This document shows, in pieces, positions 1 through 64,000 of a stretch of DNA of 64,000 nt (position 1 is its first letter; each line of letters starts with the position of its first letter). The notes below the pieces were generated by a model that saw only the letters and a list, made by a program, of their open reading frames with translations, did no database searches and was not told where the DNA came from. The translations under genes and the position numbers were made by a program. Source of the DNA: Paramecium tetraurelia (Eukaryota > Ciliophora > Oligohymenophorea > Peniculida > Parameciidae); assembly GCF_000165425.1 (NCBI RefSeq), contig NW_001798955.1:62001-126000 (forward strand), in the 5' to 3' direction.

Positions 1-1245
1 AATTCACAAGAGAAAGCTAATTATTACAAGATTTATAAAACAAATTAAAAAAAACAGCAGAAAGACATTATGATCTATCACTTAAATTGTAAGAATGGGC
101 AGAAAAAGAAAATAGACTGGCTAATGAATTGGATGCAAGAACTTAAAGTGTTGAAAAGATGGAATAAGAATTGTAAAATGTATTTAATAAACAAACTGAT
201 TTAGAATCAAAATAAATAACTATTATAGAAAGAATACTTATATTGGAGTCTACTAATTAATAACTTTTGGAATAAGAAGCAATGACAAAAAATAAATTAA
301 AGGAAAAAAAAGATTATATATAGGTTTTATGTAAGAATTTAGTTGAGATGGATGAAAAATTGTTGTAACTTAGAAATAGAATGGCTTTATATTCATAAGA
401 GGGTCGATAATTGGCAGAATTAGTAGGGAACTAAGAAAACGAAAGGGAAAATTAAATGAGTCATTTACAAGCGATTAAGGAAGAATTAGAATAAATAGAA
501 TTAGAGAAGAAAGAAAAAATATCATTAATTTAATAGATAAAAAAAGAAATATCAGATAATTCTCAAGACAAGGAAAGACTTGAGTTAGAATTTATTACTA
601 TTTATAGTAAGAATTCTTAACTTAAAGCTTAAATAGGATTCGAAGAAGTTTAGTATTAAAAATTGTTATAAGAATTTGAAATTCTGAAGAAGAAAGATTA
701 GATTAAATATTAAAATCTTTACAGAGACGGAAGCACTTAAATTGAATATGAGTAAGATTAGTTTGAAAGTTTAATTAATGAAATGTAATTCTCCAAAATA
801 ACAAAAGATGAAGTTTTATTTTTAAAGAAAAATTGTTAACAAAATCTTTAAATGTTAACTCAAAGTGATGGAAACCAATAATATTTTAATAATAATCATA
901 TATTAAAAAAGATTTTGCATTTATAATAATTGCTAATAAAGTGTTAAGAAAATGAGAATTAGATTTTGATTGAACAAAATTCTAGGAGGTCTTCCATATT
1001 AGGTTTCAGAGATGAAGAATAAGCATAAAATTAAACATTTGTTTTAGAATAAGTAAGTGAACATTAATATATTTTAGATTGATTAATTCTAATGTAAGAC
1101 TACAATTGTGGAAATTCACATTAATGAATAATGTTTGATTATTGAGAGTAATAATAACAAGGAATAGTAAAAGTTTTTAATAATTATATAGAAAACATTT
1201 ATAATAAAAGATGGCTAGATAATGGATTTTAGATAAACAATTTGA
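1..1245 (+). CDS. Coiled-coil protein, C-terminal part (5' truncated)
   Basis: Open from the left edge in the frame with codons starting at position 3, reading TAA/TAG as Gln. It is a long charged Lys/Glu/Gln/Leu-rich stretch typical of a coiled coil, without a recognisable globular domain. In that frame a TGA falls at 1080, but a typical 25-nt intron (1053-1077, GTAAG...TTTAG) contains that TGA. Removing it keeps the frame open for another 56 codons to TGA at 1243-1245. The start lies outside the window. The function cannot be assigned. It may be a cytoskeletal or basal-body type protein, which is only an inference from composition. Whether the gene ends at 1082 or at 1245 depends on that intron, which I could not confirm. 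Confidence 0.7.
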
Positions 1246-1446
1246 TTCCAACAATGATTTATATCCTTTAGGCATTTTGCATATTGTTTTCAAAGTAGTT
1301 ATATTGCATAAATTTATAGGTTTCTATTTATCAAGTTATCAATATTGCATTGACTGGTTCAAAGGTTTTATAATTATATTAATTATTATTATGATAAATA
1401 ATATGAAGTGTTTAATATATAAATGAGATTAGATTAATTAAATATT

Positions 1447-3088
<1,642 letters not shown>

Positions 3089-3468
3089 TAAAATTTATAA
3101 TATAATATTTTTCAATTTATTCAAATAAATATTCATTTGTATAATTACTATTAAAAAATGAATCTTAAATATATTTAAATGGAGATTAATTAAAATAAAC
3201 AAGAGCATTGATATTTCGATTGAACTAAAATTATTAATAAATTATATGATCTCATTTTGGAAAGAAGTACTCTTGCATTTCTTAAGTATTAAAATAAACC
3301 TGTACTTTTTATTTCATAGTGCAAATTCCCTCTTATTTTAAACCTCTAATTTAGTGGTTCTATACATTTTTATTAAAAATAGTGTGGAAGACTAATTACC
3401 AATAATAACCTAGTGTTGATAATCTTAAATAATATTAATAAATCACACGATATTGATAATTTATAAAA
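3089..3468. other. AT-rich intergenic spacer
   Basis: About 380 bases upstream of the kinase and downstream of the SAPS gene, both on the minus strand. Very AT-rich, with no convincing frame on either strand. It presumably holds the kinase promoter and the SAPS gene 3' end. Confidence 0.5.
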
Positions 3469-6196
3469 TCATTTAATATTTCTGATATAATTTAAAAATT
3501 TTATATCCTTTTTGTTTGCTTATCTAAACTTTTTTTCCTCTGTAATGCTACTTTAACTACTTACAAAGGAATCCCTTAATGAATTAGAACTTTATAAAGA
3601 AAATACTATGTTCTTGTTAGTTTACAACTCCTCAGGAATTGACCTATTTAAATCCTTTTCTTGTCCATTTGATTGAGCTTATTTTGGTTTTTTAAATTTG
3701 ATGGTCCTCTTTTTGCTAGAAGTGCTTGAAAAGCTTATGTTGCTCAGATTAACTAAGCTATTTCGCAAGGAACTAACATCTTGATCTTTGTCTAATTCAT
3801 CAACCATCAAAATTCTTTTGTTATCACTTGTTAATATTTTAGAGTCTTGTTTATTTGTTTTGAGAATCTTGAACTCCTCGTTTTAAACCTAATCCAATTG
3901 TTTAAGTCTTAATGAGGATTCCATTGACTTCTTCCTTATCAATGATAAATTATCAGTTTACTTTGTGTTCCCCATATTAGCCTACCCAAACGTAACAGAC
4001 TTGGACATATTTGAATATTTTTTAATGATGTCCTATACTTTTTTATTTGGACTAATTAATTTTTCATTTTATTCTTAGTCCATCTTCCCACCACTGGAGA
4101 ATTTAAACCTATCCATGGGTTTAACGAAATCTTATAAGCTAATCGACATCATGTCAATTTTCTTGTCGTTATGGTTTCTTTCTGGTGTAACTTCTTGCCA
4201 ATTTGAAAATACGGGAGCAGATGGATTTTAAACATCCTATTAATCTGCCTATTAGGGTTTAGTTGGTAAGGTAGACTGCAGATAGACTCCCTCTACAAAT
4301 TTGTAGTCTGTTTCTTTTCTCTATTCTTAAGTTTAGGGGATTTAGGTTTATGAGGGATCGCTGGGTACTTTAACAAATTCATCTTTTTTTGGAGATTCTT
4401 AGACATTTAATTTTTCAGGTGATTTTCTAGGTTCATATTAATATTCATCAACTTAAGGGTTCTAAACCCTCTCTTCATATTTGTCTGGGCTTTCAAATTC
4501 AGGCGGTTCATCTCCGGAGATGCTGGCAATATTTGTTTGGTTATTTTTCACCTTATTGAAGAGACATTAAGCATTGGAATTGTTTAAATGTTGTTCATTG
4601 CCATAGTGTATTATAGGTTCTGATGACACAGGGATATTTGATGCACTGCCTGGTTATGAAGATCCCAATTTAACAGTGTTCTTTTGGAATGTGATATTGA
4701 ATATGGGACTGACTCTTCTCCATTAGTCATTGAGTAATATGACTTCTTCGATGTGTTTTAATTGCTGATAATATTTGGCTAAAGGTCCATCGATAATTAA
4801 TTTATCATTCAATTCTTTTTAAAACCATGTCAAATGATTGGCTAACAGGTATATATACCCTGGTATAGGAGTTTTCATGGTTATTTTTTCTGAAATGAGG
4901 GTATAAATGTTGATATCTTCAATGAGTATGGTACACCAATAAGGGTGAAAATCACTAATGGCTCTATTGAGGATGTATAACAATAATTTCTCAAAGATTG
5001 AGTGAAAAATATCGGAATTTTTATATTTAAAGTAGATTTAGACAATTTGATTGAATAACTTTAATTAATTCATTTGTTTCCATAATGTAATATTTGAAAT
5101 TCTTGTTAAATTATCGAAAATTTCCAGTAATTTAAGACGTAGAGTTCTGAGTCGTTTATTATCATTTTCTAAGACTTGATTAAATGATTCTACAAATAGG
5201 TTCATTTCTTGTGTAAAGGTGTTCATAAAGTCAGTTTTTTCGAAATCAAGAGTTAATTTTTGATGGTAAGCAATTTCTGAATTTTCTTCGATTATTTTTT
5301 TGGGAATGTTTTCTTCATAGATATTGATGTTTTGCATTTGTAAGGAATAGTAGTTGGAGATGAGTGATAAGATATGAGCTGAACTTTTGGAAAGGAATAA
5401 CTTGTCATGATTTTCTCTTAGACATTTAAACATTTACAGGATGATTTATTTACTGACTATGAATTATACAAGTTTGTGACATAAATCACTTGAAAAGTAT
5501 CTAGTCATTATCTCATGAATCAGGTAAGTGAAGTTAAGGACACTCATCTCTTCCATCACGTTGAAACCACGAAATCCTAATTCAAGGACTTCCAATTTTG
5601 CATCCTCATAATTACCATTTTCAGGGTTGAACAACTGAATGAGTATACTGTTAACTGTGGCTGATTCAAGATGATTCAAGAAGAGTTTGAGCAAATCAAA
5701 TTTGAATATGGTTTAACAAACTTATTTAGGTTCTTTGGATAGTAGAAGAGCGAATAATCTTTAGATGTTTGACCATTAAGGTTCATGGATTTGATCGGGA
5801 GTTTTATGTAATCCTTCAAAGAGAGTTTTAATGGCAGTCTAAGAAGTATAGGAATTAATATTATACTTCCTAGAGAATCATCTAAGTTAAGGGTATAAGA
5901 TCAAGTTCAAAAAATTCAATGGATAGAATTGGGAATATGACAACATTGTCATGGTTTTTTTCTGTAACTTCGTCAATTTATTGCACTATTAAATATAGGA
6001 GTTATTCTGCAATGCTTTTTTGATGCTATCTGATGAAGTCTATCACTTTTAGATTCAGGTTTTTGGCTTATATAAAAAATTCATCCTCAGCCAAAAGTGG
6101 TATGATATTAGATGGATTAGCATGATATTCGTCCATCATGGTTTCCATGGGATGTTTAATAGATGGATTGGTCATTCCATTCAACCACAATAACAT
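3469..6196 (-). CDS. SAPS-domain protein, PP6-type phosphatase regulatory subunit
   Basis: 899 residues. The N-terminal half resembles the SAPS (Sit4-associated protein) domain of PP6 regulatory subunits. It begins with an acidic segment followed by EDEFFIQAKNLNLKVIDFI (family: EDVLQECKAQNRKLIEFL). Helical repeats follow, including a GYIYLLANHLTWF segment that aligns with the conserved GYMGHLTRIAN region. The C-terminal half is low-complexity, Lys/Ser/Gln-rich and probably disordered. SAPS proteins bind PP6/Sit4 catalytic subunits and direct them to substrates. One 28-nt intron lies at 5839-5866, and the exon total divides by three. The start ATG lies only 19 bases after the TMEM231 stop on the same strand, so promoter space is minimal. 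Starts a few codons further in are also possible. The family call rests on pattern similarity only. Confidence 0.7.
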
Positions 6197-6215
6197 TTGA
6201 TAAAATAAATATTAA

Positions 6216-7212
6216 TCATAATTATTCCACTTTGCAAGTGTCAACTATCCTAAACCTAAATAGGAAGATCAAAAACTCTCTCCCGATGATCCAAATGATT
6301 ATGAACACTGAAAAATATTGCAGCCATGCCAATTTCATTATCGCAAGTAAACTTACCCATCTTTGAATCAATTGCAATTTAATGTTGTCCAATTTTATAC
6401 TAACTCTCAATTGCTTCTCAGAATTCCCTCCAATCTTTCTACTGATATACCGAGGTCGAACTGAATATGTTCTAGTATAAATCTGCGACAGCATTTCACC
6501 CATCCATTGATTACTCAGGTTATCATCAACTATGATTTCTGAATAATAATCAATATCAAAATTGCTATTATAGGTAATTTCAATTGAATACCTTGATGGC
6601 AATGGTTCTTATTGATAGAATTGAACTTCTCCCGCTATTTGCAATTACGATAGTCCTTAACCACTGATTATTTCAGACTCCTAAAAGTACAAATAACAAT
6701 CAAATTTGAAATGCAAACTTGCAAAGTAACATCTTAGAGGCAATAATATTGTAACCTATTTGATTTTATCTGCATCTGTGAATAATTAGAAATCAAAATT
6801 AAGCTATTCAGGAACATTGTCCGCATTTGTGTCATCCATCAAAGCCTATTCAATTATTATTCATAATTTACTGATATTTTTGATCCTTGCAAAGTCAAAT
6901 ATTAATATGATAACAATTATTCTGATCCGTCGATCTTCTGATATTTTTGATTTGTGAAATGGTACACTAAATCATCTGATGTGATGACGTTTACAAAATG
7001 AAATCCCTCATATTCAATGTCTAATTATTCCTCGAATGTGGATACCATGATCCAGAAGTCTTATTAGTCAGTTGAATACTTTCAGAAGCAAAAACTAGTA
7101 CAAATGGGATCACAATGATACCAAAGTATACTATTATGCAAGTGCATGTAGGAATCGATATCAATTTGCTGGTGTATGTAATTTCAAATTTTTCTCTTGA
7201 TAAAGTAAACAT
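6216..7212 (-). CDS. TMEM231: TMEM231, ciliary transition-zone membrane protein
   Basis: 316 residues, the same length as the human protein. A transmembrane segment lies near residues 20-45, followed by an extracytoplasmic region with the family's FWIMVSTFEEQ motif, then a second transmembrane segment near the C-terminus preceded by IMKLAWLQYFSVF (family: MVKFAWVQYVSIL). TMEM231 is part of the MKS/B9 module that gates entry of membrane proteins into cilia. Two introns are needed: 20 nt at 7060-7079 (unusually ending AAG) and 26 nt at 6846-6871. The conserved FW segment only appears when the first is removed, and the exon total then divides by three. Its 5' end overlaps the end of the DOP1 reading frame on the same strand. 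The call is strong because both ends and the middle match the family. Confidence 0.9.
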
Positions 7213-10200
7213 ATATTAATCATTATTATCTCATATATAAACTAATCCAATTAGATGAAATCGTTCTCTATCAAGTCTTCGATATCTTCATTCGCCGTGT
7301 AAATCCTAATGCTATTCAACTGCACCAAATAGTTACACAATTACAGAGAGATTTCCTCCAACTATTGTTGTCCATCCACTTTGATTTACTTAATTATTAT
7401 TTCTCTCTTCTAAGGATCAGTCACATTGGTCTATTCCACCTTGCTGTAATCAACTGAATATTGCTAGAATAAGAAGTTTGAACAGTAGGGCTAATACAAA
7501 AATGGAGTTATGGGTACTCCTATGCCCTAGTTCTCTTGAATCTTAATTCCAAAGTAATCATAAATGAAAATCCATTGATGGAGGAAAAATTCATCTTATT
7601 ACATGAAAGAAATCATTTCCACTAATTTGAGAGCAGCTAGTACCAAATTTTAGTTTGATTGCTTATTTTTGAAAATACTAATCAATAAGGTTAGAAGTGT
7701 TGGCCACATATTTCTAAATAGTTCGTTTAATTAAATTGGTGACAATCTCAAGATCAGAATCCTCACACAAAATAGAATAAGCATAACAAGTCCAGGATTG
7801 GCCGAATCCGATTTTATAACTTCAGAGATCTTTTCAATGAGCAAATCTAATTTCTTCGTATATCTATCTCTCTCTCCACTGAATATCAGAAAACAGATTC
7901 GTTCAAAAGTCCTAATTCTCCTTTTGTTCTCCTCCCCTTCTCTGCTGAAGAAGAACGAAGATTATTAAGCGACCTACTCTAAATACTAAGTGAATAGATC
8001 ACTTCTGCCATACTACACAACCCAATTAATAATCTTAGTCCAATACTTTAAAGTATGCTTTGATTATATGAAGAAGTCCTCTTTGTTGAAAATGTTGAGT
8101 ATTGAGTCTTTATAAACCTTCAATAACACTTGTCTTGCTTTATCTAACTGGAAATACAACATCTCTGAGATCATTTAAACATAAATCTAATTGTATTGAC
8201 TTCTGTTCTCTAAGAGAGGATACAGAATGTCCATCATTTCTTTACATCTCAAAACCACTCGTTCTGTCTTTTCCACAGCATAAGAGTTTTAAAGCAATTC
8301 CAAGGCTACGTTTTTAAGTGTCTTTATGCACATCAACCTGTAGATAGTCTAAATGAAATCCTCAGTCACACTGCTCAATTAACTAAATATTAGTTTCTCA
8401 ATGTCAGTCACTTCATATTGTACCTCTTTATTGAGAGATCTTATGACATTCAAGTATATGTCATATAGAGTTGGAGTTAAAGGAGTCACCACTTTAAATT
8501 TGATTGAATATTACTGAAACAAATCATCTCCTTCAGATTTGATGCCTGGGTCATTCCAAAAGATATTAAGTTTTCCTCCGAATTAAGCCACATATTTTAA
8601 CTTATCATTTATGAATTCATGATGTTGATTTCTGAATCGCTGATCTCCAACTATTTCTTTGGGAGAATATTTACGAGTTAAGAGTAATTACAATTCCAAT
8701 AACCACATATTTGTGCTTGGGGATTTCGATAAAGCCAGTATCTACAGAATTTTCATTATTTACACCCAAAAAGGGAGAAGATTTTCTTTCTTTAACTAAT
8801 TTGGATCTATTTAAGCAAAAGTGAAATAACAATATAAAAAGTATAGGATATTAGTTTCTTGTTGAGAAATCTAGAAATTCAACATTGTGGTTGACAATTT
8901 CTTCCTTCTATAAATATCATAATATTTCTGCAACTCCTATAATTATTAACATTCCAATAGACTGTCCAAGAACAGTTCAATTGGACATTGCATCATAATC
9001 ATAATTTCAATAGTTTTCAATAGAAAAGTGTTTTGATGGAGAGAGAAAGGATCAATCAGAATTTATTCGTTTTCAAAGAACAATTTTTGTAGTAGATTGA
9101 TTTAATTACTCCATACTGAGAGTAAGGCAGTCATGAATTATTTAGAGTAACTCATAAATAATGGTTTCATCATTTATAAGATCTAAGGCTTGACAATGTT
9201 GGTCTCCTTGGTTTGTTACTCTTATAGAATTTTATTGAATGAATTGAATTTGTCAAATGAATACGATCCAATACCCATAGCAGTCATAGTATCAGAGTAT
9301 TTAATGAAGTCTTATCCCAACGACCAACAATTTATATATAATTCAAGAATCGAAGGCAGGGTTGATATAATTACTTCGCAAGTATTCTGAAACTTTTAGA
9401 AAATTAACTTGGTTGTTTTACTTTGATCTTAAACATTTAGCAATCCAAATGTTATCATAGATTTAACTGTGTTGAAAACAGTATTGTCCCCTTTCATCTT
9501 CTCGTAAAACATGTCATCCCTTTCTTGCAATCCAAGAATATGTTTTAAAATGGTCTTCACTCCAATTAGGATGGATTATATTTCATGTTGAGATGACCCT
9601 TAGAGGAAATCGAATTAATTCATCTTCTGATCTGATTTCTATTATTCATATTATCTATTTGCAATATCTTTAATCATTTTAAAATAGGCAGTCAAAATTT
9701 ATTGAACGCAATCAGTCAATGTTTATTATCTCAAATGTTCAGCTAACAAAGGGATGCATGTGCTAATGAAGTGAATGTATTAGGCTCTGACATACAGCAC
9801 ATGAGTATGCATACCCCTCAGAAGAGTAGGAATGAAAATGCTATTACTAACTGATCTACTCATGGTATCTTCAATCAATTCTCTTTGCTCTGGTTGGAAT
9901 TTAGTTCTAAATGAGGAATTGAAGAAAATAACTTTGAACAAATTCAGAATTTACACCTGCATAACTAGATCTTCATTTTCAATTGCATGATATAATACAA
10001 TCTACAAGGGTTGCATGATATACTCAGCAAATTTCAAGGAGACAATTGGATTTTCAACATTGACAATCAATAATTCAATGTATTCACATGCAGATGCATT
10101 AACAGCAGCATTTTCCTTGTAGAATTTCAAAGACATACTTTCTATGGCTTATCCTTACACATATTTCAGACAAATGATGACCAATAAATCTAAGTACATC

Positions 10201-12926
10201 ATGGTGTCCTTTTACATAATGACACTACTTTCATTAGTGAAATGCATACGGATATCCTTGATGTAAGATGAGATCTCTGTCTCTTAGACATATTCCATGA
10301 ATCTAGCACTGAATGAGATAAGAATTGATTTTAGTTTTTTGATGGTTTCATTGATTCTTTTGGTTTCATAAACTTTGGCAAAGAATATCTATTAGTTGTC
10401 AGTCAAATACCAAGATGAACTACTTTAAATTAGAACTTCGAATAGAGGATCCAAGATTCTCTCTAACATTTCTGTTGATTCTAATAACCAATTTTTAGCA
10501 TTGTGTCTTATGATTGGATTCTCGTGATCCAAGAAATCAAGCATCAGAAAGAGTCCCACCTTGTTTAGATCTTATAGTTCCTTATAATGAGTGGCACTTA
10601 ATTTCCAAAAGAGAGCAAATCTTCTGATGGCTGCTTCTTGCATATTTTTGAATTGATGAATTACAACTTCAGTGAAAAATGTTGGGAACACTTTTGATAG
10701 ATTGACAATCATTTCTATGATTCTTTCATGGAAAAAAGGATAGTCAAGAAGATTCCACAATTTCTCTAGAGTAAGTTTGGTATAATCTTATCCCTCAACA
10801 ATTTGATTCTTCAACATTTTTGTCCTACTTTCTTCTATAATCAATTTCTTCAGATTCTCATATATGATATCCACTTTCTCAGATATCAATATCTCAATCA
10901 TACTTTGAATGGCTAATAAAGAGATTGATGGGTTTTCCTCTTTGATGATTTTAGTAATTGATGTAAACCATTTTGGTAGTAGTTGAACTTCCTTGTTTTA
11001 TTTGAATCTTAATCCCTTAATTAATGATTTACTAATTGATTCAAACTCCACTCTTATTTATTCATCTCCATCGAGTATTACATCAGACAAATTCTAATAC
11101 AACTACCCGAATTCTTCAATGGCATCATCATAATTTGACATCTCTGCTGGCCCTACTAATTGTTTATCCAATTATTATGGCAATTGTTCCATTCTAACTA
11201 ATAGTGTGTTCAAAGTGGAACCAGGAGATTGTTTTCTCAATTCTTCAGGTGAAAATTTTGACAAGCAAGTCATCAAATTAGCTGCAGCACTTCTTAATAA
11301 TGTAAATTCTATGGACTTCTCAAAATTATCCTCTTTGGTGATGAGAATAGAAAATAAGAAGTTAATATAAGTGTTGTATACTTTGCTGACCTCATTAACA
11401 ACAATCAACAGAAATGATGTGATTGATTCCAATAACCTTTTGCAAGATTTTACAATTTCTGGATATTTTTTGTGATTAGTCTCAACATATTTAATTAGAT
11501 TAAAGGAGACCTGACCAATCAGTAATTCAACCATATGATCATGTTCCATAAAGAAATTATACAATAATTTAATTGGAAAGACTGCATTTTATTCATTGGC
11601 TTCTTATTGTAAGAATTTGTTAAATGAATTCGCAACATGTTAAAGAATATCTTTATTTTGTTCAGTTATCTAGTACTTGTTATCCATGTCTGGTTTACCA
11701 AATAACCATTAATTGACTCTTCTGGTAACTGATAAATCTTTTCTAATTAGTAATTTCAATGAGGCTTCAACCAATATCTCTTTACTTTCTTAGATGACAT
11801 TCGATTTCAAATGAGTATACATCATATCGAGTGCTTATCTCTTGATCAATTAACTATATAGAATTGGTGATCATACTTTTCATCTTCCAAAGAGGAAATG
11901 AGTGCAGACACATAAAGTGGTGGAAAATTGTTTTCAGGTGTTTCCTCATCGATACCATCTTCAATGATCATCAGAGCTTACTTTCGCTTCAATTCCATAC
12001 TCTATTCTACAACAATAGTTCTCTTTCTAATTTCATTCTATGCCTTGTTATCCATAGCTTATATTATGGAATCATCTTTGATGTCTTCTAAATCTTGATT
12101 ATTTTGAGGAGCTTTCAATTGATTTTGTTACTGTTCTTATGCAATAATCTATTATGATTTCTATTACTCTTCTTCTTCGTATTCATCACTCATGTAATCT
12201 GATTGCTCATCCTCTTATTCCTATTGCATTTTTGGGATCTTCTGAGATAAATACTTTATAGATGAACTATGGTGATATCTGCACAATGTACCTCCTGCAT
12301 TTAGAACTTCGAAGCATGGACATCCACACTGATCCTATGAGAAATTTTCTGCCTGCCGATTGACTCAATTCATCTAATACACTCATGCAATTCTTTTGAT
12401 TAGCTTCTTATTAATCATCCAAACCAGGCAATATACTGGCAACTAATCCTGGTAACATAGGTATTAACTCTCTTCCCAAAGGAACGTAATGTTATTTAAT
12501 TAGATCCAAGAATTATGGTCTTACTTTAGAAGATGCATTCGAAAAAAAGGGTAGCAGTCCAATTGAATATAGGGCGAGATCTTCCAAATACAATTTCACC
12601 ACTCCTGATGGATCTCCTTCAACGCTGAAGCTTGCCATATTTTTGAATAATTGATCATAGATCTTCAATACAGACATGTGAATTGGTGCAGAAAGCTAAT
12701 TAATCGACTAAACTCATACGTGAGGATTTAGACATTACGCTAATCTCTTGCTTAATTATATTTTCTCGATTATGTATGGAGATGGGTGTTATTTCAACAA
12801 CCCTTCGATTTTCATCAATAATGGAGCTATATCAGCCCATTCTTGGTTCTTCTCGAACTTATTTAGATAATATTGTAGATTAGTATTCAAAGACGATGTG
12901 TGCTAAACCAATTTTGATTTATCCAT
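7161..12926 (-). CDS. DOP1: DOP1/Dopey, endosome-Golgi trafficking protein
   Basis: About 1,897 residues. The first 300 match the DOP1 N-terminal domain. They contain EWADIAPLLMKIEGLL, QLSKRLAQCLNPH, VRPQFLDLIKQHYVPLG and WMSMLRSSKCR leading to IKYLSQKIPK, and then the VTRRVNQWLFG segment. The remainder is helical-repeat-like. DOP1 forms a complex with MON2 and phospholipid flippases and acts in endosome-to-Golgi and organelle traffic. Three introns are needed in the first 1.1 kb: 24 nt after the NPH codons, then 25 and 23 nt. All later segments then share one frame. That frame does not meet a TGA until 7161, so the 3' end overlaps the TMEM231 start by about 50 bases. An unrecognised 3' intron could shorten it. 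I checked the middle of the gene only by sampling for in-frame TGA. Confidence 0.88.
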
Positions 12927-12981
12927 TAACTATTTAAATATATTACTAAAGTACAAGAATTAGACATATAAATATATTTTT
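12927..12981. promoter_or_regulatory. Shared divergent promoter, DOP1 / ferrochelatase
   Basis: Only 55 bases separate the two start codons, which point away from each other. Whatever initiates both transcripts must lie here or within the coding ends. The sequence is AT-rich. I cannot name specific elements. Confidence 0.5.
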
Positions 12982-14151
12982 ATGAAATCCATTTACCAAT
13001 TCACCAAATTCAGATCCTCCACATATAATCAGTCTCTGCCGTACCTTGAACAAACCAAATTCGATCCCAAAAATCAAACCGCCATTCTTATGCTGAATCT
13101 AGGAGGGTGATCTCTAACAATATAGGCTAGGCCCAATTCATATTAAGAAATCAGTCCATTCTTGGTCAGATTCTTTGAAGACACCACTGTCATTAGAATA
13201 CCTTTCGGTTTGGGTCCATACATAGCTAGATTGAGAGGTCCTGCCAAAATCAATAAGCAATACGAGAAAATAGGAGGCTTCTCTCCTCTCTTCAAATGGA
13301 CAATGGTCCAAGGAATTTTGATGAGCAAGCCATAGGGAAGTGGATTTCTACCAGCATTTCGATATGGCTTACCCCTTCAGGAAGATGCTATTGAGTATGC
13401 CTTTGAGAAAACTGAAGGAAGAATATAAAAATTCTTACTCTTTTCTCAATATCCTCAATATTCTTGTTCAACTGGAGGGAATGCAATAAGAAATGCCATT
13501 GAATTACTACAAAAATATAAGACAATTCAACCGAAATTGGAAGTGTCAGTAATTGATTCTTGGCATAAAAACAAATTCTACATTTCTGCCATGGCTACTC
13601 TGTTGAACAATAAAATTAAGGCTCAGAATTTGGATCCCAAAGATACACTCATTCTATTCACAGCTCATTCTCTACCAGCTGATTTTGTATGGGATGGTGA
13701 GAAATATCCATATTACATCTACGAGTCTTGCTAATTGGTCATTGACAATCTTAAGAATATGGGAGTCTCTATTACTTTTGATTTATCCTACTAATCCAAA
13801 GTAGGCTTGAACAAATGGCTCAGACCTGCCACTCATCATGCTCTCAGTCAATACATCCGGAACAGCAAATTCAAAAACATTCTGATTTCTCCTATGGGAT
13901 TCACTAGTGATCATCTTGAAACACTCTATGAATTAGATATCTAACTCATGGAAGACTTAAAGAAGGATATTGAATCTAGTAAGAAAAATGTGATTAGGGG
14001 TGATTCATTAAATGACCACCCATAATTCATCGCAGCATTGAGTGACCTAGTTACTTAAGGGTTGGGTAACAAAAAGTGCAGCAGCAAGAGAGAAAGATGT
14101 GTAGACTGTAAATTCGAGTAGTGTGACATAGTTAATAAGCATGAGTTATGA
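12982..14151 (+). CDS. FECH: Ferrochelatase, predicted [2Fe-2S] type
   Basis: 381 residues. It inserts ferrous iron into protoporphyrin IX, the last step of haem synthesis. Visible motifs, in order: LMLNLGG near the N-terminus, SQYPQYSCSTGG, the catalytic histidine in FTAHSLPADFVWDGE, and the late ISPMGFTSDHLETLYE segment. The extreme C-terminus has a CVDCKFEQC cluster (C-x2-C-x4-C). Together with the Cys in YSCSTGG, this gives the four ligands used by the iron-sulfur cluster of animal ferrochelatases. The first ~35 residues are basic and Ser/Gln-rich and could be a mitochondrial presequence. One 24-nt intron (13107-13130) contains a TGA, and removing it restores the GG motif and gives an exact codon count. 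Confidence 0.93.
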
Positions 14152-14215
14152 TATTAAATATATATATGCTTGCAATGAAAAATTTTATTATTTTTTAAAT
14201 ATTAATCACACACTT

Positions 14216-14602
14216 ATGATGCAAGGCCCATAATTAACCACAAAAACTATAACGTATGAAAGTGATATATTTGATGTTGAAACTCGATATATACTATTTG
14301 CTTTAGGACCTTGCTTGGATTTAGATTTACAATACTATGTCTTTAACATTTTCAATTAATTTTTAAAGCAAGGTATTTCAATTTGTGAAGTTGATAAGCC
14401 GTTAGAAGGCAGGAAGGAGATTTTCTTTGCTAAATTATAACCTGATATTGATCCTTTATTAGTTCCCAATATTATTGATCAGATACTAAGCCCAATTAAA
14501 GAATTCATTATCAACTTTACAAAAGACGATAAGAATCTTGATTCTCTCTATGATGAGACCATGATATTAATAAAGTAGTTAAATTCTATCAAAATTGAAT
14601 GA
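14216..14602 (+). CDS. Unknown small protein (128 aa)
   Basis: An intron-free frame of 129 codons starting at two consecutive ATGs and ending at TGA, 64 bases after the ferrochelatase stop. Codon composition is coding-like, with mixed acidic, aromatic and leucine residues and no transmembrane segment or cysteine motif. I do not recognise the family. The hydrophobic central stretch ILFALGPCLDLDLQYYVFNI suggests a small folded protein rather than a random frame. Confidence 0.6.
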
Positions 14603-14706
14603 GTTTTTATTATATTTGCTTCATATAATCATAAATATTGTATTTAGAATGACTAATATATATATATAGTTCTTTCTTTAGTAAAATAGTTAAATCAAAA
14701 CAATTT

Positions 14707-15111
14707 ATGGGCTTAGACTTCCAATAAGGGCTTTAACTCTGGTAGTTATTTTTTCAGCAATTGACTAGAGGAAGAATTATGTAAGGATTTCATAAAGAGT
14801 TATGTAACTTTACTTGTATTGGGCACTCCTCTAATCTAAAGGATAAGTTCATATCATTACCGATTAACTTTAAAGACAAATCTACAATTCTCCTTACCAA
14901 TCCTATCTAGATTACCTAAATTATTGGCTGGTTTTGCTCAAATAAAGTGCATTGGTACTATTCAATTCTGGAAAAAGAGTCTAATGTTTATAGGGTCTAT
15001 AGAATCTTCTTTGATTAGTCCTTGAGCCAGACTTGCAAGTTTGTGGGATGTCAAATTTGTCTTATTTTTGGGGCAAATGATATGGATTTTTTAGGTATTC
15101 AAGAACATTGA
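14707..15111 (+). CDS. Unknown small protein (134 aa)
   Basis: An intron-free frame of 135 codons from the first ATG after an in-frame upstream TGA to TGA at 15109. It has several cysteines (FTCIG, TCKFVGCQIC) and aromatic residues but no pattern I can assign. It follows the preceding small gene by about 100 bases in the same direction. Open frames of this length can occur by chance when only TGA is a stop in AT-rich DNA, so this is moderate support only. Confidence 0.45.
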
Positions 15112-15271
15112 ACTTTCTCTTATTTTATTAATTCATTTAATATATAATATGGAACTTCAATTCTGAAATTTATTATCTATCGAAGCCCTCTACTTAACAT
15201 CTTGAAAATTCAGTTGTAATGGAATATTAGATATTAAATTATTATAAATACTATGTGATTGAATAAAACAT

Positions 15272-16502
15272 TCATTTGATTCTGGAAAAACTACTACTAA
15301 TCTAATTTTCTATTTTATAATTGAAGATCTGATTATACTTCAAATTCAGGTTATTCGTAAGCCTTTCAATGAGTGAAGAAACTTTGTACTATTTTCTATA
15401 AATAACCTAATTTTCAACTGTCCAGGTTTTAATGCAATCTAATAAATTAGTAAAGTAATGTTTATTTACATTCGTAGTTGATAAATTTGAAAAAGGATGG
15501 ATCTTTTGCAAAATTTATCTTAGGGACCTAAGACATAAGCCAAAATTTCCATTATTATTTTCCTTAAATAGCTTTTCATATTTATGTTCAATCCAATCAT
15601 TAAGGAATTAATAAAACTTGCATTCTTTGTAATAATTAATGAATTAGTCAATATGTTGATCTAAAAATTCACCTACTTCTCTAATAAATCAACAATGTTG
15701 TTTCCTCCATTATTAAATAAAATTTTTTATTCAATCTATTATTATTAACATTTCTCTGTTAACCACAAGAATTGTCAATAGGTGATTTGAAAATAAGTTT
15801 TTTTACTCTCAAAACTAAAATAATTTTGCAATATCTCAAAAATGTAGAAGAATAAGTAATTAATTATTGGAAATGACTTGTTAAATCGTTATACAATATT
15901 TTATCCATTATTTTTATTGCCTAAATACTGTCATTGTTCATTCTGGTTCCCAATTGTCCATTGAAAGAAATGAAATAATCTGCCACTTCATATTAATTTA
16001 TCTTTCCTTTGCCCAAGATATTTTAGTGAAATAGTAACATGATTTAGCTTTCTCATCAACTAATAAAGTGAGGGCTTAACACAGAATTGCAGTTACCTTA
16101 GCCTCATATGAAATTTTTTATGTGTTTTTTATTAATCCATAAATCTAAAATATTAATATTCAAAACGATCTATACTATTGACTGTCTGATTCACCAGTAA
16201 ATATAAGAATTTTCTTTGGAGGGATGATGACTGACAAAAAATTATGAAATTTCTTTAATTATGGAATAAACAACTTCAACTACTTTATAAAAATTGAAAT
16301 TTTCTTCAAATAGTTCTCTACTAAGATAGAATGTCAATAGATATTTCTAATCAATAGCAAATTTATTCAAATACATAGAAGATTGAATAGATTAAGGAGA
16401 GATAATTTCACTGATTATAGAATAATAAAGGTCTAAAATAGAAATGAAAGTAAAACTGTGCGAATTAAATATATAATTATAATTTTCTAATACAACCTAC
16501 TA
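15272..16502 (-). CDS. Probable multi-exon gene or decayed gene, structure unresolved
   Basis: The minus strand carries long TGA-free stretches in different frames: about 103 codons (16502-16192), about 128 codons (16052-15670) and about 139 codons (15688-15272), each with protein-like composition. Examples are FINYYKECKFYQFLNDWIEH and ADYFISFNGQLGTRMNND. A 20-nt intron fits near 16190, but I could not find introns of normal size joining the other blocks. The last junction would need a 13-nt intron. Either the splice sites are unusual or the gene has frameshifts and is decaying. No family is recognised, and the boundaries are approximate. Confidence 0.35.
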
Positions 16503-16507
16503 TCAAT

Positions 16508-17092
16508 TCATATTAAACTTTTTCTAATTTTGGTTAGATTTGTTCTCATAGATTTTTAAAATCGATTAGTTTTGAAATTTGTTCCTGTAGCGAAATGTAC
16601 TTTCTTTTAATCAGAAAAGGAGTTGAAACTTCTATTAAGAGGAGACTTGAGAATACTCTTCTGTGAATGTTCCTCATAAATTTATTATTAGTAATTTCTT
16701 TGAAGATAAAACGATAAATCTAAATTTTAAATGTGGATGAGATCTCTCTATAACTTGATTTTTTTTTTGATTCCTCTAGTTTCACTCTTCACTGTCATAG
16801 GGCTATCAGTGATTTGAGATTTCTTTAACGAATTTTGACAATCCTCTTAAAAACTAAAACATTTCATTCTTCCCCTGCTGTTGTTGATATAATGAATTGG
16901 ATCATCTGCATCTCGTACTTCTGATTCAGATAACTTGTAATTTAAGTGATTTGTATAAGTAATGCTCATTTTTAATGATGAAAACTTTGTACTTTTGCTC
17001 ATCTCATTCAAAGTTCTCATCTTTGTATCCAGACTGTAGATATCAGAATCAATATTTTCAATCATTTTGCATTTAGCACACATTGAGCCCAT
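16508..17092 (-). CDS. Lipid-anchored predicted PP1-binding protein (SILK + RVxF)
   Basis: 194 residues, no intron. It starts MGSMCAKC: Gly2 fits N-myristoylation and the nearby Cys5/Cys8 fit palmitoylation, so membrane anchoring is likely. Near the C-terminus are KSILKSP (SILK at residues 146-149) and KKVHF (residues 163-167). These are respectively a SILK motif and an RVxF motif, in the N-to-C order and spacing used by protein phosphatase 1 regulators. The rest is Ser/Lys/Asn-rich and probably disordered, as usual for PP1 regulators. No enzyme domain is seen. Function as a membrane-tethered PP1 targeting or inhibitory subunit is an inference from the two motifs together. Confidence 0.7.
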
Positions 17093-17507
17093 TTATAAAA
17101 ATTTTAATCATAAAAATCAATTTAATCGAAAGGCTTTATGTTCCTTAGGAATAGTTAATAACTTATCCTTCATTAGCTTAAGTACAGTTGATTCGATCAT
17201 CGTAAATTATCTTAAGTATAAAATAAGTGATAAAATTTTTTGTTTCAATTGAATTGAAATTGTGTTTGTTCTAAAGAGAAGAAAGAACTTTCATGCTCAG
17301 TAATAATTAATGTGAAGGATTAATTAAATATTAGTTTTATAGTAAAATAAATTATAATAGATAAAAACTCACTTCTATTATATAAATAATGGAATTATTG
17401 CTTACACCTTATCCTATTTATAGGTGGTGTTGAAGATTTAGAAAACTATAAATAAAAAAATAAATAAAAATAATGTAATTATTAATAAATTTAATAATTT
17501 TTAAACA
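17093..17507. other. Divergent intergenic region
   Basis: 415 bases between a minus-strand and a plus-strand gene start. No strong frame beyond short shadow frames. It presumably holds two promoters. Roomy compared with most gaps here. Confidence 0.5.
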
Positions 17508-18459
17508 ATGTCTTCAGTTTAGCAATTTTGCGAAGATCTATCAAATATAGACTTAAATGATCCAAAAGCTAAAGAAGTGATGATGGAAAGAATAAAAAAG
17601 TATGATGAAAAGTAACTATTATAGCTGAAATTAGTTTTGCTCAAACCAATTTTCATCCAACTCCTTCATAATTATCATAAAATTATAAGAAGGATACTTC
17701 AAAGATCTAACTACCATCAAATGGATCCGAAATGGAAAAGCAATTAAAAACATAATTTATAGCAGATGGATCAATTTTTGGAGAATACCAATAAATTTTA
17801 AGATAAGCACATGTACCTGCTTTTGTTGTACCACCTCCACCTCCTCCAAAACCAGAAGAATAAGCTGCATAAATCTTCTTACGATTACCATACAATTATC
17901 TTGATTAAAATGCTAATTCAAAGAATGAGTCTAACATCCTATAACAACCCTAAAATCACTAACTCAGCTAACTCTCAAATTTATTCTCTACCATTCAACA
18001 CCAAAATTAAATCCAAAATCAAAATTAGTAGCAACAAATTCAAAATCCATCAGCTATCCAAGCAAATATTTTGAATAATCAATAATAAATGGATTTATAA
18101 ATGCAAATGAATCAAACACCTAATGGTTTAGATAGTGATTTTATAACCAATATCAAAAAAACAGTTAATGTATTGGGTGGAATAGAGGACACAGTTTAAA
18201 GTATATATAATGACTATATTAAGTCATGAAATAATCTTTATAAGATTATGAATTACAACATTAGGTTGAGAGAAAGATAGAAAAACAGCCAATCTTCAAA
18301 AATTCAACTTTGATGAATCCATTAAAGGGTACCTAAACACCAACTAATCCATAATAATATCATCCGTTTGAAAGATATATGGCAACAGAACAATTATCTG
18401 TAATACAACAATCACAAAGGTTAAGGGAATAAAAATTATAACAGAATGTCCACTAATGA
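17508..18459 (+). CDS. Proline/glutamine-rich protein (301 aa), unknown
   Basis: Two 23-nt introns (17612-17634 and 18201-18223, the latter containing an in-frame TGA) join three exons into 301 residues. The N-terminus is charged (MSSVQQFCEDLSNIDLND). A polyproline stretch (VVPPPPPPKPEE) follows, then an Asn/Gln-rich middle and a basic C-terminal segment. PolyPro tracts bind profilin, SH3 or WW domains, so a scaffolding role is possible. No conserved domain is recognised. The uninterrupted frame from the same ATG is a decoy, because the proline stretch appears only after splicing. Confidence 0.65.
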
Positions 18460-18655
18460 AGAGTGATTTAAGTTGAAAAATTGTAATTTTTGTTGAGTAT
18501 AATTATTATTTTATTTAATATATTAAGTCTCTTGCTAAATTTCAAATAAATTGATTAGATATTTTTAAAATTACACAAAATAAATCAAACACTATAGAGT
18601 CCAAAATATTCTCGAAATGGCTTCAGTAATATTCGATAATCTCATTGCTATTCTA

Positions 18656-19773
18656 TCATTTTAAATATTGGATAGAAATGATTAAATCAACACAATAAAT
18701 CCTCCTATTCTGTATAGTTTTCAAAATAAACATAAAAACTTAATGCTTTATGTCATCTGAAGATTCTTAATTGTTATCCATTACATTCTTGCTTTAACAA
18801 AGAATATATATCATTAATTTTTAAGAATTCCACTTTTGTATCGAATTTTGATATATCAGTTTCTTTCTGATTTAATTTTTAAAGCAAAGAGAATTGAAAT
18901 TTGTTTGAAAATGTATTGTTTGAAGAGAAGAGTTCTTATAATTTGGAGGTGATTTCATTAAGTAGAGTCTTGTTGTATGATGGATTATTCAGAAAAGTAT
19001 TTTCGATGATAGTTAAGCAGTATTTCATTTTTATCAAGTTAATTAATAGTCTTATTTTGAATCCATACTTAATAATTGATAAATTCTCTAAGGGATGATT
19101 AAGAAACAAATTAATATATTACATTATTTTAGCTGATGCATCAATTTCCTTAACCTATGAACCAATATTGCCCTACAGATCTAAAAATAGTGGATAATTT
19201 TTCAATAAAGTTTATTATTTTCATTGATTTATAGTCAATGGTAAAGGATATCAACTTCCTTTAGATACATTATGGATTATTTTTAGTATTTAATAAGGAG
19301 TCCTTTCAGAGATGTGTAGTTGAATTTTTCATCAAATACAGTGCAGCATATATTTGTTTGATGTTCAAATATAATACATTTTTGTACCAAACTGATTCCA
19401 AGTTTCGCAAGGGAAGTATGTAATCCTTTTCTTCCATTATTGTATATAATAACCAAATCATGTGACTGTTTATCAAATTGTCACTAATTTGATTAGCTAT
19501 AACACGAGCATATGATTGCCTATCAATAAATTGATTGACGTGAGATCTCCATTTATGTAATCTGCAATCATTTCATATTTTACAAAAGTTTAATCGATTT
19601 CTAAGATTATTAAATAATTCAATTGAGTTTTAACTTAATCCCATTTTAATCAAGGTGTTGGATCATTACTTGCAAATTCCTGTAATTGAGAGCCTTTTTG
19701 AATAGCTTTAGAAAATAATACTTTTTCTTAATTGTTTTGTATTTTAGAACATATTAAAATCTTTAATTTTCAT
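18656..19773 (-). CDS. Unknown multi-exon gene, partly resolved
   Basis: Clear coding blocks on the minus strand: SHDLVIIYNNGRKGLHTSL through KCIIFEHQTNICCTVFDEKF (about 19.45-19.28 kb), and FSSNNTFSNKFQFSLLQKL with neighbours (about 19.0-18.75 kb). Introns of 19 nt (GTGAC...AACAG and GTAATGG...TTAAG) and one of about 35 nt fit well, but one junction near 19.25 kb remains unexplained. The probable stop is at 18656 and the probable start near 19773. No family recognised. Treat the ends as approximate. Confidence 0.45.
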
Positions 19774-19783
19774 TTTTCAAATT

Positions 19784-20277
19784 ATGGCTGAATAAACCCA
19801 AGACAAACAATTCAAGGGAGTTAAGAAGTTTACTTATAGAGGTCTCTAACTTGAGGAGCTCGTAAAACTTCCTATGGATAAATTGGTGGAATAATTCAGA
19901 GCCAGATAGAGAAGAAGAATCTCAAATCAAGGAGAAAAGGTGCATGCATTCTAAAACTTGATGAAGAAGGTATAGAATATAAGTAATATATTTAGATCAG
20001 AAAGTCCAAGAAAGAAACATTACCAGGAGAGAAGCCAAAACCCGTGAAGACTCATTAAAGAAACACAATTGTTGTACCTGAGATGGTTGGTTCAATTGTT
20101 GGAGTCTACAATGGAAGATAATTCAGTAACGTTGAAATCAAGTTTGATATGATTGGCAGGTATTGATTTGTAAAAGCATGTATTAGATATTTGGGTGAAT
20201 TCTCATTAACATATAAGCCAACCAGACATGGTAAGCCAGGTGTCGGTGCAACTAAGGGATCATAACACACAGATTGA
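19784..20277 (+). CDS. RPS15: 40S ribosomal protein S15 (uS19)
   Basis: 146 residues, the usual length. [17 protein letters not shown] at the N-terminus, then ARQRRR, the signature [20 protein letters not shown], and [20 protein letters not shown] near the end all match the uS19 family. uS19 sits in the head of the small ribosomal subunit near the decoding site. Two introns (26 nt at 19970-19995 and 27 nt at 20160-20186) contain or create stops if retained. Codons here are less A/T-skewed than in neighbouring unknown genes, as expected for a highly expressed gene. The start is the first ATG, only 10 bases from the oppositely oriented gene start proposed to its left. Confidence 0.97.
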
Positions 20278-20523
20278 TGTTATGAATTTAAAAGTACATT
20301 AAGTCAATTCTACAATTATAAATTATGCTTGCAATAACAATTAATTTTATTATGTAAAGCAACCAAATGTTAGATATTAAATAATAATTTCTTTTTCTCT
20401 AAAACCTATCTCCTTATCTTATTCAATTCTGATTGTTATTTGTGATTTCTTCAATTTATAATATATTTGTATTGATATTAATATTCAAATATTAGTATAG
20501 ATTGATTTACAATTTTACAATAA

Positions 20524-21975
20524 TCAATTATGGTATTCGAAAGCCAAAGAATTTCTGATTGATTCAACTTAAGAGAAGGATTAATGTTGATTACTTTAAT
20601 TAACCAAAGGATCGTTCTTCATAATGACTTCATCCATTCTATAACTCCACTAGAGCATTTCCAATTATTTTTGACTTTTACATTGCATCCTTATATTAAT
20701 TAAATCGAATGGACTTTGGCATTCAGGACAATACTGTTAAATAACTTGAAATATTACTTTATGGTTGTCCAGCCATTTATCAATGCATGGTGTGTGGAAT
20801 AAATGCTCACAAAATGTTAATCTAATTTGAGTTCCATGATTATATGTATCTTAACAGATGGAGCATTTTTCATATACTAAATACTTATTTTATCTTGTAA
20901 TCAAGGCACCATATTCTTATGATGGACAGAATCTATTCATTAAGGTGATTATAGCATTTTCATCCAAGTTTTTGGGTTCTAAATTTATCCTTTTTGGAAC
21001 TCTTGATTTTTTTTGAAATTTTGATCTCATAGTACAAACAATTATTAAAAATAGTAATGTACCAATTATGGTGGTCAAGATAATGATTAACTAATAAGCA
21101 TCTGCAGCATCGTTGCTTTAGTTTAAATACGTGATTTCTAAATTGTCAAAATAAACTAAATAATAGAAATTAACAGTTTAATTAAATTATTTTTGGAAGG
21201 ATTCTATTTTTTTTTAGCATGATGCAATATCACTTTTTGTGATATTCAAAATGCTATTAACATTTAATTAAATTAAATTTGGATTCATGCTATCAATGAT
21301 ACAATAAGTTATATATTTTGAGTTGCTTTAGAATTTTAATACATAATCCAGGTTATAATATTACTTTATGTCTAAATAATACATTTTAAATCCCTAAAAC
21401 ATATATTAGGTTTGGATGTTATCCAAAACTAAATGACAGTCATTTCCAATTTGTTACTCTCTACAAATGCAGAATGAGTTTCGACACTCAGAGTCATTCT
21501 TACAATCACTAAGTTTATTTACAATAGTACTAGAAGCATTCCTCGGTGGTTTAGTAGGAATATTAGATTGTAACATCAGTTTCCTGAAGCGATTAAATAC
21601 CAATTACACTCGATTCATTATATTCATACAAATTCAAATAGGATGAAATTCGGCTCTATTATTTTACTTAGCCAAATATTAATTGTTATGAAGACTTCAT
21701 ATGATATGAGAACCAATCTACAAAGCAACTTCATTATCATGAATTCTTAACCTTGAATTTTATAATAATTGCTCAAAAGTATATTCAGTCGGTTATATGT
21801 AACATATAAAAAGAAGAGGTTAATCCTCTTTCTTTTCTTTCTGAAAAAAGTCTAAGACCAATCTAACCTAGGATTTCATTTCAAATGGAATAAACTTAAT
21901 TCCCTTTAATGAACTATATTGTTGAAGTTGGCATGCACATATCCCAAAGACAATTAAGAGGAAGCATTATTTCAT
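20524..21975 (-). CDS. Secretory-pathway transmembrane RING-H2 E3 ligase with EGF-like ectodomain
   Basis: 456 residues. A signal peptide (MKQCFLLIVFGICACQ) is followed by an ectodomain ending in a compact cysteine module (DCKNDSECRNSFCICR then GNDC), which resembles an EGF-like domain. A single transmembrane helix (IIILTTIIGTLLFLIIVCTM) follows, and then a cytoplasmic RING-H2 finger: CSICQDTY, FCEHLFHTPCIDKWL, CPEC. The layout parallels single-pass RING ligases of the endolysosomal system, which ubiquitinate membrane cargo. Introns of 35 nt (21695-21729), 22 nt (21509-21530) and 24 nt (20734-20757) are inferred. The last has no in-frame stop but, when removed, brings the RING to normal spacing. 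The ectodomain boundaries are less certain than the TM-RING part. Confidence 0.82.
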
Positions 21976-22057
21976 ATTAATATTAAATATCTATTCAGTT
22001 TAGCTAACCAAATCTCATTTCTAAACAAAATTAAAAATGTATAATTTTTGTTTTAGA

Positions 22058-22613
22058 ATGACGCCTTATTTAATGAATCTCAAGTAAGTAAGGCAAGCTT
22101 AGAACAAATTAGATTATAGACTTAGTCTAAACGAAATATCATAGCTTGTCTGAGAAAAATAACAAAACTCATTTTCAAAATAATAAATGAAAAATTATTT
22201 TATTATATTCATTGTTGACCATTAGAATGTGACTCCTAAGTTGATTTATACTACCAATAACAAGAAATGTTCTTTAAATTAAATTACTAATTGGAATATT
22301 TCCAGATATTTACTTTTTTAGAAAATCAAAATTGCTAAAAATAGATTCTGAACTAAGTACAATGAACCTAATTTTTAGAATTTATAGCTAGAATGTAACT
22401 AATGCTTTCTTATAATTTGCATGTAGGTTGATTGCAATCTTTAGCACAACAAAAAGATAGAAAGGAAGAGTATTTGATGAAAAAGGCATTGAAATAAAAG
22501 GACACTTTAATTAAAATATATATATGTAGATAGTAGAATCAAATAGAAATCATCCATATTTTGCTTTAAGATTTATTCATATTGTTATAATAAAATTCCT
22601 AAATTTATAATGA
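22058..22613 (+). CDS. Possible small multi-exon gene, unresolved
   Basis: Short coding-like blocks on the plus strand, beginning MTPYLMNL and including IIDLVQTKYHSLSEKNN and GRVFDEKGIEIKGHFNQ, are linked by plausible micro-introns of 19-22 nt (e.g. GTAAGTAAGGC...TTAG). I could not build one consistent model through the middle (around 22.19-22.36 kb). It may be one small gene or a remnant. No family recognised. Confidence 0.3.
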
Positions 22614-22911
22614 ATTTTCCTTATTTTTAATTTTCTTTTGGTTATTGTGAATATTTACTAGAGTAATATCATTCATCTTAAGAACAAAAGAGTTTTTTAA
22701 TATTAAATAATTATTCAATAAATAAATTTTTTTTATTGTATTTAATTAATTATTAAAGAAAAGATGTTTACAGTAATTTCAGTGTTATGAAGTTGAAAAT
22801 TATATTATATTATTTGAAAATCTTTCCATCAAAACTATTGTAAATATAAAATATTATTTTTGTAGTGATTTTTAGGAACTCAAAAAAATTTAATAAATAC
22901 TTTTTTCATTA

Positions 22912-23995
22912 ATGAAAAATTAGGATGAGAAAAAACTTTAATTAGACAGAATAGGCACAGCCAGTACTATGGCCTAAACTGGACAATAATCTCATTTTTA
23001 GTAATAATTATAATGTGAATTCATCTAACCTGCTTTTGGTAAAAAGAAAAAAGAGCAAAACTATAAGATCAATAATAGGTATTAAAAACAGGATATGAAT
23101 GATGACCCTGTCGATTAAGACCAGTAAATATGTGATAACTAGAACCAATAGAAAATATAATAATTTTAATAAATTGACTTGCAGACTAAGTAAAAAAAAG
23201 CAAAAGATGATGAAAACTAGAAATTAATTAAATTTAATGAAGATCAATATAACGATGGTAATCAATATTCAGAACCCGATTAAAATTAAGAATCACCTGT
23301 TATGAAACCTAAGAAAATCAAAGGTGATCATCTTTATATCACTTGGTATCATATTTTTGAATTTTAGTTAGATAAAGTCTTTTGCGGAATTTTTAGTGAA
23401 GTATCAATTACAAGACATTGCTCATCCTTATATAACAAAGAACACAAAAACTAAATGTTGCATATTTACTGTGAATACAAAATAGTCTCTCTATTAGACC
23501 TAAAAATAAAATATTATTAAGGTTGGCTAGTTGCTATATGATGATGATAATGAAGATCATTGTAACTTACTATATTCAATTTTCTATTTAATATTTCAAT
23601 TAGAAAAGCTATCAAAACTAAAATCTTAAGAGATCTCTAATAATAAAATTAACTTGTTCTAATTATTATATACTTTATCTTGTGTTACCTTGTTTGGAGA
23701 TGATATATTTCAAATTGGAAAATTTGACAAAGAATAGATAATCTCAAATATGTTTTTCTGTTCCAAATATATTTTTCAAGGTTTAAAAAATGGAATTTTG
23801 GATCCTATTTTTAAAAACACTGAAAGTAAAGGGGAGACATTCCATAATCTAATGACTTGCATTCATATGGGAGTATTTCGATGTATTTCCATTTCTAATT
23901 GTACTTAGGAATAGGAAATTTTTAAAAATTTAGAAAATAAAAGTGTTAAATTCCTTTTAGATGATTGGAAAAAGAACAAATTTAAAAATAATTGA
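22912..23995 (+). CDS. Unknown protein with Lys/Gln-rich N-terminus
   Basis: Starts at ATG 22912. The first ~130 residues are Gln/Lys/Asp-rich and low in complexity. They lead into a more globular region (KIKGDHLYITWYHIFEFQL, then NCTQEQEIFKNL and LLDDWKKNKF near the end), closing at TGA 23993. The frame must shift by one around 23.45-23.56 kb. A single 37-nt intron or a pair of 29- and 26-nt introns would do it, and I could not decide between them. No domain recognised. The N-terminal half is fairly secure, the exact splice pattern is not. Confidence 0.55.
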
Positions 23996-24240
23996 AAATT
24001 TTTGATTAAATCAATTTTGATTTTTATAAATTAATTAAAAAGTTGTTTTTAGGTTAGCTATCTTTTTTTGAGGATATACACAATTTTCTAATTTCTAGTT
24101 TTGAATATAACTGAATATTTTTGAAGAAACAAATTAAATTAAAAATAAATCAAATATATATATAAAGGGTTATATTATAAAAAAGGTTTATATCCAATTT
24201 TATTTCTTTTTAAAGATACGTACATTATTAAAAATAATTC

Positions 24241-24570
24241 ATGGATAATTTAAAGAAAGCATAAAAGCTTATGTAAGTTTAGTAGTTATACTTAGAAAAT
24301 TTGGATAAATAACAAAAGAAGACATTGTGATTGGCAATGATGAAGTTGATAGAAAATTTTTGACTCCTTGCGGTCCTGTGTATACAGAGTATCACGAATG
24401 TTTGAAATAAAATTATGGAGATGTCCTCATCTGTATGCCTGCATTTAAATACATTAGGTGATAAATTTAGAGAGAAGATGATTGAATGTGAAGTTAGTCA
24501 AGGATTTTTCAAATATGACGTATCTGAAATAAGAAAAAGAAGATAAAAACTCCATGGTAGTGATGCTTGA
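24241..24570 (+). CDS. Twin CX9C (CHCH) protein, 93 aa
   Basis: After removing introns of 23 nt and 25 nt the protein carries CGPVYTEYHEC (C-x9-C), ten residues, then CDKFREKMIEC (C-x9-C). This is the twin CX9C pattern of CHCH proteins, which are imported into the mitochondrial intermembrane space by the MIA40 disulfide relay and often assemble respiratory complexes. The second motif exists only with the 25-nt intron GTATGCC...CATTAG removed, which supports that splice choice over a shorter alternative. The exon total is an exact codon multiple. The specific member (COX19-, CMC- or COA-like) cannot be assigned. Confidence 0.75.
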
Positions 24571-24980
24571 TAGATTAATTATTAAAGAAGAATTATAGCT
24601 CATCATTATTATTATTTATATTAATTTTCATTATTTTTATTTTTCATAATAAATTTGATCTTCATTTTAGCAAGCTAAATGTATGAGTGGATACATAAAA
24701 GATGCTTTGAGAATGCAAGAATCTCATTGAAGATGAATGGTAATTAAAAATGAACAATTCTAAAAATAAATGTAATAAATTAATTAATTCTTAATCAAAT
24801 TTTATAATATATTTGTTTTATCAATCAGATAGAAACCAATTGTTGATCAATAATCATAATTAAAAATAATTCAATTGTTATTTAGATATACATCATATTG
24901 ATGTTGTAAAAATCTTTAAAAAATCAAAGAAGTAGGAATTGGGTCGGTTTTTTTTCCATAATTACTTTATTTTATTTAAA
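24571..24980. other. AT-rich intergenic region
   Basis: 410 bases between the CX9C gene and the Myb gene. A short frame around 24.68-24.73 kb has no continuation. Nothing else seen. Confidence 0.5.
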
Positions 24981-26061
24981 ATGAGCGATGGAGTTGGTTT
25001 CTTCTTTGATTTCTATTAAGACTTTCAGTCCTGCGAACTTGAATTGAACTAAAACCAGATATTAGATCAAAATTTTGAATATTAGTTTTGTTATGATCAT
25101 TCAAAGGAAATGATGTAATATAGCAAGAAATATATAAATTAGTGAATTTTAACTTTAGAACCTCTAGATTGAAAATTAATAACAGGAAGAACAATTATCA
25201 TTTTCCAAGAATTTATATGAATTATAAAGTTGTGATTCCTCAAGCGAGGAGGAGAATAGCAAATAATAATATCAAAATTTTGAGTAATTAAATTAATCAA
25301 GAAGCAGAAGTAGAGAGATAGAAAAAAAAGTATTCTTTAATATATGAAAGAATATAGGAAGGGAAATTAAAGAAGTGGACATAATTAGAAAGTGATTTAT
25401 TGACGAATTATTATAATCAATTTAATGGAAATTGGGATAGAATTGCTGAATAAATGAAAGGGAGAACTATCATTTAATGTAAGCAATATTGGCATAGAAA
25501 ACATAAAGATGAGGATTAGAAAAAAAGTAAATGGACATTTGAAGAGGATTAAATAATTAAAGATAACATCAATTAGTATGAAAATAATTGGGCAGCCATT
25601 GCAAAAAGTAATTGTTGTTCCTAAATTATCAGTATTAAAAAGTAAGACAGGAAAATAAATAAGAGAGAGGTATATCAATAAATTGAGAGCAGACATCGTA
25701 GATTCTAAGAAATAGCCATGGACACCATAGGAAGATTTAAAACTAATACAGTTATTTCATTAATTTGGATCAAAATGGTCTAGTATAGCAAGATAGTTTT
25801 ATGGAAGATCAGTATGTTATTAATTTGATTTAGGATTTGCAAGTTCGAAATAGGACAAGGAAATTGCTAAAAGATGATATACCTTAATACCCAAAGTCAG
25901 TAGAAGATTAGAAATTGAAAATATAAGTTTAATTAGAAAATGATTTTGATGCATTCAACGATATAGGTTCCACTTGTGGAAAGCCTCAAAATAAAATAAA
26001 ATTTAGTTTTGATTAGTCCAATTCTTCAACATTCTCATTCAATTAAACTAAATTAGATTGA
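24981..26061 (+). CDS. Three-repeat Myb (R1R2R3-like) DNA-binding protein
   Basis: 337 residues with three tandem Myb repeats in the middle. Repeat 1 is KKWTQLESDLL...GNWDRIAEQM...QCKQYWHRK. Repeat 2 is SKWTFEEDQII...NWAAIAK...QIRERYINKL. Repeat 3 is QPWTPQEDLKL...SKWSSIARQFYGRS...VRNRTRKLL. Tryptophans and the helix-turn-helix core are in place in each. Repeats 2 and 3 become intact only when introns of 19 nt (25632-25650) and 22 nt (25812-25833) are removed. A further intron of 26 nt (25142-25167) lies in the N-terminal region. Flanks are low-complexity. Likely a nuclear transcription or chromatin regulator. Three-repeat Myb proteins in other eukaryotes regulate the cell cycle, but that role is not shown here. 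Confidence 0.88.
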
Positions 26062-26156
26062 TTTTAATTATTTATATAGTTTCTTTATTTGTAAAACTTT
26101 AATTTAACAATTATTGTCGTGATAAGGATTGAATATTCACTAAAAGTGTTTCAAAA

Positions 26157-27667
26157 ATGTTTTTACAGAATTTTGATTATGAAAGTTCTTATAAATCTTT
26201 TGACATAACTTTAGAAAAGTAATTTGAAATAATAACTTTTAATGAACTTAAATATCTGTTAAGAACTATTTCTATTTACTCTAAATATTTTGATAAACAT
26301 CTCTTTAAATTATTATTTCATTATTCTAGTTGAACCTTAAATGAAATCTTCAATTTGCTAATAGACAGTATCAAATATTCAATAATTGATCAATTTAATT
26401 TAAATTCTAAATCAAAATGTTTGTTTAAATAACCAATTTAAGATAAATATATTATAATTAACAATGAAATGATATAATTATAGCAGTATCTATAAGAATA
26501 AAAAAGGCAGATTGATTAATAGTGAGTATCAATAATTTAGTCCAAAAAATGCCAAGACCATAAGGATTAAGTTTGTCCATTAGAATAGGATAGTTGCAAT
26601 TCATAATATAATACTTAAAGGATGGTCAATATTAAAAATTAATGATGAGTTACCATATTAATTCGAAGGACTGCTAAATTTGGTATTTTAAATTAAGCGA
26701 AGTTAACAATAAAAGTAAGTGTATTTTGTGAAAAGCATCTTAAATGAGAGTTGAAATATCATAAATTTTGTACATGAGTCACCCTTTGAATTAATACAAA
26801 ATAATTTTATATATGAAAAGAAAAAATATTACTTTATAATTAAATCCAAATGAAGTTTATTAATTACCACTAAGGAAGTTGTCTTTATTGGAACTACTTT
26901 AGAAAAAATTGATAAAACATAAATAACTTAGATCTATTGAATAAGATTAATCAGAATAAATAATTACAAAGAAATAATTAAAAGCTCCATTAAGAAACAA
27001 AAGTTGCGAGTGTTCATGTTGTGGATTATGGTAAATAAAATTAATAGACAAAGAATAAATTAATCAAATAAATCAGTAAATAGTGATAAAAAGAAAAAAT
27101 AGATTAAGAAAAATATTTGTAAATAGTGTCAAAATGATAATTTAAGTAAATCGCTTTTCTTAATGTGGATTAGAGCATTTAGTGAATCGATTAAAAAGGA
27201 AAATGCAGAGAATTAAATCATTGCATAAAGTTGAAAATAAGCAAATTTTATTCATTAAATGTAATACTTAACTTATGTTAGCTCATTATCATATTGATTT
27301 GGGAAATATGATAAATGATCAATCTCCGCAAAATAACACCAATGAGATTTAGAAAACAAAATAAAAGTCAAAGAAACTTCATTTAAGATTAAATAAAAGA
27401 GCTGATGATAAATATTAGAATAGCAAATAAAGTGATCATTTTGATTTATCAAAGTACACAATAAGAAGTAGATCGAATAATACTATAAACTAATATATCT
27501 AATAAAAATTGACTCATATTAATTACTTACCTCCTATATCTCTACCTCAAACAGCAAGATCTAATATAAGCGAGAATAAATAATTAGGTCAATTATCACC
27601 TTATAGTCGATTATCTTAACCAAAAGGATTTATAACGAGATCAGTTTCAACAAATAAAAGAAGATGA
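26157..27667 (+). CDS. Unknown basic protein (473 aa)
   Basis: Four exons inferred with introns of about 36, 19 and 34 nt, total divisible by three. The last exon is a long uninterrupted frame of about 300 codons. The protein is Lys/Gln/Asn-rich with a compact CECSCCGLW motif mid-way and Ser/Pro/Arg-rich tail segments (SPYSRLSQPKGF). No family recognised. The cysteine cluster could bind a metal, but too few ligands are visible to claim a zinc finger. The large last exon is secure. The first two junctions, with introns at the upper size limit, are less so. Confidence 0.6.
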
Positions 27668-27845
27668 TTAAAAATATTACAATTATTGTAATTATTATAA
27701 TTATTTTAATATACATCCTTAATTCTTCAAATTTATTTGTAGGTTAGACAGTTCTATTTGAGAATATTAGATAATCCATAAGAATTAGTATGATCTTATC
27801 TTCAATATTATATTTATATATAAGTTATATAAATAAAATTATTAA

Positions 27846-30800
27846 ATGAAGTTTCAGAAATTGGAAGACGATTAAACATTGAAAGATCAACAGAATCTTA
27901 AATAAAAAAAAGAATTATTAAAGTAAGAATTTGAACATTTGGAAGAAATAAAAAAATATGACAATTTGTCATTTGTTTCAAGCAATGATTTTAAGTTTAA
28001 AGCAGAATTGGATAAACTTTTAGAAATGAATAGAAGCAAGAATAAAGAATTAAGTCTGTTGTTAAAACCTCAAACTTTTCAATCATCTAAATCTTAAATG
28101 GGAGGTTCCTAATTGTAAACCATTTCTGGGACTTATGGTTAGATTCGATCAATTAATAATCATCATTCAGACCCATTATTTGCAACATTCACATAAAGCA
28201 TTTATACTAAAGATACTGATAGCAATGAATAATATATAGAGCAATTAAGAGTTTAAGAAGAACGATATAACGATTTAATTTTAGAAGAATCTGAAAAAAG
28301 AGATTCCCTAGAATAGCAATTAATCCAAATAGAAAAATCTAAACTTATCTTACAATAAAAAGTAGAATAATATCATATGTTAACAAGAATGTCAAATAAG
28401 AGATTTGCAAACACATAATCTTTGTAATTTTTGGCTGAATAAAAAAAGGAAACAAGTAAAGTGAATTTGAGATCGATCAAAGATGAATTTGAATAAATGA
28501 AGAAGATGCAAGACACATATAAAAAATAACAAGAAGAAAAATAATCAAATTTATAGAAAGTCATTTATGTTGGAGAAGAGAACATTGGACATAATGCTAT
28601 TAAAATTGAGCATGCCTTATAAATGAATGATGAATGCATTAGATAAATAGAAAAATTAGAAATTGAAAAATAAAAAAAAATTGAAAAAAAATTAGAAAGT
28701 CGTTACATTTTAACTTATATTGAATGCTTTGAAAATTTTGAAAGGATTTTTATGGAACATACAGGAGTCTAAAATGCTTATAGAATAGTGGATGAATTCT
28801 AGGTAAATGAAGAATAATTACGTAAATATTCATAATAATAAATCTAATTTGATCAATCAGCCAATGTTTAAAGTGAGGAGGATTTTGATCGTAATGAACT
28901 ACTATCATAGATAACTAAGTTTTATGAATAAGGGGAAAATAGAACAAAATATATTTTAAATTTCATGTTAGAATAATATTGGCATTTATAATCAACTCTA
29001 AATAAAAGTAGTCTTGAATATGAAAATCTATTAAAGTAAAAAAAAGTATTATTGGATGCCATTGAAAATTTGGAATGGGAAATAAATGAATTGAAATAGA
29101 AGAATCCAAACTTGGAAGTTCATGAATACTCATCTGTAGCTGAAGATGCTGGTCTATTGCAAGTCAAAGAGTAAATGACTACATTAAATATTAAGAAAAT
29201 GGAAATGGAAGACCATTCAGATAATGTGTTGTATTAAAAAGCTGCAAAGGCATAAGGTTTGCTTATGAAATTTTAATTGGGATTAGCAGAATTTATGCAT
29301 AGAGTATTTTAAATAATTTCTCTCATAGACAATAAAAATAAGGAAATCAAAAAGTTTAAATATACAGGATTGTCAAGTGAAATATTGAATTATGAAAAAT
29401 ATCTAGCAAAAGTCTATCATTCAAATGAAAAGAAATTTTAAATTACTAATAATTCAGAATAAATGGATGTTTAACCATTACATCTAAATTTATTTTAAAT
29501 TTCCAATATTATTTCATAAGTGTTAAACATCAATTAAAATATTGTTGAAGAAATTAGTACCTACTTTTTTATATAATGTAAGACCGATTAAGTTTTATGG
29601 TTTCATTTGACTTAGGATAATTTCACTCAATTTATAAGTCAATATAAATCTTTAGATCCTATTTTGATTTTAAAAGAATTACAATCTCCAAAGATGATTA
29701 ATTAATTTAGAGAAAAATTAGTAGATATTTTTACTAGTAATTTTAAGGAATTATTCACCTTTTTTACAAATATGTATAGTAAAGTTAAGGATATAGCTGA
29801 GGATTTGTTAATTCATTTGAAGGAAAATAATCCCAAATTTGACTTCAATAAATTAAACAGAAATCTTACTAAAGAAGGATAAGACATCAAGCAAGCCAAA
29901 GAATTGATTATCAAAAGGATGATTGAATATAAGACAGGAGATAATTTTACATTAAGAAAAGAGAATTCTATGCAAGCTCTTAAGAATGCTAAAACTAAAA
30001 TGGAAGATGATCAAGTTATAGAATAAGTTTAAACAAAATTATAGCAAGATTACTAAAATTCTAAAGATTTATTCCCATTAAAGGAGGAATTTGATGAATC
30101 CTAACTAGCTTAAATTAAAAGCTTCTTCAGATAGAAGATTAAGGAAAAAAATGAAGAAAAGAAAGAATGCAAAACTGATTAAAATTCAACAAAAGATCAG
30201 ATTACAATAATTAAGGATTAGTAAGACTTTTAATAGAAAAAAAAAATACAAGAAAGAAACGAAAATAAATATGAAAAGGGAAGAAATAAGAAAAATTAGG
30301 AAGTCAAACCTTAAAATTAAGCGATAAGAGATGAATTAGAATAAGAAAGGGAATTACTAAAAGCGTAAATTGCTTCGAATGTTTAGAGAATGCAAGAAGA
30401 AAAAGAAAGAAAAGAAAAACCTGAATTTAAAGAATAATAAAATGAAAGAAAAACATAAATAAAAGAATCAACAGAAAGACTTTATGGTGAAAGAGGATAC
30501 ACAGTATAATTGATTAGAAATATGGCATTGACATCAAATATTTTGAGTGATATTGATTAATTAGAGCATTTTCAAACAAAAATTGAATAACCACAATTAG
30601 TAAGTGCTTTTGTTATGCAAAGAAAGAATTTGCATAAGAATCTGACAAAAGATTTAACATTGCCATAACTCTCATACTTAAAACCAACAAGTGCATATAT
30701 TGCAAGAAGGAATTAATCATCTGAATAAATCAAGGCTATGGATTACAAAAGGTACTATGAAATAGAAAACGGAGTCAGCATCAGACCATAAACACAATAA

Positions 30801-30989
30801 TTAGCAAGAAAGTCAATTTCCAAATAAAAAAATAATACTTTTAACACTGAAGAATATAAGAAAAAATACTCAGTTAAGAATTTGAAGAATTACAATAGTG
30901 AAGTTAAATCTAATTAAATGCCATAGCCTATAGTAGAAATCCCTATGAATTATGGACCTTAGTCATGTTTAATCCCTTAAATGAATTGA
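27846..30989 (+). CDS. Long coiled-coil protein (1,047 aa)
   Basis: A single uninterrupted frame of 1,048 codons without introns, full of heptad-like Leu/Lys/Glu/Gln stretches (for example EEIKKYDNLSF, IRQIEKLEIEKQKKIE). A helical middle section is followed by a very basic Lys/Glu-rich region (about 760-880) and a Ser/Pro-containing tail. No motor or enzyme domain. Proteins of this kind in ciliates are commonly basal-body, axonemal or cortical components, an inference from composition only. An intron-free frame this long leaves no doubt it is translated. Confidence 0.75.
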
Positions 30990-31040
30990 TTCACAATAAT
31001 TTACACATATATTATAAATAATTTATCAGTTAAAATTGAT

Positions 31041-32110
31041 ATGTTTTTGTCGAATAAGAGAAAATAAGAGCTTTTTCGACTAGATTCTATGCTTGATAAG
31101 CTTAATGAATTCATTCAAAATTAGAGTTTATAATTAGAGAAAATATAAAGGATAAAAACCCTTGAATCTATTGATTAATAGAAATAATTCTAATTTAAGA
31201 TTAAACCATTAGAAATTACTATTTTGTTTGAAAAGCTGAATACTTTACTATTGAAAAGGAAGTCCTCGATTTTAATTCATATGTTAATAGTTACAAAATA
31301 TCAAACAGCTTCGAAAGTAAAATATAATACATAAGAATCTATAAATATTAAATGCTTTACACCAAGGGATATTAATTAACAATCCTTAAATAGTATAAGT
31401 GGTGGAGGTAATAAATAAAAAATGAGTAGTCATTTTAGTCGATTGTAATAGAGCTATAACAAAGAAAATATTGGCTCAACTCGATCATCTCATTAAAATA
31501 GTTAATTAAGATCTAACTGTATATACTATTAAATTGATACAATAAAAGAAAATAATAAAGTAAAAAAGAAGGATTTCTTACTCTCACCTACTGAAACTCC
31601 TTTACTTAATTAGAAAACCACCAAATATAATTTCTTAAAAAATAAGATATATACTCCTAGTTATAATAGATAATTGAAATCTAGTTACAAATCTTATCAA
31701 AGCTAAAGCAGAGAAAGAGTTTTTAGCAAAAACTTCAGGAAAGGTCTCCTTTAATTTGATGATAATACTCTTAATAATTACTAGATAACATAAACAATTA
31801 TTTCTAATTAATAAAATTGTAAATCGTTTAATAAATATTTATAGAAATTTCTTACTTCACCATAGAAACAAACACCACTGAAGAAGAGGATTAATAGGAT
31901 CAACTATTTACAAATCCTTCTGAATGGAATCAGTATTTAATATCAAGAGATAACAAATTTGTTTAGTCTAGATAATAAACTAGTGTCAATACTTAAACTT
32001 AATAGTTATAAAGAGAAACTACGAATATCCTAAAATCATGCCTATTTGGATTTTTCTTGGGACTGTTTTTGGGATTAATGCTCTTACAAAATTTATACAT
32101 ATTTATGTGA
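31041..32110 (+). CDS. Tail-anchored coiled-coil / Ser-rich protein (348 aa)
   Basis: Starts 51 bases after the preceding stop in the same direction. The N-terminus is coiled-coil-like (FRLDSMLDKLNEFIQ), followed by a Ser/Asn/Lys-rich probably disordered middle. A single 23-nt intron (31983-32005) shifts the frame so that the protein ends in a hydrophobic helix (CLFGFFLGLFLGLMLLQNLY) within a few residues of the stop. That is the hallmark of a tail-anchored membrane protein. Without that intron the frame gives an unremarkable hydrophilic tail, so the hydrophobic end and exact codon count argue for splicing. Function unknown. Confidence 0.65.
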
Positions 32111-32315
32111 TTAAAATTATATAAATAATTAAATCTACAATTTATTAATAATGTTTAAAATTATTATCCTCTCATGAATATATTTAAAAATTAATGATAA
32201 ATTAATAGTATTTTTAATTTCCAACAAGTTAGTTTTATAGATACCTTTATTAGATTATATTTAATTTATATATATATATGAATAGTTTAAAAGAAAAAAT
32301 AAAAAAAATAAATTA

Positions 32316-34076
32316 TCATAAACAATTATCATTTTTATGGATATTAAGTTTAGATGTTTAGAATAATTTTGAATTAATCGAGAAGTTGAGTTTATGTAAA
32401 TGCTCTTGATCAACGAAATTATTATCATGTTCATAGTTGTTAAGTTGGTATTCGTCTTCAAATTCATATTACTGATTTTTTTGTTAAGGCAAAGTTTTAG
32501 ATGGAAGACGAATACCATATTTATCAACCTAGTTCTGTTCTTTTTCGTTTGATGCTTTAGAAAAAGAACTGATTTCTTATTGTTTTAAACATTCTTAACT
32601 TTTTCGACTGATAGGAACACTCAAAATTGAAATTGTTCTGTTTTTATTACCAAAATTTTAAGGAGTAGTTTATGTATTTGCTTAACTAACATAATGAATT
32701 CCTTAATCCATTTCCATACTGGCATGCATATGCACATGTGTTTCACCTTTTGCATTAATATCGTGATATTGTTTTGATACAATTTATTTGGGTAATGATA
32801 TTTAACAAAAAAAGGGCGTTTTAAAAAATGAATGATTTAAAGCTTCACTTATCGTTATTCTGTCCTTTGGATATTTCTTTGTCATTTAACAAATCAAATT
32901 CTCTACTAAGTTTATAATCTCATATGTTACATACATGTTTTTGGATATTTGGATGCAGGTATTTCAAAATAAGCCTCTGTGTTTTTCTTGATAGTTGATT
33001 TTAAATCATTTTATTTAAATGGATTATATCCATATAATATAACAAATAATGTTATTCCAATACTAAAAATATCACATTGTTAATTATAAGTTTTCTTAGA
33101 TTCTTCATATTTTAATACTTCAGGAGCAGAATATCTAATAAATTATCAAGCAATCATACCCTGGACTTCCACATTAGGGAAATGGTATTTGTTTTTAGCA
33201 AGTAAAAGCTGCTAATCCAAAATCAATAATAACAGGTTTCTATATGTCATTCCCACTAAGTAAAATGTTCTATGGTTTAATATCTCTATGCATAACTTTT
33301 TATTAATGAATCTACTCTATCGCACTGAGTATTTTAAAAATCATTATTCTTAGATCCTCTTATGAGTAAATTTTCTTGGATGATTGCTATGATACTAATT
33401 CAGGACCATTTATATATTCAGTTAACAAATATATATTTGATTAATTTTCATAGACCCTAAATAATTTTAAGATATTTGGATGATTAAACATGCGCAAAGC
33501 TTATATTTCATTTAATAACTATTCTTCGTAATTCTTATTTTTGTTAATTTATTTAATTGTTTGTTTTTTGATGATTTTTACAGCAAAAATCTCCCCTTCT
33601 TTATTTTAGCATTAATGAACCTTAATTTAATTATATATGTTTACTGTTGAGAAGCTTCCCTAACCTATCTAAGCTCCTAGTTTATATGTTTTATCAAAAT
33701 CACTTAGGATACAACAGTTAGATAATGCTTCCACCCATATATTATATTGCTATAGTTCGTGTGTATATAGATGTATTTAATAACCATTATTTATTAATGA
33801 TATTTCCAACCCTTATTCAAACTGATGAAATTAACAATACACTGTGTCTAGCTGCACGAATCCCTTAATCCGATTACCTTTACCTACATCAGAATAGAGT
33901 AGAAATTGCTTGACCAAAAAGTAAGTTCTGACGCATCTTTATTTAAAAGTCTTTCCAACTTTCGTAAAGTTACCCATTAGCACTTAAATATTTTAAAAAT
34001 CCTCTTAATCAAATGTAGGAATGTCAGTTTTGTTCCAAAATTCTTAATTCTCCACTTGACCCTTACTAAATATCAT
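32316..34076 (-). CDS. PH-domain Ser/Thr protein kinase (CAMK-like)
   Basis: 568 residues. The N-terminal ~130 resemble a pleckstrin-homology domain (QVLMGNFTKVGKTFKQR...YFLVKQFLLYSD...IWVEALSNC). The kinase domain follows, with loop IGQGSFSTV, lysine in FAVKIIKK, catalytic VMHRDIKPQNIL, DFGLAAF, GSPGYSAPEVL and the arginine of KDRITISEALNHSFF. A Ser/Asn/Gln-rich tail completes it. Two introns (25 nt at 33135-33159, 29 nt at 32906-32934) are needed to restore the activation segment and the late kinase helices. PH-kinase fusions respond to membrane phosphoinositides in the AKT family. Here the kinase resembles CAMK-type enzymes, so substrate and input are open. Confidence 0.88.
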
Positions 34077-34714
34077 ATTTATTATTAAAAATTAACAAAT
34101 TGAATAAAATAGCTACAATTTATTTTCTAATGTTGATACACTTTAAACCGTCCCATCACCTAATCAAACTTAATCTTTTCAATAATATATTCCATTTCAA
34201 ATAATAATTATATATCTAACATTTTATGAGAACAATTACCTAACTATCAACAATATTCCTATCAAAAATATTTCATATCTTATTTGAGCCAAGTTTACCA
34301 GTAATAACATGAAAGGATAACATTTCGATCTGTGAAGTTACAAGATGGTTCTAAATTTGCTCCAATCTATAATTATATATTTATATGATTGTCAACTTTT
34401 AAACTTCAAACTCTCTTGAACAAAATTAAATCAATCTTAGTTTTAGTGTTATGCACCATTACTAAATAAACTACCATTTTTTAAAGAAAAACTTTTTGAA
34501 AGAAATTATAACTTAATTATCTATCCAATTATTCTTAAAGGAATATTTCAAAACACTTAGTAAAAGTATTGAGTAATTACGATTAAGTATAAATTCATAT
34601 AAATAACCCTTTCATTTCATTTTAATTGAGTTTAGTGTTCATTTAGAATTGGTAAAATCGTTTTATTATTGATTATTTTAAAACTTTAAACTTTGAGTTA
34701 TATTTCTCTCAAAA
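34077..34714. other. Long AT-rich intergenic region with coding-like fragments
   Basis: About 640 bases upstream of the PH kinase. The minus strand shows short protein-like fragments in several frames (for example IEMLSFHVITGKLGSN and LGDGTVQSVSTLEN) but no start and no consistent splicing. It could be a decayed gene remnant. Otherwise nothing. Confidence 0.3.
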
Positions 34715-34906
34715 ATGAACATTGAATTATTTGAGGAGCCCATCATGTTAAGTTATCAAAATTAACTAAAATATTGTAACAATAAGGGTTTTTACAATGC
34801 AAGTATTAGTCTTCAAATTATATGTTATGTATTTTTAAAAAAATATTGTGTGTAATATTCTTATTAATATAAACAAAGCTAAATTGACAGTGTTATTTTG
34901 CATTGA
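34715..34906 (+). CDS. Possible very small protein (63 aa)
   Basis: ATG to TGA, 64 codons, beginning MNIELFEEPIMLSYQ, with a hydrophobic Cys/Tyr-containing second half. Too short to separate from chance with only one stop codon in use. Possibly a first exon of something longer. Confidence 0.25.
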
Positions 34907-35349
34907 AATAAACATTTAAATCAGAATTTTAAAATTACTTATATAAATTATTAGTAATATTTAATAATTCAATCTTAATTTTATAAATTTATTTCACAGC
35001 TCATAATATATAATGAATAAGCTCGTAAAATTAATAATTTTAGTTACAATCATGATCATACATTTATCAAATAATTTTTAACAAGTATCAATCGTCTTTA
35101 CTTGACTAAAATAATGAGGCCTTATTTGTCTTTGAAGATAATAGGTTTTCAATTCGACAAAAGAAGATCTACTTCTAAATTACATGACAAAAATAGATTC
35201 CAATTAATATTGTCTTCATTAAATGGTTTTAAATGATTAAATGTTAGAATTAGAAAATTATAGATTCAATACTAAACAATGATGGCTAAATTATTAGAAT
35301 TAAGTTGTTTTTTATATTTATCATAAAATTGTAAAGATAATTATAAAAA
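34907..35349. other. AT-rich intergenic region
   Basis: About 440 bases with no frame I can support on either strand. Confidence 0.45.
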
Positions 35350-35884
35350 TCAGAACAGATAATGAGATTTTTAATCGAAATCTGGGAGTTTCGGTAATTT
35401 TCTCAACCGATTACCATATTCCCTTTATTTTTCATAATGAATATCAAGATTCTTCTTGGATATATTTGGTTTAAGGGTTTGCAATTTCTTGATCAAATTG
35501 ATATTTTCTAAGGAACTATTAAAAGTGTTTTTTGAACTTTTAATGTCATTTGAGAGATTCCTCTAAATCGATTTAGATTGACATATGAATTTTCTCTTAT
35601 TTTGATTCTTTCGATTTTGTCATCCAATATATTATTAATTTTAGGAAGAGAAATAATTTTTGTAATTTATCTTATGCATTTTATTATTTTTATTTATTAA
35701 ATTTGGATGTATATTAAAGCAATTAAAATCGAGAATTAGTTGCACTTTAATTTTATTCGATTGTTTTGTAGATATTGATATTGTCTTTATCAATCTCCTC
35801 TATTCTTTTAAAATAGTTGTAGTACTCTTCTAGTTGATAAGATTCGATAGTAGGATTATGGATAATAAAGCGATTAGCTTTCAT
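35350..35884 (-). CDS. Unknown basic protein (170 aa)
   Basis: Starts MKANRFIIHNPTIESYQ and ends RLRKLPKLPDFDQKSHYLF. A Lys/Asn/Gln-rich protein without recognised domains. A 22-nt intron (35561-35582, ending GAG rather than TAG) joins the two blocks and gives an exact codon total. The C-terminal block (LSNDIKSSKNTFNSSLENIN onward) is convincingly coding. The intron end is unusual, so the junction is uncertain. It precedes the stop of the next minus-strand gene by 76 bases. Confidence 0.5.
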
Positions 35885-35960
35885 ATATAGGAGTTACTTA
35901 ATTAATTAAGTTTATTGATAAAATTAATGAACATATTGAATGTATTTTATATTGGTTTAC

Positions 35961-36688
35961 TCAAGCCAATTTTAAGTCCTCAATGTGAACTGGAGTCATT
36001 GGTACATATTTATAAGATGGATCAGCATATTTGGTTTTCTTCACATGTTCAGGTTGTGTTGATCTTTCTTTGATGATTTTGGCATGTTATTTATGATACT
36101 AATTATTTGAATAAAATAATGATTTTTACTCTTTTCATCATTTCTGCTGTATAAATTGAGCTAATTTCTGTATAATGTGCAGATAATCTTTGATTCAATG
36201 TATTTAATGGGAAATGCAAAGCATTTGTAGCCTTCTTCATCACATAATCCAAATTATCAGGACTAAGAATATCATTAAGATCAATTACTAGTATGATCTG
36301 TTCTCAGAGGAATAGTACACTAATCTGAATAGACCTCCTAATACAGCCAAAGGACCCAAGAACACTGCTGCTCTCATTGGTCTCAACATGTGATATCCTT
36401 GATGAGTTAATCCTCTAAATCATAGATTCATATTTCTACTTCAATACTGAGTACTTATGACCCATAAAGGCTGTGGCAAAGAGCACTCTTCTGTTGAAGT
36501 AAATGAACATTTAATTTGTTGGGTGATAGCCAAATTCTCTTGGTCCAATAAGGAAGAATCTACCGATCTTTCCCAAAAGTCCTTCATGTTAGTGTATATT
36601 AGCTACCTGATCGTTTAGCCAATTTCTCATTGATAACGACTGAGACTGGTTATAAAAACTTTAACCATGCTTATTGAATTGGATTCAT
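35961..36688 (-). CDS. Conserved-looking small protein with hydrophobic segment (206 aa), unknown
   Basis: Five short exons joined by four introns (25, 25, 26 and 31 nt), exactly divisible by three. The N-terminus is MNPIQQAWLKFLQPVS. Residues around GPREFGYHP and FNRRVLFATAFMGHK are followed by RPMRAAVFLGPLAVLGGLFR, a likely membrane segment, and a Lys/Pro-rich tail. The coding quality is high, with well-balanced codons. The look (small, basic, one hydrophobic helix) recalls ciliate-specific subunits of mitochondrial respiratory complexes or ATP synthase. That is a guess from composition, and I recognise no family. Confidence 0.68.
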
Positions 36689-36701
36689 CTTAATTAAATA
36701 A
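36689..36701. promoter_or_regulatory. 13-base gap between divergent start codons
   Basis: Two gene starts point away from each other with only 13 bases between the ATGs. Promoter elements and 5' UTRs must lie in this gap or within coding sequence, or one annotated start is too far upstream. Confidence 0.4.
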
Positions 36702-37163
36702 ATGTTATAAGAAACTTTTAATAAAAATTACTAATTACGCATTCGGAAATCCTTACCCAAATAACTGCCAAAACCTTCTTTTGTTCCAATTATTGAAAGA
36801 AATTATTAACTCTCAAAGATCAATCAGAATTACTAATTTCCTCGTACTGATACTTCTGTAGATTCTTGTGATGAAATGGAAATTTATGGTGTTTATGATT
36901 TAAATTAGTAGAACAACAAGAAAATTAAATTCAATAAACATCTTAGTACTTTAGATGTCTAAATTCCTATTTAGAAGAGAAGACTTAAAACATAACATGA
37001 GGACAACAATCAAAAACCAATAAATTTATCTCTAAACATACAACGAATAAAGACAGAGGTTTCACAAGATAATATCTCAATTAAATTGCCTTCGCTTAAA
37101 TTCAGATCCAAAAAGAATGTGTTACAACTCAGATCAATTTCAAATACAATATGCCATCAGTGA
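36702..37163 (+). CDS. Unknown basic protein (153 aa)
   Basis: Intron-free frame of 154 codons, MLQETFNKNYQLRIRK... to ...ISNTICHQ. Rich in Lys, Arg, Gln, Asn and Ser, with an acidic patch (DTSVDSCDEMEIYGVYDL). Probably disordered. No recognised domain. The frame is open from the ATG to TGA and the composition is coding-like throughout. Confidence 0.6.
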
Positions 37164-37303
37164 ATATGAAAATAATTTAAATAATATTATCAAACTCTTA
37201 TTATTCTTCATTTCTTCAGCCCAAGATTTTCATGCCAAAACATAACAAAATTTATAGAGTACTATTAATTTATTAACGAAATCTAATTCTAATTTTTGCT
37301 ACT

Positions 37304-37504
37304 TCAACACTCTAATCTATTACTTCTCAAGTAATTACTAAATCTGGTTCTCTCTCTTTCAATGTTATTGTAAACTAGTGATTTGTCACTTTCAACATTA
37401 TTGTTAAATATCATTAAATATTCATTTGCAATACTAAATATTAAAACTAAAGAGAAAGTGAATTCAAAAATCACAATACTAATTTGAATTAGAATTCTAT
37501 GCAT
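37304..37504 (-). CDS. Possible small membrane protein (66 aa)
   Basis: ATG to a genuine TGA. A hydrophobic N-terminal helix (ILIQISIVIFEFTFSLVLIF) is followed by a charged tail ending NRLEC, so it could be a small single-pass protein. It sits alone between two plus-strand genes. Short enough to be chance, so support is weak. Confidence 0.35.
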   Translation of the reverse strand: MHRILIQISIVIFEFTFSLVLIFSIANEYLMIFNNNVESDKSLVYNNIERERTRFSNYLRSNRLEC

Positions 37505-37609
37505 TCTCCAAATGTCATTTGTGATTAATTCTGATATTCTAAATTATTAACTTGAAAATCACATTATCAAGTATTTAGAAATTGGGTATTTTAAATAATT
37601 TTAATAATA

Positions 37610-40591
37610 ATGTCTGAATATCATGATGAATTTCAAGAAGATCAATAAAAATTGAATGCCTTGAACCTGTCTTGGACATTGGGGTTTAATTACAAAATGG
37701 TAAATGGAGTTCACAACCTCACTAATGATTCTCGTAAGGTATGATCAATTTGAATTTAGGAAATATTCTATGCAACAGCACACACAGGAGTCATATTTGA
37801 TTATGGGAATAACTAATAAAGATTATTATAAGGACATGTATAATATTATCTGATTCTTAGTGTAACAAAATTTCATGCACAGCATATTGCAAAGAATTGG
37901 ACATAATTGTAACTGCTGATGCAGGGCCTGACAGTATGTTGGTCATATGGGATGCAAAGACAGGAGTACCAAGAAGAACGATATTTGAGCCACATGCTAA
38001 TGGTGTTTAAGCAGTGGATATTAGTGAGAATGGCCAATATTTGGTAACATTGTCAAAGGAAGAACCCGATAAAATACAATCTATATCGTTTTGGGACTGG
38101 TAATCTCAAGATCCTCGTCTCAGAACAACAGTCTTAGATGATAAATTAAAAGATTATCAATACTATGTTACAATCAATAATAATGCTGAGCAAAAGCAAA
38201 ATTAGCAATAGATATTTGAATTTGCTACCACAGGCAAAAAGAGAGTTGTCTTTTGGAGTTGGGAATATGGAGCAGCAGGATTCGAGTATTACAGTCCTGA
38301 AGTCTAAAAGAATAAGGTGTTGACCTAGACAGTCTTTATTCCTAAGAATAAGAATGTGGTAACAGGAACATTGGATGGATACATAATAGTTTGGGATGTA
38401 TCTCTTATTATTGAAGAATATGGATAACCAGATGAGAGAAGAGTTATTAAGATAGTGAATCTAATGAATGTGGCTAATAAATCAGAGACATAATAGAAGA
38501 AAGGAAATGCTTAGATTTTATTATTAAGAGTCTAAGGAAGGTATTTAGTAGTTGGAGCATCTAATGGATCTATAAGATTTTATGATTTCAAATTCAGAAT
38601 TAGAGCATGGTTTGAAGATGTTGTGATTGGATAGAATGGTCTAAATATTTAATGCATAGGATCTATTACTAATTTATCATTTGCAAATGAGAGTGTGTTC
38701 TAAGAGGATTTTGAAACTGAATCAGATGAAGAGAAGGACAAGGATGAGTAATCCTAGAAGAAGTCAAAACCATTTCTATGTTAAGATTTTATAGTTGTAG
38801 ATGATAAGGCTAATGTGATATTATTAAAATCATCACAATTTTAAGAAATAGAAAAAGAAAAGAAGAAAGGAACAGTCATCATGTCATCTATTGTGTCACC
38901 TATTATCTCTCATATCTGTGAAGACCTAATGTTCCTGTTGTTGCATTTAGTTGTGAAGATAACAAAATTTATGAATGGAATTTCTATGAAAAACACAATA
39001 AACTGAAAGAAATTAAAGAGAAGGGAAGTGAATTACAAATATAAAGTACATTTATAGAATACAGTCCTGATGGTTATTATTTAGCTGTCTGTTCAAAAAA
39101 TGGAATAGTTCATATGTATGATTGCAGAGAAGAAAAATGGCTTAAAAATCTATTGGTTTCAGAAACTGACAAAACTAAACCAAAAATAACCTACTTAACT
39201 TTTAGTATTGATTCAAAATATTTTGCTACAATTGATGAATCTTATGCAGTCAGTGTTTTTAATTTTGATTTCGATCCTAACAGTCAATTGAAATAATAAA
39301 AAGAATGGATATTTGCTGGTAAATATAGAGTACATCATGGACCAATCAAATCAGTTGCCTTTGGTGAAACACTTGATGAAAAGAACTAAGTTCAATTAAA
39401 GGTGTTCACCATAGGAGAAGACATGAAGTTGGCAGTCTACGATGTTTTAGATCCAACTCAAGATCCATATAATAGAGTTAAATTAAGAAGTGTAGTCTCT
39501 ATTGAATAGGAATGTTTGCCATCAGCATGTATCTGGTATCCAATAAATCTATAAAGAGAGGATGTCTTATTAACAACAAATAGTGAATTCAAATTGAAAT
39601 TATGGACTGTATTAAAAGATCTTCGTATTATCTGTAAAAAGACTTGTTTAGGTCCCACATTTGGTGGACATATCAAAAGATTATTATTACTTAATCCAAG
39701 CGATATGAAAAATGAATACTAAGATAAATATTTGGCATACTCTACAGGTGAGAAGGTGGTTGGTATAATTAAATTGCCTTTGGATGGTAATCCCAATAAA
39801 ACTATGGGTTTGATTGCACATCCTGAGAAGATTGTTGATTTATCATCAACTTAAGATGGTAAATTATTTTTTACTTCTGGTGGTGATGACTTTGCAATTA
39901 ATATTTGGAGTGTCGATTTTGCTGCTTTAGAAGATAATTTTTAAACACAAGAAACAGAATATGAAATATTTTCAAATTTATTAGATGGAGGACCTGAAGG
40001 ATAGACTTTAAGAGATTTGAAAGACTTCTTTTATTATAGTCAGATTAGATCAAAGGATGAACATACTACTAAGGCTAGAAAATTAGATGGTCTAGTACCA
40101 TTGACTGCTATTGCTGATATGATGAGATCTATGGGATACTTCCCAACAAATTAAGAAATCGAAAATATGATAAATGAGATCAAGTTTTCAAAATATCTTG
40201 AAACAGGCGAACAAATTTCAGAATTGGAAATTAATACATTCCTTAAATTGTATGTTAATCATAAACCTGTTAATGGTGTCACTAAAGGTCAAATATATGA
40301 TGCATTAAAGACACTGTCTAAAGACACAGGAGTGATGCCATGGGATTAATTTACTGAGTTATTGAAAACAAAGGGTGAAAAATTAGATGAACAAGAAATT
40401 GAATGTAATATAAATATTCTATTATAGATTATTTGGAATCATTGTTGCCAAACAAAAATTATCCATAACAATTGCATTTGAATAATCTTTGTGATGAATT
40501 GTTAGGTTTTGAAGATATGGATGGTACTTAAGAATAGTAAGAGTAATAAGAAGAAGTTTAAGATGCCGGTTCTGAAGATGAATAGTAGTGA
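37610..40591 (+). CDS. CFAP251: CFAP251 (WDR66), radial spoke / calmodulin-spoke-complex protein
   Basis: 961 residues. An N-terminal WD40 propeller pair begins LNLSWTLGFNYKMVNGVHNL with YATAHTGVIFDY and VTADAGPDSMLVIWDA, as in CFAP251/WDR66. More WD repeats follow up to NIWSVDFAALEDN. The C-terminal region (about 740-960), from GGPEGQTLRDLKDFFYYSQI onward, is EF-hand/calmodulin-like, and the end is acidic and Gln-rich. CFAP251 belongs to the calmodulin- and spoke-associated complex at the base of radial spoke 3 and is needed for ciliary motility. Introns of 21 nt (37739), 23 nt (37838), 29 nt (38895) and 23 nt (40405) are inferred. The exon total divides by three. Confidence 0.93.
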
Positions 40592-40968
40592 AATTATATT
40601 TATTCTTATTATAATATTAAAATTAAATTAATAGTGTTCTATTTATAAATTAAATGTTATTCATAATGAAAAATTCAATGTAAATTTCATTCATATGGAG
40701 AATAAGAATATAAAATGGAACTTCCATTTTTAGATTGATAGGTATAATGATAAGATATTATAAAGCTGAATTAAATTGTTGAAATCCTTATGATAACTCT
40801 ATAATAATGTGTTCATCAATTTGAGAATAGGAAATAATTAATGGAAATAACCTTAAATGGGGAGTGAGTAATAACATAATAAATTAATAATAAAAAGTTT
40901 GCCAATACAAGCAATTAATTAGAAATAATGATTGTTAATTATTATATTTTTCAAATTCAAATTTTTCA
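40592..40968. other. AT-rich intergenic region
   Basis: About 380 bases between two plus-strand genes. No supported frame. It should contain the promoter of the large GTPase gene. Confidence 0.5.
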
Positions 40969-43900
40969 ATGTATAAAGAAGAAGCAATTCCATTAATCAC
41001 GTATGATCCTTAAAATAGAAGTAAGTAAATATTCAATAGATAGCTTACAATTTGGCAGAAGAGGCGGCAAAAATGATTAGATCTATAAATAATCCCATTG
41101 CAATTATCTCAGTGGCAGGTTTGTATAGAACAGGAAAATCCTATCTATTGAATAGAATAGTGCTCAACCGTAGCAATGGTTTCGGAGTTGGACCAACAGT
41201 AAATCCATGCACAAAAGGAATGTGGGTTTGGGGTACACCAATTACAGTGGGAAAGACTTCAATTTTGATAGTAGACTCAGAGGGTACAGGAGCTTTGAAT
41301 GACTCAGATGTCAATCACGACACAAGGATATTTGCTCTTGCTGTTTTATTAGCATCATCTTTTGTTTATAATTCAGTTGGAGCTATTGATGAAGGAGCAT
41401 TGGAATCATTGAGTTTTGTAGTCAATTTAACAAAATTCATCTAATTGAGATCAAATGAAGAGCCAGACTCTGAGGAGTATGGAGAGTTTATGCCTCAATT
41501 TTTTTGGGTGTTGAGAGATTTTTCATTGCAATTATTGGATAACAATGGAGACACTCTTACTAGTCATCAGTATTTAGAGAGATCCTTGTAGGAATAACCA
41601 GGATTCTGTGATAGAGTAGAGGAGAAGAACAGAATCAGAAGATTATTGAGAACTTTCTTTCCTGAAAGAGAATGTTTTACATTGGTTAGACCAGTGAATA
41701 ATGAGAGTCAATTACAATAGTTACAATATTAGGATCTCAAATAATTGAGACCAGAATTTTATGAGTAAGCAATATCTTTGAGAAAAATGCTGTTTTCTAA
41801 AGTGAAACCTAAGTAATTTAGAGGTAAAACACTCACAGGTGGAATGTATATCAATTTGATTAAGTAATAGTATCTATTAAATTTAGTTCTTATTTATAAG
41901 CTATGAATAGTGGATGTGTAGCCACAATTGAGAGTTCATGGACATATGTATTTAGAGAAGAATGCAGAAAATTATAAGCAGAAGCATTTGAAATATATGA
42001 AAAATAGATCAAAGAAACTCTGCTTTCCAAACTCCCAACTACTCTCGAAGATGTCAAGGCTTTGAATAAAATATGTAAGAGTAAGGCCATTGCACATATG
42101 GGGAATAATGCTGAGATAATTCCATATGTAAATGAGTTGAAACAAAAGATTAAAGGCAAATTTGAGAATCTCTTGGCTTTTAATGAAACTGAATCTATGG
42201 CATTATGTAAATAATATTTGGTTTAATAATTTGCTCCTATTGATTAAAAATTAAAAATGTCAGAGTACAAAACTTATAGTGAATTTGAAAAGGATTTGAA
42301 ATTATTCAATATCTTTTTAGATGAGCATGGACCTAAAGTGGTAAAGAGAAAGTAATTGTTTGTTGAGTTTATCCAAAAGATGACAACTGAAGGAGCTACA
42401 TTTTTTGTTTAAAACATCCAATAGGATTTTGAAGGTTATAAGAAGTTTTCAGAAGAATAAATCAATAAATTATAAAATGGATTGAACACCATCAAACTAG
42501 ATTCACAAAAATAAGTGGAACAATAAAATTAACAAATTAAATAATTAAATTAATAGAATACTGAAATTACTCAAAAATATAAAACTTAATGTGATGAATT
42601 AGAGAAGTTGAAATAAAAAAACACTTAATCTACTCAATAAATGAAGACACAATTTGAGAATGATTTCAATAAGTTGTAAACTAGTTTTGAAGAGTTAAAA
42701 TAGAAATGTTAGACAGCTGAAGAAGCATTAAAGAGTGCTGAGAGAGAATAATTTATATTGTAGAGTGAATCTAAGAAGAAGGAAGCTCTCTTGGAATAGA
42801 AGATATCACACTTATAGAAGTTGAATGATGAATTCAACAAAAAGGAGAAATAGTATGATTCATCTTTAATGACTTCTAAGAGTGAGTTCTCTGTTAAATT
42901 GAGAGAATTAACAGCATCTTATGAGTAAACCTTGAGTGAAGTAAGAGCATAGAACTTATAACTAAATGAAAAGTTGTAGGAGACTTCAGATTAATTAATG
43001 CAATTGGAAATCAAATATGAAAATTATTACTAAGTTCAAACTCACAAGGAGGAGAGTCAAAGCAATGCTATAAAGAAATTGATGTAATCATAATAAACCT
43101 TACAAGAACAAATCAATATAGAAATCACAAAGAACAAACAACTTCAAGATGATTTGCTATCGACTTAAATGCAAGTAGAATCTAATGAAGTTGGCGAACA
43201 ATACAAACAATAAGTTAAGTAGTTGGAAATCAAATTATAAGAACAAAAGTAAATATAATTAAAGAGTGATGCAATCTTGAATCAATAAATTTAATTCTTG
43301 TAGATGGAGTTAGAAGAGAAGAAAAATACTATTAATGATCTTAAAAAGTCACATGATTCAGCAATGTTGGCTTTGGAGTAATCATAAAATACCTAAAATC
43401 AATAATAGTTGAATAAATCTATCATTGATTTGAAGGAATAGCATATGATTGAAATTAGATAAGCAGAGCATACTTCATAATAGTTGAGAAAACAATTACA
43501 ACAATAGTTGGATTAGTTATAAGGAGAATTACAAGAAGCAGAAATGAGAGGGGATGTATTCTTATAAGAAAAGAACAAATTGTAAGAGGAATTAAGTGAA
43601 AGCTATTAGGTATAGGATGAATTGAAACAGAAGATTCAGTAATAATTGAAGGAGATGGAATCAAATAAGCATACTCAATTTAGAGAGAAAGAATTGAGAA
43701 TGAATTAAAGAATTAAATAATTAGAAGAGGAATTAAGCTAATGCAAATAATAACTCTAAAATACAGGTAATCTAGATAAGAATAGTATTGAGTAATAAGT
43801 AAATGAATTAAGAAATTATTACGAAATGGAGAAGGACGTTTTGGAGAGAAGAATTCATGAAGAAAGATAGAAGGCTGATTAGAAATATTAAATATTATTT

Positions 43901-45876
43901 GAAGAACAAGAGTAGAAGATGAGGGATGAACAATAATAATATGAAGAAGAGATAGAGACATTGAAAGATGAATTGAGAGATTTGGAAATCAATTTGACTA
44001 CTTAATAATAACAATATGATAATGAAATAGAATTAAAGAATAAACAACTTAATTCTATGGAGAATATCTTGAATGAGACTAAAGAATAATTAGTCTAATT
44101 ACAAAACACCTTCTAAACCTAGGTTGAATAAAGAATCAATAATCTTAATGTTACAATTCAATCATTGGAAAGTTAATTGACCAATTAATAATAGAATAAT
44201 CAACAATTAGTTAAGGAAAATCAATTAATGACCTAGAAATTAGAAAATTTGGATGTCAAACTCCAATAGAAATTAAGTGAATTCAAATAATTAAAAGAAG
44301 ACTAAGAAAAGGAGAAGACTCAATTATAAGAGTCATTGTAAGATTTGAGAAGAAAATACACAGCTACATGTGATGAATATTTAGAGAAGAAGATTAATTA
44401 TGAGAAGGCTATAGCATTAAGTGCTTAACAAAATGAATTCTTTGCTAAGAAGGTAGAAGAATTGGAGAGACAATTGGAGAGTTGCAATCTTAAATATGAA
44501 GAGAGAATCAAGATCTAGAAGTAGGAATGGACTTAAGAATTATCAGATAGATTATCAAAATTAAATGAAGAGAAATAATAGATCGAATCTAAAAGTACTT
44601 AACTTAAGAAACAATTAAGAGAAAAAGGAAACCTAGTTTTTGAAGGCACAATAAGATTTGGAGAAAGAAACTGCTTTGTCAACAGAAAAGATTGTATATT
44701 TAGAATAGAAATTAAGAGAACATGAATAACAAACATCTTCAGAGAATAGTAATGCTGCCATGCAATTGAAATAATTAAGAGAGTAATTTAGTCTACTAAA
44801 ATCTAAATCATCTTCAGATATTGAATAATTAAAATCATAATTGACTAATCTTGAATTTGAGAAGTAAGAATTATAGGCCAATTATGAGAAGGATAAGATT
44901 CTATGGGTAATATTATAATTTAATATTTTTAGTAAGGTAAAACATAATTCTTAGAATCATAAAGAGAATCATTGAAATAAGAATTAGCTGATGCTATGAG
45001 GAAGTTTGAAACAACAATTCAAACATTGTAAAGATAGAGAAGTCTGGAGAGAAATGATCATAATCAAGACATTACAGAAATGTTGAATTAGATTGAGAGA
45101 AAGTATTAAGATTAAGTGAAAGATATTTAACAATAACATCAAAAGAAATGTGATGATTATTAAGAAAGAATTGAGAGATTGGAAAAAGAACTTAAGTAAT
45201 CATAAAGTAAAGAATTGTTGGATTAATAATCAAAGATTGGATAACAATTTGAGAGAAAGACAGCAGAATTGTTGGAGAATGAAAAGAGACTATTAAGTAC
45301 AATTGAAGAATTGAAATAGGAAAGAGATCAACGAATACTTGAACATCATGAAGAAGTGGAATAAGAGAAGGAGTATTGGAGAAATAAAATCAATGAATTA
45401 GAAGAAAGATAGAGAGAATCAGATAAAAAATAATCATAACTTATCTTTTATCATGAAAAGGAAAGAGCTAAATGGAGTTAAGAGAAGGATTACATTATGT
45501 AATAAAAGATGGAATTGTAAGATTAATTATCCAGATTGGAGAAAAAGAAAGAATTATTACTCAAAGAAAATGAGAAAATGAAGAATTCTTCAAAGAGTCT
45601 CAGAAAATATAATCCAAATCAAACTCTTAATAATAGTTATTTAAACAAATAAGCAAGTGATAAGAAGATACCTTCATAGGTAAATATTCATTCTAATAAA
45701 TATAGGAAGTAGTTAATATGAGTTATGATGTTACTAAATCATTGGAGGATAAGGATCCAAGTTAAAAGGAAAATCTATCCACATCAACCACCTTTGGTAG
45801 TTTCAAAAAATATTATTAAATGATGAACTCGAAACAAGTCAGTCCAAGTAAAACTAAAGAGATTTCAGATATTTGA
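40969..45876 (+). CDS. Giant guanylate-binding-protein-like GTPase with long coiled coil
   Basis: 1,594 residues. The N-terminal ~330 form a GBP/atlastin-type large GTPase: P-loop GLYRTGKSYLLN near residue 43, G3 in LIVDSEGTGAL, and the GBP-specific WVLRDF in place of the usual NKxD motif. A helical domain begins MNSGCVATIESSW. The remaining ~1,000 residues are an almost unbroken Gln/Glu/Lys/Leu coiled coil, several times longer than the tail of animal GBPs. Five introns (23 nt at 41021, 23 nt at 41864, 25 nt at 44595, 26 nt at 44907, 26 nt at 45680) leave an exact multiple of three. Members of this family self-assemble on membranes on GTP hydrolysis. No CaaX end or transmembrane helix is visible, so a membrane-fusion role is not shown. 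Confidence 0.92.
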
Positions 45877-45941
45877 TAAAATTAATATATATAACACAAG
45901 AAACTCAAATTTATGTAGACCATTATTATCTTAGTGAATTC

Positions 45942-47514
45942 TCATAAAGTGATCTTTTGTAATATATTATTAGCAAATCCTAAATCCACACAATATTGCT
46001 TTTGTCTATCAATAATGCACTAACCTAAGGCTGCATCATACAAATGAAATGATAAATTTATCAATCTATCTTGGAGAAAAGTCTTCCATTTACTTTGCCA
46101 AAGATTAGATTTCATCCTCTGAAAGATTGAAGTTGACCTAGAATCGTTTCGAAAATGCTTTGGCTGGATTTAAGATCAAGGAAAGCATGTTACTTTTTTA
46201 GAAAGTATCCTCAAACCCTTTCTTCAATAACTTAACTCTTTGTTCTTCATTCAAATAATCAAATTTAACAATTTAATCTATTCTATCCAAAATGGCTTCA
46301 TCCAATTTATTTGGTAAATTTGTTGCTAAGATTAAAGAATATTTCTTTGAAACTGCTGAAGTTTAAGCTAAAAATGTTGACAAGGCAGCAGATGTTTACT
46401 TTGAAGAACTTCTTTTATAGAAAATGGCCTCGGCTTCATCAATAAATATGAGTGTCCCTTTGGGTGTAGAATTACACCAAGAGAACAATTTATCGATCTC
46501 AGGAACTGCCTATTCTCCCAATTTTTCTATGTCTCCACCTGAAATTATAGCAAAGTGTAGTCCAGAGTTGTAGGCTAGCAATTTTGCAAATAAAGTCTTG
46601 CCTGTTCCTGGTTGACCATGAAATAATAGATTTCTCAAAGGAGTTGATTGACTCTATTTGGCAATAAATCCAGATGTAATCAATTAAAGTGTGTGTTCCA
46701 ATTCAGGGTTTAAGACTAGTTTATCAAATATACGTTTAGAACTAGGCATCATCCATTTTAAAGAGCGACGAGAAGTTTCTCTCACTAAATTAGGCTTTGT
46801 TAACATGGCTTCCAATCTCTTAAATCCAAGTCCTAAGCTGTACTTACTGAAGAAAAAGGCTCCACTGACAAATAACATAACTTTCGCTATTGTAAAGAGA
46901 CCTTAAGGATTCTATTGCAAATATTTGAATCCCTCTTAGAATTTAACAAAGTAAAGATTGTGTAATTCTATTTTAGCCTATTTCTCTATCTAAGCCTTCT
47001 TCTCCTATTCTTAAACAATTAAATCAAAGTTCTTTCTATAATTCTCAGCATTTAGTTTAGCTTATAAAGTGATTTTCCTTTCCTCTAATTCAAATTATTT
47101 CTTCATTTGCATTGTTAATGTTTCTCTCCTCATATTTTCTTATCTTCTAATTGATTCTTCAGCTTCTTCTCTCATTCTTTAGGCAGTCAATTCTTTGTCT
47201 TTTAATTTGTCTTTAGTTCTTTCTCTTTCCAATTTATCATTATAATCTGCTATTTATTGATTCACTTATTTTTGATGATCCATATTTCTTCTTCTCTCTT
47301 CCCCTTCAACTTTTACTTTTGATACTTCGTGTTATTTTTGCAATGCTTGTTTATCTGCTTTTTTGGCCTCTTCTGTCTTAATCATAGCATCAAGGGCTTT
47401 AGCAGCATGTGGAGACTTATTTAGTTCGCGTAAAGCCTATTTTAATAGTTTAATAAGAAATACTTAAGCTGCTCTTTCTAAAGCTGTTGGATCAAAGACT
47501 CCTTAATTCTTCAT
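45942..47514 (-). CDS. ATAD3: ATAD3-like mitochondrial AAA+ ATPase
   Basis: 514 residues. The N-terminal ~200 form a charged coiled coil, followed by a hydrophobic membrane segment ([20 protein letters not shown]). The family motif [14 protein letters not shown] comes next, and then one AAA+ module: Walker [24 protein letters not shown], Walker [13 protein letters not shown], sensor [15 protein letters not shown] and DRIDQIVKFDYL. ATAD3 spans the mitochondrial inner membrane and organises nucleoids, cristae and lipid contacts. A single 28-nt intron (46066-46093) moves the last ~40 residues into a better frame ([17 protein letters not shown]) and gives an exact codon count. Its start codon is 18 bases from the divergent ARV1 start. 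Confidence 0.93.
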
Positions 47515-47532
47515 AATTAAATTTAATTATTA
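47515..47532. promoter_or_regulatory. 18-base gap between divergent ATAD3 and ARV1 starts
   Basis: The two ATGs face away from each other with 18 AT-rich bases between them. Both 5' ends are well supported by protein similarity, so regulatory sequence must overlap the gap or the coding ends. Confidence 0.5.
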
Positions 47533-48184
47533 ATGAATTGTGTAAATTGCAATACAAAAGTGGAAAATCCTGATCCGATGACCCAATGTCCTCATTGTAA
47601 TCACGAAAACTAAGATTGGTATTTTGGTTGTGAAAACAATATACTATTGGTTGACATGATTCTATGTAAAGTGAGTGCTTATCGACATTTGCTAATTAAT
47701 AGTTAAGTAATGGATATATTTAAATTTGAAGTATACTCTAATACCAGCCTCCTTTATATTATTCATTACTTATATACTATTGGAATTGTTTTACAAATAT
47801 TAATCAAACATATTGCATAAATAAGAATAGGAATTGAATTTTGAAGATGTTCAGAAATAAACAATAGATATTACACTAACATTGTTATCATAAATTGTTA
47901 CAATATACATTATATCATTGATAATATTTAGAAAATTACAACATTAATAAATGATTATTGGTTTGATTTTATCATAATTTGGAAGATTAGCAATTATCAT
48001 GTTTGTCATTTGGGGTCATTAACCATTTTATAAATAGATGGCTTCCTTATCAATCATAATGAGTGAATGGACAACTATTAGATCGTTGTGTGAATACAAG
48101 AATGAGTGGTTAAAAAGTGGAATCGTAATAATTTTAACTGTACTTCTAAGATATTTTGTGAATAATAGTATAACAATATTATGA
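47533..48184 (+). CDS. ARV1: ARV1, ER sterol/GPI-homeostasis membrane protein
   Basis: 208 residues. The N-terminal zinc-ribbon has paired cysteines in MNCVNCNTK and CPHCN. The family core NILLVDMILCKVSAYRHLLIN follows, and then several transmembrane helices (SFILFITYILLELFY, IYIISLIIF, IIGLILSQFGRLAIIMFVIW, IVIILTVLLRYF). ARV1 resides in the endoplasmic reticulum and affects sterol traffic and GPI-anchor synthesis. One 25-nt intron (47707-47731) is needed, because without it the frame ends prematurely and the helices are lost. The exon total divides by three. Confidence 0.9.
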
Positions 48185-48671
48185 TTTCTGTATTAATGTC
48201 TTTTAGAATTACATGTATTATTCTATTAAATATAGAAAATCAGTTAGTAATCATCTAATTTTGATTATCAATTTTGGATTAATTCTTCTTTTATCTAATT
48301 TATAATTATATATTTATATATTATTTTAAAGCTAATTGAGTGATTTAATTATTGTTAAATGTTATTTATATTAGCATTTATAAAGATGATTCAACAGATT
48401 TAAAATATTCATAAATATGATCTCATTTATCTTTTATTTTTACAATTTAATTATTTGTATTTATAACAAAATTCAATTCTTATTGTAGATAAGATATCAT
48501 TTTTTTTGCTATTATCATTAAAATAAGATTTTTTATTTAATACTATATTTTATATTTAATTCCATTTAATGTTTAACTAATTAATTATATTAATTGTTTA
48601 AAACAATGAAAATTCTGAATAAGTAATTAAATATTGATAATATTGATAAAACTTAATCGAATAATATTTCT
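48185..48671. other. AT-rich region between convergent 3' ends
   Basis: About 490 bases between the ARV1 and ELP3 stops. Extremely AT-rich, no supported frame. Presumably 3' UTRs and polyadenylation signals of both genes. Confidence 0.5.
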
Positions 48672-50402
48672 TCATACTAATTTTTTTACCATATAGACTC
48701 CTTCAGAATGATATCCTAATTTACGATAATAATGTCTAGTTCCGATTCCAGCAATGACTGCCATTTTAGTACTTCCATGTTCTTCTCTTGCAATTTTCTC
48801 TGCTTCTTCCATAAGCAATGTACCATATCCTTGATGTTAGAATTTAGAAGGATCTCTTGAATGAATAGGGACCACTGAACCATAGACATGCAATTCTCTA
48901 ACCATGGAAGTTGGTTCCTGAGTTAATTCTTTTCTGAAAGTGTGTTTATCCAATCTTCTGAGTCTCAACAACCCTATTAAAATATCTTAAGAAGGATCTT
49001 CGTAAGATAAGAATGTTTCCCATCCATCATTAGCAGTATAGTCTCTTCTAATTAATTCAACCTATTCTGGTTTAATTTTGTGATGAACTTCTTTGATTCC
49101 AACTTCCCTTGTTCTAACATCTCTACAGGCAACATTTAAGTCTCTCATCCTTTGTAATGATAACTCTCTTAAATTGCCATTGTCTACTCCTGATGTCACT
49201 AAAGGCATCGGAATATCTCTCTATATTCTATAGACTCTAGTCCAAGGTGGTACCAATGCCAATATTTTAGCGACAACATCAACTAAGAAATCAGGAGGAT
49301 AGTTTCTGTATTATCCATTTTTCCATAATTCATACAATCCAGTACCTCTAATAACAAGAGTTGGATAAATCTAATTTACAATTCAAATATACTTTTAATC
49401 CATCAGGTCTGAAATCAGGATTTTCAAAGAACTCTTTAAAACTCTCTAAATCTCTTTCTACTCCCATATTAGGTAAATCAGGCATCATATGTGTAACCAC
49501 TTTGTATCCACTATCTTTACTCATTGCAAAACATTTCTTTACAGATTCAACTGTATGTCCTCTATTAGTATCTCTTGCAACTGAAATATTAGATTAGAAT
49601 ATATACTATCTTCATAAATTGATTGAACACCAACTTCAATACGAGTACATCCATATAATAACATATCACTCAAATGACTTTTCTAACAAAAATCAGGTCG
49701 TGTTTCTATGGTTATACCTATACACTTAGATCTACTCTCCTCAGAGAATTGGACTGATTCTTTGACTGTTTATGAACGATGGCCACTTAATGCATCATGC
49801 AAATTTCTAATAAAATAATCTCTGTATTCTTAATCCAAGGACATGAATGTTCCACCCATTATAATGTATTCCACCTTGTCACAATCATGACCCAATTATT
49901 TTAATTAAGCTATTCTATCTCTTGCTTGAATATATGGATTATATCTTGCTCTAATTGCTCTCATACTTGTAGGTTCATATCCTGTATAACTTTAAGTAGA
50001 ATATTCAAAATCACTGTCAGGTCCCTAAAATCATTACATAAATGCTCATACTCCTGGACAATAAATGCAAATGTTTCCTGTAACAGCTATATGTGGACAT
50101 CTATGAGGTTTGGCCATAACAGCAACCACTGCTATACCAGATGCTGTTCTCACTGGTTTTGCCTTCAAAATTGGTATCAATTTATCCTTATAGTCATCTG
50201 GAATGGCTGATAAGATTTCAACTATCTTAGGTGCTCCTGAGATCTTATTCTTTTTTGAAAACTCTGCTTTTATTTGTGATAAATTAATTTTCTAATTGCT
50301 ATCATACTATTTAATCAATTCGGCAACTATTTCTGAAATGCATTTCAATTTGTCCACTGTGGAATCTTATTATTTTTTTCCCTTCTTCTCTTTCTACTCC
50401 AT
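48672..50402 (-). CDS. ELP3: ELP3, Elongator catalytic subunit
   Basis: 551 residues, the usual length. A radical-SAM domain carries the Elp3 cluster motif [14 protein letters not shown] (C-x9-C-x2-C, near residues 103-116) and [14 protein letters not shown], followed by [10 protein letters not shown] and [13 protein letters not shown]. It ends with a GNAT acetyltransferase domain including [16 protein letters not shown] and [19 protein letters not shown]3 modifies wobble uridine in tRNA (cm5U) as part of Elongator. Three introns (27 nt at 50025-50051, 26 nt at 49581-49606, 22 nt at 49371-49392) give an exact codon count. It lies 1.95 kb from a damaged ELP4-like gene. Confidence 0.97.
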
Positions 50403-50515
50403 TATAATATTAAAAAAGAATTATATTTATTATTGAAATTATCAAAATTAATTAATGATAATAATTAATGTGAGTATCTTTAAATATGTTGTTCTTCGTC
50501 TCTTTTCATACAAAC

Positions 50516-51297
50516 TCATCCAATTTCCCATTGATAATCCAAACTTCCAAGTTAATCCTACTACATAAGTTATATCATGTCAATCTCATTATTATCCAAT
50601 TTCCATCTCTATTTCCTATTCTCGTAAATCTCATTATTTTTATCTGTTTTATTGTCGCATCTCCTAGAAATTCCTATACTGATTGATATTTGATTATAAT
50701 CTTCGAATTGCGTATATTCGCTTTGGTCTGGATTGAAATTTCTTTTTTTAATCTGACCATTGTTTAAAACATTAAAACATTAAATTTCCGTCTTTTTACA
50801 TTCTCCTTTATTTCTTGGACAATAAAATTGACTTGTATCATTTATACAAAAAGTTGAGTCAACAATATCATTTATTTTATAATGACATCATTTCAATTGT
50901 TCTCCATGGTCAAATCCTAAAATATTATAGAAATGGGACACATGATGAACAGTATATATTTAAAAACAGAAATCAGTCTACAAATAAGTCAAAATGGCAT
51001 GTATAATTATAAATTTAGTAAAGTATTCAGAAATCTCATTCAAAATTTTGTTGGACTTTCAGCAAACTTTTTAGTCAAATAGGAATTCCAAGAATAAAGC
51101 TTCTCAGTTAATTCCAGAACCTAAGGTTTTTTTCGTATTCTTTATGAATATTAGAATGAGTAGGCTCTCTATGAATTCTTTGTTGTTAATGGAGATGTAA
51201 CAATAGTCTTAATCTCAGTGTCCTCTTCTTCAGGCACTGGAGATATATCTCCAAAACTTTGTAGTGTTGACAATTACGATTGCTCCTATTTCTACAT
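50516..51297 (-). CDS. Unknown gene, exon structure partly unresolved
   Basis: The 5' block starts MQKQEQSQLSTLQSFGD and continues for about 85 codons with protein-like composition. The 3' block (NDIVDSTFCINDTSQFYC ... LGSLDYQWEIG) runs about 125 codons to TGA at 50516. In between, near 50.9 kb, all three frames contain a TGA within about 30 bases, and I could not place an intron of normal form that removes it. It is either one gene with an odd splice site or a decayed copy. No family recognised. Confidence 0.4.
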
Positions 51298-52257
51298 ATC
51301 AATCTATAATTAATAAAAAATATAATAATATTAATGATATATTAAATCTTGATTCGATTAATAATACCATTTACCGACAAAAAACCTATGCAAGAAAAAG
51401 AATCTATTTATTTTAATTATATCCTAAACAGTTCAGTTAATATAATAAATTCTCTCCTCTGTTTTAAGATTCTCTATTCAATGGTACTAATTCTATCAAC
51501 AAACAAATTCATCATAACCCATAACTGTGTAAGACAAAATTCAAATACTAATACTAATTGTTTAATAAAAAATCAAAAATTTATTTAATCAAATTTATTT
51601 TATATTCTGCTAATACCTTTGAGAATCATTATCTAATAATTCATTTTTTAAATTGAAATCATTATTATTTATTTTGATTTTTTCAATATCACCGAAACAT
51701 TTTTTCGCATCTATATTGAATCTCAAAATGTCAATTTGCTACATGCTTCATTTTCTTAACTTACTTACTTATGTATTTTTATAAAGAATTTATAATATAT
51801 ATATATATGTTATTATTAAATTATTGATTTAGATAATAAATTTGAAGCATGATAGTATTTTATCAAAATTTATTTCTCAACCATTCTAACCAGGATGTTA
51901 TTAATAGGATATATAATTCAAATGAATTTAAGCTATAAATATCATTCCCATTATTTGTTATATGTATTACAAAAATTAAAAATCCTTTATTAATTATGTA
52001 ATTCTATGTAATAAAGTTGATACCTTCTTTTGTTGAGATTTATTATCTTAAGTTTATAATATCTGCAATATTAAGACTTGTTGATTAAGTATGATTGCAA
52101 TTGAAAATTCGGATAAAAAGATTTATTCTTATTATCAATATCAAATTTGATAATAAGAATGAATAAATTTATATAACAAAGGTATTTTCCATATTATCAA
52201 TTTTATATTTTCAAGTTGCTTCATTCTAGATAGTGTCCATCCATAAAGTATTAAGAA
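51298..52257. other. Sparse region, about 960 bases
   Basis: No gene that I can support. A minus-strand frame at about 51.51-51.35 kb (FVDRISTIEQRILKQRREF) looks protein-like and could be an orphan exon of the neighbouring gene, but no normal intron joins them. The rest is plain AT-rich sequence including a short (TA)n run near 51.80 kb. Confidence 0.35.
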
Positions 52258-52354
52258 ATGAAGTTTTTCGATTATGAAAGAAATTAGTATTTTTGAAAAA
52301 TAGATGCCAATTAAAATGAAAAATCAATTAGATAGTATATGAAAAACGGCTTAT

Positions 52355-53713
52355 ATGAAGAATTCCTTCAAATTTTCGAGGGAAAAAAATAATTTTAAGC
52401 TTGAACATTTATTTTCAGTTTACCTGAATAATCCTTGGACGAACTCAAATTTAAGAGTATTTAAATCTTCATAACAGAATAGTTCTAGCGAATAGAGGAA
52501 AAACTTTGAAGGTCCATTGTAAACATAGCAATAGGGAAATGGTCTAGTTCACTTTAAATTAGTTTTCCCAAGAAAATGTAGCAATAAAATTAGAAGACAA
52601 GTAATATAAATGGAAATTTGTCTCAGGTAAATAAAATTAATAGCGATAGTTATTAATTAATTATTAATGAGTAATTTTAAAAGAAATGATAATTTTCTAA
52701 AAAGGAAAATCCTTACAAAGCCTATTTTGGACATCCAGAATTAGATGTTTTGTTGGGTAATATCTTTAAAAGGGTAGATCATTTTTATTGAGTAAGACAC
52801 ATCAACCACCATTTATAAATAATTCTTGAGATATTGTATTGGTTATTCATTTCACAAAAATCATATTTCAATTATTTTTGATCAGTTTTGTGAACAATGG
52901 TCTAAAATCGTTCCTAAAAAATAAATTGAAAGCTTATAACATTAAGAATAAAAAGAATTACAACATAAGATTGCTTGCCAATACAATTAAATGTAATAGT
53001 AATTCACCATTAAGAATATTGATTCCTCTATATTTTATTTGGATTTATCTAAATCAGAAACTGAATAGGCTGTTGAAAATTACTGAAAACTAAATAATTA
53101 TGATGAAATAAATAACTTATAATAATTCTTACAAATTATTACTAAAAAATACTAAAAATTATTAAAGACAAGCACTGATACAACAATTAAAAAATTAATT
53201 ATTCATGATTTTTGGGATAAGATACCGTATAATCAATAAGAACTCTATCAATTTTTGTATTCATTGAAAGTGTTAATACGATCATCGTATATCCTCTGTG
53301 TTCTAACTCTTCCTGAAAGAATAACAGATTTAATGTAGTTTTGTGATTTTTACATTACAATCACTTAACTTTTTGGAAACAAAGAATTTTCTGAATTTCA
53401 AGGAATGATCAAATTAGATAAAATTGTGTGGTGTGGTTCTCTAAAGTAAGTATAATTAGATAATGATAAATGGGGAATCAAAATTACATAAAAGTAATTG
53501 AAAATAGAATAATTATATGAGACAGCAATAGAGGTTGATTCAGAGGAGGAACAAAGAAGAAAAATAAAATTGACCAATTTTGATGTTTAATTAAATAATT
53601 AAGATAAATATTTTTATGATAATGAATCATATTTAATCTAGATAATAATTAAAATCATCAGATATAAATTAATCATTATTTTAAAGCCTTTGAATAATTA
53701 TAGAATAATTTGA
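52355..53713 (+). pseudogene. ELP4: ELP4-like gene, apparently disrupted
   Basis: Similarity to Elongator subunit ELP4 (PAXNEB) is clear in pieces. These are YFGHPELDVLLG (about 52.73 kb), IIFIEQDTSTTIYKQFLRYC, HKIACQYNQM and FYLDLSKSE, then QFLYSLKVLIRSSYILCVLT, EFQGMIKLDKI and KITQKQLKIEQL. They do not form one intact frame. The GHPELD block is in a different frame from the open frame running in from ATG 52355 and out into IIFIEQD. The return junction would need a 16-nt intron, and no normal intron explains the entry. An in-frame TGA at about 53.08 kb (after QAVENY) also has no AG downstream within intron range. The downstream frame stays open for about 200 codons. It may be a recently decayed paralogue, or a gene with sequence errors or unusual splicing. 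Confidence 0.55.
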
Positions 53714-53869
53714 TAAATTTAAAATTTATTATAATGGTGTTATTCCTTATATAATATTAATTTGTAAGAATATCTCATACTTGATTACCAATAATAATCA
53801 TTAGACCAATTACTAACTTTTATTATTCAATCTATTTTATTATATTTTAATAATTTTAATAATACATTA

Positions 53870-54157
53870 ATGGATAAATCGGTTAAAATTAATGAAAAGG
53901 GAATGGGAATTACGGATTAAATTTAGAATGAAATAGTCACAATTGTTAAAAATGCAATCTAAGTGCATAAACAATATTTGGGTGAGGTCTGCAACTAAAT
54001 TGCAAATGTATTGTGTCAAAAATATGGAGGCTGGTGGTGTTGCTTTGTAACAGACAAGGATGCCAATTATGGATCGAGATTATTTAACTTTGATCATATG
54101 TACCTAGATGCAACGATTGAATAGAGGAGATTCACAATTTTTAAATCAGCAAAATGA
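53870..54157 (+). CDS. LC8-type dynein light chain, divergent
   Basis: 95 residues, no intron, close to the usual 89-residue LC8 size. The helix-strand order matches: EIVTIVKNAIQVH, NQIANVLCQKYGGWWCCFV (family: IKKEFDKKYNPTWHCIVG), NYGSRLFNFDHMYLD and the final strand RFTIFKSA (family: ILLFKSG). LC8 proteins dimerise and act as hubs in axonemal and cytoplasmic dyneins. Ciliates have many paralogues. The swap of THETKHF-type residues for SRLFNFDHMY marks a divergent member. Confidence 0.8.
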
Positions 54158-54325
54158 TTATTACAATTATAACCAAATCAACTTATTAATTGTAATTATA
54201 AATTGATGTGGTCAAGAGGTCAAATGTGTTAGAATTAGGTTATTTCATTAAGTAATCAAATTCAATTGGGCGTCAACATTTCTTTTAGTGGCAATTATAT
54301 ATTCTTATAAAATATACTTATTTAA

Positions 54326-56488
54326 TCATTTCTTAGCACTTACAGGTCGTTTAACACCATTACTTTATTTATTTACTACTGCCGATTATGGTCTTTATAC
54401 ATAATGTTATTAATTAAATTATTAAGATTCGTCTTGTTGGAGATCGTAAAACTATTACTAATCAATAGTTTATCTTTTCATATCAGCTTAATAATATTTT
54501 CCGTCTGTTCCTTTAACCTAAGATAAAGAGAAAACATTACTCTTTATTAATTGGTAGTGCTACAACTAAGACAATTAATTGGATAAAGTTTTTTAGTGTT
54601 GATTCCTATAATTTAATCTGTGGGAGGAGAGGCTGATTATTAGAAATTCATAGGCGATTTTTTTAATTGGACTATTTTAAAGATATAAGAGAATACCTTA
54701 TAAGGCTTCTATTTCTCTTCTTAAATAGTTGATAGTTTCCATAGCTTATCCTAATCTTGTTTCTAAATTAAATAATTCTCTCTTCACGTCGTCTTCATTG
54801 GCTTTGACTTTCACTTACCTCATTAATCCATTAATGTCAACATCTCTAAATATTCTAGTCACTCTTCTTTCGATTTCATTTGCATTTTCAACTTTATGGC
54901 CTATGTCTTAGAGATCTTTTTGTATTTTTCTAATTTTATCATCTTCTAGACTTCCCTGTTATTGGAATTGCTCAAACATTCTATTGATTTCATCTTTGGT
55001 GACATATTTAGATTCTTCTGGAGTTTATGATTATTGTTGTTATTATTATTATTATTAATATAATTATGAAAAGAACTGGAAACTATCATAACGTGATTTG
55101 AATTCTGCATCAAGAGTTTCCCAATGCACATTATTTCTGATTGACATTTCTTCTAATTTTTTGATGTCTCCTTCAAGAGTGCATATTTTATGAGGATCAA
55201 TTTTTGATAACAAATAGGCTACATTTTCTGCATTTAAATTCATATCCTTTAATGCTTCAACTCTTTCTTTGGCTTCATCATTCAATCTTTAAATTCCATC
55301 TTCTAATTATTTAATTTTTTATCTATGTTGATCTAATTGATTAGAAACATCCAATTTATTTATAGCAGTGGCTAATCTGCTATTTATATCTATTATCTTA
55401 TCTCCTTATTGTTTATTCTGCTCTACTAATTTATCAATTAAGTTGATTTTAGACTTTAATCTTGAAAATATTGATATAAATTTACAAGTCGTTCATTTCA
55501 TTTAATTATAACTTTAATTTTGATTACTTCTCTCCAACTGTGTCATCAATGCCTTTAATTTAACTTCTAATATAGGCTATGTCCTATTAAAATTTAATCA
55601 ATTGATCATTATTTTACATTTGTTGAATCTAATATTAAATATTTTAATGTACTTCTTTCAATATTTTATCTTCACTAGTTCTAATAGCCTCATTAACAAA
55701 TTCTTCATTTGTTCTTTTCAATAATAGATCTTAGCAATCATGTATTTTCCATAAAGTTTTTCTTAAATATAAACTAATTCAGTATACCTTTCTACATCTC
55801 GAACTGCCTCTTCAAATTTCTATATATCAGTCGATAGCTTCTTCTCAACAGTGTCTAATTCATTTCTACCATTCTTCTATAAATCTTCAATCTATTATTC
55901 TAATTGATTTTTTTATTTCCTCATCTTCTCTTTACATTCTTTAGTATCAAACTTTGTTAACATATCATTTTCCAATTTTGTTAAACGTTAATCTTGTCTC
56001 TACAATATGTATCAATATCTACCTTCTTTTCTCTATAAAGATGTTAAATCATTGAGATAACTGAAAATAATTTTCCTCTGAATTCAGTTATAATTTTCTC
56101 CAATGCCCCCTTTCCATACTTTTACTTCCCTTATATTTGTGTTATGTATGTGCTTAACTAAGTTGATAATTCTTTTTCTATATCCTTGTCTGAAAAGTGC
56201 AATGAATCGCTTAATAATTGAAACTACTCTTGAACCTAATTTAGATCTAATGTTAACTAATAAAATAATTTCGTTGGGCCCAAGCAATTTCTTTATTCCT
56301 TCAATCTCCACCGTATGATTGTCAAGGTCAGCTTAGACTCCTTCTAAAAATTGTTTCAAATGATCATAATTAACATCCAATTTAAATAACGAAACTCCTT
56401 TCAAACTCAACTCATCTATTAATGAATATTGAACCATACCTCCCAACTCTTTTCTGCTTTTAGAACTTCCTTTGCTTTTATTATCCAT
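54326..56488 (-). CDS. Coiled-coil protein with RPxSA C-terminal motifs (672 aa)
   Basis: Seven exons joined by introns of 22 nt (56236), 23 nt (56000), 26 nt (55762), 25 nt (55461), 25 nt (54672) and 23 nt (54518), exactly divisible by three. After a basic start (MDNKSKGSSKSRKELGG) the protein is a long coiled coil (for example KLSTDIQKFEEAVRDVE and KIIDINSRLATAINKLDVSN). A Gln run near 55.04 kb is encoded by TAA codons. A Ser/Gln-rich tail with RPQSAV and RPVSAKK ends it. Repeated RPxSA-type ends occur in ciliary and cytoskeletal ciliate proteins, so a ciliary or basal-body location is plausible. No enzyme domain is seen. Confidence 0.82.
55027..55058 (-). repeat. TAA/CAA triplet run encoding polyglutamine
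   Basis: A short TTA/TTG triplet run (sense: TAA codons then CAA) inside the coiled-coil gene. With TAA read as Gln it encodes about nine glutamines. It is polymorphism-prone like any microsatellite. Confidence 0.75.
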
Positions 56489-56580
56489 TTGATTTAATAA
56501 TATATAATAATTATATAAATAACTCTTTGTCTTATTACACTAGACAATTCAAACACACTCTTACATAAATAATTTTATAA

Positions 56581-58216
56581 TCAGAAATCATCATCTCGAA
56601 AATTTTATTCTAATACTTGCTTAAATTGATTTAAATTGATGTTCACACTTTTATTTGATGCAAATAGTTTAAAAGTTTCAAAAATTTCCCAATCACTTAA
56701 AGTAGAATCGTAATTCCTAACAATAGGTTTATTTAATACAGCATCATATTGGTGAAATCTTGATAGCTCATTGTGTTTGAGGATGTTGCAAATTTCTAAA
56801 ATAACTCAACTAAATTTAAATTGTTTATCTTTATTTCTTCATATAGTATTTAAATCAGTTATCTGTCTTAACTAAGTTCATTCTATTATAGAACCTATTA
56901 GACTTAACCTTTTTCAGGTGCTCCATAGATAGTGTTTGAACCACTTCTAATATCTGTTTCCTATTAACAAATCTAGAATATATGAGATTATAACATCATG
57001 TTTGATAAGCCAATCTAAAAGATTTTTGCATGTGACTTTTCCTATATACTCTTCATCAATAATTTTAAAGATATAATGAATTTATTCCTCTAACAAATTC
57101 TCATTTATAGCAAGGAAAATTCCAATAAAGTCTTCAATATCAAGAATTCGATCCTCATCCTCAGCCAATTATCTTAGTAATTCGTTGATACTAAGCGATT
57201 AAGTTACGGATTATTGTCTCATGCTCATTGCTATAGACAATTCTTTTTCCTATCATTCATAAATTATGTACTTCGAATAAAGCACCTACTAAACGAGCTT
57301 AGCTAAAATCTTATGCAAAAATTGGATGAATAAATACTTCTTCCCAACTAATTCTATCCACTAAAAATATAAAATCATTAACCTTCTTAAATAGCCAAGC
57401 ATTTGGAAATAAAATCTTTCACTCCATTTGATACTTGATTGATAGAATCATGGAATACAAGAGGTTAATTATTAATATTTTTAACTAATTACGGAATTGA
57501 TGAGGCTACCCAGGGAGCTTAGAAATTAATAAAAATATTCAATACTTTATCCATAAAGTATTTCATAGAACAGAAATCCTAAAGACCAAATATCACATTT
57601 CATGGAGTATTTTTCATTTCTTAATATTTATGGACTCATGTACAATGGTGTTCCTACTTGTGATTGCAATGTGTTTGGATTAAAGTTTTCCACAAATTTT
57701 GAGAAACCAAAATCTATTATATTTAGAATATAAAAAGACCAGCAAGTTTATATGTATTGTTATGTATTAAAATATTTGCAGGTTTTAGATCTCTATGAAT
57801 AATCCTGTACTTGAGTAACTCATAAAAACCTTAAAGAACATCAAGAATGATATTCAATGCCATTTTTTCATCAACCAATTTGTTCTTCTTCAAAAACCTA
57901 GGATAAAAAATGAAATAGACTTGGATAAATCTCCATTCTCACATAATTCTTGAATGATATAGATATTATTTTGAGTCTCCAATACATCTATAAGTTGAAC
58001 TATGTTTTTATGATTTAACTTTTTCATTATATTGATTTCGGTCTTAAGTCCACTTTGACCTTTTGGATCATTAAGCAAATTATCCTTTGCTATCATTTTC
58101 ATTGCCACATAACGATTGCTGTTTAAATCAAAGCCTTGGAAGACAGTGCCAAATGATCCAACACCAAGTACATCAGAGGTAAGGAATGTATAATTATCTA
58201 TGTTTTTTTCAGTCAT
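56581..58216 (-). CDS. ULK/ATG1-like Ser/Thr kinase with C-terminal EF-hand-like region
   Basis: 489 residues. The kinase domain spans residues ~1-270: loop LGVGSFGTV, lysine in VAMKMIAKD, LIDVLETQNNIYIIQELCEN, catalytic IIHRDLKPANIL, ADFGFSK, VGTPLYMSPQIL and GQTPWVASSIPQLVK. This most resembles the ULK/ATG1 family, which is expanded in ciliates. The C-terminal part has helix-loop-helix stretches (AEDEDRILDIEDFIGIFL, IIDEEYIGKVTCKNLLDWL), reminiscent of degenerate EF-hands. Seven introns (23, 26, 28, 22, 22, 22 and 23 nt) restore each kinase motif, and the exon total divides by three. Ciliate ULK-like kinases are mostly linked to cilia rather than autophagy, so the process is uncertain. Confidence 0.88.
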
Positions 58217-58567
58217 TTGGTTTTATGATTTAAAAAAAAAAAGTATTATTTTTGAATACATATTTATTTTGAAATAATATGTCTCTTTTGATAGAATGTA
58301 ATATATATTAATTAATTTGAAACTCGTTAGCCCACAGTTTTAGGCTACAAGACGATGAGATCAATTCTTCCAAAAATCTAGAATTCAAACAATATTACTA
58401 GCACTCTACCATTTATAAATCGCAGCTAAATAATGTTATTGGTAAGCATTTAATAGCAATTTTAATCTGATTACAATTTCAAATTTCCAAATTAAAACCT
58501 TTATAACATCGAAGGATTCTAATAATAATTAAATATAGATTTAACCACACATTGAAAAAAATCAAGT
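58217..58567. other. Divergent intergenic region
   Basis: About 350 bases between the kinase start (minus) and a small gene start (plus). No supported frame, and I saw no tRNA-like fold. Probably promoters of both. Confidence 0.45.
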
Positions 58568-58929
58568 ATGAGTCACTTAGTCTATTTAGTACAAGGATTT
58601 AGTTCCAAATTGTGATAGTTTCAGAATATAAAGTAGATATTCTAGGCCAGAAATTATTTAATTTAATTTAATTAGGAAGTTAATTATTTCCATCTCTTTA
58701 TCAAGCAAATTTAATTTAAAACCACCCAAATTTATGGGTATGATTCAAAGAGTTTATTATTTCTTGATGTTAAGCTGTTGAAACTCTAAAGATTTCAATT
58801 GCTTTAGCTTTGGTATTTTATTTGCTAGTTTTGATTCACTATTGTATGGGTGATAAGATAGATCAGGAAATGGATGGCTTGATGGAATTGACTATCTTTG
58901 GAACCATTTGTATTTAATATAATTTCTGA
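58568..58929 (+). CDS. Small single-pass membrane protein (102 aa), unknown
   Basis: Three exons joined by introns of 30 nt (58589-58618) and 23 nt (58752-58774), exactly divisible by three. Starts MSHLVYLFQNIKQIFQ. A transmembrane helix (ISIALALVFYLLVLIHYC) is followed by an acidic segment (MGDKIDQEMDGLMEL). No family recognised. The helix and exact splicing suggest a real gene, but the short length keeps confidence moderate. Confidence 0.5.
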
Positions 58930-58980
58930 ATATTTATATATATATCTTATTTTAATTATCTGTTCAAATAATAATATTAA

Positions 58981-60082
<1,102 letters not shown>

Positions 60083-60129
60083 AATATATAAATATGTTAT
60101 CTAATATCAATTAGTGTCTCTTCGACATT

Positions 60130-60699
60130 ATGCTTTACAACCCATACTACTTTACTCATGCACAAATTCCATACAATTTCCTCTAGAAGCTCTACATTTT
60201 CCAATTTGCCAATTAAGGTATACTATACCTCTCCTTTATTCAAACATCACTCTTATTTGTTTCCCTTAAACTATTACCTAAACCCAAATACTGGGCAAGA
60301 AACAAGTTTTGGACTATACTCCCCTATTCACAAGGAGCACTTACACTTATTTGGTTTTTCAATCGCTACATCATTCCCAACGAAGGATTTCAATTCGTAT
60401 TTGGCAAATAAATTCAACACATCTAAGAACAAAATCTGCTATAAAAACCTTTACTTTACAATAGACAATACATAATTAACAAGTTGATGTGTTACAATGA
60501 AGATTAATCCAAAACTACATCTAATAAAAAATTATCCCTCAATTAAAAATTAAAGGATGCCAATCAAATCATTATAGATAAATCTCTTGACAATTCTAAA
60601 GTCCGATAAATTTACTAGTTAGAATTCGATCAATAAATATATTCTGATATTCTACTCTATAAAAGAGATTTATAAAGCTATCAATTGAGTCCTCCCTGA
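60130..60699 (+). CDS. Unknown membrane-associated protein (189 aa)
   Basis: An intron-free frame of 190 codons, 47 bases after the PP2A stop on the same strand. Starts MLYNPYYFTHAQIPYNF. Hydrophobic stretches GILYLSFIQTSLLFVSLKLL and GALTLIWFFNRYIIP flank a basic loop (PKPKYWARNKFW), giving two likely membrane helices, followed by a charged Gln/Lys/Asp-rich tail. A different frame over the same bases is also open but far less protein-like. No family recognised. The pairing of two helices with a basic loop resembles small organelle-membrane proteins. Confidence 0.6.
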
Positions 60700-60944
60700 T
60701 TCATGAGAAAATGAGATATTATATATTTATATAAAACGTGAATTCGACTATATCTATTATTTCTTACTATTTCTTAATACTTGTCTTATTTATATTTTTT
60801 TAGTTTTTTAATGAAGGATCTTGTTGTCCCTTTAAACAGTTTTTATTGATTATTATTGTTTACAATTTGTGAGGTGAGACACAATATAATAAATAAATCA
60901 TATTTGAATTGTTAATTTAAGATGATTATTAATCATATGAAATA

Positions 60945-63842
60945 TCATTCTAAGCCTAATATCCAATTTAGTGTATTCAACATTTATTTACATAAATGAT
61001 CGTTATTTCCAATAATTTATATTGTACATTGCATATTCGGTAATACTATAAATTTGATCATGTAATTTTAATTAACATTTGTCAATTCAAAAATGCCACC
61101 TAAATTAATGTATATTATTACAAAGTTTATAAGTGATGTATTTTAATTATCTATCATTAAAATAATCCAATTATTGATCCTAAAATTATTGATATGAATT
61201 GAATTCACATAACTTTGGAAATATTCTAAATTCATTTTAAGTTTTTACTTTTTTAAATAATTTCCTGTTTTTACAATTTTTGGATTCAACAAAAATGTAT
61301 CTCCTCTGAAAATTTATTATTTCTTCTATCTCCATTTTGTTCTAAAGACTTATAAACTTATATCCTTGAAATCCATAAAGGAGACTAATGTTGTTGTTAA
61401 AAAGAAGTTTGATGTTATCTATTTGTTAGCCCACTCAGCTATTAATAAATAAATATTAAAAGTTACCTGAAAATACTACATTCACCAATCTATAATTTTC
61501 AAACTATTTAAAAATTCCTATTACTTCTTATTAAACTTATTGACCTGGTTCAATTTTATCAGGAATCTTATCTGGCTTTAGCCACATCGAAAATTCTTCA
61601 AATATCATAATTTAAATTACGTTTATTATCTCCTTCGAATTACATCTTGCACCTTTCGAAATTTGATTGGGTCTTATTTCCAATATATAAAATTAACTTT
61701 AAATAGTTTTTCTCCTTCAAAGGAACATATTGTAATGCTTATTTTATTCCTACTTAAAGCTAAGGGGAATTTACTAATGCAGCTTTACCCTTTATAGTAG
61801 CGAGTTTAAAACGCTTCTTTTAAGATTCTGATAAACCATATGTATGTAATAACTCAAATTAGGAATTGTCATATTTAGCATACTTTCCTGTATACTACTT
61901 GATTGGTATCTATTGATCCATTTTCAAAGGGAAATATTATTAAGTTAAAGTGGATTAGCTTAATCCATCAAAATTTTCATCAAACTCCTTCTTTTTTGCT
62001 ATATTAGAGTTTAAATGATTCATAGGAGGTTATTCTCTTTTATTTTCTCCATGCAGATAATTTTAGTTTGGCATTTCTAATAAATTATTATTTTTTTCAA
62101 ATTAATTAGCATTAGCTTATTTTTATTGATTTTATTAGTCAAAAGTAGAATAAATGTAGTTCTAATTAATATTATTTTACTATTAGTTTTACTTTTATTA
62201 TTAAAATGATGATTACTAATATTATTATTACTAATATTACTAAAATTACTACTATTATTATTATTATTATTATTATTATTACTGTTAATTTACATATGAT
62301 CCTAATTTTGTTGGTGTCATGTATTACTAATTATCTGGATTGGGAGTTTGAAATTAATTGTTCCAATAATCCTCAATTTCTTTTTATTTTTTCTATTTTT
62401 ATAATTATTCTTCAGCTTCTAATCTATTTTATTCTTATTTTAGTTATTCTAGTTTTAATTGCTCTCTTTTCTTCTCTTCTAATCTTATTTATTCTTACTT
62501 AATTTATTCCTATCTAATTTATTCTTATTTCTCTTGCTCCTTTCTTTCATTCTCCCTTTTTTATTCTTCAATCCTCAACTATTCCTACTTAATTTACTCT
62601 TCTCTAATTTTGGCTAATCTTAATTCTTCTTCTTACTATCTCTTAATTTCTTCTTATTTTTTTTATTCTTCAATTTATTTCTATTATATTTATGAATGTT
62701 ATTATTGTATTTTTGATTCTTCGATAGCTCTTCTTAGCATCTCATCTTCATTTTAAAATTATGAATATTGTTATTACTATAAATTTTGTTACTTTAATTC
62801 TTTCTATTATTTAGGAGGTGGGTAATCAAAATCCTTATTTTATATTTTCTAAATATGAGCTAATGTCTTCTTTTTCAATGAATTATAAGCTCCTGGAGTA
62901 CATTCCTTTTCAAGATAACCATAATAATATTTTTAGAATTTCTATACAAAATCTTTAAGGGAATAGAGTTCTGCTAGTTCATCCTCATTTAAAACGCCAT
63001 CATACTGTTCTGCTTTACGGATGAGATTTTCAAACGACTTTTCCATTACATTCATAGATTCACTATAAGTAACTAAAACTTCATTTATGTATCCCATATC
63101 AGAATCATTAACCAAGGTTTCATTAATCATCTCAATGTCTTATTAAATTGCCTATTTTCTTTGATCTTAAGTAGGATATTTAGTTTACTTAGTTAAAGCA
63201 TGGTTTCATCCCTTTATTTATTATTATCAAGTTGTTTTGAAATAGGTTCTTGGGAAGCCTTATTAGGATCAAATGGCAAAATGAGACTTGATGAAGGTGG
63301 GAATTTAACCTAATATTTTGTATAAGGCATATACTCCCATTTAAAGTAATTCGTCATATTGGATTTTGAATTTAGTGGGTGAACCTTTTGAATCTTTTGG
63401 AAATTTGGTGGCAAGATGTTCAACCAATTCAAGGGCCAAGTTTAAGAATTCAACACTTGATTGGGGATCTAAATTGATATTGGATAGAACCTTATCCTTG
63501 AAATAAATCAGCACCGCGATTGGGATTGCCATCCCCTAATTTATGAGTACAGATATTTCCAATGAATGTCAACAAAGGTCTAGTTTAAATGTATTTGTTT
63601 ATAAATTTGGCAGATTTGATAACGATTGCATCTTTGATAAGCTAAGATATGATTGATAATACTCTCAAGATTAATAATTTCCTCAAGGGTGGTTCATTTG
63701 AATTGAAAACATGGAGAGCATATTCAATGGTGGCATCAATTAATTCAGGGTCATTAGCATGAAGTTTGTCAATGATTTTTTATGCATTTCTATTGTAGGC
63801 AGCTTTGTCTTGAGTGGCAGTTTGTATTTATATTTGTTGCAT
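60945..63842 (-). CDS. GGA-like adaptor: VHS + GAT + polyQ hinge + alpha-adaptin-type appendage
   Basis: 907 residues, eight exons (introns 22 nt at 63469, 25 nt at 63310, 23 nt at 63166, 25 nt at 61596, 28 nt at 61439, 29 nt at 61180, 22 nt at 61100), exactly divisible by three. Residues ~1-165 form a VHS domain ending in the hallmark QYDELLQMGVKFPP. Residues ~205-295 (IEMINETLVNDSD... NVMEKSFENLI ... LNEDELAELYSLKDFV) look like a GAT helical bundle. A Glu/Lys/Gln-rich hinge with a polyQ tract follows. Residues ~650-907 match the two-lobed alpha-adaptin appendage: sandwich NSPQLQVGIKQAL, LYIGNKTQSNFERC, KIEPGQQVQQEVIGIF, and platform FRTKWRQKKQQIF, GIFELTNVNQNYMIKF, MQCTIQIIGNND. VHS/GAT proteins bind sorting signals, Arf and ubiquitin, and alpha appendages recruit endocytic accessory proteins. 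It probably acts in clathrin-coated sorting. Confidence 0.87.
62246..62283 (-). repeat. TAA triplet repeat encoding polyglutamine
   Basis: Forward strand TTA/ATT triplet run. On the coding strand it reads as about twelve consecutive TAA/TAG codons, all Gln in this code, inside the adaptor hinge. More interrupted Gln codons continue to about 62.10 kb. Confidence 0.85.
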
Positions 63843-63849
63843 TAATAAT
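63843..63849. promoter_or_regulatory. 7-base gap between divergent start codons
   Basis: The adaptor ATG (minus) and the CK2-alpha ATG (plus) are separated by seven bases. Both protein starts look plausible, so transcription start sites likely lie inside the neighbouring gene or one true start is further in. Confidence 0.4.
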
Positions 63850-64000
63850 ATGAATTAAATTTTGTAAATACCTCCAAAGTATTATGCAAATTTCAATAAG
63901 AGTCAACCAAAGGAATATTGGGATTATGATAATTTTGAGAATGAATGGGGAGTATAACTAAATATTTAATGTTAATAGGATAGTGATTAATATGAAGTGA
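63850..64000 (+). CDS. CSNK2A: Casein kinase II alpha subunit, N-terminal fragment
   Basis: Runs off the right edge. After MNQIL the reading is PPKYYANFNKSQPKEYWDYD and NFENEWG, the distinctive N-terminus of CK2 alpha (family: YWDYE...WG.QDDYEVVRKIGRGKYSEVF). A 27-nt intron (GTATAACTAA...TTAATAG) lies between EWG and DSDQYEV. It has no in-frame stop, but its removal aligns the sequence with the family. The kinase core lies beyond the window. CK2 is a constitutively active Ser/Thr kinase of nucleus and cytosol. Confidence 0.85.

Follow-up and report, generated by a model that had tools for sequence, protein, structure and literature searches.

Does the gene on the minus strand near the end of this 64,000-nucleotide stretch of Paramecium tetraurelia DNA (the window) encode one adaptor chain that joins a VHS-GAT front to an AP-2 alpha-type ear, and if so, to which kind of adaptor does it belong? 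We consider it probable that the product of the gene is a single-chain adaptor of the KAE/KIC4 kind, in which a VHS-like domain, a predicted GAT-like bundle, a UIM-like stretch and a hinge precede an alpha-type ear (Table 1). Read under the ciliate code, in which TAA and TAG specify glutamine, the minus strand gives eight exons that encode 909 residues plus a stop, separated by seven introns of 22, 25, 23, 25, 28, 23 and 22 nt in order. Both this code and the very short introns resemble those of Paramecium. This reading bears out the coordinates, the seven introns and the single spliced frame of the first-pass annotation, and corrects its total of 908 codons to 910. A codon-usage gene finder trained on the window itself reproduced the start and all but one of the seven introns; it read through intron 6 and came to an early end at 61082.

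Table 1. Features of the window gene, in window positions and residues of the predicted protein
Feature	Position	Strand	Details	Basis
Whole gene	60945..63842	-	start codon at 63842; stop at 60947-60945; exons 63842-63491, 63468-63335, 63309-63189, 63165-61621, 61595-61467, 61438-61249, 61225-61122, 61099-60945	
VHS-like (ENTH/VHS superfamily) front	63295..63842	-	residues 1-167, exons 1-3	hhalign, PDB 1vdy
GAT-like helix bundle (predicted)	62777..63163	-	about residues 204-322 (modelled 204-332)	AlphaFold, Foldseek
UIM-like stretch	62714..62746	-	residues 343-353 (DEMLRRAIEES)	Pfam UIM, kept in the C211 duplicate
Q/E/K-rich hinge	61898..62713	-	residues 354-625, coiled-coil-like then low complexity (by eye)	gene reading
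AP-2 alpha-type ear (sandwich then platform)	60948..61897	-	residues 626-909, exons 4-8	PDB profile search, hhalign, held-out family profile

The 69-Mb assembly (231 contigs) searched for relatives holds a duplicate of the gene at C211:86951-84111, with 75% identity across 916 aligned positions. Unguided gene finding got no further than the third intron of this duplicate, whereas an alignment guided by the window protein recovered all seven (22, 25, 23, 24, 29, 23 and 22 nt), each with the same residue place and phase as in the window gene (7/7). A neighbouring PP2A-like phosphatase gene is also common to the two loci (90.6% DNA identity over 1205 bases). Because the syntenic duplicate has the same seven intron places and phases, we read the window sequence as a single gene rather than two joined. 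Exon 4, which runs from the GAT-like region through the hinge into the ear, contains no in-frame TGA in 514 codons, an outcome that none of 2000 shuffles matched. A mistaken fusion of two adjacent genes, which the first-pass annotation had also discounted, is ruled out by the synteny, the seven shared introns and an exon 4 frame that stays open through hinge and ear.

Between the window gene and its duplicate, dN/dS is 0.19 for the VHS-like part, 0.10 for the GAT-like part, 0.16 for the hinge, 0.06 for the sandwich lobe and 0.11 for the platform lobe (0.13 overall); the short linker and the UIM stretch, each saturated at synonymous sites, yielded no ratio of their own. The VHS-like front, the predicted GAT-like bundle, the UIM-like stretch, the hinge and the alpha-type ear are kept together under purifying selection. 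As for the neighbours in the window, the phosphatase gene (identified by eye at 58981-60082, plus strand) lies tail-to-tail with the adaptor gene and is conserved beside the C211 duplicate, and a large gene at 40969-44975 (plus strand) starts, by eye, like a GBP/atlastin-type GTPase.

The ear is of the AP-2 alpha type, as the first-pass reading of a two-lobed alpha-adaptin appendage had it. When a profile of seven family ears was run against all PDB sequences (up to E 10), all seven matches were AP-2 alpha (best E 2.9e-6). These matches take in the sandwich and reach the beginning of the platform; the rest of the platform is traced in the window ear by alignment only, and the family ear aligns through into the platform lobe. 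With hhalign, the family ear scored 48.7 against mouse alpha (E 1.5e-6; shuffle maximum 18.4, 0/60 reaching the score), compared with 20.0 against the genome's own gamma ear (maximum 17.0, 0/60) and 18.3 against its own beta ear (maximum 19.1, 1/60), each template being a single sequence and the gamma template a gene-finder model that is probably out of frame near its end. Because the gamma template probably leaves the frame there, the PDB search is the better control between alpha and gamma. A beta ear, whose score is reached by one of 60 shuffles, and a gamma ear, at 20.0 against 48.7 for alpha, are both rejected, the PDB profile matching alpha only.

Single-sequence searches are less sensitive to this ear. 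Pfam Alpha_adaptinC2 matches the window ear piece at E 0.012 (16.3 bits, cut-off 27.6) and appears at E<=1 in five of the seven family ears scanned, the window ear included (best 0.00096); Pfam Alpha_adaptin_C matches nowhere across the genome, which proves nothing about the presence of an ear. The profile search that had been proposed for the C-terminal part falls below the cut-off when made with a single sequence, and is significant for alpha when made with the family ear profile. In alignment with mouse alpha-C, the window ear keeps K727, Q782 and W840, and has Y at F740 and R at the platform residue F837; for R905, E907 and R916, one of the two alignments made shows a change and the other allows no comparison. 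Motif binding by the appendage is assigned to residues of this set. The sandwich site appears more likely to be intact than the platform site, and classical DPF/DPW binding may be lost, because F837 and, in one alignment, R905, E907 and R916 are changed.

Relatives were found by searching the genome with both ends of the window protein and with the front of one relative. Nine gene models were read, namely the window gene and those on C211, C183, C12, C161, C163, C149, C180 (75 kb) and C78 (166 kb), and they fall into five diverged classes. Held-out profiles find the ear in all five classes (window 5.4e-38, over residues 626-907; C183 2.7e-7; C163 1.8e-29; C180 6.5e-8; C78 6.7e-37) and the front in four (best E 1e-19, 9e-19, 7.8e-15 and 2.1e-8); the front profile did not find a front in C78. 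The best of 38 background proteins was in both searches the genome's AP-2 alpha (front E 24, ear E 2.9). Among the matches listed in the held-out search (best six per class), the C12 ear and the C180 front do not appear, and the C149 ear, missed by the held-out profile, is taken as an ear from its match to C180 (C180b). C183 and C12 match at both ends, as do C149 and C180. Trees of the fronts (8 rows) and of the ears (9 rows) give no firm placement of the window pair among the classes. Three further front matches lie on C217, C190 and C155, the last two yielding no model; the model at C217:30030-33353 has a VHS-like front and ends after 364 residues without an ear.

Two apicomplexan proteins offer the closest comparison. 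Toxoplasma KAE (TGME49_272600), the K13 complex-associated alpha-ear protein, has an alpha ear that binds Eps15L via WxxF and, in the portions of the paper available, no other conserved domain except coiled-coil motifs (Koreny et al. 2023, PMC10105704). The window protein is like KAE, as so described, in its C-terminal AP-2 alpha-type ear, its lack of an adaptin trunk and its large size; unlike KAE, it has a VHS-like front and a predicted GAT-like bundle, and it belongs to a family of several classes. K13, the presumed partner of KAE, is apparently absent from ciliates. Plasmodium KIC4, of which TgKAE is named as a homologue, has a VHS domain, a GAT domain and an adaptin appendage with a beta-type platform, an order for which InterPro gave the authors no second example, and its loss caused no detectable endocytosis defect in their assays (Schmidt et al. 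2023, PMC10718435). Compared by published description, KIC4 has the order VHS, GAT, hinge and two-lobed adaptin ear, which the window protein parallels with a VHS-like and a predicted GAT-like part; the KIC4 platform is classed as beta-adaptin-like whereas the window ear matches alpha, and the UIM-like stretch of the window protein has no counterpart mentioned in the available KIC4 text (PMC10718435).

The architecture is not new as a kind: KIC4 has the order and KAE has the ear. The earlier proposal holds in placing a VHS-like and GAT-like front and an alpha-type ear in one gene, and a reading of the combination as unprecedented is not supported. We would class the gene with the KAE/KIC4 kind, as a ciliate representative likened to both proteins by their published descriptions, and not as a GGA. 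In the open-access literature we found no description of a VHS or GAT domain in a ciliate alpha-ear protein. The AP-2 alpha subunit itself has the same ear type as the window protein, which is without the adaptin trunk: none of the 42 Adaptin_N matches listed in the genome falls at the window gene.

A fusion peculiar to ciliates, in which a VHS-GAT protein gained an alpha ear independently and is not orthologous to KAE or KIC4, would fit the five diverged classes in this genome; our comparison with KAE and KIC4 also goes by published description rather than by sequence, and the text available for those proteins mentions no UIM. We nevertheless think such a separate origin unlikely, given that Koreny et al. 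state, in the part of their paper available, that the split between AP-2 alpha and KAE is present in all alveolates (PMC10105704), and that KIC4, as described, has the same unusual order, for which a single ancient fusion is the simpler account. In the genome studied here, the AP-2 alpha gene lies at C160:277024-280587, and Pfam finds no ear in its C-terminus. Its ear scores 32.7 in single-sequence hhalign against mouse alpha, and the window ear 32.9; because the two score alike, our data do not bring out the published split, in which the AP-2 alpha ear is degenerate.

The VHS-like nature of the front has good but not final support, drawn from family profiles. Pfam finds no family at E<=1 in the whole window protein as a single sequence, no VHS and no GAT in its pieces (for the front only unrelated families at chance level, the best being SIL1 at E 0.017), and no VHS or GAT in six family fronts. 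Against known VHS domains, a seven-member front profile scored 39.3 in hhalign (prob 84, E 7.6e-6), compared with 16.3 for the best of 60 column shuffles, and a nine-member profile 38.7 against 16.4. The match is carried mainly by the last ~42 columns, that is, the last two helices, ending in the pattern Y..L...G..FP; with these columns removed it is not significant (3/40 shuffles reach the score). A PDB search with the nine fronts placed 1vdy, which we take to be an Arabidopsis protein, second of 69 (E 0.0065), over the N-terminal part, and the 1vdy fragment is itself matched by Pfam VHS at 1.2e-5 (25.6 bits, cut-off 29.8) and by ENTH at 0.038. The top match was a designed cytochrome trimer (E 0.0053) with no stretch passing alone; most of the best 60 of the 69 rows were cytochrome c peroxidases near E 1, and no TOM1, STAM, HRS or GGA chain was among those 60. 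A PDB search with a joint VHS-GAT profile gave 0.26 at best, to an unrelated protein. The VHS domain first proposed is thus supported as VHS-like by the family profile (0/60 shuffles), while single-sequence Pfam finds none. The absence of a significant VHS or appendage match had been named at the outset as a result that would count against the whole reading; single-sequence Pfam gives that result, and the family profiles reverse it for the ear and, less fully, for the VHS-like front.

The block that follows resembles the GAT domain of GGA1, without statistical significance, which is suggestive of a GAT-like bundle. AlphaFold, run on residues 204-332 as a single sequence, predicts helices at 2-17, 21-53, 60-87, 90-108 and 117-128 (numbered within the piece) with a mean pLDDT of 77, the other four models reaching 60-67. 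None of the 154 Foldseek matches of this model has E<=0.001. Among the best 50 of the 154 rows, the leader by probability (0.63) and by TM-score (0.53/0.60) is the GGA1 GAT domain 1o3x, at E 2.1 and rank 14 by E-value; other helix bundles come near it, such as syntaxin 12, at TM 0.50/0.49, and a BAG domain from a plant, at 0.50/0.39. A family GAT sequence profile scored 16.1 against a shuffle maximum of 14.8 (0/60), but with E 0.062, and a profile of the window pair alone was beaten by 28 of 40 shuffles. Place and predicted fold are suggestive of the GAT domain of the first-pass annotation; the sequence profile and Pfam are not significant.

With Pfam finding neither VHS nor GAT, the VHS signal confined to two helices and the GAT match not significant, the front might instead be an ENTH-type or other helical scaffold, functionally not a VHS-GAT unit, leaving only the ear meaningful. 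KAE lacks other conserved domains in the text cited above (PMC10105704), and epsins, which carry ENTH, are described as expanded in Tetrahymena and Paramecium in the available part of a 2025 paper (PMC12517565), both of which would suit such a front. This seems to us improbable, and somewhat more so than a separate ciliate fusion, in view of the VHS score that no shuffle of 60 reached, the 1vdy fragment that stands nearer to VHS (below the cut-off) than to ENTH, and the lead of GGA1 GAT by probability and TM-score among those best 50 Foldseek rows.

The UIM-like stretch was matched by Pfam UIM at E 0.0014 in a 41-aa piece of the window protein (18.7 bits, cut-off 21). Of the nine family proteins, only the window protein and the C211 duplicate have its pattern. 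By chance the pattern arises in 1 of 20000 shuffles of the window hinge and 10 of 20000 of the C211 hinge, and in 4 and 5 of 5000 shuffles of the whole window and C211 proteins, respectively. The clathrin-box pattern L[LIVMF]x[LIVMF][DE] is absent from the window protein and from C211. Because both are without it, direct clathrin binding is not suggested, and the link to clathrin adaptors made in the first-pass annotation finds no support.

GGA proteins of animals and fungi, whose order of VHS, GAT, hinge and ear the window protein parallels with a VHS-like and a predicted GAT-like part, carry a single-lobed gamma ear and clathrin boxes; the window protein, unlike them, has an alpha-type ear by PDB profile and hhalign, and no clathrin box. 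A true GGA with an ear derived by divergence from a gamma ear, to which the identical order and a gamma-ear score just above the shuffles might point, is very improbable, given the alignment of the family ear into the platform lobe, its alpha score, its PDB matches to alpha only and the missing clathrin box. Of the two readings first offered, a lineage-specific monomeric clathrin adaptor or a convergent GGA, convergence with the opisthokont GGA through a separate ear fusion would be the better. TOM1-like proteins have a VHS-GAT front, which the VHS-like and predicted GAT-like front of the window protein resembles, and the ear is present only in the latter. The genome has two such TOM1-like genes (C190:53488-51505 and C180:422483-424448), with no ear in either model; in the C190 copy, Pfam VHS (50.3 bits) and GAT (45.2 bits) are both above cut-off. 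The hinge of this pair contains, by eye, a clathrin-box-like LFEVD.

As an adaptor of the KAE/KIC4 kind, the protein is most likely, by prediction from its domains, an endocytic or endosomal scaffold, with ubiquitinated cargo bound in front and motif-bearing partners behind. We suspect that the VHS, GAT and UIM parts would bind ubiquitinated cargo together with partners at endosomes or the plasma membrane, and that a flexible hinge would let the ear reach out. The sandwich lobe may recruit accessory proteins with WxxF-type short motifs, in the way that Eps15L is bound by the KAE ear in Toxoplasma. The protein could in this way supply alpha-ear docking sites by itself, at coated pits or endosomes and alongside the AP-2 complex. 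In this Paramecium the adaptor has multiplied into several classes.

From the perspective of adaptor evolution, we tentatively propose a scenario that is possible, if not quite probable, in which adaptin ears joined VHS-GAT proteins on two occasions: a gamma ear was gained in the line of animals and fungi (GGA), and an alpha ear prior to the divergence of ciliates and myzozoans (KAE/KIC4). The alveolate form would then have radiated in ciliates, apparently without K13, to give five or more classes, of which one has a UIM, and an ancestral single-chain endocytic adaptor would later have been tied to K13 by myzozoans. The available text of a 2012 survey that included Tetrahymena credits Chromista with ENTHA proteins only and no VHS (De Craene et al. 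2012, PMC3473312). A family with the KIC4 order in ciliates, if true, would link KIC4 with its unique order, KAE with its ear alone and this survey, as far as the available texts describe them (PMC10718435, PMC10105704, PMC3473312). It would also offer free-living and tractable Paramecium-like cells as a model in which to study a protein that belongs to the artemisinin-linked K13 compartment.

Tandem EH matches, as in Eps15, occur in four genes of the genome, one of which was read. It has a single WxxF, which by eye lies inside the first EH domain, and this lone motif would neither prove nor exclude an ear contact of the Toxoplasma type. The gene (C10:91730-96234) has two EH domains and long coiled coils, and the first ~230 residues of its model may belong to another gene.
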